Positions 1 to 49,934 of a stretch of 49,934 bases of DNA are shown here, piece after piece. This stretch comes from Sphingobacteriaceae bacterium (GTDB lineage Bacteria > Bacteroidota > Bacteroidia > B-17B0 > Aurantibacillaceae). The notes below the pieces were generated by a model that had not been told where the DNA came from, did not search any database, and worked only from the letters and a program-made list of their open reading frames with translations. Location of the stretch: the NCBI GenBank assembly GCA_947480015.1, contig CANKBS010000028.1, positions 1 to 49,934 of the forward strand, given 5' to 3'. The position numbers and the translations under genes are program-made. Position 1 is the stretch's first letter; each line of letters begins with the position of its first letter.

Positions 1-87
1 AACACTGGCAACACTGCCTCTTTGGTTGCATAATTCGACAGCCTTGAGTTTAAACTCTTTACTGTAAAAGATTCTTTCTTTTTTCAT
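1..87 (-). CDS. IS3-family transposase OrfA, N-terminal fragment
   Basis: Reading the minus strand from the ATG at 87 gives MKKERIFYSKEFKLKAVELC and then NQRGSVASV up to the window edge. This matches the start of the helix-turn-helix protein OrfA (HTH_Tnp_1) of IS3-family elements, where a 'YSxEFKLKAVEL' stretch precedes the DNA-recognition helices. OrfA binds the element ends and is normally fused to the DDE integrase OrfB by programmed frameshifting. Only 29 residues are visible, so family assignment rests on this motif. The element sits directly against a T9SS protein gene that has lost its 5' part. Confidence 0.65.
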   Translation of the reverse strand, partial: MKKERIFYSKEFKLKAVELCNQRGSVASV

Positions 88-138
88 GACTTTAAGTTAC
101 AGCTTATCAGCTTAACTTTTTTGTCCACTCAAAGCTAC
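1..138 (-). mobile_element. End of an IS3-family insertion sequence (partial)
   Basis: The left edge of the window holds the 5' end of an insertion sequence read on the minus strand: the transposase OrfA start followed by about 50 bp of noncoding terminal sequence. The junction with host DNA is placed approximately, just before the interrupted reading frame resumes at 142. The inverted repeat and target duplication cannot be confirmed because the other end is outside the window. Confidence 0.6.
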
Positions 139-141
139 TAA

Positions 142-1002
142 CTCCAAATTGGTGATAATATTCCGGCAGGACAAGGATTCTATGTTGTTGCTAATGGCGC
201 TGGAAGTTTAACTTATGATGAAAGTATAAAAACCAACGCAAATACTGGTACAACACCTTTGTTAAGAACAAGTTCAAATAATGATATAGGAAAAATATTT
301 CGAATTAAATTAAAAGGAGCCAATGATTGGGATGCGACCGTTTTTAGAATACATAAAGACGCTACACCACATTTTGATATGGATTGGGATGCGCACAAAA
401 TCTTTCAATCACCGGGTTATATTGGCTATCCGGGAACTTATACCCATTATACAACAATTTCAAGTCGGGATGATTTAAATAAAAATTATTCAATTAATTC
501 GATTCCTCTGTTATACGAAGCAAAGAAAATACCATTACTTGTGAAAGTTAGTACCACAGGCAGCTATACCATTAGTTCTGAAGATTTTGAAGGAGTAAAT
601 GCGTGTCTCGGCCTCTTAGATAAACTCACCAACACCTATACTGATTTACGTCAGGGCACTTATGTTTGTCAAATTAGTGATACTACTTCGGTACCGCGCT
701 TTGAATTATTTATGTGTAAGGATGAAAGTTTAAATACGGTTGGTATGGCTAAAAATGAATTTGCTTCAAGCATTCTCATAGCGCAAGATAACGAGGGTGC
801 TTTCGTAAAAACCAGTTTCGAGCAAAAAACCAACGCTACTATTGGCGTTTATAATATCATGGGTCAGCAATTAATAAAAGACATTCAAGTGGATGGTTTA
901 GAGAATACAACGCGCTTGAACATTGACCTTCACAATCAGGTTGTGCTTGTAAAAGTAACTACGGATAAAGAAAGCAGTGTGAAAAAATTGGTGCTGCGTT
1001 AG
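142..1002 (+). pseudogene. 3' remnant of a T9SS-secreted protein gene cut by the IS
   Basis: An open frame runs from just after a stop at 139-141 to 1002 with no convincing start. The first residues (IPAGQGFYVVANGAG) belong to the middle of the large Bacteroidota surface proteins that carry a T9SS C-terminal domain; in such proteins this 'IPxGQGF' segment is preceded by hundreds of residues. The C-terminus (ATIGVYNIMGQQLIKD, then a KKLVLR end) is a type A T9SS sorting domain, which directs export across the outer membrane. A TTG at 259 could be called as a start, but it lies inside the domain. The simplest reading is that the adjacent IS3 element removed or separated the signal peptide and N-terminal part, leaving a non-functional piece. 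Confidence 0.65.
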
Positions 1003-1020
1003 TTCGTCCAAACTTTTTTA

Positions 1021-1655
1021 CCACCCTTCGACTGGCTCAGGGCAAGCATCGATACATAGTTTTCATTTTTCTGTGTGCCTAGAAGATACACATAGGGAGT
1101 TTCGCAAGCGAAACTATTTTACTCAGTATTACGAATTTATTTAGCCACCCTTCGACCGGCTCAGGGCAAGCATAGAAACAAAGTTTTCATTTTTCTGTGT
1201 GCCTAATGGAGAACACAAAGATGGTTCGACCGGCTCACCATACTGTGTTTCGCAAGCGAAACATTATCGCGGGATGTATTACCACTATGAGCACAAAGTG
1301 TATCACAAAGGACACGGAGGTGCACTGCAGATAGGTTTTTTTTACCACCCTTCGACCAGCTCAGGGCAGGCATAGATAAGTAGTTTTCATTTTTCTGTGT
1401 GCCTAGAAGATACACATAGGGAGTTTCGCGAGCGAAACTATTTTCTCCCGTTATCCTATTTTTTTTCCAAATAGATACTAAGTAGACATTGGAAAAAACG
1501 AAAAGCAAAAACCATAAAAAATAAAACATAGCATTTGAAGCTTTGCTTCAAATGCTATGTGGCTCTATGTCTTCTGCGCAAAGCTGAGCCTATGTTTCTA
1601 TTGCCCGCCCTGAGCAAGTTTATGCTGAGCTTTGTCGAAGCATCGAAGGGTGGTT
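1021..1655. repeat. Dispersed intergenic repeat, three direct copies and one inverted
   Basis: The 833-bp gap before glnN is largely repetitive. Three direct copies start with CCACCCTTCGAC at 1021, 1145 and 1345, each about 100 bp, continuing with GCTCAGGGCA, a TTTTCATTTTTCTGTGTGCC stretch and a GTTTCGC/GCGAAAC palindrome. An inverted, diverged copy ends in GAAGGGTGG near 1600-1653. No protein-coding sequence is supported here. Confidence 0.75.
1525..1561. repeat. Perfect 16-bp stem, 3-nt loop hairpin
   Basis: ACATAGCATTTGAAGC (1526-1541) is exactly complementary to GCTTCAAATGCTATGT (1545-1560) around a TTT loop. There is no T-run after it on the + strand; on the minus strand the flank is moderately T-rich (ATTTTTTATGG), so a minus-strand terminator is possible but unproven. 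Confidence 0.7.
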
Positions 1656-1782
1656 TAAAAACATGTGAAAATCTTTAAGGGACTTTAAATTCAACAAGTT
1701 TTAACCGTCTCAATTATAAAAATGTGACTTTTGTCAGTCTACCCCCACAAAAAGTCAATTATTTATCAAAAAAGTTGATAAT

Positions 1783-1817
1783 TTTGAGTTACACCCCCTC
1801 TTTTTTTAGTATTTTTG
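1783..1817 (+). promoter_or_regulatory. Candidate Bacteroidota promoter of glnN
   Basis: TATTTTTG at 1810-1817 is a perfect match to the Bacteroidota -7 consensus TAnnTTTG, and TTTG at 1783-1786 can serve as the -33 element with a 23-nt spacer. The predicted transcript would start some 10-15 nt before the glnN ATG at 1836. Confidence 0.45.
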
Positions 1818-1835
1818 ACAGAAAATAGATAAATA

Positions 1836-4025
1836 ATGACTAGCAGACGAATTTTAGCCCTCCAGGACGTTGTAAATCGCGTTCCAGTTGAATTAAATAA
1901 AACCAATCAATCGGTTTCACAGTATTATGGTTCAGATGTGTTTGGTTTAGATGCCATGCGCGAATATTTATCGGAAGAAGCTTTCGATAGCATTCAGCAC
2001 TCCATTAACCAAGGTTCTATTGTAGAGCGTAAAATGGCCGATCAAATCGCCGCTTCTATGAAAGCCTGGGCACAAAGTAAACATGTGACGCACTTTACAC
2101 ACTGGTTCCAGCCCTTGTCGGGCGCTACCGCCGAAAAGCATGATGGTTTTTTTGAACCCATTGCCGGTGGCCGTGCCATTGAGCGTTTCAGCGGTAATCA
2201 ATTAGTACAGCAAGAACCCGATGCTTCCTCATTTCCAAATGGTGGTATTCGTAATACTTTCGAAGCCCGTGGATACACTGCCTGGGATCCCACTTCACCG
2301 GCCTTCATCTGGGGAAATACTTTATGTATTCCAACCATTTTTGTTTCTTATACAGGCGAAGCGCTCGATTTTAAAACACCTTTATTAAAATCTTTACATG
2401 TATTAGATAAAGCGGCAACCGAAGTATGCCAGTATTTTGATAAAAACGTTACTAAAGTAATTGCGACACTGGGCTGGGAACAAGAATATTTTTTAGTGGA
2501 TTCGGCTTTGTATAATATTCGTTACGATTTACAACAAACCGGTCGTACCTTATTTGGTCATGCTCCGGCAAAGGGACAACAGCTAGAAGATCATTACTGG
2601 GGTTCTATTCCAGAGCGTGTATCGGCTTACATGCGTGATTTTGAATACGAGTCACATTTGTTAGGCATACCGGTTAGAACCCGTCACAACGAAGTAGCCC
2701 CTGCTCAGTTTGAATGTGCTCCGGTATTTGAAGAGGCTAACTTAGCGGTTGATCACAACCAATTATTAATGGATGTGATGGAAAAAGTGGCCATCCGTCA
2801 TAACTTCAGAGTATTGTTACATGAAAAACCATATGCCGGTGTGAATGGCAGTGGTAAACATAATAACTGGAGCTTGGCCACAACAGGCGGTAAAAACTTA
2901 TTATCACCGGGTAAAACCCCTAAAACCAATTTACAATTTCTTACTTTTTTCGTGAACACTGTGAAAGCTGTTTACGAACATGCTGATTTGTTGCGTGCTT
3001 CCATTGCCTCTGCCAATAACGATCACCGACTAGGAGCCAACGAAGCACCTCCTGCTATCATGTCGGTATTTTTAGGTGACCAATTATCAAAAGTATTGGA
3101 CGATCTTGAAAAAGCTATACACAGCGGGAAAATGAGTCCGGAAGAAAAAACCGCCTTAAAAATGAACATCGGTAGAATTCCAGATATTTTATTGGACAAT
3201 ACCGATAGAAACAGAACCTCCCCTTTTGCCTTCACCGGAAATAAATTTGAATTCAGAGCTGTTGGATCGAGCGCAAATTGCGGCTGGCCAATGACCGTGT
3301 TAAATGCCATTGTTGCTGAATCACTCATTGCTTTTAAAAATGAAGTAGATACCTTGATCAATGATAAAGTAGAAAAAGATGAAGCTATTTTCCAGACCTT
3401 AAAAAAATACATCATCGAAAGTAAACGCATTCGTTTTGAAGGAAACGGTTACGGAGATGAATGGAAAAAAGAAGCTAAAAAACGCGGTCTCAATAATATT
3501 CCAACCACACCGGGCGCATTAGAGGCTATGACCTCAAAAAAATCAAAAGCATTATTTGAGTCTTTGGGGATTTTAAATCACATTGAGTTAGAAGCCCGTC
3601 ATGAGATAAGTTTAGAAACTTATACCAAAAAAATTCAGATCGAGTCGAGGATCATTGCTGATATGGTGAATAATCAAATCATTCCTGCTGCTTTGAATTA
3701 CCAAAAAAACCTGGTTGATTCGGTGCGAGGCATGAAAGAATTCATGAGTGCAGATGATTTTAAAACGGTAGCAAAAACACAAATAGAATTGATTAAAGAA
3801 ATTTCTGATCGTGTAACTACCATTAAAACGGAAGCAGACGCGATGACTGAAGAGCGCAAAAAAGCCAATACTTTAGATTCAGCCGAAAAACAAGCACATG
3901 CCTATTGCGACAAGGTAAAACCGTTTTTTGACACCATGCGTTATAATGTAGATAAGTTGGAAGGTATTGTGGATGATGCCACTTGGCCGCTTCCGAAGTA
4001 CAGAGAGATGTTGTATTTACGTTAA
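1836..4025 (+). CDS. glnN: Glutamine synthetase type III (GlnN)
   Basis: The enzyme joins ammonia to glutamate using ATP to make glutamine, the entry point for nitrogen assimilation; it acts in the cytoplasm as a large oligomer. At 729 residues it has the length of the GSIII family, which is common in Bacteroidota and much longer than type I enzymes. Visible family blocks are LGWEQEYFLVD and EVAPAQFECAPVFEEAN (metal and glutamate site), NGSGKHNNWS (catalytic barrel), NDHRLGANEAPPAI, and NRTSPFAFTGNKFEFR. The C-terminal 150 residues are the helical GSIII extension. The ATG at 1836 is close behind a consensus -7 box. The gene stands alone between repeat blocks and ends at an intrinsic terminator. 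Confidence 0.95.
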   Translation: MTSRRILALQDVVNRVPVELNKTNQSVSQYYGSDVFGLDAMREYLSEEAFDSIQHSINQGSIVERKMADQIAASMKAWAQSKHVTHFTHWFQPLSGATAEKHDGFFEPIAGGRAIERFSGNQLVQQEPDASSFPNGGIRNTFEARGYTAWDPTSPAFIWGNTLCIPTIFVSYTGEALDFKTPLLKSLHVLDKAATEVCQYFDKNVTKVIATLGWEQEYFLVDSALYNIRYDLQQTGRTLFGHAPAKGQQLEDHYWGSIPERVSAYMRDFEYESHLLGIPVRTRHNEVAPAQFECAPVFEEANLAVDHNQLLMDVMEKVAIRHNFRVLLHEKPYAGVNGSGKHNNWSLATTGGKNLLSPGKTPKTNLQFLTFFVNTVKAVYEHADLLRASIASANNDHRLGANEAPPAIMSVFLGDQLSKVLDDLEKAIHSGKMSPEEKTALKMNIGRIPDILLDNTDRNRTSPFAFTGNKFEFRAVGSSANCGWPMTVLNAIVAESLIAFKNEVDTLINDKVEKDEAIFQTLKKYIIESKRIRFEGNGYGDEWKKEAKKRGLNNIPTTPGALEAMTSKKSKALFESLGILNHIELEARHEISLETYTKKIQIESRIIADMVNNQIIPAALNYQKNLVDSVRGMKEFMSADDFKTVAKTQIELIKEISDRVTTIKTEADAMTEERKKANTLDSAEKQAHAYCDKVKPFFDTMRYNVDKLEGIVDDATWPLPKYREMLYLR

Positions 4026-4050
4026 TTGTTTTATACAAGTATTTTAAAGA

Positions 4051-4079
4051 ACACAGGGTGAAAGCTCTGTGTTTTTTTT
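4051..4079 (+). terminator. Intrinsic terminator of glnN
   Basis: ACACAGGG pairs with CTCTGTGT (8 bp with one G-U pair) around a TGAAAG loop, followed by eight T residues. It lies 25 bp after the glnN stop codon. A near-identical second copy is at 4448-4476. Confidence 0.8.
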
Positions 4080-4080
4080 G

Positions 4081-4446
4081 GCGCCTCCCCCTGAAGCAGA
4101 AAGGCTTTGGGTAATTTTTGGTAGCCTTTCGCTTCAGGGGGCCCTGCTAACACACAAGCTGGCTCAAAAGGCTACAAGCCTTTTGCCCTGCTTTATCCCG
4201 CTTGCCCTGCCTAAGAGCGGGTAGTTTGGTGCGGGGTCTTTGCCCTATTGGTCAAGGCTCACGCACAGTCCGGCTCAAAAGGCTACAAGCCTTTTGCCCC
4301 CACCCAAAACCCTCTCTAAGTCAGGTCTGCACGGGGATGCCGCTATGGTCAGTGGCGCGTTATTCACGATTTCTAGTTTAAAATGTAATTGATCAGAATT
4401 TTAATTTCCGTTCGAACAATTCTTAGTTATTCAATTATATCTTAAA
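4081..4446. repeat. Hairpin-rich, GC-richer block between two copies of one terminator
   Basis: About 370 bp without a credible gene. It contains a long hairpin with arms 4087-4106 and 4123-4141 (19 pairs, one bulged A), and two identical 27-bp units (4161-4187 and 4272-4298), each a hairpin CAAAAGGCT/AGCCTTTTG with an ACA loop. Its base composition is visibly richer in G and C than its surroundings. It could be a structured noncoding RNA or an inserted repeat; the sequence alone does not decide. Confidence 0.55.
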
Positions 4447-4447
4447 A

Positions 4448-4476
4448 ACACAGGGTGAAAGCTCTGTGTTTTTTTT
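4448..4476 (+). terminator. Second copy of the glnN terminator
   Basis: The 29-bp terminator sequence at 4051-4079 recurs here unchanged, including stem, TGAAAG loop and T-run, with some matching flank (TTAAA/A just upstream). No separate gene precedes it, so it is either a duplication scar or the end of an unrecognised noncoding transcript. Confidence 0.65.
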
Positions 4477-4499
4477 GTTTACGGTCGTGCCATTATCTT

Positions 4500-4760
4500 A
4501 TTCATCCTTCGGCAGCGCTTCGACTGCGCACAGTGCAAAGGGCTCATCCTTCGACAACACTTCGACTACGCTCAGTGCAAAGGGCTCAGGATGACCATTA
4601 GTTTGTCATGGTGAGCCTGTCGAACCATGCCGACCATTGCCATCCTTCGACAAGCTCAGGATGACCAGCCTTCGACAGCACATCGACTGCGCTCAGTGCA
4701 AAGGGCTCAGGATGACCAGTAGTGTGTCATGGTGAGCCTGTCGAACCATGACATTTTAGA
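4500..4760. repeat. TTCGAC-GCTCAGGATGAC dispersed repeats
   Basis: Several degenerate units carry ATCCTTCGAC, CGCTCAGTGCAAAGGGCTC and CTCAGGATGACC, interleaved with two inverted TCATGGTGAGCCTGTCGAAC units (4607-4627 and 4727-4747). The arms are complementary to each other, so the block can fold extensively. The TTCGAC...GCTCAGG core is shared with the repeats at 1021-1446. No gene is visible between 4477 and 4800. Confidence 0.7.
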
Positions 4761-4800
4761 ATTACTTATGAATGTTTAAGGTGTAAGAAGAAAAGACTGT

Positions 4801-5517
4801 TTATTTGTATGGATGCGCCACGTAAACCGGCATGTCATTAATAAAATTAATAACGCGTGAAGGTTTCATGGGTCGGTTTTTATAATGCCGCATGTAATTG
4901 GTATAGCCTTTGGTATCTGTCCAGTTTTCAATTTTTAAATTTTCGAGATTTTCCTTATTGAGGTCTAACAATTGATAACCTAATCCCACTTCTATGGTTT
5001 TTTCTTCGGCATCTAAGTAAATTCGTTTTATACCGGCATGTGTTAGGTTTTTAAAATAAAAAGCCACAAAATTAAAAAAGCCACCGGTGCTCATGTCCTC
5101 TATGATGCTTATTTGGTGGGCAATGAGACCGATTTGCGAATTAAAAGTTAAATTCTCCAATACTACTGAATCGAGTGTAGAATTAGTGCCTTTACTAAAG
5201 GTAATTTTGTAAACCCTTTGAACGGGACTTTTAAAAATGGATGAAAACTTCGGTCGTGTTTTAGCAACGGAAGCCGATTTTTTAAAATCCACTAGTATGT
5301 TTTTAACCAGCATTTTGGGGTAAAATTTTAAAACATAATCGATTTGTTTTTTGATACTAGAGGTGGAGTCAATATTTTTTAATTCAACCCGATGGGCTGT
5401 ATCGTAAAATGGAGCTACGAGTTGCGCATTTAGGGTTTTATAATACAGGTTTTGGGCACTGCCTGAGAGCAAGTTTAAAAACAGAAATCCAATAAAAATT
5501 GCAAACTGCCTGATCAT
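4801..5517 (-). CDS. Secreted protein of unknown function
   Basis: I do not recognise this 238-residue protein. It begins with a clear Sec signal peptide (MIRQFAIFIGFLFLNLLSGS, cleavage likely at SGSAQ|N), so the mature protein is periplasmic or surface exposed; there is no lipobox cysteine and no T9SS tail. The mature part is of mixed alpha/beta composition, rich in Lys and Asn, with no cysteines and no evident repeats or metal motifs. The ATG at 5517 fits the signal peptide. It is divergently transcribed from the IMPACT-family gene with only 60 bp between them, and downstream lies only repeat DNA. Confidence 0.6.
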   Translation of the reverse strand: MIRQFAIFIGFLFLNLLSGSAQNLYYKTLNAQLVAPFYDTAHRVELKNIDSTSSIKKQIDYVLKFYPKMLVKNILVDFKKSASVAKTRPKFSSIFKSPVQRVYKITFSKGTNSTLDSVVLENLTFNSQIGLIAHQISIIEDMSTGGFFNFVAFYFKNLTHAGIKRIYLDAEEKTIEVGLGYQLLDLNKENLENLKIENWTDTKGYTNYMRHYKNRPMKPSRVINFINDMPVYVAHPYK

Positions 5518-5577
5518 GTAACGAAAGTAATTAAATTTTATTTTCCCTGCTAATAGGTTAAATTTACAGGTAATTGT

Positions 5578-6192
5578 ATGCTTTTCTCCGATTCGTATTA
5601 TACCATTAGTGCTGCGGCAGAAGGCCTGTTTAAGGACCGGGGGTCAAAATTTCTGGCTTTTGCCTTTCCGGTAAAATCGGAAGCCGCAATAAAAGTGTGC
5701 TTAAACCATTTGCGTAAAGAACACCCCTCAGCCACACATCATTGTTACGCTTGGCGATTGGGTGCCGATAAAAATGCCTTTCGAGCCAACGACGATGGTG
5801 AGCCAAGTAACACTGCGGGAAAGCCCATTCTCGCGCAAATACAGGCCAAGGACCTAACAGATGTGCTGGTGGTTGTGGTGCGCTATTTTGGAGGGACCTT
5901 GTTAGGTGTGAATGGCTTGATAAATGCCTATAAATTAGCTGCCGCTGAGGTTTTGGGGCAAGCACCGATTGTAGAGCAGTTCATTTATTTTGAATACATG
6001 GTTGAATTTGATTTTAAAGATACCAATGCGGTGATGCGCTTATTAAAACAGAATCAGGCCAAAATTCTGGCTACCGATTATTTAGAAACAAATAGCATTG
6101 TGTTTCAGATAAAAAAACAGCATTCAGAACAACTCGAAAAAAAGTTTGAAGATATTTACGCATCCAAATTAAAATTCATGAGCATGCATTAA
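5578..6192 (+). CDS. IMPACT/YigZ family protein (UPF0029)
   Basis: The 204-residue protein has the two-domain layout of the bacterial YigZ/IMPACT family. The N-terminal UPF0029 domain (about residues 15-125) shows the conserved KEHPSATHHCYAW, NDDGEPSNTAGKPI and VVVRYFGGTLLGVNGL blocks. The C-terminal ferredoxin-like domain (about 135-204) is of the DUF1949 type. Family members are cytoplasmic and are related to eukaryotic IMPACT, a regulator of the eIF2-alpha kinase GCN2; the bacterial role is unresolved, with nucleic acid or ribosome binding suggested from structure. The next gene, an M42 peptidase, starts 17 bp downstream, so the two may be cotranscribed. Confidence 0.9.
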   Translation: MLFSDSYYTISAAAEGLFKDRGSKFLAFAFPVKSEAAIKVCLNHLRKEHPSATHHCYAWRLGADKNAFRANDDGEPSNTAGKPILAQIQAKDLTDVLVVVVRYFGGTLLGVNGLINAYKLAAAEVLGQAPIVEQFIYFEYMVEFDFKDTNAVMRLLKQNQAKILATDYLETNSIVFQIKKQHSEQLEKKFEDIYASKLKFMSMH

Positions 6193-6209
6193 AACTTAAT
6201 AAACAACAC

Positions 6210-7163
6210 ATGGAAAAGAAAAAAACAAGCGGCCAATACGATTTACTTAAAACGCTGTGTGGCATACATGCCCCAAGTGGTAATGAAGTGGCCATGAAGG
6301 ATTTTATTTTAAAATACGTAAAAAAACAAGCCAAAACTTGGAAACATGAAGTGAAAGTGATTCATGGCAAAGGATTTCAGGATAATATTATTTTAATTTT
6401 CGGAAAACCAAAAACGGCGGTGTTTGCCCATATGGATAGCATTGGCTTTACCGTGCGTTATGGTAAGCAGTTGGTGAAGATTGGCGGTCCACAAACCGCC
6501 AGCGGGTATAAATTGGTTGGTTCCGATAGTATAGGCAAACAGGAAGTAGAACTAAAAAGTGTAGAAGAAAAAAAAACAGGTTATAAAAGTTTGGAATATA
6601 TCGGTAAACGCGATTTTGAACGCGGCACCGAATTGGTATTTAAAGCCAATTGGAGGGAGGATGCCAATCACATCCAATGTTGTTATATGGATAACCGTTT
6701 GGGAATTTATAACGCCTTACGTTTAGCCGAAACTTTAAAAAACGGGGCCATTGTATTCAGTAGCTGGGAAGAGCATGGTGGAGGCAGTGTTTCCTATTTA
6801 CAAAAACACTTACAGGAAAAATATAACATTTCACAAGCCTTGATTTCGGATATCTCCTGGATTTCAGACGGGGTGCATTATGCCAAGGGTCCGGTAATTA
6901 GCATGCGTGATAGTTTAATTCCGCGACGATCCTATATAAACCGGATTATCGACATTGCCAACAAAAATAAAGTTCCTTATCAGCTCGAAATAGAAGGCAG
7001 TGGAGGATCGGATGCCAAGGAATTACAAATGGCCGAATATGCTTGGGATTGGTGTTTTATTGGGGCTGCCGAAGAAAACGTTCACACACCCGACGAAAAG
7101 GTGCACAAAAAAGATGTGGAGGGCATGATTCGCTTGTATGAAGTATTGATGAAAAACCTTTAA
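6210..7163 (+). CDS. M42-family metallopeptidase (glutamyl aminopeptidase-like)
   Basis: A 317-residue cytoplasmic dizinc aminopeptidase of the M42/M20 type, expected to trim N-terminal residues from peptides. The metal and catalytic positions are visible in order: H and D in FAHMDSIGF, the bridging D in CYMDNRLGIYNALRL, the catalytic EE in SSWEEHGGGSVS, D in ISDISW, and the final histidine in EENVHTPDEKVH. A GSGGSDAKEL segment fits the substrate pocket region. It is slightly shorter than typical M42 enzymes (about 340-360), mostly in the inserted dimerisation domain. It probably shares a transcript with the upstream IMPACT gene; the next gene converges from the other strand 6 bp away. Confidence 0.85.
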   Translation: MEKKKTSGQYDLLKTLCGIHAPSGNEVAMKDFILKYVKKQAKTWKHEVKVIHGKGFQDNIILIFGKPKTAVFAHMDSIGFTVRYGKQLVKIGGPQTASGYKLVGSDSIGKQEVELKSVEEKKTGYKSLEYIGKRDFERGTELVFKANWREDANHIQCCYMDNRLGIYNALRLAETLKNGAIVFSSWEEHGGGSVSYLQKHLQEKYNISQALISDISWISDGVHYAKGPVISMRDSLIPRRSYINRIIDIANKNKVPYQLEIEGSGGSDAKELQMAEYAWDWCFIGAAEENVHTPDEKVHKKDVEGMIRLYEVLMKNL

Positions 7164-7169
7164 GCGGTT

Positions 7170-8027
7170 CTAAAACCCATAACCTTTATAATCTTTAGTA
7201 AACTCTTCTTTTTGGAAAGGTTTGTTTAGTTCGATGCCGGTGTATTCATAGCTTTCAAACAAGCCGGCATCATCGTATAAACTTAAGCATACCGGTAGCA
7301 TCAGTCTTTCATCGATGTATAAAATGGCTTTTTGACAATAGAGTGTAGGCACGTGTAAAACACTGCCTTTTTTTATGTAACCAAATTCGTTAAGTAAATT
7401 ATTTTTATTGCGAAGTAAATAATCGTTCACGCATAATTTGTATGAGATGAGGCTGGCTGTTTCTCTGTCACCCACTACATAAGGGGTATAGTTGTAACTT
7501 TTATTTTCGTATTCTAAAAAGTAACAGGTATAACCATTCTTTACTACTTTGCCCAAATAGGTGAATTTATTAATTCCGTCTTTGTCTTTTTTAATGGTAA
7601 GCGCTACCGATTTACCAATAAAGTCATATCCCAATTCATTAATAGAATAATGCTGATTCTTACGCATGATGTTGCCGGAAGGATCGAGCGAAAGCGTCAG
7701 ATAGGGAAAAACATGGGGTTTTACATAGGCCTTGTGTAAGGAAGTTTCTGCATTATACAGAATCTCTATTTTTTTTAATTTGTTGTGGTAATAAAGTTTG
7801 CGTGGCGAGGTTTGTAATTTGATCTCGGAAAAGGAGGTATTAAAGTGGTTTTCGATGCGTTCGATGGCATGTACACTTTGACGCAGCGTTTTAATACCCT
7901 TAATCGAATCGAACATTTGAGTTAGTATTTTAGCCGGCTTAACTTCAGAATTGTTTCGAAAAGAGAAACCACAGAACAGAATAACCGTTAATATTAGGGC
8001 AAGTTTAGACTTCACAACTGATTGCAA
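7170..8027 (-). CDS. DUF1571-like secreted protein
   Basis: A 285-residue protein with an N-terminal signal or anchor segment (LALILTVILFCGFSF). The body resembles DUF1571 proteins: an early helical stretch (SVHAIERIENHF), then PRKLYYHNKLKKIEILYNAE and the 'LSLDPSGNIMRKNQHYSINE' block with the conserved LDP and N-E-G region. The function of this family is unknown; periplasmic location is inferred. The start is ambiguous: TTG at 8027 gives the longest frame, but it overlaps a minus-strand TATTTTTG box (8025-8032), so GTG at 8015 is at least as likely. There is no ATG near the signal peptide. It is divergent from kdsB. Confidence 0.6.
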   Translation of the reverse strand: MQSVVKSKLALILTVILFCGFSFRNNSEVKPAKILTQMFDSIKGIKTLRQSVHAIERIENHFNTSFSEIKLQTSPRKLYYHNKLKKIEILYNAETSLHKAYVKPHVFPYLTLSLDPSGNIMRKNQHYSINELGYDFIGKSVALTIKKDKDGINKFTYLGKVVKNGYTCYFLEYENKSYNYTPYVVGDRETASLISYKLCVNDYLLRNKNNLLNEFGYIKKGSVLHVPTLYCQKAILYIDERLMLPVCLSLYDDAGLFESYEYTGIELNKPFQKEEFTKDYKGYGF

Positions 8028-8048
8028 AAATAAATAATACTTTTTAGT

Positions 8049-8056
8049 TATTTTTG
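8049..8056 (+). promoter_or_regulatory. Candidate -7 promoter box of kdsB
   Basis: TATTTTTG matches the Bacteroidota -7 consensus TAnnTTTG exactly, 28 bp before the kdsB ATG. The same 57-bp gap also holds a minus-strand match at 8025-8032, which suggests a divergent promoter pair. Confidence 0.45.
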
Positions 8057-8084
8057 AGGATTCTTAAAATAAATTTTTTTTATC

Positions 8085-8828
8085 ATGTCAATATTAGGAA
8101 TCATTCCGGCACGTTATGCTTCAAGTCGTTTTCCGGGTAAGCCTTTGGCGCTTATTCAGGGCAAATCAATGCTGCAAAGGGTTTACGAACAAACGGTGAA
8201 AGCACAACTGCTTCAAGAAGTGATCATTGCCACCGATGATGAACGCATTGCAGAACATGCCCGCCTTTTTGGCGCAAACGTGGTCATTACCAAAGCCGAA
8301 CATCCCAGTGGTACCGATCGTTGTTTTGAAGCGTACCAATTACATGGCAAAACATTCGATTATATTTTAAATGTGCAAGGCGATGAACCTTTCCTTGATC
8401 CCGAGCAAATTGACTCCCTGGCAAGGGGCTGCGACGGTGAGGTGGAAATAGCCACACAAATGATTAAATGCAGCAGTCACAAGGTGTTGTTTGATACCGG
8501 CGAAGTAAAAATCGTTTTGAATACTAAAAAAGAGGCTTTGTATTTTAGTCGTAATGTCATCCCACACATTAAAAACAAAGAAGAAAAAGACTGGCATACG
8601 TGTTTTGATTATTACCGTCACGTGGGCATGTATGTGTATCGTGCTGATATCTTAGAAAAGATTACGCAATTAACACCTTCTTCCCTCGAGAAGGCTGAAT
8701 CATTGGAGCAATTACGCTGGTTGGAAAATGGATATAAAATAAGCTGTGTGGAAACCAACTTTGACAGCCATTGTGTGGATACACCTGAAGACATCGACAA
8801 GGTGTTGCGATTAATGAACATCGGCTAA
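8085..8828 (+). CDS. kdsB: 3-deoxy-manno-octulosonate cytidylyltransferase (CMP-Kdo synthetase)
   Basis: The enzyme activates Kdo with CTP to CMP-Kdo, the donor used to put the inner-core sugar on lipid A, so it indicates an LPS outer membrane. The 247-residue length is standard. The nucleotide-binding N-terminus is clear (GIIPARYASSRFPGKPLA), followed by IIATDDERI, HPSGTDRC, LNVQGDEPFLDP (metal-binding D) and YYRHVGMYVYR near the sugar site. The C-terminal SLEKAESLEQLRWLENG block is typical. queA begins only 7 bp after the stop codon, so the two are likely cotranscribed from the promoter box at 8049. Confidence 0.95.
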   Translation: MSILGIIPARYASSRFPGKPLALIQGKSMLQRVYEQTVKAQLLQEVIIATDDERIAEHARLFGANVVITKAEHPSGTDRCFEAYQLHGKTFDYILNVQGDEPFLDPEQIDSLARGCDGEVEIATQMIKCSSHKVLFDTGEVKIVLNTKKEALYFSRNVIPHIKNKEEKDWHTCFDYYRHVGMYVYRADILEKITQLTPSSLEKAESLEQLRWLENGYKISCVETNFDSHCVDTPEDIDKVLRLMNIG

Positions 8829-8835
8829 AGAATCT

Positions 8836-10053
8836 GTGATGCAGCATCCTTCGCAAATAGCCATTAGTGACTATACCTATGAGTTACCGCAAGAAAAAAT
8901 AGCGGCTTATCCTCTTGAAAACAGGCATGCCTCTAAATTACTTGTTTATAAAAGTGAAATTATCGAAGAGTTTGTTTTTAGCGATTTAGCAGATCTTTTA
9001 CCTGAACAAACACTTTTAGTTTTTAATAAAACCAGAGTCATTCAAGCGCGTTTACATTTTTTTACTGAAAAATCTCAAGCCATTGAAATTTTTTGTCTCG
9101 AACCACATGAACCACATGAAGACCTCACGGTAGCCATGGCCAAGCAGCATAGGTGCCGTTGGAATTGTTTGGTGGGAAATTTAAAACGCTGGAAAGAAGA
9201 CGAATTAATTTTAAAAAAAGGCGACCTTCGGCTCAACGCTTCTATTGTGGATCGGTTGGAGACCCATGTCGTGATTGATTTTAGTTGGGAACCTAAGGAA
9301 CTCTGTTTTGCAGAAGTATTAAGTGCTTTGGGGAATATGCCCATTCCGCCTTATTTAAAACGTAACAGTGAACTTAAAGACAGCGAACGCTATCAAACCA
9401 TTTATGCGGAAGCGGAGGGCTCGGTAGCGGCGCCAACAGCAGGATTACATTTTACTGAAGACGTGATGGAAGCTTTGGATAAAAAAGGAATTGAGCGTTT
9501 GTCACTAACCCTACATGTGGGCGCAGGTACTTTTAAACCGGTAAAAAGCGAACAACTAAAAGATCATAGCATGCACGCCGAGTGGCTGGAGCTAGAGAAA
9601 AGGTTGATTGAAAAACTTATGACGAGCAATGATAAAACTATTGTTGCGGTAGGGACCACTAGTTTAAGAAGTTTGGAAAGTCTTTACTGGATGGGTTTAA
9701 AGGCCGCCTTAAATCCCGAATGGCATTTAGAACAACTGGAAATAAAACAATGGGAAGTATACGAATTAGAAGAGCGTGCCATTCCTTTGGAAGCAAGTCT
9801 AAACGCCTTACTTAGCTGGATGGATGCGCGTAAATTAGAAAAATTGGTTTGTCAAACTCAAATTTTAATTGCCCCGCCCTATAAATTAAAAGTAGCCAAA
9901 GGTTTGCTCACTAATTTTCATCAACCCCAAAGCACCTTGTTATTATTGGTAAGTGCCATTGTGGGCAATAAGTGGAAGACTATTTATAACTATGCTTTGG
10001 ATCACGAATTTCGTTTTTTAAGTTATGGGGATAGTTCTTTACTGTTAAAATAA
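8836..10053 (+). CDS. queA: S-adenosylmethionine:tRNA ribosyltransferase-isomerase
   Basis: QueA transfers the ribosyl group of S-adenosylmethionine to 7-aminomethyl-7-deazaguanine in tRNA, making epoxyqueuosine at the wobble position. Diagnostic blocks are FNKTRVIQARL, GSVAAPTAGLHFT, SLTLHVGAGTFKPV, VGTTSLRSLES and LLTNFHQPQSTLLLLVSA. At 405 residues it is longer than the ~345-residue enzyme of enterobacteria; the additional length lies mostly in the middle and C-terminal thirds, as I recall for a long form in Bacteroidota. Translation could start at GTG 8836 or the adjacent ATG at 8839. It follows kdsB with a 7-bp gap. Confidence 0.88.
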   Translation: MMQHPSQIAISDYTYELPQEKIAAYPLENRHASKLLVYKSEIIEEFVFSDLADLLPEQTLLVFNKTRVIQARLHFFTEKSQAIEIFCLEPHEPHEDLTVAMAKQHRCRWNCLVGNLKRWKEDELILKKGDLRLNASIVDRLETHVVIDFSWEPKELCFAEVLSALGNMPIPPYLKRNSELKDSERYQTIYAEAEGSVAAPTAGLHFTEDVMEALDKKGIERLSLTLHVGAGTFKPVKSEQLKDHSMHAEWLELEKRLIEKLMTSNDKTIVAVGTTSLRSLESLYWMGLKAALNPEWHLEQLEIKQWEVYELEERAIPLEASLNALLSWMDARKLEKLVCQTQILIAPPYKLKVAKGLLTNFHQPQSTLLLLVSAIVGNKWKTIYNYALDHEFRFLSYGDSSLLLK

Positions 10054-10105
10054 GCTATTTCGAAACTAAAAGGATACTGCTCATTAATTCTGTCATTTTT
10101 TTTCT

Positions 10106-10113
10106 TATTTTTG
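10106..10113 (+). promoter_or_regulatory. Candidate -7 promoter box
   Basis: TATTTTTG is an exact TAnnTTTG match 20 bp before the ATG of the T9SS protein at 10134. I see no convincing -33 element. Confidence 0.4.
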
Positions 10114-10133
10114 AATTAACATAAATAACTACT

Positions 10134-11177
10134 ATGAAAAACTTTTATCTTTCTTTATTTAGCGGATTTATAGCTTTATCTGTTAATGCCCAATTAACGC
10201 AAGCTAATCACGCACCGGCAGCAGGCGATACATATCAAGTATACCATTGCGATTCGGTAAATATTAATCCGGGTCCATCGGGTGCAGGTTCTGTTTGGAA
10301 TTTTTCAGCAAGCACTTCTTACACAAATTTATTAGCTAGCTTCGCAGCGCTCACCGTAAATGCCACGAATTATCCGGGGGCTACGGTTTTGGTTGTGTCT
10401 TCACCTATTAATGCGTCGTATTATAACTCCAGCCCTACTGCCTTAAGTTATTATGGTGGCAATATCGCGGTGGGAACCGTGGCAGCTAATTTAACTTATA
10501 CAGCACCTGCTGTTGCAGCGGCGTATCCCATGAGTTTAAATACGGGCAGTAGTTCTGTCACTGGCGGTAGCATCAATATTAGCAGTCCTTTAGCCATTAC
10601 AGGTACTTTTAGTGGGGTCAGCAATGTATTTGCAGACGGCACCGGCACCTTGATATCAGCCGGTGGTACTTTTACCGGTGTGATTCGTGTCGTAACCAGT
10701 CAAACCATTAGTTTTACTAGTAATATTGCTATTTTTGGCGCAGGTACAGTGACGCAGAAAAATTATGATTTTTATTCTGCAGCCTATAAGGCTCCTATTT
10801 TTAGTATCACTACATCAACTGTTGTGGGCACTGTTGTTGCTGCTATTACCCAAACAACTGTAACCAGAAATAAAAATGCCGTGTTAACTACTCCAACCGT
10901 TGTTACCACTTCTATCAGCGAAAATTTAACTCAGGACATTAATTTACAGGTTTATCCTAATCCTTCATTTTACTATGTGAATTTTGTAACGGATAGTCAA
11001 GATGCTAAATTAATTATGGTATACGATCTTACCGGAAAACTTGTGTCGCAACAAAGTCTTAATGATGGTAAAGTAAGATTGGATGTTTCTGATTATAACA
11101 AAGGTTTATATATCTACCGTACAATCACCGCAGAGGGCAAAGTGCTTAAAGCAGGTAAATTTACTGTCGGCCAGTAA
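10134..11177 (+). CDS. T9SS-secreted protein with type A sorting domain
   Basis: A 347-residue exported protein. Residues 1-19 are a signal peptide (MKNFYLSLFSGFIALSVNAQ). The middle is low in charge and rich in Ser, Thr, Ala and Gly, with beta-strand-like alternation and no catalytic motif that I recognise. The last ~75 residues form a T9SS type A domain: LQVYPNPS, then IMVYDLTGKLVSQQSL, LDVSDYNKGLYIYR and a short VLKAGKFTV end. That domain carries cargo through the type IX translocon to the surface or medium. It stands alone, with its own -7 box and a terminator. Its role (matrix or adhesive protein) is a guess. Confidence 0.75.
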   Translation: MKNFYLSLFSGFIALSVNAQLTQANHAPAAGDTYQVYHCDSVNINPGPSGAGSVWNFSASTSYTNLLASFAALTVNATNYPGATVLVVSSPINASYYNSSPTALSYYGGNIAVGTVAANLTYTAPAVAAAYPMSLNTGSSSVTGGSINISSPLAITGTFSGVSNVFADGTGTLISAGGTFTGVIRVVTSQTISFTSNIAIFGAGTVTQKNYDFYSAAYKAPIFSITTSTVVGTVVAAITQTTVTRNKNAVLTTPTVVTTSISENLTQDINLQVYPNPSFYYVNFVTDSQDAKLIMVYDLTGKLVSQQSLNDGKVRLDVSDYNKGLYIYRTITAEGKVLKAGKFTVGQ

Positions 11178-11195
11178 TTAAAAAATAGGTTAAAT

Positions 11196-11224
11196 AAGCC
11201 ACTCAGTTTCGGGTGGCTTTTTTT
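11196..11224 (+). terminator. Intrinsic terminator after the T9SS gene
   Basis: AAGCCAC (11196-11202) pairs with GTGGCTT (11213-11219) over a 10-nt loop and is followed by a run of T. It lies 18 bp after the stop codon. Confidence 0.75.
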
Positions 11225-11231
11225 ATTTTTG
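11224..11231 (+). promoter_or_regulatory. Candidate -7 promoter box of the yqeY-like gene
   Basis: TATTTTTG, an exact TAnnTTTG match, directly follows the upstream terminator T-run and is 25 bp before the ATG at 11257. Confidence 0.4.
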
Positions 11232-11256
11232 TAAACGATTATTTAAAATTTAAGAT

Positions 11257-11697
11257 ATGAACATAGAGGAAAAAGTAAACGGAGAAATTAAAACAGCCAT
11301 GTTAGCAAAAGATGCTAAACGCTTAGAAGCGCTGCGTGCAATTAAATCGGTGGTGTTATATTTAAAAACCTCACCCGAAGGGTTAACCGAAGATTCAGTG
11401 GCAAAGACTTTACAGAAAGAAGTAAAGAAGCGCAAAGAAACCGCCGAAATTTATAAAACACAAAATCGTCCGGATTTGGAAGAAGTTGAAATGTTTCAAG
11501 CGCATGTTATTGAGGAGTATTTGCCAAAACAAATGGGTGAAGATGAAATTAAGGCCGAACTCATTAAGATCATAGCTACTGTTGGCGCCACTGGTCCTGG
11601 TGACGTGGGCAAGGTTATGGGAGCGGCATCAAAAGCTTTTGCCGGTAAAGCGGATAATAAAATTGTATCGGTGTTGGTGAAACAATTACTGGGATAA
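11257..11697 (+). CDS. GatB/YqeY domain protein
   Basis: A 146-residue protein with the full YqeY fold: an N-terminal helical part (MNIEEKVNGEIKTAMLAKDA, LEALRAIKSVV) and a C-terminal domain resembling the tail domain of the amidotransferase subunit GatB (EEYLPKQMGEDEI, GPGDVGKVMGA, ADNKIVSVLVKQLL). In GatB this domain contacts tRNA, so a tRNA-linked role is plausible, but the free-standing protein has no established function. In other Bacteroidota I recall this gene following ftsZ; here it is about 20 kb away from it. It is monocistronic, with a strong terminator downstream. Confidence 0.88.
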   Translation: MNIEEKVNGEIKTAMLAKDAKRLEALRAIKSVVLYLKTSPEGLTEDSVAKTLQKEVKKRKETAEIYKTQNRPDLEEVEMFQAHVIEEYLPKQMGEDEIKAELIKIIATVGATGPGDVGKVMGAASKAFAGKADNKIVSVLVKQLLG

Positions 11698-11717
11698 GCA
11701 ATCGAGATTGTAAATGT

Positions 11718-11748
11718 AAAAAGCACCTGAATATTCAGGTGCTTTTTT
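11718..11748. terminator. Palindromic intrinsic terminator
   Basis: AAAAAGCACCTGAA is perfectly complementary to TTCAGGTGCTTTTT around a tiny TA/AT centre. Because of flanking A and T runs it can act in both directions. It ends the yqeY-like transcript on the + strand. Confidence 0.85.
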
Positions 11749-11831
11749 GTTTTCAAGCGTGTATAGGCTTCAAGATATGATGAAGGTATCAGGATCAAAT
11801 TCCTCACTACTTTAGCAATTGGTTATTTGTT

Positions 11832-12485
11832 TTGCCCCTCCGGGGCAATTTTGTTTTAGGATAGTGTTTTAAAAATGTTTGGTCCCTCTGGGACCAAGGT
11901 GGCTGCGATTTTTTTTTTGAGGATGCGAGATTTTCGTTGATATTTGTCTGCTTAATTTCCCAAACTATTAAAGCCACATGGCATCTGGCAATCAGGTCGC
12001 TCCTATGGAGCTTTATAGTCCATTCATACTTTTTGTTACAAACAGATTGCGCCTACGAAGCTGTTAATTTTATTATATGTTTGGTCACTCTGGGACCACC
12101 TTGCTGCAAAGGGTTTACGGGGATCGTAAAATAGTTGCTTTTCTTTTGTGCATTTAGCTTTCCAAAATTTAAAGCCACATGTCATCTGGCAATCAGGTCG
12201 CTCCTATGGAGCTTTATAAATAGGCCAACTTATAATTACAAACAGTAAGCTCCTACGGGGCTTTTGATTTGGAATATTGTTTTACAAATGTTTGGTCCTT
12301 CCGGGACGAAGGCGGCTACAGAGGGTTTATGGGGATCGCGAACATGGTGTATGTTATTGGTGAATATTAATTTTCTAAACTAATGAAGTTATTCGGCATA
12401 TGCTAAACAGGTCGCTCCTAAGGAGCTTTATAACTTTTTATACTTGTTATTACAAACAGATTGCTCCTATGGAGCCTTTTGATCT
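11832..12485. repeat. Degenerate ~200-bp tandem repeat with microhairpins
   Basis: About three copies of a composite unit with landmarks at regular distances: TGGTCC...GGGACCA at 11880, 12082 and 12293; CAGGTCGCTCC at 11993, 12194 and 12408; and TTACAAACAG plus a GCTCCTAYGGAGC-like hairpin after each. Small hairpins with 3-nt loops occur at 11832-11848, 11879-11897, 11999-12011, 12082-12098, 12200-12212, 12247-12263, 12295-12307, 12414-12426 and 12473-12485; a further one is at 12549-12565. No gene is supported from 11749 to 12770. Confidence 0.7.
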
Positions 12486-12711
12486 GGTCTTTTTTTACTG
12501 TTATAAACAGGAACCAAGCGGTGTAAATTTAGCTTATTAATAATTGCCTTGCTCCGGAGGAGCAAAACATATCTAAAAAGAATTCTTGAAAAAAAACGGG
12601 CCCAGAGGGGCCGAACTGTAGTGTGCTGTGGAAGAAAAACAGTTGAGAGGTAAGATTCAGGTATGCTTTTGGGATGACAAAATAATTTAAAGAAAAATTG
12701 TCGGTTACTAT

Positions 12712-12755
12712 AAGTAAAGAAGGCAAACCTTCGTTAAAAAGATTTGCCTTTACTT
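12712..12755 (-). terminator. Probable terminator of the tonB-like gene
   Basis: Read on the minus strand, GGCAAATC and GTTTGCC pair around a loop containing a T-run, then TTCTTT follows; the outer AAGTAAAG/CTTTACTT arms extend the stem with a 3-nt bulge. It sits 16-60 bp after the stop of the minus-strand gene at 12771. Confidence 0.5.
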
Positions 12756-12770
12756 ATCCACTTGATATTA

Positions 12771-13595
12771 TTAATGTGCCACAAATTTTATCGGTAGTTG
12801 ATAGTATACTTTTACATTATGACCGGCTGCTGTAGCAGGTTTTTTAAATTTAGGAATAAGTGCTACCACCCTTAAGGCTTCATCATCCAAACCATAACCT
12901 AAATTATTAAGCAGACTTAATTTTCCCACCTTTCCGTTTTCATCCACCACAAACTTTACATACACCGTGCCGCCTTTGCCTTCGCCTGAAGCAATTTCAG
13001 GGTAGTGCAGGTGTGAGGCAACAAAACGGTAGAGCGCCGACAATCCACCTTCAAATTCAGGTTGGGTATCTACCTGATAGGCCGCTTTGGTGTCTGTTCC
13101 GATGCTATCGCCTTTATGTCCGGCACTTGATGAATCGTTTCCATGGCCACCCGGATGGGTGTTTTGGATAGCCAATTCGGATGTATCGGTTGATACTGCT
13201 GCAACACTTGTACTCCTCGGGTTTTCAGTTAGTGTGGTATCAACCACATTAACATTTTTAGTCAGTGTATTGTCTGTTTTTTTAGTAGCAGCGGCTTCGT
13301 CAGAACGCGCATCATCTGATTTTGGTTGAACATCGGGTGTTTTTTTAAATTCAATAACGTAAATGCTATCGTGAGGAAGTACTTGTCCCGACGCTGTTTC
13401 AGGCTCTTGATCATTTTTATTGCTGTAATAAAAAGCAATGCTCATGATGCTGGCGGCACCGAATATTACGGTGGTTAGCGATTTGAAAATGGTATTACCA
13501 TAAGTAGAACGCAACACATAAGCGCCGTAATTTTTGTTGCGTTCAGCAAAAACGACATCGTTCATTTTTTGCTCGTTGTTTATTAGATAGCTCAT
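12771..13595 (-). CDS. TonB-family energy transducer
   Basis: A 274-residue inner-membrane protein that would couple the proton motive force, through ExbB/ExbD, to outer-membrane transporters. It has a cytoplasmic N-terminus (NNEQKMNDVVFAERNKNYGA, common in Bacteroidota TonB proteins), one membrane span (about residues 38-57), a long polar periplasmic linker rich in Asp, Ser, Thr and Lys, and a C-terminal TonB domain (about 185-274: FEGGLSALYRFVASHLHYPE, GTVYVKFVVDENGKV, YYQLPIKF). The DNSPAG-like Pro-rich rod of enterobacterial TonB is absent. No exbB or exbD lies nearby, so the partners must be encoded elsewhere. Confidence 0.88.
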   Translation of the reverse strand: MSYLINNEQKMNDVVFAERNKNYGAYVLRSTYGNTIFKSLTTVIFGAASIMSIAFYYSNKNDQEPETASGQVLPHDSIYVIEFKKTPDVQPKSDDARSDEAAATKKTDNTLTKNVNVVDTTLTENPRSTSVAAVSTDTSELAIQNTHPGGHGNDSSSAGHKGDSIGTDTKAAYQVDTQPEFEGGLSALYRFVASHLHYPEIASGEGKGGTVYVKFVVDENGKVGKLSLLNNLGYGLDDEALRVVALIPKFKKPATAAGHNVKVYYQLPIKFVAH

Positions 13596-13753
13596 AACAC
13601 AGGTTTTTAGAGGTTAGGTCGATGTGTTTCATACGTTGAATAGATTTGTTGAAGTAAAATTAATACGATGTATATTCATTTCAATGGCACTGCTTAAAAG
13701 TGGCAGGCATTATCTTGTAAGTGGATAGGAGTGGGATCTAAGCGGTTTGCTTT

Positions 13754-14350
13754 TTAGCGAATGATGGTGACATCACCTTTCACTAATTTGTTTTTATTAC
13801 CGGCTTCGTAAAACAAGATGTAATAATAGGTGCCATCGGGTAGGTCAATGCCATTCCATTTACCATCCCAGGGGGTGTAGCTGCCTTTTTGCGCATGTAT
13901 TTTTTGCCCCCATTTATTATATATCTCCAATTCAAAATCAGGAAAATAACTAATGTTCGAAATTCCCATTAAGTCGTGGTAATTGTCTTCGTTGGGTGAA
14001 AAGTATTTGTCTACGTAAACAGGACAAGCTTCTTTCTCAATGTTGAAATAGAGAGTGGTGTCGAAGGTTGGGCGCAGTGAATCGTTCTTTTTTCTGAACT
14101 TTAATTCAAGGAAATAACTGCCATTCGTTAAATTAAGGGATTGAAGTGTGTTTGTTTCACCAGTACTCCATTTCGTCATTAAAATGTCTGAATCTTCCTT
14201 TTCGGTAAACGAAAGTGAAGCGCTTCCTTTTAAGCAGGATTCGGGAACGGTAATTAGTTTAAAGTGAAGTTTGGATTGCCCAAAAATTAAGTGAGGACTA
14301 GTCAGCAGGATAGCATATAGCAGTAAGTAAGAGAGTTGTTTCGCTAACAT
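13754..14350 (-). CDS. Secreted protein with CHU_C (T9SS type B) sorting domain
   Basis: A 198-residue protein with a signal peptide (LSYLLLYAILLTSPHLIFGQ) and a C-terminal CHU_C domain over roughly the last 90 residues: YFSPNEDNYHDLMGI, FELEIYNKWGQKIH, WDGKWNGIDLPDGTYYYILF, and a GDVTIIR end. CHU_C domains direct proteins such as SprB through the type IX secretion system. The remaining ~85-residue passenger is small, with two cysteines and beta-like sequence (LSFTEKEDSD), perhaps a single Ig-like domain. It is oddly short for this class, so most of the protein is the sorting signal. It is divergent from the GNAT acyltransferase gene. Confidence 0.8.
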   Translation of the reverse strand: MLAKQLSYLLLYAILLTSPHLIFGQSKLHFKLITVPESCLKGSASLSFTEKEDSDILMTKWSTGETNTLQSLNLTNGSYFLELKFRKKNDSLRPTFDTTLYFNIEKEACPVYVDKYFSPNEDNYHDLMGISNISYFPDFELEIYNKWGQKIHAQKGSYTPWDGKWNGIDLPDGTYYYILFYEAGNKNKLVKGDVTIIR

Positions 14351-14419
14351 TTAGATTAAGAATCTGGCAAATATATGCATAAAAATTTAAAGGGTTTCTG
14401 TATATTTACACGTTAAGTT

Positions 14420-15361
14420 ATGGAAGATATTATTGAGCCTGTGCGCAAAGAAGCCTTGTTAGACGAACTAACCAGAGAGCGTTATGTTCGAAAGGTGAAT
14501 AACGGAAACAACCAAATTTACATCATTAACCACCACAATTCACCCATGGTGATGCGCGAAATTGGCCGCCTCCGCGAGCTTACGTTTCGTCATGCCGGCG
14601 GGGGAACAGGTAAATCCATCGATATTGATGAGTTTGATACCTGTGCTCATGCCTATGAACAGTTATTGGTATGGAATCCCGAGGACCAAGAAATTGTTGG
14701 CGCTTATCGTTATATTTTATGTAAAAATGGTGAGTTTATTAATGGCAAGGTACAATTGGCCACTACCGAGTTATTTGACTTTAGTGATCAGTTTTACAAA
14801 AATTACGTAAACGAAACCATTGAGTTGGGACGATCGTTTATTCAGCCTTTATATCAGCCGGGTGAAAATCGTCGTAAAGGCTTATTTAGTCTGGATAATT
14901 TGTGGGATGGCTTGGGTGCCTTGGTAATTGACAATCCTTCGCAAAAGCATTTTTTTGGAAAGGTAACCATGTATACTGATTTTAATCCACGTGCCCGTGA
15001 CCTTATTTTGGCCTTTATGAATCATTATTTTCCGGATAAAGATCATTTGGTGCAGCCTATTCATGGCATTAAGGTACAAAGCAATACCGATGATTTTGTA
15101 AAACAATTAGGTGGCTTGGATTATAAAGAAGGACATGCGGCGCTGCACGGAGAGGTGAAGGCCTTAGGTGAGAATATTCCTCCGCTCATGAATGCCTATA
15201 TGAATTTGAGTCCAACGATGAAAAGTTTTGGAACCGCTATAAATCCTACCTTCGGTGATGTTGAAGAGACCGGCATATTAGTGACGATTGAAGACGTTTA
15301 CGAAAGTAAAAAAGAAAGACATTTCACTTCGTATTTAAAAGAAAAGGGGATTTTAAAATAA
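14420..15361 (+). CDS. GNAT acyltransferase of the OlsB/GlsB type
   Basis: A 313-residue protein of the Acetyltransf_5 group, often annotated 'hemolysin'. Characteristic stretches are MREIGRLRELTFRHAGGGTG, DEFDTCAHAYEQLLVWNPED and EIVGAYRYILC (acyl-carrier binding core), ELGRSFIQPLYQ and KHFFGKVTMYTDF. Known members move a 3-hydroxy acyl chain from acyl carrier protein to an amino acid, starting ornithine- or glycine-lipid synthesis; in Bacteroides the GlsB enzyme makes lyso-glycine lipid. The substrate here cannot be read from sequence. No second-step acyltransferase (GlsA/OlsA) is adjacent. The GTPase gene yihA begins 3 bp after its stop codon, so the two are cotranscribed. Confidence 0.78.
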   Translation: MEDIIEPVRKEALLDELTRERYVRKVNNGNNQIYIINHHNSPMVMREIGRLRELTFRHAGGGTGKSIDIDEFDTCAHAYEQLLVWNPEDQEIVGAYRYILCKNGEFINGKVQLATTELFDFSDQFYKNYVNETIELGRSFIQPLYQPGENRRKGLFSLDNLWDGLGALVIDNPSQKHFFGKVTMYTDFNPRARDLILAFMNHYFPDKDHLVQPIHGIKVQSNTDDFVKQLGGLDYKEGHAALHGEVKALGENIPPLMNAYMNLSPTMKSFGTAINPTFGDVEETGILVTIEDVYESKKERHFTSYLKEKGILK

Positions 15362-15364
15362 ATC

Positions 15365-16030
15365 ATGGAAATTAAGAAAGCAGTATTCAAACAAAGTGCT
15401 TCCAGTATTTTTGGTTGCCCGAAACCGGGTTTACAGGAATATGCTTTTATAGGGAGAAGTAATGTGGGAAAAAGTTCACTCATTAATATGTTGTGTAATA
15501 ACAACAAACTCGCCAAGATCTCGGCCACGCCGGGAAAAACACAGCTCATCAATCATTTTATCATTAATGATACCTGGTTTTTGGTGGATTTACCCGGTTA
15601 TGGTTTTGCGAAAACGAGTAAAGATAAACGTTCGAAGTTTGAGACCATTATTTTTGATTATTGCAAGAAGCGTGAAACCTTGGTTTGTTTATTTGTGTTG
15701 ATTGATAGTCGTTTGCCTTTGCAGAAGATCGATCAGGAATTTATGTTATGGTGTGCTGAAACGGAGATTCCATTCAGTATTCTTTATACTAAGGCAGATA
15801 AAAATTCGAAGGCAGAGTTAGCAAGGAATATTCAGAACATCGAAAAGGAATTATTAAAAGAGTGGTCTGAGATGCCGAATACCTTTATTACATCGGCTGA
15901 GAAGAAGATGGGGAAGGATGAAATATTGGAGTTTATCGGATTTCAGATCAAGGAAAATCATCCACAGCGTTTGATTCAGAAGGATGAAGAAGTGGAAGAA
16001 GATTTTGAAGCGGACCCTGACGCAGAGTAA
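15365..16030 (+). CDS. yihA: Ribosome-biogenesis GTPase YihA/YsxC (EngB)
   Basis: A TRAFAC-class GTPase required for maturation of the large ribosomal subunit. The GTP-binding motifs are in order: G1 GRSNVGKSSL (about 29-38), G2 TPGKT, G3 DLPGYGFAK, G4 YTKADK and G5 TSAEKKMGKDE. The 221-residue length includes a C-terminal acidic tail (DEEVEEDFEADPDAE) beyond the usual ~200 residues. The ATG at 15365 follows the acyltransferase stop codon by 3 bp. Downstream (16031-16220) I see only repeat-like sequence with GAAGCAGAAT and CGCAGATAACACAGAT motifs. Confidence 0.92.
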   Translation: MEIKKAVFKQSASSIFGCPKPGLQEYAFIGRSNVGKSSLINMLCNNNKLAKISATPGKTQLINHFIINDTWFLVDLPGYGFAKTSKDKRSKFETIIFDYCKKRETLVCLFVLIDSRLPLQKIDQEFMLWCAETEIPFSILYTKADKNSKAELARNIQNIEKELLKEWSEMPNTFITSAEKKMGKDEILEFIGFQIKENHPQRLIQKDEEVEEDFEADPDAE

Positions 16031-16220
16031 AATCTATTCACAATGTTTGACGCAGATAGTGAAGCAGAATAAATTCGCTTCACCAATCATTTCGCAGATA
16101 ACACAGATCTTGTTAAAAAAAAATTAGCGCAAATCCTGAAGCAGAATGAATTCGCATAACCATACAGGTGAATCAGAATAAATTAATCTCAAAAATTAGT
16201 GAATAAAAGATAAGAGTAAA

Positions 16221-16550
16221 ATGGCGAGTGATTGGGAAATATTACAAAAAAAATTAAAAGATCGTTTCGATAGTGAGGTAGATTATGATTCTATTTTGTT
16301 TTTAATTGGTTTGCAGGAATTAGGAAAGCCTTACCGCAAATACAAAAAGGACGAGAAGTTGGAAATCATGCACATTGCAATTTGTACCTTATTGGAGCCT
16401 TTTGGTTTTTACGAATTTGTTGGCAAAGATGAAGATGGCTGGCCTCACTGGAACTTGAAAGAGAACCTGCCTTTTTTAGATGCCAAACAACAAAACAAAT
16501 TGATTATAGATTCTATTATCGATTATTTTAAACGCGAGGAGTTTATTTAA
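16221..16550 (+). CDS. Small conserved protein of unknown function
   Basis: A 109-residue soluble, acidic protein with no signal peptide and no membrane segment. It starts MASDWEILQKKLKDRF and has a mostly helical first half (LFLIGLQELGKPYRKYKKDE) and a DEDGWPHWNLKENLPF segment rich in aromatic residues. I recall similar short proteins upstream of the dcw cluster in other Bacteroidota, but no function is known to me. It is separated from mraZ by 444 bp that include the MraZ operator, so it is not part of that operon. Confidence 0.7.
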   Translation: MASDWEILQKKLKDRFDSEVDYDSILFLIGLQELGKPYRKYKKDEKLEIMHIAICTLLEPFGFYEFVGKDEDGWPHWNLKENLPFLDAKQQNKLIIDSIIDYFKREEFI

Positions 16551-16919
16551 TTCGGTATCACACAACATCCAAGATTTCAATAGCAACTATTTTATTTCCC
16601 CCTTGCACCTTAAAGGTGATTAAAATTCTATTGAATAATATTTCGAAGATTAATCTAGGTCCTAGGTCATTTTGTTTTTAAAAAAGTCAAATCTCACCAC
16701 AAAATTCATTTCATATCTTCGTTTTATAGTCAAGTTCAGTACCCACAATTCACATTGTTAATATCCTGAGGATAAGCCTTTCCCAAATCTTAAACTTTTA
16801 TTAACACTTCTCTTTTTACAATCCATGTCAGTTCAATCTTACGGAGCTTTTTTGAATTTTTATGAATGTCTGTTTGGTGTTATGAACATTGTTCATAGCT
16901 CCCTTTTTTTCAACAATAG
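16551..16919. other. Gene-free leader region upstream of the dcw operon
   Basis: AT-rich with no supported gene. The only clear structure is an inverted repeat TATGAAC-ATT-GTTCATA at 16881-16897, a possible regulator binding site about 40 bp upstream of the MraZ boxes. Confidence 0.5.
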
Positions 16920-16954
16920 TGGTAAAAAATGGTGTAAAGTGGTAAAAAGTGGTA
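16920..16954 (+). promoter_or_regulatory. Four TGGTN repeats at 10-bp spacing: candidate MraZ operator
   Basis: TGGT occurs at 16920, 16930, 16940 and 16950, each followed by A or G and five spacer bases, i.e. in exact 10-bp phase. MraZ proteins bind arrays of TGGGN-type (enterobacteria) or AAAGTGG-type (Mollicutes) boxes with the same period and repress their own operon. The array ends 40 bp before the mraZ start and overlaps the expected -33 region. Confidence 0.7.
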
Positions 16955-16964
16955 AAAATATCCC

Positions 16965-16972
16965 TATTTTTG
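16965..16972 (+). promoter_or_regulatory. -7 promoter box of the dcw operon
   Basis: TATTTTTG matches TAnnTTTG exactly, 10 bp after the last MraZ box and 22 bp before the mraZ ATG. A repressor on the boxes would cover the upstream half of this promoter. Confidence 0.55.
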
Positions 16973-16994
16973 CTAAAATCATTTATTTCAAGCA

Positions 16995-17465
16995 ATGACA
17001 AGCCTTATAGGGGAATACGATTGTAAAGTGGACGCAAAAGGGCGTTTCATGTTTCCTATCGACCTGAGGAAGCAATTGGAGGCTTTGTTTGAAAAGGGTT
17101 TTGTGATCAACCGCAATCTTCATCAAAAATGTCTGGTTTTATACCCGCTCAACGAATGGGAAAAACTGAATAAAAAATTAAGCAAGCTCAATCGTTTGAT
17201 AAAAGCTAACGATGTGTTTGTAAGAAAATTTACCGGAGGTGCAACCAATGTGGAGGCCGATAATTCTGGTCGCCTTTTATTGCCAAAGTCATTAAGCGAT
17301 TATGCTGAACTAAAATCTGATCTCAAAGTATTGGGAAGTAATAATGTGATTGAATTGTGGGATAAGAAATTATACGAAGAATTCCTAAATCAGGACATTA
17401 ACATTGAAAAATTAGCAGAAGATGTGTTGGGCGGATTGAATTTTAATGACGCCGGCGATGAGTAA
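16995..17465 (+). CDS. mraZ: Transcriptional regulator MraZ
   Basis: MraZ is a DNA-binding protein of the AbrB/SpoVT fold that forms rings and represses the dcw operon. The 156-residue protein contains two MraZ domains: residues 1-80 (GEYDCKVDAKGRFMFPIDLR) and 81-150 (GGATNVEADNSGRLLLPKSL). Both keep the D-x-x-G-R core that shapes the DNA-binding strand. It is the first gene of the division cluster and lies directly behind a four-box operator, which supports autoregulation. Its end overlaps the start of rsmH. Confidence 0.94.
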   Translation: MTSLIGEYDCKVDAKGRFMFPIDLRKQLEALFEKGFVINRNLHQKCLVLYPLNEWEKLNKKLSKLNRLIKANDVFVRKFTGGATNVEADNSGRLLLPKSLSDYAELKSDLKVLGSNNVIELWDKKLYEEFLNQDINIEKLAEDVLGGLNFNDAGDE

Positions 17466-18372
17466 TGCTTATCACACCTCCGTTCTTTTACAAGCCTGTA
17501 TTGATAATTTAAACATTCAAGCGAATGGCATTTATGTTGATCTCACTTTTGGTGGTGGTGGTCATTCTAAAGCGATCTTAAAACAACTTGGCGAAAAAGG
17601 AAAACTTTTCGCTTTTGATCAGGATCTGGACGCGCATAAAAATGCTTTAAAGGATCCACGCTTTACATTGATTCCGCAAAATTTCAGATACCTTAAAAAT
17701 TATCTGCGTTTACAAGGGATTACGAAAGTAGATGGCATTCTGGGTGATTTGGGTGTTTCATCGCATCAATTTGATGAAGCTGAACGCGGTTTCTCCATTC
17801 GTTTTGAGGCTGAGCTGGACATGCGTATGAATCAAGAGAGCGCCTTAACCGCCAAAAGAATTGTGAACGAATACGATTCAAAACATCTCATTCAAATTTT
17901 TAAAGAGTATGCCGAGATCCACAATGCTGCAAAACTGGTTGGCGAAATTTTAGATGCCAGAAAGGAAAAAGAGATCAGCAGTACAAACGATTTAAAAGAA
18001 GTGATTAAGTCATGCACGCCAAAATTTGAGGAACATAAATACCTGGCCAAAGTTTTTCAGGCACTAAGGATAGAAGTGAACGAAGAGATGGAAGCCTTAA
18101 AAGAGGGTTTGACACAATGTGTGGAAATACTTGAACCAGGCGGACGATTGGTGGTAATCTCATATCACAGTCTGGAAGACCGATTAGTAAAAAATATCAT
18201 ACGGGCCGGCAATGTGGATGGCATAGAAGTGAAGGATGTTATTTATGGTACAGGTAAAAAATTATTTAAAAACCTCACCTCAAAACCAATAGTGCCAACT
18301 GAAGAAGAAATAATAATAAATACAAGGGCCAGAAGTGCGAAGTTGAGAGTGGCGGAGAAGATTATAGATTAA
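17446..18372 (+). CDS. rsmH: 16S rRNA (cytosine-1402-N4)-methyltransferase
   Basis: RsmH (MraW) methylates N4 of C1402 in the decoding centre of 16S rRNA using S-adenosylmethionine. The 308-residue protein shows YHTSVLLQACIDNL, the SAM-binding VDLTFGGGGHSKAIL, LAFDQDLDA-like FAFDQD, GILGDLGVSSHQFDEAERGFS, and the late block LVVISYHSLEDRLVKN. Two starts are possible: ATG at 17446 (20-bp overlap with mraZ) or ATG at 17458 (8-bp overlap, ATGAGTAA), both leaving a plausible short N-terminus before YHTSVLL. Translational coupling to mraZ is likely. It is followed by a 59-bp gap filled with a heptamer repeat. Confidence 0.94.
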   Translation: MTPAMSNAYHTSVLLQACIDNLNIQANGIYVDLTFGGGGHSKAILKQLGEKGKLFAFDQDLDAHKNALKDPRFTLIPQNFRYLKNYLRLQGITKVDGILGDLGVSSHQFDEAERGFSIRFEAELDMRMNQESALTAKRIVNEYDSKHLIQIFKEYAEIHNAAKLVGEILDARKEKEISSTNDLKEVIKSCTPKFEEHKYLAKVFQALRIEVNEEMEALKEGLTQCVEILEPGGRLVVISYHSLEDRLVKNIIRAGNVDGIEVKDVIYGTGKKLFKNLTSKPIVPTEEEIIINTRARSAKLRVAEKIID

Positions 18373-18406
18373 AGAGTCAAGAACCAAGAGACAAGAAGAA
18401 AGAAAT
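18372..18406 (+). repeat. AAGANNC heptamer repeat (rsmH-ftsL gap)
   Basis: Five consecutive 7-bp units starting AAGA: AAGAGTC, AAGAACC, AAGAGAC, AAGAAGA, AAGAAAT. A similar five-unit run occurs in the ftsA-ftsZ gap at 31011-31045. Confidence 0.65.
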
Positions 18407-18431
18407 AAAATTTAAAGAGATCATAAAAAAA

Positions 18432-18884
18432 TTGGCAAATAAATTCAGAGACATACCGGTTAAACCTGAACCTATCGTAGAAAAGCAAATCGCTGAGGCG
18501 ATTGAGTCGAAAGTTCAGAAGGTCCAAAAACCCCGTAAAAAGGGTGTGTTGGCAAAGGGCTTGTCTTCGGTATTCAGCGGGACTTTTTTAAGTAACGAAA
18601 AAACAATAAAGCATCTTCCATTCATTTTATTTTTAGCCCTCATCGCCATCTTTTATATCGCCAACGGTTATTATGCCGATGATAAAATTCGCGAAGTGAA
18701 CAAAATCTCTAATCAGTTAAAAGAATTACGTTCTGAATACATCTCCACCAAAAGCGAACTCATGTTTGCCAGTAAACAAAGTGAGGTGGCTAAATCGGTA
18801 GAAGTACTGGGATTAAAAGAACCGGTTGTTCCACCCATTAAAATTGAAGTAGACAGCGCACAACTCTATAAAGGCAGTAAATAA
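18432..18884 (+). CDS. ftsL: FtsL-like division protein
   Basis: A small bitopic membrane protein of the divisome, expected to work with FtsQ and a FtsB-type partner to activate FtsW-FtsI. The 150 residues comprise a basic cytoplasmic tail (1-60), one membrane span (about 64-80, FILFLALIAIFYIANGYY) and a short periplasmic coiled coil (VNKISNQLKELRSEYISTKS). Position between rsmH and ftsI is the classic ftsL locus, and this sequence type (long basic N-tail, LGLKEP near the end) is the Bacteroidota form. The start is TTG at 18432; no ATG lies nearby. Only 1 bp separates it from ftsI. Confidence 0.85.
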   Translation: MANKFRDIPVKPEPIVEKQIAEAIESKVQKVQKPRKKGVLAKGLSSVFSGTFLSNEKTIKHLPFILFLALIAIFYIANGYYADDKIREVNKISNQLKELRSEYISTKSELMFASKQSEVAKSVEVLGLKEPVVPPIKIEVDSAQLYKGSK

Positions 18885-18885
18885 A

Positions 18886-21030
18886 TTGGATAAAAAGAAA
18901 GACATATTAAGCCGCACTTACCTCACTTACGTGTTTATGTGTTTGTTTGCTTTGGGCATTCTTTACCGCATTTGTGTGATTCAATTTGTGGAAGGACAAT
19001 ACTGGCGCGACAAAGCTGAGGCCTTTACCACCAAAGTAGAAGACATGGAAGCGGTGCGTGGAAATATTTTTGATGCCAACGGTGCTTTATTGGCTACCTC
19101 TTTACCATATTATGAAATTGCCGTTGATATTAATACACCGGGTGTGACCGAAAAATTTTATAAGGCCAACCGCGATTCACTTTCTTTATTACTAAGCAAT
19201 TTGTTTGGAGATAAAAGTGAGCAAGAGTACCGTAAAATTTTAAACCACGCCCGCAGGGATAACGACCGTTATGTGTTATTAAAACGCAACGTGTCTTATA
19301 AAGATCTTCAAACACTTAAAACTTTCCCAATATTCAGAAAAGGAAAACGTGGGGGCTTGGTTACTTTACAAACCAATCGTCGTGAACGTCCTTTTCAAAT
19401 GCTTGGAGGCCGCACCATTGGTATGGCGCGTCCGGGCATTAAACCGGTTGGTTTAGAAGGCGCTTTTGATTCGGTGCTTACCGGTATTAGTGGGAAACGT
19501 TTGATGCAAAAAATTGCGGGTAATGTGTGGCGCCCAATTAATGATGAAAATGAGGTGGAACCAAAAGATGGCAGTGATTTGTATACAACCATTGATATTA
19601 ATTTGCAAGACGTTGCCACACATGCCTTACTCAAAACATTATTAAAAAATGGTGCATCACATGGATGTGCTATATTAATGGAAGTTAAAACCGGAGAAAT
19701 TAAAGCCATTGCTAATCTCACCAAAAGTGAAGATGATACGGCCAGTTATAACGAGAGTTTTAATTATGCCATTGGTTATCCGACCGAACCGGGATCTACA
19801 TTTAAGTTAGCTTCTTTACTTGCTGTTATCGACGACTACAATGTAAGTCTGGATGAAAAAGTTAATGTGGGTAATGGCGAATGCACTTATTATAACAAAA
19901 CAGTTAAAGATGCCCACGCTCCTGAGTCACCGGTTTTAACGGTACAACGCGTATTTGAAACTTCTTCCAATGTTGGGGTAAGTAAAATCATCACCAAGTA
20001 TTACGCAAAAAATCCACAAAAATTTGCCGACAAATTAAATTCCTTTCACTTAAACAAACCATTGGGTTTATCTATTCCGGGTGAAGGGATTCCGCGTATT
20101 CCACAAACCAGAACAAAATATTGGTCGGGTGTTACCTTGCCGCAATTAAGTTATGGTTACGAAAGTTTAATTACCCCGCTTCAAACTTTAAGTCTGTATA
20201 ACGCAGTGGCTAACGATGGCCGCATGGTGAAACCACGTTTTGTAAAAGAGATTAGAAGAAATGGCATTGTTGTAAAACATTTTGAAACCGAGGTTTTAAT
20301 TGAACACATTGTGAAAAAAGAAACCATTCGTAAAGCTAAGATTATGCTGGAAGGTGTGGTTCAAAATGGTTCAGGAAAAACGTTGAACATTACGGCTTTT
20401 AAAGTAGGTGGCAAAACAGGCACGGCACAAATTGCAAAAACGGGTTCTCGCAAAGGCAGCGGTAAAACCGCATATGGCGATGTGGGTGATAGAACCTATC
20501 AAGCTTCTTTTGTTGGGTATTTCCCTGCTGAAAACCCACTGTATACCTGTATTGTTGTTATTAATTCGCCGAGTAATGGTGTGTATTACGGTGCTGCTTT
20601 AGCCGGACCGGTGTTTAAGGAAATTGCCGAAAAAGTTTATTCAAGTAGTTTGAATTGCATCATCCCTATTAATAACCGTACCCAACTCATCACCAAAGCT
20701 CCTGAAGTCATCACTGCAAAATCGGTTGAACTCATGAGCATTACCAATGCTTTTGCCATTCCTGCTGTTCAGATAGAGTCAGATAAGTTTGTAAGAAAAG
20801 ATAAAAGTGATTCAACCCAATTAAAATTTACGGAATTAAATCTGGAAGGACTTTTAAGAAAAGGCATCATGCCTAATTTGTCCGGTTTATCGGCTAAAGA
20901 CGCTTTGTTTTTATTGGAGAATAATGGCATGAATGTGAGATTACTTGGTTTTGGATCGGTGAAGAAACAAAGTGTAGAAGCCGGACAACGATTCAACAAA
21001 GGCAATAAAATTGTATTAACACTCGGATAA
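18886..21030 (+). CDS. ftsI: Septal peptidoglycan transpeptidase FtsI (PBP3) with PASTA domain
   Basis: A class B penicillin-binding protein that crosslinks peptidoglycan at the septum together with the glycosyltransferase FtsW. The 714-residue protein has one N-terminal membrane span (about 9-28), a pedestal domain (VRGNIFDANGALLAT) and the transpeptidase domain with all three motifs: SxxK in PGSTFKLAS (active serine), SSN in FETSSNVGVSK, and KTG in VGGKTGTAQIA. The last ~60 residues are one PASTA domain (IMPNLSGLSAKDALFLLENN), usual in Bacteroidota but absent from E. coli FtsI. The start is TTG at 18886, one base after ftsL; murE follows after 5 bp. Confidence 0.95.
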   Translation: MDKKKDILSRTYLTYVFMCLFALGILYRICVIQFVEGQYWRDKAEAFTTKVEDMEAVRGNIFDANGALLATSLPYYEIAVDINTPGVTEKFYKANRDSLSLLLSNLFGDKSEQEYRKILNHARRDNDRYVLLKRNVSYKDLQTLKTFPIFRKGKRGGLVTLQTNRRERPFQMLGGRTIGMARPGIKPVGLEGAFDSVLTGISGKRLMQKIAGNVWRPINDENEVEPKDGSDLYTTIDINLQDVATHALLKTLLKNGASHGCAILMEVKTGEIKAIANLTKSEDDTASYNESFNYAIGYPTEPGSTFKLASLLAVIDDYNVSLDEKVNVGNGECTYYNKTVKDAHAPESPVLTVQRVFETSSNVGVSKIITKYYAKNPQKFADKLNSFHLNKPLGLSIPGEGIPRIPQTRTKYWSGVTLPQLSYGYESLITPLQTLSLYNAVANDGRMVKPRFVKEIRRNGIVVKHFETEVLIEHIVKKETIRKAKIMLEGVVQNGSGKTLNITAFKVGGKTGTAQIAKTGSRKGSGKTAYGDVGDRTYQASFVGYFPAENPLYTCIVVINSPSNGVYYGAALAGPVFKEIAEKVYSSSLNCIIPINNRTQLITKAPEVITAKSVELMSITNAFAIPAVQIESDKFVRKDKSDSTQLKFTELNLEGLLRKGIMPNLSGLSAKDALFLLENNGMNVRLLGFGSVKKQSVEAGQRFNKGNKIVLTLG

Positions 21031-21035
21031 AATAA

Positions 21036-22499
21036 GTGAAACTATTAAGCGACATATTATATAAAGTTAGACTGGAAGAAGTACATGGCTCTACGCACAT
21101 GGCAATTTCATCGGTGACTTTTGATTCGCGTAAAGTGAAGAAGGGATGTTTGTTTGTGGCTACCCGTGGCAGTTTAGTAGATGGTCACGAGTATATTCAG
21201 AAGGCTATTGAAAACGGCGCCATTGGCATTGTTTGTGAAGATATGCCTGAGCAAAGGAACGAAGGCATTACTTATGTGAAAGTGACCGATTCTACTTACT
21301 CATTAGGCATTATCGCTTGCAATTTTTTTGATAATCCTTCCGATAAACTAAAACTGATAGGGGTTACGGGAACAAACGGCAAAACTACTACCGTTACCTT
21401 ATTATTTAATTTATTTAAATCGCTGGGATATTCCGTTGGCTTATTATCCACTGTTCAGAACAAGATTAACAATACCATTATTCCATCTACTCATACGACT
21501 CCTGATGCCTTAGCACTGAACGAATTGCTGGATACCATGGTGGAACAAAGTTGTGAATTTGTGTTTATGGAAGTGAGTTCGCATGCGATAGTGCAAAATC
21601 GTATTGCCGGCGTAACTTTTACCGGTGGGGTATTCACCAATATCACGCACGATCATTTAGACTATCACAAAACCTTCGACGAATACATTCGTGCCAAAAA
21701 ACGTTTTTTCGATTTGTTGCCAAATAACGCCTTTGCTCTGGTAAATAAGGATGACAAAAACGGTGTGGTGATGCTGCAAAACACCAAAGCCAAAACCAAC
21801 ACCTATGCCTTACGCAATGTGGCCGACTTTAAATGCCGCATTATTGAGAACCATTTAAATGGTTTGTTCCTCAATATCGATAATCAAGAAATTTGGGTAA
21901 AACTCATTGGCACTTTTAACGCATACAATATGTTGGCTGTATATGCAACCGCTATTTTATTAAAACAAGATAAAACCAATATTCTCACCGCACTCAGTAA
22001 TTTAAATTCGGTAGAAGGACGTTTTCAATACATCAAGTCGCCAAATGGGGTAATCGGAATTGTTGACTATGCGCACACGCCTGATGCTTTAAAGAATGTA
22101 CTCGAAACCATAAAAGATATTCGCAGTGGTAACGAACAAGTCATTACTCTTGTGGGATGCGGTGGCGATCGCGATTCAGCGAAACGTCCGGTGATGGCTG
22201 CCATTGCCTGTGAGTACAGTAATAAAATTATTCTTACTTCCGATAATCCACGCAGCGAAGATCCTGAAGAAATTCTGAATCAGATGCAAAAAGGAATTAA
22301 TCCCTTTGATTCTAAAAAAACATTGCGCATCACCGATCGTCGTGAAGCCATTAAAACGGCCTGTAGTTTAAGCAAGCCGGGCGATATAATCCTGATAGCC
22401 GGAAAAGGTCACGAAAAGTATCAGGAAATAAAAGGCGTGAAACACGATTTTGACGATTTAGAAATATTAAAAGAAACTATTAAAACCCTGGGCATATAA
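21036..22499 (+). CDS. murE: UDP-MurNAc-tripeptide synthetase (meso-DAP adding)
   Basis: MurE adds the third amino acid to the peptidoglycan stem peptide in the cytoplasm with ATP. The 487-residue protein has the three Mur ligase domains: SRKVKKGCLFVA-type N-terminus, ATP site GVTGTNGKTTTVTLL (about 108-122), central EVSSHAIVQNRI and THDHLDYH, and C-terminal GRFQYI, VDYAHTPDAL. The DNPRSEDP motif is that of enzymes using meso-diaminopimelate rather than lysine, predicting DAP-type peptidoglycan. The start is GTG at 21036, 5 bp after ftsI; mraY starts immediately after the stop codon with no gap. Confidence 0.96.
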   Translation: MKLLSDILYKVRLEEVHGSTHMAISSVTFDSRKVKKGCLFVATRGSLVDGHEYIQKAIENGAIGIVCEDMPEQRNEGITYVKVTDSTYSLGIIACNFFDNPSDKLKLIGVTGTNGKTTTVTLLFNLFKSLGYSVGLLSTVQNKINNTIIPSTHTTPDALALNELLDTMVEQSCEFVFMEVSSHAIVQNRIAGVTFTGGVFTNITHDHLDYHKTFDEYIRAKKRFFDLLPNNAFALVNKDDKNGVVMLQNTKAKTNTYALRNVADFKCRIIENHLNGLFLNIDNQEIWVKLIGTFNAYNMLAVYATAILLKQDKTNILTALSNLNSVEGRFQYIKSPNGVIGIVDYAHTPDALKNVLETIKDIRSGNEQVITLVGCGGDRDSAKRPVMAAIACEYSNKIILTSDNPRSEDPEEILNQMQKGINPFDSKKTLRITDRREAIKTACSLSKPGDIILIAGKGHEKYQEIKGVKHDFDDLEILKETIKTLGI

Positions 22500-23762
22500 A
22501 TGTTATATTATTTATTCAATTACCTAGATAAAACTTTCGACTTCCCAGGAGCGGGTGTATTCCAGTACATTTCCTTTCGCGCGGCAATGGCACTTATTTT
22601 TTCTTTATTGATCTCTTTGGTATTTGGTAAACGCATCATTGAAATTATCCGCAAAAAACAAATTGGTGAAACCATTCGTGAATTAGGATTAGACGGACAA
22701 AAACAAAAAACCGGCACACCTACCATGGGAGGTTTGATCATTATTGCGGCGATCATTATTCCAACCTTGTTGTTCGCTAAAATTCACAATGTATACATCG
22801 TCTTAATGCTCATCACCACCATTTGGCTAGGAGCTATCGGATTTTTGGATGATTATATTAAAGTCTTCAAAAAAAATAAAGAAGGCTTGTCGGGTAAATT
22901 TAAAGTGGTAGGACAGGTTGGTATTGGTTTAATTGTGGGTTGTGTTTTGTATTTCCATCCTGATGTCGTTGTAAAAGAGCGCGTATTATCCACCTCAAAA
23001 GATTTGGGTACAATTTCATCCAATTTCGAACATAAGATGAACAGTCCGAAATACGCCGAACATGCTGTAAAAACCTTAAAAACAACCATTCCATTTTCAA
23101 AAAACAATGAATTGGATTATGGCAAATTTATTTCATGGGCTTGTGATGATTGCATGAAATACGGCTGGTTAATTTTCATCCCCATGGTGATTTTAATTGT
23201 CACCGCAGTTTCTAACGGCGCTAACATTACCGACGGTATTGATGGCTTAGCCGCCGGAACATCGGCTATCATTGGCACGGTGCTTGGTATTCTGGCTTAC
23301 GTATCGGGTAATACCGTGTTTGCCGATTATTTAAATATCATGTACATCCCAAATTCAGGTGAGCTGGTGGTGTTTATTGCGGCCTTTATTGGGGCCTGTA
23401 TTGGCTTCTTATGGTACAATTCATATCCTGCGCAGGTTTTTATGGGCGACACCGGAAGCCTGGCTATTGGCGGTATCATTGCCGTGTACGCCATTGCCAT
23501 TCGCAAGGAATTATTACTGCCTATTTTATGCGGCATTTTTTTAGTAGAAGCGTTATCGGTGATCATGCAGGTGTATTATTTCAAATTTCAAAAAAGAAAA
23601 CACGGCATGGAATACGCTCAGGCAAACCGATTATTTAAAATGGCGCCCCTTCATCACCATTATCAGAAAAGTGGGTTTCATGAAACAAAAATTGTGATGC
23701 GCTTTTTCATTATAGGCATTGCTTTAGCCGTATTAACCTTTGTGACTTTGAAATTACGTTAA
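22500..23762 (+). CDS. mraY: Phospho-MurNAc-pentapeptide transferase
   Basis: MraY attaches phospho-MurNAc-pentapeptide to undecaprenyl phosphate, making lipid I at the inner face of the membrane. About ten membrane spans are visible. Catalytic blocks include GTPTMGGL near residue 72, [19 protein letters not shown] (Asp pair), [28 protein letters not shown] and the HHHYQKSG histidine cluster. At 420 residues it is about 60 longer than E. coli MraY because of an extramembrane insert around residues 155-215 ([18 protein letters not shown]...), as in other Bacteroidota. It begins directly after the murE stop codon, and murD begins directly after its own. Confidence 0.96.
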
Positions 23763-25109
23763 GTGGCAAAACGATTGGTTATACTGGGTAGTGGAGAGAG
23801 TGGCGTGGGGTGCGCGATACTGGGTAAACAAAAAGGATTTGATGTTTTTGTGAGTGACCGTGGATTAATAAAAGATAAATACAAACAACAACTAATAGAA
23901 GAAAATATTTTGTTTGAAGAGGGAGTACATACCGAAGCTAAAATTTTGAACGCCGATGAGGTGATCAAGAGTCCGGGTATTCCTGACAAGGTAGAACTTG
24001 TTCAAAAATTACGGTCAAAGAATATTCCGGTGATTTCTGAAATTGAATTCGCAGGAAGATATACGAATGCTACAAAAATTTGTATTAGCGGATCGAATGG
24101 AAAAACCACAACCACTTTGCTCACCTACCACATCATGAAAAAGGCCGGATACAACGTGGGTTTGGGTGGCAATGTGGGTAAAAGTTTTGCACTACAGGTA
24201 GCCCGCGAAAATTTCGACTATTATGTGCTGGAGCTTAGCAGTTTTCAGTTGGATGGGATGTTCGACTTTAGGGCAGATGTGTCGGTGCTCTTAAATATTA
24301 CTCCCGATCACTTAGATCGTTACGATTATAAATTCGAAAATTACGTAGCCTCAAAATTCCGAATCACACAAAACCAAAGTAACAAAAATTATTTTGTTTA
24401 CTGCGCCGACGATGAAGCCATAACCACCTTCATGCAGCATCACAAAATAAAAGCACAGCTTGTGCCATTCAGTATCAAAAAACCAATTGATGGGAATGGC
24501 GCTTATTTAACCGAAAACCAAATAACCCTTAATTATAAACCAAACCAAAATCCCTTAATTATGACAATTGAAGAACTAGCATTGCAAGGTAAACACAACG
24601 TTTACAACAGCATGGCAGCATCGCTGGCCACACGTATTGTAGATGTACGTAAAGAAATCATCCGCGAAAGTTTACAAGATTTCCAGAACATCGAACACCG
24701 ATTGGAATTTGTAGCTTCTATTAACGGTATTGAATTTATAAACGATTCAAAAGCCACCAACATTAATTCAACCTGGTATGCGCTTGAAAGCATGGAAAAA
24801 CCTGTGGTTTGGATTTGCGGCGGACAAGATAAAGGAAATGATTACAATGAGTTAAGTGAACTCGTAAAAGCTCGAGTGAAAGCTATTATCTGTTTAGGAA
24901 AAGATAACAGTAAAATTATTGCTGCTTTTAAAGATTTGGTCGAAATCATTGTTCAAACCGACAATGCTTCTGATGCAGTAGCGGCTTCTTATAAAATTGG
25001 TAAAAAAGGTGACGTGGTATTATTATCACCAGCCTGCGCTAGTTTCGACCTCTTTCAAAATTATGAAGACAGAGGAATGCAGTTTAAAGCAGCTGTTAGA
25101 TCCCTTTAA
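23763..25109 (+). CDS. murD: UDP-MurNAc-L-alanine:D-glutamate ligase
   Basis: MurD adds D-glutamate to UDP-MurNAc-L-alanine in the cytoplasm. The 448-residue protein starts with the Rossmann-like UDP site (RLVILGSGESGVGCAILG), followed by VIKSPGIP, the ATP loop ISGSNGKTTTTLLT (about 103-116), LELSSFQLDGM, NITPDHLDRY, and the C-terminal FINDSKATNINSTWYAL and GGQDKGNDY. GTG at 23763, right after the mraY stop, is the only reasonable start. A 24-bp gap leads to ftsW. Confidence 0.95.
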   Translation: MAKRLVILGSGESGVGCAILGKQKGFDVFVSDRGLIKDKYKQQLIEENILFEEGVHTEAKILNADEVIKSPGIPDKVELVQKLRSKNIPVISEIEFAGRYTNATKICISGSNGKTTTTLLTYHIMKKAGYNVGLGGNVGKSFALQVARENFDYYVLELSSFQLDGMFDFRADVSVLLNITPDHLDRYDYKFENYVASKFRITQNQSNKNYFVYCADDEAITTFMQHHKIKAQLVPFSIKKPIDGNGAYLTENQITLNYKPNQNPLIMTIEELALQGKHNVYNSMAASLATRIVDVRKEIIRESLQDFQNIEHRLEFVASINGIEFINDSKATNINSTWYALESMEKPVVWICGGQDKGNDYNELSELVKARVKAIICLGKDNSKIIAAFKDLVEIIVQTDNASDAVAASYKIGKKGDVVLLSPACASFDLFQNYEDRGMQFKAAVRSL

Positions 25110-25133
25110 TTTTTGAATTTATAATCAGGTGTC

Positions 25134-26288
25134 ATGAAATTATTTAACTACTTAAAAGGAGATAAGGTGATCTGGGCGATCATGTTCTTTCTCTCATTGC
25201 TTTCAATTTTAGCGGTGTATAGTTCGGTAGTGACACTTGCACATAGATACAAAGAAGGGAACTCCGAGTCTTATTTAGTGAAACACTTTGTCATAATTGC
25301 ACTGGGTTTTGGTATAGCTTATGTGTTTCACAAAATAAAATATACGGTGTTTAGTAAGGTGGCGCAGATTGGATTTATTCTGTCTATCCCCTTGTTGGTA
25401 TACACCTTATTAAAAGGCGTGAGTGCCGGTGAAGCCTCACGCTGGTTGGAAATTCCTGGCTTGGGATTAACTTTTCAGTCATCTGATGTGGCCAAATTAA
25501 TGCTCATTATGTATGTGGCCAGAATACTGGCCCTTAAATTGGATGAGTTGGTTGATTTTAAATCGGTATTCAAACAATTATTAATTCCTATTGGAATTGT
25601 TTGCGCTTTAATTTTACCGGCTAATTTTTCTACCGCTGCCCTGTTATTTTTTAATTGTATTTTATTGATGTTTTTAGGTGGCATCAATATTAAAATACTC
25701 TTAAAAATTGTTGGTATTTGTATTCTGGTTGCCACGTTGTTTTTTACTTGGGTTTGGATGGCTCCGGAAACCATTCCGGGTGGACGTGGTCCGACTTGGA
25801 AAGCACGGATTGAGAATTTTTCCAAAGGCGATAGTAACAGTAACTTTCAAAGCGAACAAGCTAAAATAGCCATTGCAACCGGAGGAGTTATAGGAAAAGG
25901 TCCTGGTAATAGCACCCAGCGTGCGTTTTTACCTCAAGCTTCTTCCGATTTTATTTATGCCATTATTATTGAAGAGTACGGACTGGCCATCGGTTCGCTT
26001 TTATTATTTCTTTATATGATTTTATTATATCGCGGTGTTAAAATCATGCGCGATAAGGACAAGCCATTCGGTGGCTTGGTTGCTATCGGACTTTCCTTCA
26101 GTTTGGTTTTTCAGGCTTTGGTGAACATGGCCGTAGCCGTTAATTTATTTCCGGTTACCGGTCAGCCCTTACCATTAATAAGTATGGGTGGTACTTCCAT
26201 TTGGTTTACCATGATTGCACTGGGTATTATTTTAAGTGTGAGTCGCGGTATAGAAGAAAAGGGCGAAGAAAAACTCGAGACAGTTTAA
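25134..26288 (+). CDS. ftsW: Septal peptidoglycan glycosyltransferase FtsW
   Basis: A SEDS-family polytopic membrane protein that polymerises lipid II at the septum in complex with FtsI. The 384 residues give about ten predicted spans. Family blocks are GDKVIWAIMFFLSLLSILAV, the LTFQSSDVAKLMLI segment (commonly FQPSE in other SEDS proteins), GGVIGKGPGNSTQRAFLPQA and SSDFIYAIIIEEYGL, the last including the conserved region needed for polymerisation, and the C-terminal NLFPVTGQPLPLISMGGTS. The C-terminal tail (EEKGEEKLETV) is acidic. murG follows after 32 bp. Confidence 0.95.
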   Translation: MKLFNYLKGDKVIWAIMFFLSLLSILAVYSSVVTLAHRYKEGNSESYLVKHFVIIALGFGIAYVFHKIKYTVFSKVAQIGFILSIPLLVYTLLKGVSAGEASRWLEIPGLGLTFQSSDVAKLMLIMYVARILALKLDELVDFKSVFKQLLIPIGIVCALILPANFSTAALLFFNCILLMFLGGINIKILLKIVGICILVATLFFTWVWMAPETIPGGRGPTWKARIENFSKGDSNSNFQSEQAKIAIATGGVIGKGPGNSTQRAFLPQASSDFIYAIIIEEYGLAIGSLLLFLYMILLYRGVKIMRDKDKPFGGLVAIGLSFSLVFQALVNMAVAVNLFPVTGQPLPLISMGGTSIWFTMIALGIILSVSRGIEEKGEEKLETV

Positions 26289-26320
26289 GAAATAGTTTTC
26301 ACGATAATTATTTTCTCAAT

Positions 26321-27433
26321 TTGAAACCATTAAAAGTCATATTAAGCGGAGGCGGCACTGGTGGACATATCTTCCCGGCAGTAGCCATTGCCAATGAATT
26401 AAAAAAACTGGTTCCCGACGTAGACATTTTATTTGTTGGGGCTTTGGGAAAAATGGAAATGGAAAAAGTGCCTGCGGCCGGTTTTAAAATCATAGGGCTT
26501 CCTATTGCCGGTTTGCAACGTCGCTTGGCCTGGTCGAATTTTAAATTACCCTTTTTGATTTTAAAAAGTTTATTCAAGACTCGTAAGATCATTCAAGAAT
26601 TTCAACCCGATGTGGTGGTGGGTACAGGGGGATATGCCAGTGGTCCTTTATTAAAAGCCGCTACTGCAAAAGGAATTCCGGCTTTATTACAGGAGCAGAA
26701 TTCATACGCCGGCATCACCAATAAATTATTATCCAAACGGGCTTCCAGAATTTGTGTGGCCTATGAAGGCATGGAAAAGTTTTTTCCTAAAGATAAAATT
26801 CTGCTTACGGGTAATCCGGTACGTCAAGATTTAAAGGAAGTAAAACATAAACGCGATGAAGGATTAGCGCATTTTAAATTACAAGCAGATAAAAAAACAA
26901 TTTTAGTGATTGGCGGAAGTTTGGGTGCCCGCACCATCAATGAATCGATGGGTGCCGGATTGGAAAGTCTGGCAGCCAATAACATTCAGCTATTGTGGCA
27001 AACAGGTAAAACGTATTATACTATTGCCATGAAACAAGCCGAACGTTTCTCCAATAAAAACATTTACGCACTCGATTTTATTTCACGCATGGATTTGGCT
27101 TATGCCGTGGCAGATATTGTGATTTCACGCGCCGGAGCCAGTTCGGTTTCTGAATTGTGTAATTTAGGTATGCCGTGTATTTTAGTTCCTTCTCCCAATG
27201 TGGCAGAAGACCATCAGACAAAAAATGCGATGGCCCTGGTGAACAAAGACGCCGCTATTTTGGTAACAGATGCAGAAGCGACTCAGTTGCTTATTCCCAA
27301 TGCACTTGATTTAATCTCAAATAATGCCAAGCAAGTAACCTTGAGTAATAATATCAGTAAGATGGCTTTTGAAAATTCGGCCAATGTGATTGCAAACGAA
27401 GTTTTAAAATTAGCAGGTTACTCCCAGGCATGA
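26321..27433 (+). CDS. murG: Lipid II-forming GlcNAc transferase MurG
   Basis: MurG transfers GlcNAc from UDP-GlcNAc to lipid I to form lipid II at the cytoplasmic membrane face. The protein of 370 residues has both GT-B domains: N-terminal VILSGGGTGGHIFPAVAIA (residues 6-24) and TGGYASGPLLKAA, QEQNSYAGITNKLLS; C-terminal IGGSLGARTINES, WQTGKTYY, SRAGASSVSELCNLGMPCI and EDHQTKNAMAL. The frame is open further upstream into ftsW, but homologues start just before the GGGTGGH loop, so I chose TTG at 26321 (MKPLKVILSGGG). The stop codon overlaps the murC ATG by 4 bp. Confidence 0.95.
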   Translation: MKPLKVILSGGGTGGHIFPAVAIANELKKLVPDVDILFVGALGKMEMEKVPAAGFKIIGLPIAGLQRRLAWSNFKLPFLILKSLFKTRKIIQEFQPDVVVGTGGYASGPLLKAATAKGIPALLQEQNSYAGITNKLLSKRASRICVAYEGMEKFFPKDKILLTGNPVRQDLKEVKHKRDEGLAHFKLQADKKTILVIGGSLGARTINESMGAGLESLAANNIQLLWQTGKTYYTIAMKQAERFSNKNIYALDFISRMDLAYAVADIVISRAGASSVSELCNLGMPCILVPSPNVAEDHQTKNAMALVNKDAAILVTDAEATQLLIPNALDLISNNAKQVTLSNNISKMAFENSANVIANEVLKLAGYSQA

Positions 27434-28815
27434 ACGTACTCAATTACAAAGCATATTATTTTTTAGGTGTTGGAGGTATTGGCATGAGTGCCTTGGCGCG
27501 TTTTTTTAATCATTATAAAAAAACGGTGAAGGGTTACGATAAAACACCCACCAAACTCACAAGTTTATTAGAAGAAGAAGGCATTGCCTGTCATTTTAAT
27601 GAAGATCTTACCGGATTAAAAACTTTTCTAAGTGAATACAAAAAGGAAGAGGTTCTGATTGTAATCACACCTGCAGTTTCAAAGGATCACACGGAATATC
27701 TTTTCTTAGTTGACTCGGGATATGAAATTCTGAAACGTTCGCAGGTGCTTGGTGAAATTAGCCGACAGTTTAAAACCATTGCCATTGCCGGCACACACGG
27801 TAAAACCACGACTGCGACACTGGTGACTCATTTACTTAAAAGTGCCGGTTATAATTGTTTTTCTTTTATGGGGGGTATTTCAAATAATTACCATACCAAT
27901 TTATTATTGGGTGATATAGAAGATAAAAACACGTTTATGGTTGTGGAAGCCGATGAATACGACCGCTCTTTCTTAACGCTACACCCACATATCGCCCTTA
28001 TAACCAGCTCTGATGCCGATCATCTGGATATTTATGGTGACGCAAATCAGGTTAGAGAGGGTTATGAATTGTTTTCGAAATTGTTGATTAAAAACGGCAT
28101 TTTAATTGTTAAGAAAAATGTTGATAACGATTTGAGGCTCACCGATAAAAGGATAATCTACTCGTTAAATTTAGATACCGAATATTGTGCACACGCCATT
28201 CGTATTGAGGATGCACAATTTATTTATGACATAAAAAGTCCTGTTGAGTCTATACACAACGTCACGCTTGGTTTGCCGGGTTTGCACAATGTCGAAAATT
28301 CAATAGCCGCCGTTGCGATTGCGCAGCAGTTAGGCATAAAGGGCGATGTGATAAAGGAGGCATTACGTTCTTTTAACGGAGTAAAACGCCGTTTTGATTA
28401 TAGGGTAAAAAACAACAAGGTGATTTACATTGATGATTATGCACATCACCCCGAAGAACTGAGAGCAACCATCGATTCGGTTAAAAAATTGTATCCGGAG
28501 AAAAAAATTACCGGTGTTTTTCAACCGCATTTGTTTAGCCGCACCAGAGATTTTGGTGAGGCCTTTGCGAAAAGTTTGGATATGTTAGATGAATGTATTT
28601 TACTTGACATTTATCCGGCACGTGAAAAACCCATTGAAGGCATCACCGCACAGTGGTTGTTGGATAAAATGAAAATGACGGACAAGAAAGTGTTATCAAA
28701 AGCTGCAGTTCTGGAAGAAATCGAAAAGCATCCGAAAGAACTGATTATAACAATGGGTGCAGGAGATATTGATTCATTGATTGAACCCATTGAAAAAATA
28801 TTGAAAGCGAATTAG
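27430..28815 (+). CDS. murC: UDP-MurNAc:L-alanine ligase
   Basis: MurC adds the first amino acid, L-alanine, to UDP-MurNAc. The 461-residue protein shows the N-terminal UDP loop GVGGIGMSALARFF, the ATP loop IAGTHGKTTTATLV (about 118-131), VEADEYDRSFL, SSDADHLDIYGD and, in domain 3, GVKRRFDYR, IDDYAHHPEELRATI and VFQPHLFSRTRDF. All key features are intact. The ATG overlaps the murG stop (ATGA), implying translational coupling. ftsQ follows after 17 bp. Confidence 0.96.
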   Translation: MNVLNYKAYYFLGVGGIGMSALARFFNHYKKTVKGYDKTPTKLTSLLEEEGIACHFNEDLTGLKTFLSEYKKEEVLIVITPAVSKDHTEYLFLVDSGYEILKRSQVLGEISRQFKTIAIAGTHGKTTTATLVTHLLKSAGYNCFSFMGGISNNYHTNLLLGDIEDKNTFMVVEADEYDRSFLTLHPHIALITSSDADHLDIYGDANQVREGYELFSKLLIKNGILIVKKNVDNDLRLTDKRIIYSLNLDTEYCAHAIRIEDAQFIYDIKSPVESIHNVTLGLPGLHNVENSIAAVAIAQQLGIKGDVIKEALRSFNGVKRRFDYRVKNNKVIYIDDYAHHPEELRATIDSVKKLYPEKKITGVFQPHLFSRTRDFGEAFAKSLDMLDECILLDIYPAREKPIEGITAQWLLDKMKMTDKKVLSKAAVLEEIEKHPKELIITMGAGDIDSLIEPIEKILKAN

Positions 28816-28832
28816 ATAGCTAAAAAGAAAAA

Positions 28833-29645
28833 TTGAAAAAAATAAATTATAAAAAAGTTTTAGTTAGCGTTCTTTGGATTATTGCAATTGCAGGATTAAC
28901 AAGCTCATTGGGCTTCGTTTCCAAAAGTGAAAGTCGTGTAGTGGCTAAGAATTTAAATATTCTAATCCATAACAACGATGAGAATTTGTTTTTAAATGAA
29001 AACGATGTGAAGCACTTTTTTAACGAACGTGGCGATTCTATTCTCAACATGGAATACAGAAAAATCAATATTCCTGAACTTGAAAAAGCCTTGAACACAC
29101 ATCCGGCCATAGAAAATGCGGAGGTGTCGGGCGATTTGAATGGCGAGATTAAAGTGGAGATCACACAACGGACCCCGGTTCTGCGGATCATTAATAAAAA
29201 TGGCGAGAGTTATTACATCGATGCTCAAACCAAATTGATGCCGCTTAACGATAATTATTCGGCCCGGGTTTTAGTGGCTACCGGAGAAATATTTGAACCC
29301 TTTGATCGTCGTTATCAGTTTTCGATTGATGATATCAAAAAAAGTAAATTATTTACCGAAGTCAGTTTGCTGGATGATATTTTGGATGTGAGTACCTTCA
29401 TTAATCAAGATTCTACCTTAACGGAGCTGATTCAACAAATAAATGTGAACAAGGACAGAGAACTGGAATTGTATCCTGCAATTGGCAATCATAAAATAGT
29501 TTTTGGCTCTGCGCAAAACATTGCCGAAAAGTTTAACAAACTGAAATTATTTTATACAGAAGGTTTAAGTAAATCCGATAGTTGGACTAAATATTCAACC
29601 ATCAATTTAAAATATAAAAACTTGGTGGTTTGCACCAAAAAATAA
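28833..29645 (+). CDS. ftsQ: Cell division protein FtsQ
   Basis: A bitopic divisome protein linking the early Z-ring proteins with the FtsL/FtsB-type complex. The 270 residues begin with a basic stretch and one membrane span (about 9-28, VLVSVLWIIAIAGLTSSLGF). The periplasmic part contains a POTRA-like region (LNENDVKHFF, INIPELEKALNTHPAIENAE) and the FtsQ beta domain (VEITQRTPVLRIINKNGESY, YIDAQTKLMPL). It is divergent in sequence, as usual for FtsQ, and is assigned by these features and by its place between murC and ftsA. Start TTG at 28833; the next gene starts 5 bp after the stop. Confidence 0.9.
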   Translation: MKKINYKKVLVSVLWIIAIAGLTSSLGFVSKSESRVVAKNLNILIHNNDENLFLNENDVKHFFNERGDSILNMEYRKINIPELEKALNTHPAIENAEVSGDLNGEIKVEITQRTPVLRIINKNGESYYIDAQTKLMPLNDNYSARVLVATGEIFEPFDRRYQFSIDDIKKSKLFTEVSLLDDILDVSTFINQDSTLTELIQQINVNKDRELELYPAIGNHKIVFGSAQNIAEKFNKLKLFYTEGLSKSDSWTKYSTINLKYKNLVVCTKK

Positions 29646-29650
29646 AAGTT

Positions 29651-31006
29651 ATGGAAAAGAAAACAAACCCGAAGACTCCTAATTTAGCCTCCGAACTGGT
29701 AGTTGGCTTAGATCTTGGTACCACCAAAATTGCTGCCATCGTGGGTCGCAGAAATGAGTTTGGGAAAGTAGAAATTTTAGGTGTAGGTAAAGCCGAATCC
29801 TTAGGTGTTAACCGTGGTGTGGTTGTAAACATCGAACAAACGGTTGCTTCCATAAAAGCGGCTGTTGCTATAGCGGCTGATAAAGCCAACGTAGATATTG
29901 GTGAAGTGATTGTGGGTATTGCCGGACAGCATATTAAAAGTATGCAACACCGTGGCATGATCACCCGTCAGAGTTTAGATGATGAAGTGAATCAAAAAGA
30001 CATTGACAACCTGATCGACAACATGCACCGATTGGTAATGAGTCCGGGTGAAGAGATCATTCATGTGATTCCTCAAGAATATATTATCGACAGCGAATCA
30101 GGAATTAAAAATCCGATTGGTCATGCCGGTATTCGTTTAGAAGGAAATTTTCATATTATCACCGGACAAGTGAGTGCCGTAAAAAATATTTTTAAATGTG
30201 TTGACAGGGCCGGTTTACAAACCGTTGATCTACACCTTGAGCCATTGGCCAGTGCTGATGCGGTTTTGAGTGATGAAGAAAAAGAAGCCGGTGTGGTATT
30301 GGTAGACATTGGTGGTGGTACAACAGATGTGGCGATATTTTATGATGGCATCATTCGTCACACCGCTGTAATTCCTTTTGGTGGAAATATTATTACGGAT
30401 GATATAAAAGAAGGTTGTGGGATTATCCGCACCCAGGCTGAGCAATTAAAAGTAAAATTCGGTTCGGCTTTATCACAAGAAAATCAGGAAAATGAAATTA
30501 TTTCTATTCCGGGTTTACGCGGCCGTCCACATAAAGAAATATCAGTTAAATTTTTAGCACAAATTATACAAGCCCGTATGGAAGAAATTCTTGAGTTTGT
30601 ACTGTTTGAAATCAAGAGCAGCGGATACGAACGCAAATTAGCAGCCGGTATTGTTGTAACCGGTGGAGGCTCTTTATTAAAACACTTGCCGCAATTAGTC
30701 ATGCTTACCACAGGTATGGATTGCAGAATTGGCACGCCTAATGAGCATTTAGCAGGAAGTGAAGATGAATTAAAAAATCCACTTTATGCAACCGGTGTTG
30801 GTTTGGTAATGAAAGGTATTGAGAAATACGAACGTGACTCGAAACGCGGAACCAATTTGGCGAAACAAGAAGTGGAAGTGGAAGTAAGCAACGAAAAGAC
30901 CAAAGAAAGCAAAAAAGTTATCGGTCATTCTCAAAAGAAGATTGGAAGTTTTTTTACCACCTTGATCGATCGCACAAAGGATTGGATGAGTGATGATATT
31001 GAATAG
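29651..31006 (+). CDS. ftsA: Cell division protein FtsA
   Basis: FtsA is an actin-like ATPase that tethers FtsZ to the membrane. The 451-residue protein shows the ATP-binding motifs VGLDLGTTKIAAIVG (about 17-31) and VVLVDIGGGTTDVAIF, the SHS2/1C region (IGIAGQHIKSMQHRG), and GIVVTGGGSLLKHLP. The final ~20 residues (IGSFFTTLIDRTKDWMSDDI) form an amphipathic helix for membrane binding. An upstream in-frame TTG at 29630 lies inside ftsQ; the ATG at 29651, 5 bp after the ftsQ stop, fits homologues. An 87-bp gap with a heptamer repeat separates it from ftsZ. Confidence 0.95.
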   Translation: MEKKTNPKTPNLASELVVGLDLGTTKIAAIVGRRNEFGKVEILGVGKAESLGVNRGVVVNIEQTVASIKAAVAIAADKANVDIGEVIVGIAGQHIKSMQHRGMITRQSLDDEVNQKDIDNLIDNMHRLVMSPGEEIIHVIPQEYIIDSESGIKNPIGHAGIRLEGNFHIITGQVSAVKNIFKCVDRAGLQTVDLHLEPLASADAVLSDEEKEAGVVLVDIGGGTTDVAIFYDGIIRHTAVIPFGGNIITDDIKEGCGIIRTQAEQLKVKFGSALSQENQENEIISIPGLRGRPHKEISVKFLAQIIQARMEEILEFVLFEIKSSGYERKLAAGIVVTGGGSLLKHLPQLVMLTTGMDCRIGTPNEHLAGSEDELKNPLYATGVGLVMKGIEKYERDSKRGTNLAKQEVEVEVSNEKTKESKKVIGHSQKKIGSFFTTLIDRTKDWMSDDIE

Positions 31007-31010
31007 TCCA

Positions 31011-31045
31011 AAGAATCAAGAGCAAAGATTCAAGAATTAAGATAA
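31011..31045 (+). repeat. AAGANNC heptamer repeat (ftsA-ftsZ gap)
   Basis: Five consecutive 7-bp units: AAGAATC, AAGAGCA, AAGATTC, AAGAATT, AAGATAA. It is the same class of microsatellite as 18372-18406 and likewise fills one of the two largest gaps in the operon. Confidence 0.65.
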
Positions 31046-31093
31046 ATAAAGAAGTAGAAATAAAAATTATACAATAACCTAATACGAATAATC

Positions 31094-32680
31094 ATGATGC
31101 AATTTGAATTACCACAAGAAGAAAAATCAATCATTAAAGTGATTGGTGTAGGCGGCGGCGGAAGCAATGCCGTGAACCATATGTTCCGTTTAGGAATAAA
31201 AGGCGTGGACTTCATCGTATGTAATACCGATAAACAGGCTTTGGATAAAAGTCCTGTACCAAATAAGATACAACTGGGTGTTGAATCTACCAGAGGTTTA
31301 GGCGCAGGCTCTATTCCCGATGTTGGACGCGAAGCTGCATTGGAATCGATTAACGACATCAAACAATATTTTAACGAAAACACCCAAATGGTGTTTATTA
31401 CCGCCGGTTTGGGTGGTGGTACCGGTACCGGTGCGGCTCCTGTTATTGCGAGCATTGCCCGCGAACAAGGTATTTTAACCGTTGGTATTGTTACCATTCC
31501 ATTTTCATTTGAAGGAAAAAAACGTCGCGCACAAGCCGAGGCGGGTTTAGAAGAAATGAAAAAGTACGTAGATACCTTATTAGTGATTGGAAATGATAAA
31601 CTACGCGAGATTTACGGCAACTTAAAAATGAGCGAAGCTTTTGAACATGCCGATGATGTGTTAACCGGTGCTGCAAAAAGTATTGCTGAAATTATCAGCT
31701 TGCATATGCACATTAACGTTGACTTTAATGATGTGAAAACGGTTATGAAAGACAGTGGCGTAGCCATCATGGGTTCTGCAGTGGCAAGCGGCGAAAAGCG
31801 TGCCATTAAAGCAGTTGAACAAGCTTTGAATTCACCTTTATTAAATGATAACGACATCTCGGGTGCTCGTCACGTGTTACTAAACATCATGAGTGGTAGC
31901 GATGATATTGATATGGATGAATTTGGTGATATTACCGATTTTATTCAGGAAGCTGCCGGTGGCACAGCTGAATTAATTACCGGTTACGGTACAGATCCTT
32001 CGTTAGGAGATAATGTAAGTGTAACCATTATTGCTACAGGTTTTAAATCAAAAACCAGTACTGGTTTTGAAGCTCCTGTTTTCAAAGAACGTAAAATTGT
32101 AAATCTGGATGAAAAAACGATTGAGCCGGTGGCTGAACAAACCACTCAAACGAATATTATTGATGAGATTCAAAAAAGCGAACCTTTTGTGTTTACCAAA
32201 ACCGAAAAAGTTGAGGAAATTACCATTACTTCAGTGAACATCATCGAAGAAAAGGAAGAGATTAATTTTACCGTGAGTACCATTCAAGAAGAAACAAACG
32301 TAGTTGAAAGTGAAACAAATTTACCGCCGACTGAATTTACTTTCAACACCATAAAAAATGAAGAAGTAAAAACCCCGGTAAATGAAGTAAAACAAACCGA
32401 AAGCTTTCATTCCATGCAAGATCAAATGAGTCGCGAAGACCAAATTAAATTGGCTCAGGAACGTATTCGTAAATTAAAGGACATTACTTTAAAAATGAAA
32501 AGTCCTGAAGGACTTGCTGCACTTGAAAAACAAACGGCATTTGAACGCAAAAACATTATCCTCGAAAATAAAACACCGAGCACCGAATCAAGTGTATCGC
32601 GTTATACCTTAAGTGAAGGTGAAGATAAAAAGATTGAAATCCGTCCAAATAATTCATTTTTACACGACAATGTGGACTAA
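31094..32680 (+). CDS. ftsZ: Cell division GTPase FtsZ
   Basis: FtsZ is the tubulin homologue that forms the Z ring. The 528-residue protein has an intact GTPase domain (about residues 12-320): VGGGGSNAVNHM, the tubulin signature GLGGGTGTGAAPVIA, NDKLREIYGN and NVDFNDVKTVMKDSG (T7 synergy loop). It is longer than the ~380-residue E. coli protein because of an acidic, Glu-rich, presumably disordered linker of about 180 residues typical of Bacteroidota. The end (IRPNNSFLHDNVD) is the C-terminal peptide that binds FtsA. ATG at 31094 or 31097 can start it. It is the last dcw gene; a strong hairpin lies about 90 bp downstream. Confidence 0.97.
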   Translation: MMQFELPQEEKSIIKVIGVGGGGSNAVNHMFRLGIKGVDFIVCNTDKQALDKSPVPNKIQLGVESTRGLGAGSIPDVGREAALESINDIKQYFNENTQMVFITAGLGGGTGTGAAPVIASIAREQGILTVGIVTIPFSFEGKKRRAQAEAGLEEMKKYVDTLLVIGNDKLREIYGNLKMSEAFEHADDVLTGAAKSIAEIISLHMHINVDFNDVKTVMKDSGVAIMGSAVASGEKRAIKAVEQALNSPLLNDNDISGARHVLLNIMSGSDDIDMDEFGDITDFIQEAAGGTAELITGYGTDPSLGDNVSVTIIATGFKSKTSTGFEAPVFKERKIVNLDEKTIEPVAEQTTQTNIIDEIQKSEPFVFTKTEKVEEITITSVNIIEEKEEINFTVSTIQEETNVVESETNLPPTEFTFNTIKNEEVKTPVNEVKQTESFHSMQDQMSREDQIKLAQERIRKLKDITLKMKSPEGLAALEKQTAFERKNIILENKTPSTESSVSRYTLSEGEDKKIEIRPNNSFLHDNVD

Positions 32681-32685
32681 TTCTT

Positions 32686-32718
32686 TTTGGTTCTAAATAA
32701 AAATTTAGTGTATTTTAG
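32686..32718 (+). promoter_or_regulatory. Candidate promoter of the 32784 gene
   Basis: TTTG... at 32686-32689 and TATTTTAG at 32711-32718 (one mismatch from TAnnTTTG) are separated by 21 bp, the usual -33/-7 distance in Bacteroidota. It would produce a leader of about 60 nt ending in the hairpin at 32773. Confidence 0.3.
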
Positions 32719-32772
32719 ATTTTTATGAAAAACCACCAAATTAAGAATTTCACACTAATATTTATTTTAACC

Positions 32773-32828
32773 AAAAGGCCTTTATGATGAGCACTAAATT
32801 CACCATCGTAAAGGTCTTTTGCTTTTTT
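32773..32828 (+). promoter_or_regulatory. 17-bp hairpin plus T-run enclosing a start codon
   Basis: The arms 32773-32789 and 32804-32820 pair over all 17 positions (two G-U), with a 14-nt loop, and are followed by GCTTTTTT. Both possible ATG codons (32784, 32787) of the next gene lie inside the left arm. The shape is that of an intrinsic terminator for the dcw operon, but it also occludes translation initiation of the downstream gene. Confidence 0.6.
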
Positions 32829-33938
32829 ATTATTAGCAATGGCTTTGCTCAATTAGATAACTCTTCTTTGTTTTACAACAATAACATGGATACCACTCAT
32901 GAGCAAGAGTTATTCATAAAAATCCAGAATCTGAATTACATGAAAAACAATGAGTATTCAGGGCCAATGGCCGATGGATACACCATGTTCGGATATCAAT
33001 TTAACCCGCAATTAGGCTTTCAAATTTCACATCATCTGAGTATTGAAGGAGGTATTTTTTTGACGAAAGATTTCGGGAATCCAAATTTTGTGGAAGTAAG
33101 TCCGACCTATTCTTTACGGTATCAGAAAAACGATTTCAAAATGGTATTCGGTAACCTGAATAACAGTGTGAATCACCAACTCATCGAGCCACTCTATAAT
33201 TTCGAACGAGTAATGACGAATCGTTTGGAAAACGGGGTCCAATTTATGCTGAAGAAAAAGCATTACGATTTTGATATCTGGATCGATTGGTTAAATATGA
33301 TTTATAAAAGGACCAATCAAAAAGAAAAATTTGAAGTGGGCATGAGTGCTCATGCGTTTAAATTCAAAAAGAACAATTGGGAATTTTTATTACCGCTGCA
33401 AGCTACGGTAATGCACCGTGGCGGTCAGTTGGATACTTTAAAAGAAGGGTCTAATACCTATTTGATTGGAAGTGCAGGATTAATTTTAAAATACCATACA
33501 CATTCAAAATTAGTGGAAACCATTTATCTCGACGCACGTTATATTAGACGGGCACATAGTTATTATTACGATTCCATTGTGCGTAAAGATCATGGCGATG
33601 GCTTGTTAGCCAACATTGGATTGAAAAGTAATCGTGGAACAGAAGTGATGTTGTCTTATTGGTGGGGAAATAATTTTTACAATGAGTTTGGGGGCTTCTT
33701 GTATTCAAGCTATTCCTCTACTGTAGCCTATCCGGGCTATTTTGAGAGGTATCGCGATTTACTCATTTTTCGTCTCACCCAAAAATTTCAATTAGCAAAA
33801 AACATCACGCTAACTTTACGAGCAGAGCCATATTACGATATTCGATTTAAGTATTTTGAGTATTCCTATGGTTTTTATATTAGTCTGGATGAAATGGCGT
33901 GGTTAAAAAAGAAAGTGACTTTCAAGGCAAACGACTAG
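32784..33938 (+). CDS. Probable outer-membrane beta-barrel protein, function unknown
   Basis: A 384-residue protein with a signal peptide (FTIVKVFCFFIISNGFAQ, cleavage after FAQ). The mature part is rich in Tyr, Phe, Asn and Gly with alternating strand-like stretches (GYQFNPQLGFQISHHLSIEG, SYWWGNNFYNEFGGF, LTLRAEPYYDIRFKYF), which suggests an outer-membrane barrel; it lacks a clear terminal aromatic residue, a plug domain and a T9SS tail. I do not recognise the family. The start codons sit inside a strong hairpin with terminator features, so expression may depend on RNA structure. It follows ftsZ by about 100 bp on the same strand but is functionally unrelated to division as far as can be seen. 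Confidence 0.6.
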   Translation: MMSTKFTIVKVFCFFIISNGFAQLDNSSLFYNNNMDTTHEQELFIKIQNLNYMKNNEYSGPMADGYTMFGYQFNPQLGFQISHHLSIEGGIFLTKDFGNPNFVEVSPTYSLRYQKNDFKMVFGNLNNSVNHQLIEPLYNFERVMTNRLENGVQFMLKKKHYDFDIWIDWLNMIYKRTNQKEKFEVGMSAHAFKFKKNNWEFLLPLQATVMHRGGQLDTLKEGSNTYLIGSAGLILKYHTHSKLVETIYLDARYIRRAHSYYYDSIVRKDHGDGLLANIGLKSNRGTEVMLSYWWGNNFYNEFGGFLYSSYSSTVAYPGYFERYRDLLIFRLTQKFQLAKNITLTLRAEPYYDIRFKYFEYSYGFYISLDEMAWLKKKVTFKAND

Positions 33939-34035
33939 TTCCCAAAATTTAGAATGAATCTGTTTTAGGCTAGCTAGCATGACAAAAATCATGTATCGCC
34001 GCCGTTAAATGCGAATAATTGCCTACAAGCCTATT

Positions 34036-34043
34036 TAACTTTG
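34036..34043 (+). promoter_or_regulatory. Candidate -7 promoter box
   Basis: TAACTTTG is an exact TAnnTTTG match 16 bp before the ATG at 34060. The nearest upstream TTG (34019-34021) is only 14 bp away, closer than usual, so the -33 element is uncertain. Confidence 0.35.
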
Positions 34044-34059
34044 TGAAAAATAAATTATC

Positions 34060-35454
34060 ATGAAAACTTCCTTTTCAGTCTTTGGTTTAGTGCTGCTTAG
34101 TTGTTTTACATTAAAGGCACAAACCATTCCTAACTCTAATTTTGACAATTGGACAAATCAATCCTATGATGAAGCCACCAATTGGACGAGTTCCAATCAA
34201 GAATCCATTCGAAAGAATGTTGGGGTTACATCCACATCTGTGACGGGTGCAACAGGTAAAGGTTTAAGAATGCAAACCAAAATTATTGGACCCGACACTG
34301 TTTTCGGCTATGTTTTTTATGGCGCTGGCGGTGGTGATCCCATGGCGGGACAGGGAGGTTTACCTTATTCGCAAAAGCCGAGCAATTTTATTGGACAATG
34401 CAGATATAATCTTCCGGTGAACGACACGGCAATTATGTTGGTAATTTTTAAAAAAGCTGGGGTGATTATAAATAGCAACGTCATTAAAATTCGTGGTACG
34501 GGTAATCAAAATTCATTTACGCCCTTTAGTTACACCTTAGGCGTTGCAAGTTCTACGCTTAGTCCTGATTCGGTTATCATTGCCGTAGCTTCAAGCAATG
34601 CCATACGAAATAGTGGAATTCAGAATAATAGTTTTATTGAAGTGGACGAACTTAATTTTACCGGGGCAGGCATTACACAAACAATTTCAAACGGTAGTTT
34701 TGAAAATTGGACAACTACTGATTTTGCGAAATTAAATAATTGGAGTGCGGCAGGTGAAGGAATCAGCCAAATAGCACCCGGTCAATCCGGACCATTTGCC
34801 ATTCAATTACAAACACAAGTTTATTCTGGAAATTTTGTTGGCGTAACGGGTCTAACCAATGGTATGTATCCTCCAATGGGCGGACCACCAAAAGGTGGAC
34901 AACCATATACTTTAACTAAAGACACCTTATTTGGTTATTACAAATTTAATGGCACAAACGATTCTGGCTTGATTAGTATAAATCTTAGAAAGTCAGGAAT
35001 TCAAGTTTTCGGAGCCGTTAAATATTTTAAAAATCAAAACAATTGGACATTATTTAAAATACCTATAAACGCATCATCGGCACCGGATAGCTTGCGCTTG
35101 GAAATTTATTCCAGTAGCCCTCCGGGGCTTATGTCCGGTGGAGGAAGTAAGTTAAGTGTCGATAATTTATACCTTTCCTCCCAAGCAACTTTTATATCAA
35201 CAATTTTGGAAAATGTCAGTGGGCTCACGCTTTATCCAAATCCCGGCACGTCTAGCCTCAAATTGAAATTACCTTCCGGATTTATTGGTGACATGAAAGT
35301 ATATGATACTATGGGAAGAGAACTAACGTTGAAAAATATCAGTTATACAGAAACAGAAATGGTAATTGATATTTTAGAATTAAAGGCAGGTGTATATTAT
35401 GTACAATTACTTAATAACACCGGTTCACTAGTAGCGAAATTTATCAAAGAATAA
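34060..35454 (+). CDS. T9SS-secreted protein with two repeated modules
   Basis: A 464-residue exported protein. After a signal peptide (residues 1-20, ending LKAQ) come two related modules: the first begins at FDNWT (28-32), the second at FENWT (214-218). Each has an N-W start, a Gly/Pro-rich loop (GAGGGDPMAGQGG; YPPMGGPPKGGQP) before a 'DT-FGYY-F' strand, and a later APDS-LRLEIYSS-like strand. Such modules resemble beta-sandwich, carbohydrate-binding-type folds, but I cannot name the family. The last ~75 residues are a type A sorting domain (LTLYPNPGTSS, MKVYDTMGRELTL, LKAGVYYVQL). It likely ends up on the surface or in the medium. Confidence 0.75.
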   Translation: MKTSFSVFGLVLLSCFTLKAQTIPNSNFDNWTNQSYDEATNWTSSNQESIRKNVGVTSTSVTGATGKGLRMQTKIIGPDTVFGYVFYGAGGGDPMAGQGGLPYSQKPSNFIGQCRYNLPVNDTAIMLVIFKKAGVIINSNVIKIRGTGNQNSFTPFSYTLGVASSTLSPDSVIIAVASSNAIRNSGIQNNSFIEVDELNFTGAGITQTISNGSFENWTTTDFAKLNNWSAAGEGISQIAPGQSGPFAIQLQTQVYSGNFVGVTGLTNGMYPPMGGPPKGGQPYTLTKDTLFGYYKFNGTNDSGLISINLRKSGIQVFGAVKYFKNQNNWTLFKIPINASSAPDSLRLEIYSSSPPGLMSGGGSKLSVDNLYLSSQATFISTILENVSGLTLYPNPGTSSLKLKLPSGFIGDMKVYDTMGRELTLKNISYTETEMVIDILELKAGVYYVQLLNNTGSLVAKFIKE

Positions 35455-35540
35455 TAAACCTCGGGTGGTTGAAAGATTAGCTCCAAAATGGACTTGTTTT
35501 TTTATTTTAAGTCTGATTATTGTATATATTCAGCTCCAAA

Positions 35541-35994
35541 TTGGAAAAGGTTATTTATATTGATAAGGTTCGTATGAGTCTTTTAGAAGAAGGTATCATT
35601 GAAAATTACTATTTGGGAGGGAAGCCAATTGAACCTGCAGACATGTGGGAGGCAAAAAAGATTAATTTAGAACTTTCCGAAAACTGACCTTATTCAGTAT
35701 TAGTTTTAGCGGAAGAACTTACCAGTTTTTCTATCGAAGCCAGGGAGTTGGCGGCCAGCAAAGAATTTCAAGGCAAGAACATTGCGAAAGCACTTTTTTT
35801 AATGGTCTGGGTCAACCAATTATAGCTAATTTTACATGCGGGTTAATCGCCCTCACATTAAAACAAATGTAATTGGTGACCGAAATAGACCGATTTCATG
35901 GTTGAAAGACCAAATGATTAGCTATTACAAGTCTGATAATCCCTCAAATTCATTTAAGCGTTATAAAATCATGTCACATTTATGGTATTTATAA
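35541..35994 (+). pseudogene. Broken STAS/SpoIIAA-like gene
   Basis: Three consecutive frames reconstruct one protein of about 150 residues. Frame one from TTG 35541 reads MEKVIYIDKVRMSLLEEGII...LSEN, meets TGA at 35685-35687, and continues in the same frame as PYSVLVLAEELTSFSIEARE, LAASKEFQGKNIAKAL. At the T-run 35794-35800 the homology shifts frame (NGLGQPIIANF), and at the T-run near 35829-35833 it shifts again (YMRVNRPHIKTNVIGDRN, RPISWLKDQM) to a stop at 35992. The pattern fits a small Bacteroidota STAS/SpoIIAA-like family as I recall it. Both shifts are one-base losses in T homopolymers, so sequencing error could explain them, but not the in-frame TGA. Confidence 0.55.
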
Positions 35995-36050
35995 TGAACT
36001 AATTTTTAGTAATTTTAGTGGGGATAGATAACTTCTACGATCCGATTTTA

Positions 36051-39000
36051 ATGTACTTAAAGTATCTGATATGTTTTTTTTTCCTTTCCGGGAAAATGTT
36101 GTCACAGGTTCCTGTCACCGGGCTTGTTGGCGCTTGGCCTTTTACAGGTAATGCCAATGATGTTTCCGGAAGCGCCAATCATGGAACGGTTTATGGCGCG
36201 ACATTAACAGCTGATCGGTGTAACACCTCAAACAGCGCTTACAGTTTTAATGGCACGTCGAGTTACATTCAAATGCTTACAACAGGACCAACCGGAACGG
36301 TTTCACGATCGGTTTCTTTTTGGGCCCGACCAACGGTATCATTATCCGGAACCCCTCGTTCGTCGTTTGATTACGGCACAGCTTCAACAGGATTAGGCAC
36401 CTCTTACCAAGTTGTATGGAATTACTGCGCTGCCGGAGTAGGCATTGATGTAGGAAATCAAGCTTTGATCAGATCAAATAATTGTCTATTTAATGGAGCT
36501 TGGCATCATGTTGTTGAAGTATACGATGCTACACTGAGTACGCAGATTGGTGGTGTTTTATTTTATGTAGACGGTGTGCTTATGCCCACAATAAGTTGTA
36601 ATGTGAGTGGCACGAATACTGCAATTAATACAGGTACCATGAATCCGGTTACCATAGGAAAACATGCGATTAATACAGCGCAACGTTTTTTTGCCGGTGA
36701 CCTCGATGATTATTATCTCTATAACAGAGCCTTAAGTTCAACAGAAGTGATGCAATTATATACGGCACTTTCTTGCACGGCCAGTATTATTGGAAACAAT
36801 CCGGTATGTCCCGGAACAACAATTATTTATTCAGTGATTCCAATTGCAGGAGCCACTTCATACACGTGGACCTTACCTTTAGGTTGGAGTGGCAGTTCAT
36901 TAACCAATACCATTTCTGTTACCAGTAATACCAATTCGGGTGTTATCGCCATATCGGCATCTTCTGGAACATGCGGTGTTGTTGGTACGGCAAGCATGGT
37001 CGTTAACTCCGTATTTGGAACATCCGTTAGCCTTAGTTCATCTTCACCAAGTATTTGTGCCGGTAACACAGCCACACTTTCGGGAGGAGGCGCTTTAACG
37101 TATACCTGGCAACCGGGAAATCAGACTACGACAACTATTAGCGTCAATCCACTCATCACAAGCAGTTATACATTAAGTGCTACCAATGCAAGTGGCTGTA
37201 TCAATAGTATGACCTATACCCAAAGTGTATATAGCGCACCACAAGTTAGTATAAGTTCAAGTTCAGCAATAAATTGTAGTAATTACAACAATACTTTAAC
37301 CGCCAGTGGTGCTTTAAGTTATACCTGGCAACCGGGTGCTATTAGTTCACCCAGTTTGTTGGTTGCTCCATTATCAACCAGCATCTATACTTTAATTGGT
37401 ACTGATATACATACTTGTACGAATTCTGCAGTCTTCACCCAAAGTGTTTATCCAATTCCAATTTTTACCATAACATCTTCTAACCCAAGTGCATGTTCAG
37501 GACGCCTACTTACCCTTAGTGGCACCGGCGCTATTTCTTACACATGGTTACCCGGTAACATTATCAGCAGCTCCATTAATGTATCTCCCATTAGCTCTAC
37601 TACATATACTTTAAAAGCTACGGCACTTAATACATGCACCAACACTGCCAGTTATTTACAGACAGTAATTCCTAACCCTACCATCACCATTAGTCCTGCA
37701 ACACAATCAGTTTGTTATGGAAGTACCGCATCGTTTAGTGTAAATGGAGCTTCAACTTATACCTGGCTTCCAACGCTTACTACCGGATCTGTTTTTTCTA
37801 CCTTTCCTTTAATTAATTCTATTTATTCGGTTAATGCAACTGCCATTAATGGTTGCACGGCTTTTGCTACAGCATCTGTAATTATTAAACCCATCCCTAT
37901 TCCTTCTTTTATTACAGCTTCAATTACTTGCGCACATCTTGGTAATGGCACCGTTACTGCTGCCGGTGGTTTAGGTCCATATACCTATACGTGGACACCA
38001 ACCATACAAACCGGCTCAACAGCTACAGGTTTATTTCCTGGTAATTATACCGTTACGATATTTGATGCCGGCACAGGCTGTGTTGTAACACCAACTACTA
38101 ATTTCGCTTCACTTATTCCTTTAACCGGCACGGTAACTTCATCACCAAGTATTACCTGCTTCGGAGCAACTACCGGCACCGCTAGCATCGCTCTGGCAGG
38201 TGGCTCGGGACTACAATCGTACACTTGGACAAATGCAGGAGGAAATTTAAGCCTCAGTTCACCCACTGTTTTATCGGCAGGAATTCACACGATTGATGTG
38301 ATTGATGCCATAACGTTTTGCTCTGTGACGCATACTTTTTTAATCACCCAACCAAGTGCTTTTACTCTGAATATTAGTTCCAGTTCACCTTCGGTTTGTT
38401 TAGGTAGTGGCATTAGTTTTACTGCGCAAAATTCAGGGGGAACGCCGGGTTATACCTATTTCTGGCTCGGCGGACCGACAACAGCAACGAACTCAGTTGT
38501 TGAAGCACTTGCCGGTACTTATATTTATACGGTTCAAAGTTTAGATTCGTACACATGCAGTAGCAACAATACTGTAAGCGTTAGATTTGTAAACAACCCT
38601 GTGGTAAGTTTGTTATCGCAGTCCATTTGTCCATTAGCACTAGGTAGTTTAAGTGCCTCAGGTGCTACCAACTATACATGGAGTTCTGGTTTTGTAGGTA
38701 ATCCCATGATCGCATCTCCCAATAGTAGCACACAGTATACTGTGATTGGTTCAGCGGCCGGTTGCAGCAGTTCGGCAACGGGTAGTATAATTTTAAAACC
38801 TTCGCCTGTTGCGGTTATAGTAAGCACTACACAACTATGTCAGAATGATTATTTGCAGCTCAACGCCATGAGTGCTGGTACTTTGTATGTTTGGTCTGGA
38901 CCTTCCAATTTTAGTTCTACACTGCAGAGCATTACCTTGTATTCGCTTAATCCATCACATAGTGGAATTTATAATTTAACGGTAACCGCTCCGAATAGTT

Positions 39001-41006
39001 GTACGGCGACTGTCAGCAAATCCATCACGGTACACCCAACTCCACCACTTAGTGCGTCTGGAGCAACGGTGTGTGAGGGTCAAGCATTAAATTTAACTGC
39101 TAATTTTTATCCAAACGCCAGTTATTTGTGGACCGGCTCATCTGTTATTTCAACACTTCAAATTCTCAGCTTTACGAATTCCGTTCCTGCAAACAGTGGT
39201 CAGTACGTGATAAAAATTACGAGCGCACCTGGTTGTACCAATATGACTTCTGTGAATGCTTCCGTTGTGGCGTTGCCGTTGCCAGTAATAACAGCGAGCG
39301 GCCAAATATGTCGGGGTTCAGATTTATTTTTGTTTGGTTCTGGTGGCGATTCCTATGTGTGGTATGGCCCAAATTATTTTTACAGCAGTAGTCAAAACCC
39401 TAGCATCACTGCAATTGGAATTATTGGAAGTGGTAATTATACCTTATGGGTTAATACCGGACCGTGTCATGTGAGTGCGATTAAATCCATTACTGTAAAT
39501 CCTTTACCAATTCCAACTGCAAGCAATAATAGTCCGGTTTGTGAAAACACGCCGGTTAATTTTAACAGCAGTAGTGCTGTGAATTATACATGGACGGGTC
39601 CCGGTGGATTTACTAGTACAGTTCAAAATCCATTATTGGGATTGGCAACACTTGGGATGGCTGGTAATTATAGTTTAAGTGTTATGGATGCGAATAGTTG
39701 TATAGGCGGCACACTCATTCCTCTAACTGTATTTAAAGCGCCAATTCCTGTGGCCACTGGTGGTACCGCCTGCATAGGTAACGGATTAAGCTTAAATGCA
39801 TCGGGCGGAATTTCTTACCAATGGTTTGGTCCCGGTAATTTTAGTTCAACACTTGCAGCTGCTTATGTTCCAATTGTAAATGTCAATAACGCAGGTAATT
39901 ATACGCTTGTTGTTTCTGATCAAAAGGGTTGCTCTTCAGCAACTGTAGTAACGGTTATTGCTTTTAATTACTCCTTACCCGATCCAATTATCATAGCGCC
40001 CAAAAAAGCTTGCCTCTCTTCCCGAATCGTATTATCCGGATCGGGGGGACTTAGTTATTTGTGGCAGGGTCCTGATAAATTTAGCGCAAGTACGAAAGAT
40101 GTGACACTGAGTGTTACCGCATATGCCATGGCCGGGATCTATTCCTTAACAGTGAACAACAGTAGTAATTGCATTGCAACCAGTACAGTTTTAATAAAAG
40201 TTTATGCACTGCCTCTGGCTTCTTTAACGAGTGATAAAAATAAGGTTTGTGTGCCTTTTTGTACAACATTCAGCATTATATCTGGACAAAACTTAGCGCC
40301 TATTGTGACCAAAAAATTCATTATTGGCCAAGAGTTTTTTTCTGATTCTATTCTAAATTATTGTTTTAAAAATTCCGGTAATTATTTAATCAACTCGAGT
40401 TACCTTGATACGAATGGTTGTGTAAATACCGCTACCTATGTCATAACGGCTTATCCAAAGCCAAAGGCCGATTTTGAATTCTCGCCAATTGAACCGCTTG
40501 CTAATAGTGATGTGGTAAAATTTACGAATACAACAGTTAGCGAACTATTTACAAAATGGAATTGGTATTTTGAAGGGAATATTACGGATACCATCTTTGA
40601 AAAAAATCCAAGTTATTTGTTTGAACAGGCAGGAAAATATCCGGTTACTTTGGTTGCGACGAATAAATGGAATTGTGTTGATACCGTGATAAAGATGATT
40701 GAAATTCAAAATGATTTGTTGCTTTATATCCCAAATGCTTTCACTCCGAATGGCGATGGTTTAAACGATATTTTTATGCCCAAGGGAATGGCCCTTACTA
40801 AGTATCACTTAGCCATTTACAATCGCTGGGGTGAACTTATATTTGAAAGTAACGACATGTTGAATGGCTGGGATGGCACATTTAGAGGGAAAGAATGCAA
40901 AACAGATGCTTACGTATATAAAATTGATCTGGTGAATAATAATTCTAAGTCAAAAGCCTATACTGGCACAGTCACCTTAATTCGCGGTCCGGTTAAAGAG
41001 CAGTAA
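36051..41006 (+). CDS. Giant LamG/Ig-like/PKD surface protein with CHU_C sorting domain
   Basis: A 1651-residue secreted multidomain protein. The order is: signal peptide (1-18), a LamG/concanavalin-like lectin domain (about 25-240: GLVGAWPFTGNANDVSGSAN, WHHVVEVYD, DLDDYYLYNRALSSTEV), a string of Ig-like modules of about 80 residues each with the recurring 'TYTWQPG' and 'ASGC' signatures (about 250-1460), one SprB-type repeat around 610-685 (GLGPYTYTWTP), a PKD domain (about 1470-1555), and a CHU_C type B T9SS domain (IPNAFTPNGDGLNDIFMPKG to the end). It should be displayed on the cell surface as an adhesin or gliding-type protein. A GTG at 36018 would add 11 residues, but ATG 36051 directly precedes the signal peptide. 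Confidence 0.85.
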   Translation: MYLKYLICFFFLSGKMLSQVPVTGLVGAWPFTGNANDVSGSANHGTVYGATLTADRCNTSNSAYSFNGTSSYIQMLTTGPTGTVSRSVSFWARPTVSLSGTPRSSFDYGTASTGLGTSYQVVWNYCAAGVGIDVGNQALIRSNNCLFNGAWHHVVEVYDATLSTQIGGVLFYVDGVLMPTISCNVSGTNTAINTGTMNPVTIGKHAINTAQRFFAGDLDDYYLYNRALSSTEVMQLYTALSCTASIIGNNPVCPGTTIIYSVIPIAGATSYTWTLPLGWSGSSLTNTISVTSNTNSGVIAISASSGTCGVVGTASMVVNSVFGTSVSLSSSSPSICAGNTATLSGGGALTYTWQPGNQTTTTISVNPLITSSYTLSATNASGCINSMTYTQSVYSAPQVSISSSSAINCSNYNNTLTASGALSYTWQPGAISSPSLLVAPLSTSIYTLIGTDIHTCTNSAVFTQSVYPIPIFTITSSNPSACSGRLLTLSGTGAISYTWLPGNIISSSINVSPISSTTYTLKATALNTCTNTASYLQTVIPNPTITISPATQSVCYGSTASFSVNGASTYTWLPTLTTGSVFSTFPLINSIYSVNATAINGCTAFATASVIIKPIPIPSFITASITCAHLGNGTVTAAGGLGPYTYTWTPTIQTGSTATGLFPGNYTVTIFDAGTGCVVTPTTNFASLIPLTGTVTSSPSITCFGATTGTASIALAGGSGLQSYTWTNAGGNLSLSSPTVLSAGIHTIDVIDAITFCSVTHTFLITQPSAFTLNISSSSPSVCLGSGISFTAQNSGGTPGYTYFWLGGPTTATNSVVEALAGTYIYTVQSLDSYTCSSNNTVSVRFVNNPVVSLLSQSICPLALGSLSASGATNYTWSSGFVGNPMIASPNSSTQYTVIGSAAGCSSSATGSIILKPSPVAVIVSTTQLCQNDYLQLNAMSAGTLYVWSGPSNFSSTLQSITLYSLNPSHSGIYNLTVTAPNSCTATVSKSITVHPTPPLSASGATVCEGQALNLTANFYPNASYLWTGSSVISTLQILSFTNSVPANSGQYVIKITSAPGCTNMTSVNASVVALPLPVITASGQICRGSDLFLFGSGGDSYVWYGPNYFYSSSQNPSITAIGIIGSGNYTLWVNTGPCHVSAIKSITVNPLPIPTASNNSPVCENTPVNFNSSSAVNYTWTGPGGFTSTVQNPLLGLATLGMAGNYSLSVMDANSCIGGTLIPLTVFKAPIPVATGGTACIGNGLSLNASGGISYQWFGPGNFSSTLAAAYVPIVNVNNAGNYTLVVSDQKGCSSATVVTVIAFNYSLPDPIIIAPKKACLSSRIVLSGSGGLSYLWQGPDKFSASTKDVTLSVTAYAMAGIYSLTVNNSSNCIATSTVLIKVYALPLASLTSDKNKVCVPFCTTFSIISGQNLAPIVTKKFIIGQEFFSDSILNYCFKNSGNYLINSSYLDTNGCVNTATYVITAYPKPKADFEFSPIEPLANSDVVKFTNTTVSELFTKWNWYFEGNITDTIFEKNPSYLFEQAGKYPVTLVATNKWNCVDTVIKMIEIQNDLLLYIPNAFTPNGDGLNDIFMPKGMALTKYHLAIYNRWGELIFESNDMLNGWDGTFRGKECKTDAYVYKIDLVNNNSKSKAYTGTVTLIRGPVKEQ

Positions 41007-41096
41007 TTTATTGTATGCCCACCTATGACAGTTTATGTTAGTTTCACCCAATTTTGATTAATAAAGCACTTGCTGCTAAATCCTGATAAATTTAAT

Positions 41097-41104
41097 TATT
41101 TTTG
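41097..41104 (+). promoter_or_regulatory. Candidate -7 promoter box of the cytochrome gene
   Basis: TATTTTTG is an exact TAnnTTTG match 113 bp before the ATG at 41218, leaving a leader of about 100 nt. A TTG at 41070-41072 is a possible -33 element with a 24-bp spacer. Confidence 0.35.
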
Positions 41105-41217
41105 AATCTAGCTGAGGACTTAAATGCGCAGTGTATACATAGATATAAAGCATAATCGTTTTTAATTGAGAAGAAATTTAAAGGTGGAATAAAAAATGGT
41201 TCCTGAAATTAATTGAA

Positions 41218-43392
41218 ATGATAAATAAAAAAATAAAAAGCGGATTGATTCTATTAGTCTTCATTGCTGTTACACTTGGATCCTACTTGCTGTGGAATAA
41301 ATTCAAAAATTCACATGAGGCAAATTTGCCTTACAGTTTAAACGAATTAAACGAGACGAATTGGTCTATGGCCGATAAAGTGCTCGAATCACAGGTCTTT
41401 ACAATAGATCCGGTAGCAGATACGATTCTTGAAACAAAAAAAGGCCTTGTTTTTCAAATTAAAGCAAATTCATTTATTGATCGCAATGGCAAAGCCCCCA
41501 AAGGCAGTGTGGATCTGGAAATTAAGGAGGCCTTGACGGCTTATGATATAATGAAGGCTGGTTTAACTACGACGAGTGATGGTAAGCTTTTAGAAACAGG
41601 TGGCATGTTTTATATCAATGCAAGAAGCGGAGACGAAGTGCTTGCAATTGATGTAATGAATCCTATTACTGTGGCAGTTCCAAGTTCTACACCAAAAAAA
41701 ATGAGTTTGTTTGATGGACAAAGAATGAAGGATGGTACACTATACTGGATCAATCCCAAAGAAATGAAAAAACAATTAAGTACCGTTGAAATAAGCGGAC
41801 TTGATTTTTACCCACCCAATTTTATTGATTCACTGTCTGCAATGGGCGTCGACATTAAGAATAAATTTTTAACCGATAGTATTTATTATTCACTAGCTAA
41901 TTTCTCAAACTGCGAAGTAAGATGTGAGGGATCAAACTTACCATATGCTTCTGATTCTATTTCACATTCAGATTTAGACCCTGCACTTTTATACAAAAAA
42001 AACTGTGCCGATTGTCACGATGCTTTTACCGACAGAAGGCTCACCGGTCCTGGATTAGCGGGATTAATGAATCGACTTCCTAAGAATATGCATCAAATAG
42101 GCTGGTTAAAAAAATACATTTTGAATAATGAAAAAATGATCAAAGCCGGAGATGTTTATGCAAATAAAATTTATAAAGATTATGGTAAATCTGCTATGAC
42201 TGTTTTTGAAGGAAGATTAACTGAAAGGGAAGTGGATGTGATCATCGATTACATTATACACGGACCACCGAGTCTTTACAAAGCAATTAACAATAGCTGT
42301 TGTCCTGAAATAAACCCTTCCCGCATTCACGCCATTTGGGATCAAAAATTGAATACTACCATTTTGGCTACTAAAGAATTTGAAGAACGATTAAAAACTA
42401 TTTTCAGGACCTGTGATGCCGGCTTGCTTGAGCTTTATGTAAATCATTTGGATAAAGCCATGTATGAGCTGGATAGCATTGCGGCCTCGGTAGTGAATTC
42501 AGAATATAAATCAAAATTTCTTGAATTTTTTAATCGTCGTGATGGTGGGGTGGATGTGAGTTCAGATCAGAATAAAAAATTGCAGACTTATTTTAAAGAA
42601 AAGCAAAGAATTTACGACGAAGCCGTGTTTAAGGCAATGGACAAATTATATACCTCTGAATTTAAACAAACGCTGGATGCAAATGAGAAATTGATGAATT
42701 ACAAAAATAAGTTGAGCAGAAAACAAGCTAACTTATTAAAGGAAGAAATAGATGCCAATATGGACGAAGTATATAGGCAATTAGGTAAACCAAAAATGCC
42801 GACTGTTCCATCCTCTAAATTATTAACGACTACCATTAGTACCCCCGGTTGGAAAAATGTAGATGTTTATGTTTATGAATCAACGATCAACAGAACGAGT
42901 TTGACTTATACCGATAAAGTAACCGGTACCAAAGCAAGTATTGAATACAAAGAAATTACCTTGAATTTACCGGATTTTAAAAATTATGACAGAGTAGTTT
43001 GTTATTTACTGACAGATAAGTTATCGTCTTTTCAATTACTTAAGAATGAGGGCCCGCTTTATAAAGAAAAACTAAATCAGAATTTTGTCAATTCCATTAT
43101 TACAATTTCTTATAAAGACGATAAAACATTTTATTCGGAGATCAAACACGCTGAAGGGAAAAATTACGATCTGCTTTTGAAGGAAATCAATCCACAATTA
43201 TTAATAGGAACTATTAATGCGCGCTATAATTTTATTTCCACAACGGATGTGATGTTGGATTTGGATTTTCAGCAATTTGAAAAAAAAGAACAACAGCGAC
43301 TGAATACCATAGCGAAACGTGAAGACCTTCGAACGAGATTGGCTTCTGTGGTTTATCCTTGCGTCAATCAACTCCCCGCTCGACCAAAATAG
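41218..43392 (+). CDS. Membrane-anchored cytochrome c-domain protein
   Basis: A 724-residue protein with an N-terminal membrane anchor (about residues 8-26) and a large periplasmic part. Residues about 60-200 form a beta-rich module common in Bacteroidota envelope proteins (GLVFQIKANSFIDRNGKAPK, then a LLETGGMFYINA block). A single class I cytochrome c domain follows: haem site CADCH at 263-267, GPGLAGL, and a likely axial Met327 (SAMTVFEG) before a closing helix (EREVDVIIDYI). The C-terminal ~380 residues are mostly charged helices, then beta-like sequence, which I do not recognise. It probably carries electrons or senses redox state at the inner membrane; no oxidase or partner gene adjoins it. 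Confidence 0.7.
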   Translation: MINKKIKSGLILLVFIAVTLGSYLLWNKFKNSHEANLPYSLNELNETNWSMADKVLESQVFTIDPVADTILETKKGLVFQIKANSFIDRNGKAPKGSVDLEIKEALTAYDIMKAGLTTTSDGKLLETGGMFYINARSGDEVLAIDVMNPITVAVPSSTPKKMSLFDGQRMKDGTLYWINPKEMKKQLSTVEISGLDFYPPNFIDSLSAMGVDIKNKFLTDSIYYSLANFSNCEVRCEGSNLPYASDSISHSDLDPALLYKKNCADCHDAFTDRRLTGPGLAGLMNRLPKNMHQIGWLKKYILNNEKMIKAGDVYANKIYKDYGKSAMTVFEGRLTEREVDVIIDYIIHGPPSLYKAINNSCCPEINPSRIHAIWDQKLNTTILATKEFEERLKTIFRTCDAGLLELYVNHLDKAMYELDSIAASVVNSEYKSKFLEFFNRRDGGVDVSSDQNKKLQTYFKEKQRIYDEAVFKAMDKLYTSEFKQTLDANEKLMNYKNKLSRKQANLLKEEIDANMDEVYRQLGKPKMPTVPSSKLLTTTISTPGWKNVDVYVYESTINRTSLTYTDKVTGTKASIEYKEITLNLPDFKNYDRVVCYLLTDKLSSFQLLKNEGPLYKEKLNQNFVNSIITISYKDDKTFYSEIKHAEGKNYDLLLKEINPQLLIGTINARYNFISTTDVMLDLDFQQFEKKEQQRLNTIAKREDLRTRLASVVYPCVNQLPARPK

Positions 43393-43612
43393 GCGAGTGG
43401 TGAATGAACTAAAAAGCCATTTTAAACAGAAAATGTGAAAGGTCAAAATGACCGTGAGCGCCAGGGATTGAGCCATTTGTTTGAGCTCCTTTTTGCTCGT
43501 AAGTTTTTGCTGACAAAAAGAGCGAGTGGCGAAAGCCCGCTCGGGCGCCCAAATAAAAAATTCATTATTCGAAGTTCGATGAGTTGGGCAAGTTTAATAA
43601 TTAAATCACTAT

Positions 43613-46390
43613 TTACACCACAAAATTCACAATCTTTTTAGGGACAATTATAATTTTCTTAGGTGTTTTGCCTTCTAAGTATTTTTGAACTTCTTCACTG
43701 CTCATCACTTCTTTTTCAATTTCAGGAACGGTTAAAGTTGCAGGAAGTTCCATGTTGAAACGCATTTTACCATTAAATGAAATGGGATAAGTAAAACTGT
43801 CTTCCACCAGATAAGTTTCATTGCAATGTGGAAACTCAGCAAATACAATGCTTTCAGTATGTCCGCATAGTGACCAGAGTTCTTCGGCAATATGAGGTGC
43901 ATAAGGTGATAAACAAATTAAAAGCGGTTCTAAAATGGCGCGTTTATTGCATTTTTGATCACCCAATTCATTTACACAGATCATAAAATTACTCACCGAC
44001 GTGTTGAATGAAAAACGTTCTATGTCTTCGGTAATTTTTTTAATGGTTTTATGTAAGGTTTTTAATTCAGCTTTTGTGGGAGCTTCTTCAGAAATAACAA
44101 AGTTGCCATTCAGAAAAAACAAACGCCAGAGTTTTTTCAAAAAGCCCGAAACGCCTGTAATACCATTAGTATTCCATGGTTTGCTTTGTTCTAATGGACC
44201 CAAAAACATTTCATACAAACGTAAAGTATCAGCTCCAAATTTTTCGCAAATATCATCAGGCGAAACTACATTCCATTTTGATTTGGACATTTTTTCTACT
44301 TCAAAGCCACAGAGGTATTTTCCGTTCTCAAGGATAAATACAGCTTTATCAGAATTTTCAAGTGCATTGTTTTTTAAAGCTCTAAATGCCGGAATGTTCA
44401 ACTCATCATTCATGACAATATTGACATCCACATGAAGCTGTGTAACCTCGTATTGGTCTTTTAAGCCACAGGAAACATATTTATTTTCACCTTTAACACG
44501 ATAAACAAAATTACTCCTCCCCTGTATCATCCCTTGATTGATTAGCTTCTTCATGGGTTCGTCAATGTGAATTATGCCAAGGTCTTTTAAAAATTTGGTC
44601 CAGAAACGCACATACAATAAATGTCCGGTTGCATGCTCGCTACCTCCAATGTATAAGTCAACACTTTGCCAGAAATCGACCAATTGTTTACTTACAAAGT
44701 CGTTATTGTTTTTCGGATCCATGTAACGTAAAAAATACCAGCTGCTACCAGCCCAACCGGGCATGGTGGTGTGTTCGTAATCGTAAGTCCCATCTTTTTT
44801 CCAACTGCTAGCCGCGCGTGCTAATGGCGGTTCGCCATCTTCAGTCGGTAAAAATTTATCTACTTCCGGTAACACCAATGGCAATTCATATTCGGCCAAA
44901 GCATGTGGAATGCCATCTTTGTAATAAATAGGAATGGGTTCACCCCAGTAGCGCTGACGACCAAATACAGCGTCTCGCAAACGGTAATTGGTTTTCCCTT
45001 TACCTAAATTCTTTTTTTCGATTTCTGAAATAGCTTTTTTAAGTGCCTCTTTTACGTCGAGTCCGTTTAAAAAATCAGAATTAATTAATTTTCCTTCTTT
45101 GGCATCGTACGATTCTTTTGAAAGATCGCCACCGGCCACCACTTCTATAATTGGTAAGTTAAAATGTTTGGCAAAAGCATAATCACGCGAATCGTGTCCG
45201 GGTACAGCCATTACAGCCCCCGTGCCATAACCGGCCAATACATAATCACCGATCCAGATCGGAATTTGTTTTCTGGTAAAAGGATGTTCTACATAAGCAC
45301 CGGTAAATACACCGCTTACCTTGGTCACTTCAGCCTGACGTTCCCTTTCACTTCTGTTCTTCGATTTAATAACATACTCGTCTACGGCAGCTTTTTGTTC
45401 GGCAGTAGTTATTTTTTCTACCAGTTCATGCTCTGGTGCAAGCGTTACGAAGGATACACCGAAAATAGTATCAGGGCGAGTAGTAAATACTTCAATTTGC
45501 AATTTTGAATTTGCAATCTGAAATTTTAAGCTAGTCCCTTCCGATTTTCCAATCCAGTAACGTTGCGATTCCTTTAAACTTTCGGGCCAGTCAATGGTAT
45601 CTAATCCATCAAGCAAACGCTGAGCATAGGCAGTAATACGCATGCTCCATTGTTTCATCAGTTTACGTTCAACGGGATGCCCGCCTCGTTCGCTTACTCC
45701 GTCTTTTACTTCATCGTTGGCTAAAACGGTACCTAATGCGGCACACCAGTTTACATAAGCTTCTCCAAGATAGGCGATGCGGTATTGCATCAAAGTATCA
45801 GACTTTTGTTTTTCTGAAAACGAGTTCCACTCTTGTGCGGAAAATACTTTTGTTTCATCATCACATACCGCATCAATGCCTGCGTTGCCGTTCTTTTCAA
45901 ATTCGCTAATGAGTGAATTTAAATTTTCGGCTTTATCGTTTTTTTTATTGTACCAACTGTTGAATAATTGAATAAAGATCCATTGGGTCCATTTATAATA
46001 ATCGGGATTAGAAGTGCGCACTTCACGGTCCCAGTCAAAACTAAATCCTATTTTATCTAATTGGTCGCGGTAACGGTTAATGTTCTGCTCGGTAGTAATA
46101 GCAGGGTGTTGCCCGGTTTGAATGGCGTATTGTTCGGCCGGTAATCCAAATGAATCGTAACCCATGGGATGCAAAACATTAAAACCTTTATGACGTTTGT
46201 AACGCGCCATGATATCGGAAGCAATATAACCTAATGGGTGACCAACGTGTAATCCCGCACCGGATGGGTAAGGGAACATATCCAACACATAATATTTTGG
46301 TTTAGCCGAACTGTCGGCTGCTTTAAATGTTTTGTTATCGGCCCAAAATTTCTGCCATTTCTTTTCTATCTCACTAAAATTGTATTCCAT
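43613..46390 (-). CDS. leuS: Leucine--tRNA ligase
   Basis: A class I aminoacyl-tRNA synthetase charging tRNA-Leu in the cytoplasm. The 925-residue protein has the signature HVGH (48-51) in [17 protein letters not shown], the editing CP1 domain ([15 protein letters not shown] and [16 protein letters not shown]), [11 protein letters not shown], and the KMSKS loop in [15 protein letters not shown], followed by the anticodon-binding helical domain and a short C-terminal domain ([14 protein letters not shown]). It is slightly longer than E. coli LeuS (860), with additional sequence in the editing region and near residues 640-700. The ATG at 46390 fits. A weak GC-rich hairpin downstream (43515-43540) may terminate it. 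Confidence 0.97.
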
Positions 46391-46518
46391 AGGTATTACG
46401 TACTGCTTTTAAAAGCGAATAAAGATAAGGCTTATATAAGTTTTAGTCAAATAAAATATGGAATGGCACCCCCTCTCTTAAAGCCGCTATGGAAATGGCT
46501 TTAGGGGCATTTCAGCTG

Positions 46519-49500
46519 TTAGTGGCTCTGCGGTGTCCGGTCTTTATTCGCGCGTGAAAAGGCCTTGGTTTCCGGCTCATCGTCCCGGTTCAACATAGGT
46601 AAACGAAACTGGGTAAGTACATCAATATAAATAAAATCAAATTCTTCAACAACCTTGCCAATAATGCTGTACGAACCCGGACCCGTGAAAGGATGCGCCC
46701 TGGCTGAGGGTGGAAAATGTACGGTGTCAATCCAATAACCATCCACATCTAAAAAGGTACCAAAAAACATTTTTTCTTTGTTACTGGTATAGGTGGTTTT
46801 TATATTCACCAAATAACCCACTATTTCGATGGTTATACCAATGCGTGTTTTAAGATCACTTCGGGTAAGTGAATTTTTAACCGGATGCTTTAAGAGTTTA
46901 AAGGGATGGCAGAGTGAAAAACCCAGCAGTTCAATCTCATCAAAAGCATCGTCGAGCCAGGTGTTTTCGAGTTTTGGAAGGGTGTAGCGCTGTGGTTCAA
47001 GCTCGAAGAGTTCGTTCTCTTGTGTTTTTTGTTTTACCGGACTAATCAGCATGTGTGCTTCCCACAGCAATTCCTTTTTGTTTTTATTTAAAAAACTAAA
47101 AGCACCAACACGAATCAGAATGCGCAGTTGCTCGATTGAAATACCGCTACGTTTTATAAAATTGTATAAATCGGTATACACACCATTGTTGGTTCGTTCA
47201 TCCAAAATGGTTTGGATTACCTGTTCTTCCAATTGATTGATCATACTCAGGCCCAGAAAAATCGTTTTGTTTTTTATTTCCGAATTTCTGCTACTGTTAT
47301 TGATACAGGGAGCAATGATTTCGGCTCCATGCATGCGCGCTTCGTGTATATACAATTCGGCGCGATAAAAGCCACCACCATTATTGAGTGTGGCTACCAT
47401 GTACTCTAGCGGATGATAGGCTTTTAAGTAAAGGGCCTGATAACTTTCAACCGCATAGCTGGCCGAATGTCCTTTTGAAAAAGCAAAATTCGCAAAACTT
47501 TCTATCTGGTTCCAGATATTGGTTATGGTGTCTAGGCGATGGCCTTTGTTCAGACAGTTGGTAAAGAATTTTTCCTTTACCATGCTAAACTCATTACGTT
47601 GCTTGAATTTCCAGCTCATACCGCGACGTAAATAATCGGCATCGGCTAAAGATAGTCCCGCAAAAATGTGCGCGATCTTGATCACATCTTCCTGGTACAC
47701 CATCACCCCATAGGTTTCGCGCAGGATGTTGTATAATTCGGGAAGATCGGCTTCTGCTTTTTTTCTAACTTCTTCTTTCCGGTAACGCACAATGTATTCA
47801 TTCATCATACCGCTTTTTGAAACGCCGGGCCTAATAATCGAACTGGCTGCAACCAAACGCAAATAATCATCAGCATGCAATTTGGCGAGTAACATGCGCA
47901 TGGCGGGTGATTCAACATAAAAACAACCTATGCATTTACCTACACGTAATAATTTTTTTATTTCTTCATCGTGCTTAAATTTTTTAATGTCGTGGATGTC
48001 GATGCTAATGTTTTTATTTTCTTTTACCAACTCAACAGCGTCTTTTATTTTTCCTAAACCACGCTGACTTAAAATATCAAATTTAAACAGACCAATATCC
48101 TCGGCTTCCAGCATACTGAATTGTGTGGTAGGATAACCTTTGGGAGGGATGAAGGTGGCGCTGTAACTTGTAATAGGTTCTTCTGAAATTAAAATGCCAC
48201 TCGAGTGTATACTCAAATGACTGGGGAAGCCGGCAATGAGCGCACTGAATTTTAAAACCAGTTTCGCCATCGAATCGTTGGTTTCTTTGGGGTCTTTTAG
48301 TTTTTGTATTTTATCAATTTCTGCAGGAGGCAAACCAAATACTTTTCCTAATTCCCGCGTTACCGCATCGTGCTGAAAAGTGGAGTAGGTGGCCAGCAAG
48401 GCAGTTCGTTCAAATCCAAAACGGTTAAAAATATATTCCGTTACATCGTCGCGGTCTTTCCACGAAAAGTCAATGTCAAAATCGGGCGCATTGCTGCGGT
48501 TTTCGTTGATGAAGCGTTCAAAATACAGATCAAGATCAATGGGATCAACATCGGTAATACGCAAGAGGTAAGCCACCATGCTGTTCGCGCCACTGCCACG
48601 GCCCACATAAAAGTAACCTTTGTTACGGGCGTAATTGGTAATATCCCAGTTAATTAAAAAGTAAGAAGCAAAATTCATTTTACCTATGATCTCGAGTTCT
48701 CTTTCAATGCGTTCGTGTATTTCGGGATTTATTTCACCGTACCTGTAAGGCAAGCCTGCATAAGCTTTTTCGCGCAACATGGCTATGTCTTTTTTTACAC
48801 TGCCACTGTAATTATTTAAGTTTTTATTTTTGAGTTTCCCGAATTCAAGATCTACCGAACAGCTGTTAAGAATCATTTCTGTGTTCCCGATAATATCGGG
48901 ATACGCTTCAAAACTTTTATACAAGACTTCTTTTGTGGGAGCTATCTCATCCATATTAGCCTGCTGATCCTTACCCAGTTTGCTTAGCAGGGTGTTCTCG
49001 TTGATGGCCCGCAGCAAACGATGCGCGCTAAAATGTTCCTTGTGAAGAAAGGAAAATGGCTGCAGCACCACCATCTTAGATGTAAGTGTTTTGAATTTGG
49101 AAAAAGGTAAATGTGTGAGTTCTTTTACGCTAATGCCAATAAATTCGTTTTCGGCAAGCTCATGTCCCTCGTAGCTGATAAAAGGATAAACGATAAACGT
49201 GTTTTTTAATTTTTCGGGTGATAGGGGTCTGGCTGCAAAGTCTTTTTTTTCGTGGAGATGTTCGCTTAAATGTTCGTTCAGCTCTTTAAAACCGGATTTG
49301 TTTTTGGCTATGCCAATGTAGTGTTGTTTAATGCCATTACGGAAGTCTATGCCGGGTATGGGTTTCATGGCTTTGTCTTTGCAAAGCCTCAAACTATCAA
49401 GCACCGCCGAGGTGTTGTTAATGTCAGATAATACAAAGGCGTGGTAACCCAGGTTCCAGGTTTCCCGAAGCAGTTCTTTTATGGATAAGGTACCATAACC

Positions 49501-49533
49501 AAAACTATAATATGTGTGGCAGTTGAGGAGCAT
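46519..49533 (-). CDS. dnaE: Short DnaE-type DNA polymerase III alpha subunit
   Basis: A C-family DNA polymerase of 1004 residues, shorter than the replicative DnaE (about 1160-1450). An N-terminal PHP domain (LNCHTYYSFGYGTLSIKELL) has lost at least one of the metal-binding histidines (NCH instead of HxH), so exonuclease activity is unlikely. Polymerase motifs are intact: YVGRGSGANSMVAYLL, the two catalytic aspartates in APDFDIDFSW (near residue 350), and the third in LFKFDILSQRGLG. A helix-hairpin-helix region and a C-terminal OB fold (GYLVNIKTTYTSNKEKMFFG) follow. Its size and start suggest the second, DnaE2/ImuC-like translesion polymerase of Bacteroidota, but no imuA or imuB lies in view, so the main replicase is not fully excluded. 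Confidence 0.85.
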   Translation of the reverse strand: MLLNCHTYYSFGYGTLSIKELLRETWNLGYHAFVLSDINNTSAVLDSLRLCKDKAMKPIPGIDFRNGIKQHYIGIAKNKSGFKELNEHLSEHLHEKKDFAARPLSPEKLKNTFIVYPFISYEGHELAENEFIGISVKELTHLPFSKFKTLTSKMVVLQPFSFLHKEHFSAHRLLRAINENTLLSKLGKDQQANMDEIAPTKEVLYKSFEAYPDIIGNTEMILNSCSVDLEFGKLKNKNLNNYSGSVKKDIAMLREKAYAGLPYRYGEINPEIHERIERELEIIGKMNFASYFLINWDITNYARNKGYFYVGRGSGANSMVAYLLRITDVDPIDLDLYFERFINENRSNAPDFDIDFSWKDRDDVTEYIFNRFGFERTALLATYSTFQHDAVTRELGKVFGLPPAEIDKIQKLKDPKETNDSMAKLVLKFSALIAGFPSHLSIHSSGILISEEPITSYSATFIPPKGYPTTQFSMLEAEDIGLFKFDILSQRGLGKIKDAVELVKENKNISIDIHDIKKFKHDEEIKKLLRVGKCIGCFYVESPAMRMLLAKLHADDYLRLVAASSIIRPGVSKSGMMNEYIVRYRKEEVRKKAEADLPELYNILRETYGVMVYQEDVIKIAHIFAGLSLADADYLRRGMSWKFKQRNEFSMVKEKFFTNCLNKGHRLDTITNIWNQIESFANFAFSKGHSASYAVESYQALYLKAYHPLEYMVATLNNGGGFYRAELYIHEARMHGAEIIAPCINNSSRNSEIKNKTIFLGLSMINQLEEQVIQTILDERTNNGVYTDLYNFIKRSGISIEQLRILIRVGAFSFLNKNKKELLWEAHMLISPVKQKTQENELFELEPQRYTLPKLENTWLDDAFDEIELLGFSLCHPFKLLKHPVKNSLTRSDLKTRIGITIEIVGYLVNIKTTYTSNKEKMFFGTFLDVDGYWIDTVHFPPSARAHPFTGPGSYSIIGKVVEEFDFIYIDVLTQFRLPMLNRDDEPETKAFSRANKDRTPQSH

Positions 49534-49555
49534 GGGGTTTAGATGACGGTTTTTT

Positions 49556-49934
49556 CAGGTCGCTCCTACGGAGCTTATCTGTTTTGTTACAGGTTTATTA
49601 CAAACAGTTCGTCCCTACGGGACGGGATTGTTTTATGTTTATACTTAATTTGCTTCCATAGTGCTTTTTATGTTTTGTCAATTTATCACAAACGTGTTAT
49701 CTCAAGGGGACTGAGTTTTGTTTTCATTTTTATGCTGCAGGTCGCTCCTACGGAGCTTATCTGTTTTGTTACAGGTTTATTACAAACAGTTCGTCCCTAC
49801 GGGGCGGGATTGTTTTATGTTTATACTTAATTTGCTTCCATAGTGCTTTTTATGTTTTGTCAATTTATCACAAACGTGTTATCTCAAGGGGACTGAGTTT
49901 TGTTTTCATTTTTATGCTGCAGGTCGCTCCTACT
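49556..49934. repeat. 182-bp tandem repeat running off the window
   Basis: CAGGTCGCTCC recurs at 49556, 49738 and 49920, giving an exact 182-bp period with nearly identical copies (two full units plus the start of a third). Each unit holds the hairpins GCTCC-TAC-GGAGC and GTCCC-TAC-GGGAC (GGGGC in copy two) and the stretch TTACAAACAG found also in the array near 12 kb. No gene is supported here; open frames across it are by-products of the repeat. Confidence 0.85.

Follow-up and report, generated by a model that had tools for sequence, protein, structure and literature searches.

Analyzing the region upstream of mraZ in a Sphingobacteriaceae bacterium (assembly GCA_947480015.1, contig CANKBS010000028.1; the window is the whole stretch of 49,934 nucleotides that was analyzed), we found an array of four phased, predicted MraZ boxes placed over a Bacteroidota promoter and, next to it, a second conserved element that most likely is a DnaA box. 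These sequence patterns suggest that the division and cell-wall (dcw) operon is probably under the control of MraZ, which would act in self-repression, and is most likely also a direct target of DnaA, linking dcw transcription to the initiation of replication. Coupling of replication and division in bacteria is a long-standing question, and on the transcriptional control of division in Bacteroidota we found little in the literature searched. Most Bacteroidia examined combine a DnaA-type box with a MraZ array and a -7 box at near-fixed distances. This would constitute a concrete and testable replication-division link, and it names a candidate DnaA regulon. If this is true, replication initiation would be coupled directly to the genes for cell division and wall synthesis.

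The array lies directly upstream of mraZ (16995..17465, + strand, 156 aa), which heads the dcw cluster. Its product matches TIGR00242 with 111.6 bits (cut-off 98.35) as well as PF02381, and by sequence it matches the PDB MraZ structures 1n0e, 9qlg, 9qlr, and 9sx6. Residues D13, K15, G16, R17, D89, and R93 are invariant in 14 sequences, keeping the DxxxR motif of MraZ in both half-domains. On the same strand follow rsmH (mraW) as the next gene of the cluster (17446..18372, PF01795), an FtsL-like gene (18432..18884, PF19579), an ftsI-type gene for a penicillin-binding protein with PASTA (18886..21030; PF00905, PF03793, and PF03717), and, as the rest of the dcw cluster examined, genes for a Mur ligase that is murE-type by gene order, an mraY-type transferase, and a murD-type ligase (21036..25109). 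The region that carries the boxes is the regulatory region of this dcw operon. Just upstream of it, a 109-aa open frame (window 16221-16550) is without a Pfam match.

The sequence-only reading of this DNA had described four boxes in 10-bp phase before a perfect TAnnTTTG, and their coordinates were confirmed on the sequence. TGG recurs in exact 10-bp phase at 16920, 16930, 16940, and 16950, forming four direct repeats on the + strand over 16919-16954, with the predicted MraZ boxes being GTGGTA (box 1, 16919..16924), ATGGTG (box 2, 16929..16934), GTGGTA (box 3, 16939..16944), and GTGGTA (box 4, 16949..16954). The GTG core is present in boxes 1, 3, and 4 and is replaced by ATG in the weaker box 2, so at least three direct repeats at the 10-bp period are present; AAAGTGG is matched exactly by boxes 3 and 4 only. 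The -7 promoter box, TATTTTTG, is a perfect TAnnTTTG at 16965..16972 (+). Since TAnnTTTG sits at -12 to -5 in the transcription start site map of F. psychrophilum described in PMC9723704, the start is predicted at about 16977 (16977..16977, +), and the GTGG starts of boxes 4, 3, and 1 and the ATGG start of box 2 fall at about -28, -38, -58, and -48, respectively. Box 3 thus lies over about -38 to -33, the -33 region of the sigma factor, and the earlier claim that the operator was placed over the promoter holds, with boxes 4 and 3 at -28 and -38. Read by eye, the window has no TTTG near -33, the region that box 3 occupies. According to PMC7366714, a -33 motif was not identifiable in the RNA-seq data of F. 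johnsoniae, so the missing TTTG is not telling, and this element may not define the sigma-ABfr class. A pattern scan of 16500-17100 found no sigma-70-type promoter on the + strand.

The genome to which the window belongs carries one clear MraZ array. A three-box pattern derived from boxes 1-3 has a single match in the 3.77-Mb genome, at this site, and its reversed-pattern control has 0; a looser three-box pattern finds 5 places, 2 of them overlapping here and 3 elsewhere, with 3 for the control. The two-box pattern GTGGT-N5-GTGGT is not enriched genome-wide (11 places vs 18 control matches), and no second MraZ target is evident in this genome with the two- and three-box patterns.

For comparison, 258 mraZ loci were gathered, including 30 from the window's own genome and its relatives, 29 from a phylum-wide search, 80 from named genome contigs, and 119 from fetched stretches. 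The phylum-wide search covered 198 genomes, 186 of them with MraZ, and loci were taken from the best-scoring matches listed; 30 loci given and 109 fetched stem from this search, with ten listed places, one of them at a contig edge, omitted under no formal rule. The 80 genome contigs are the best 80 of 565 relatives, lean towards Flavobacterium, and were all assigned to Bacteroidia from their record titles. After leaving out L010 and L060, which have short upstream regions, and then 53 similar regions, 203 non-redundant regions remained, consisting of 69 from the window's class by kinship, 47 contigs taken as Bacteroidia, and 87 from other classes. Counts of element presence omit four further regions with fewer than two boxes, leaving 114 Bacteroidia and 85 regions of other classes, and related genomes within the sample are not independent. 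MraZ was not found in 12 of the 198 phylum genomes, and 8 of these 12 belong to family f39. One locus titled as a Klebsiella pneumoniae MAG (L094, CALPPA020000029.1) has a mraZ of Bacteroidia type, and its label is probably wrong.

The phased array is conserved throughout the phylum. Within 200 bp before the mraZ start, at least two, three, and four sense TGG at 10-bp steps occur in 182, 117, and 23 of the 203 Bacteroidota regions, compared with 13.8, 0.1, and 0 in dinucleotide shuffles of the same regions. The antisense strand gives 23, 0, and 0 at the 10-bp step, and the other sense periods (6-9 and 11-15) give at most 16, 0, and 0. Among all 256 regions, 23 fail, but in many of these, visual inspection reveals GTGG or GTGT that keep the phase. 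The interpretation of the repeats as a MraZ operator, also made from the sequence at first reading, is thereby supported, in that most of the regions examined, phylum-wide, have a phased array before mraZ; a lack of phased boxes in the mraZ promoters of relatives, which had been named as a refutation, is not what the counts show. On the antisense strand, a second GTGG pair at 10 bp, located some 145-177 bp upstream of mraZ, points towards a divergent gene for an alpha/beta-hydrolase in L005, L028, L030, L098, L113, L117, and L131. The divergent hydrolase is present in 60 of the 135 loci with 1 kb upstream, 7 of these 60 having the antisense GTGG pair, and such a pair lies within the last 200 bp in 19 of 258 loci.

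The sequence-only reading stood as regards the array and missed both the shift of the operator between classes, described below, and a conserved DnaA-box-like element beside it. In the window, this predicted DnaA box is TTTTCAACA at 16907..16915 (+), about -70 to -62 and 12 bp upstream of MraZ box 1. Word counts in Bacteroidia put TCAACAA, TATTAAC, and TATCAAC far over expectation upstream of the first box, and the element reads TT[AT]T[CT]AACA, with TTTTCAACA, TTATTAACA, and TTATCAACA making up 37, 24, and 22 of the 89 copies found with a wider pattern. TTWTYAACA is present in 85 of 114 Bacteroidia promoters and TTWTCCACA in 11 others, without overlap, giving a union of 96 of 114. Scrambled motifs reach a mean of 3.4 (sd 5.6) and a maximum of 61 of 114 for the Bacteroidia union, with the high-scoring scrambles probably overlapping the same conserved stretch; in the other classes, the union is 10 of 85 (scrambles, mean 1.5 and maximum 11). 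Its placement is near-fixed: in 69 of 116 Bacteroidia, a sense copy of TTWTYAACA precedes the first GTGG by exactly 11 or 12 bp. The distance of the element to the -7 box has two peaks, with 38 occurrences at 46-48 bp, 40 at 56-59 bp, and 6 elsewhere, the two peaks being one MraZ box or one helical turn apart. Neither form is present in 18 of the 114 Bacteroidia promoters, among them most of families f15, f22, and f25.

The classical DnaA box is TTWTCCACA, and its consensus is the nine-base TTWTNCACA. The conserved element is most likely a DnaA box as well. Like the classical box it has nine bases, and it carries A or C at position 6, with A predominating at Bacteroidia mraZ (A 88, C 19, G 2, and T 3 of 116 promoters); TTTTCAACA of the window departs from TTWTNCACA at this position. 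We favor DnaA because the same A/C preference at position 6 is found upstream of dnaA in sister classes and because tandem copies of the element precede hup, nrdB, dnaB, and parA-like genes. In 22 sister-class regions upstream of dnaA (17,772 bp, five of them shorter than 300 bp and two genome pairs being close), TTWTYCACA occurs 34 times (0.8 in scrambles) and TTWTYAACA 19 times (1.3), G and T at position 6 occur 1 time each, and 0 of 400 scrambles reach the count for C or A. Two genomes of one family, L335 and L336, differ at the same offset, -343 upstream of dnaA, where one reads AACA and the other CACA. The mraZ regions of the sister classes show no preference at position 6 (A 8, C 7, G 6, and T 5 of 87).

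Upstream of dnaA in the window's own class, the 1 kb examined in 12 Bacteroidia genomes contains no cluster: TTWTYCACA occurs 4 times (scrambles 0.7; 8 of 400 reach this count), TTWTYAACA 5 times (1.7; 24 of 400), and the form with T at position 6 also 4 times. The window's own genome has no box in the 1 kb upstream of dnaA, and pair searches in complete genomes did not locate the oriC of Bacteroidia. These regions without clusters, together with the fact that A is far commoner than C at Bacteroidia mraZ, unlike in the classical box, would suit a different interpretation, in which MraZ has a plain autorepressor operator and TTWTYAACA is the site of a cell-cycle regulator or nucleoid protein other than DnaA. 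We consider this unlikely, however, in view of the enrichment of A and C, not G or T, upstream of sister-class dnaA, the alternation of AACA and CACA at -343, and the contrast between family f19, with TTWTCCACA and the DnaA sequence DHTTV, and the window's own genus and family f21, mostly with TTWTYAACA and DHATV.

If the element is a DnaA box, as we think most likely, its form appears to co-vary with the recognition helix of DnaA, in the few lineages compared. The helix reads DHATV in the window's genus (2/2) and in family f21 (6/6), and in this group, of 15 mraZ promoters listed, 13 carry TTWTYAACA, one carries TTATCCACA, and one neither. DHTTV is found in f19 DnaA (2/2), and the f19 mraZ regions (up to 200 bp) have TTWTCCACA in 7/7 of the genomes listed, two of which also have TTWTYAACA. 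The third variant, DHSTV, is present in the one f18 genome compared (f18 mraZ with TTTTCCACA in 3/4 and TTTTCAACA in 1/4), in the one f20 genome compared (f20 mraZ with TTWTYAACA in 2/2), and in the DnaA of 21 of 22 sister-class genomes. At G001:C1:1330382-1330690 and G157:C1:1536008-1536307, the DNA-binding C-terminal part of DnaA has a second, short match, possibly a solo domain-IV protein or a remnant.

Copies of the element elsewhere point to further candidate targets. Pair searches in 12 complete genomes gave 40 vs 20 and 28 vs 13 control places, a modest excess of about twofold, and in the 14 stretches fetched, some pairs adjoin dnaB, nrdB, ftsZ, parA-like, and hup genes, as well as dnaA in one sister-class genome, one protein of each of these neighbors being confirmed by Pfam. 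An exact 20-bp tandem pair was found at 44 places in 60 Bacteroidia genomes, 31 of which have it, vs 8 places for the reversed control. The 30 of these 44 loci that were fetched adjoin hup (14), transketolase (6), nrdB (4), parA-like (1), and carbamoyl-phosphate synthase (1) genes, with the remaining 4 left without assignment. In the window's genus, 30 HU-gene loci were fetched from the stronger HU matches; each of them carries one box or more, and a pair at 19-21 bp is present in 25 of the 30; in the window's own genome, one of the two HU-gene copies fetched has the 19-21-bp pair. Thus hup, nrdB, dnaB, and parA-like genes are candidate members of a DnaA regulon, judging from the placement of the boxes. 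A wider proposal, for class Bacteroidia, joins a composite DnaA/MraZ switch at dcw, in which a DnaA box would keep a fixed helical face beside 3-4 MraZ boxes over -33, to a DnaA regulon comprising hup, nrdB, dnaB, parA, ftsZ, and transketolase, reached via TTWTYAACA that would co-vary with the Thr-to-Ala change of DHTTV; on this proposal we are evenly divided. No work on a DnaA regulon in Bacteroidota was found in the open-licence literature sampled, which is weak evidence of absence.

Several of these loci can be named individually. Tandem TTWTYMACA copies 19-20 bp apart lie upstream of hup in L346, from the window's own genome, and in L291, L299, L303, L306-L310, L313, L316, L317, and L319-L322. 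The 20-bp pair stands before transketolase in L297 (own genome, G000:C19:59786-59814), L293, L296, L311, L312, and L318, and the gene that flanks the pair on its opposite side, checked in L293 and L297, encodes the GTPase ychF. In genome G134, L279 (1502-1669) has five TTATCCACA boxes in 170 bp between two converging open frames, a cluster that is possibly an origin or a DnaA-titrating site.

Operators of MraZ are already known; the shift of their register between classes is undescribed, as far as the literature searched shows. The majority logo of Bacteroidia, anchored on the last box, is AAAGTGGTAA and fits the Mollicute MraZ consensus (AAAGTGKN3)3 (Fisunov 2016, quoted by PMC5282649 and PMC8475190). 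The supposition, made from the window alone, of a box intermediate between the TGGGN and AAAGTGG forms is therefore not supported. Bacteroidia operators resemble those of Mollicutes, as quoted there, in the box, the 10-bp period, and the place upstream of mraZ, but they have TTWTYMACA at a near-fixed distance in addition, and their last box is followed at 15-16 bp by TAnnTTTG. In 86 of 116 Bacteroidia (47/69 and 39/47, non-redundant), TAnnTT[TC][GA] follows the last GTGG at 15-16 bp, so the operator overlies -33 in this class. In the other classes, a -7 box at this distance is found in just 1 of 87 regions; by simple match, 60 of 87 have TTGAC no more than 70 bp ahead of the first box, 58 of them at 27-40 bp, vs 6 of 116 in Bacteroidia. 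The TTGAC spacing suggests that sister-class boxes probably cover the -10 and start region, like those of Burkholderia cenocepacia and E. coli. B. cenocepacia has four seven-base repeats with three-base spacers before mraZ, a likeness to the window, and both there and in E. coli the repeats are described as following the -10 box and covering the start site (PMC7761207); unlike these, the repeats of the window lie upstream of the -7 box over -33. Within a single phylum, the register of the MraZ operator thus seems to have shifted from class to class along with the promoter type, and such a shift would constrain how repression works, by blocking the -33 contact in Bacteroidia and by covering the start region elsewhere. 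Control of mraZ by LexA, whose motif is of the CGAAC type, was considered as well and not adopted. A LexA site at a mraZ gene from a gut metagenome is reported to be bound by B. subtilis LexA (PMC3998124).

In the window, the whole operator precedes the -7 box and TTTG is missing near -33, so MraZ could also be imagined as an activator that binds ahead of the -7 box at a promoter whose -33 element is poor. This is improbable, since the region of -33 contact is overlapped or flanked by boxes 3 and 4, the absence of a -33 motif is not telling in light of F. johnsoniae (PMC7366714), and MraZ is described as a repressor in E. coli and M. genitalium (PMC8475190). That the array is merely an AT-rich repeat without function is scarcely credible, because, although the region is AT-rich and two-box patterns are not enriched genome-wide, the array is conserved phylum-wide, keeping its phase and its -7 spacing, and shuffles yield hardly any. 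Experimental work on MraZ in Bacteroidota was not found in the open-licence literature sampled, which is weak evidence of absence.

Returning to control of the dcw operon by MraZ and DnaA, we propose that MraZ would bind the four phased boxes covering the -33 region of the sigma-ABfr-type promoter and, once bound, would exclude RNA polymerase from -33, so that the operon represses itself. Direct autorepression by MraZ can reasonably be inferred from the position of the array and from the repression reported for E. coli and M. genitalium (PMC8475190). DnaA would bind TTTTCAACA at about -66, next to the array on a fixed helix face, and from this place, which is that of an upstream regulator, it could activate transcription, or it could compete or cooperate with MraZ 11-12 bp away. 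What the analysis shows are the boxes with their spacing and conservation, the -7 box geometry, and the second conserved element, which recurs upstream of sister-class dnaA and at replication genes; we infer MraZ binding and the direction of its effect, DnaA as the binder, whether it activates or represses, and whether it competes or cooperates with MraZ. The arrangement resembles that of the E. coli mioC promoter, where a MraZ site overlaps a DnaA box at one promoter (Eraso 2014, as cited in PMC4446571), but mioC is another gene, and in most Bacteroidia examined it is the dcw promoter itself that has both elements. It also differs from other DnaA-controlled promoters in that the element is coupled at a near-fixed distance to a MraZ array. 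As far as the literature searched shows, a DnaA-type box beside a MraZ operator is undescribed.

Farther upstream, at 16880-16898, lies a dyad of the form 9+1+9, TTATGAACA-T-TGTTCATAG, that is a genus-level feature. With A at position 6 and G at position 5, the left arm (16880..16888, +) agrees with a DnaA box, and the right arm (16890..16898, -) is an inverted box with its last base off the consensus. The core AACA-N-TGTT is found in 25 of the 44 genus-level loci looked at (17 distinct copies), and 19 of the 44 are without the exact core. A pattern scan flagged 16880-16898 as terminator-like, and Rfam gave nothing at gathering score for 16500-17100; we disfavor an RNA hairpin or terminator here and prefer a DNA dyad, as the inner pair shows no covariation. 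This pair is non-Watson-Crick in 10 of the 17 distinct copies and not even G-T in 7, so the dyad looks conserved as DNA and not as an RNA stem. If any base is allowed at position 5, each arm looks like a DnaA box that carries A at position 6, and the dyad may add two more DnaA sites in the window's genus.
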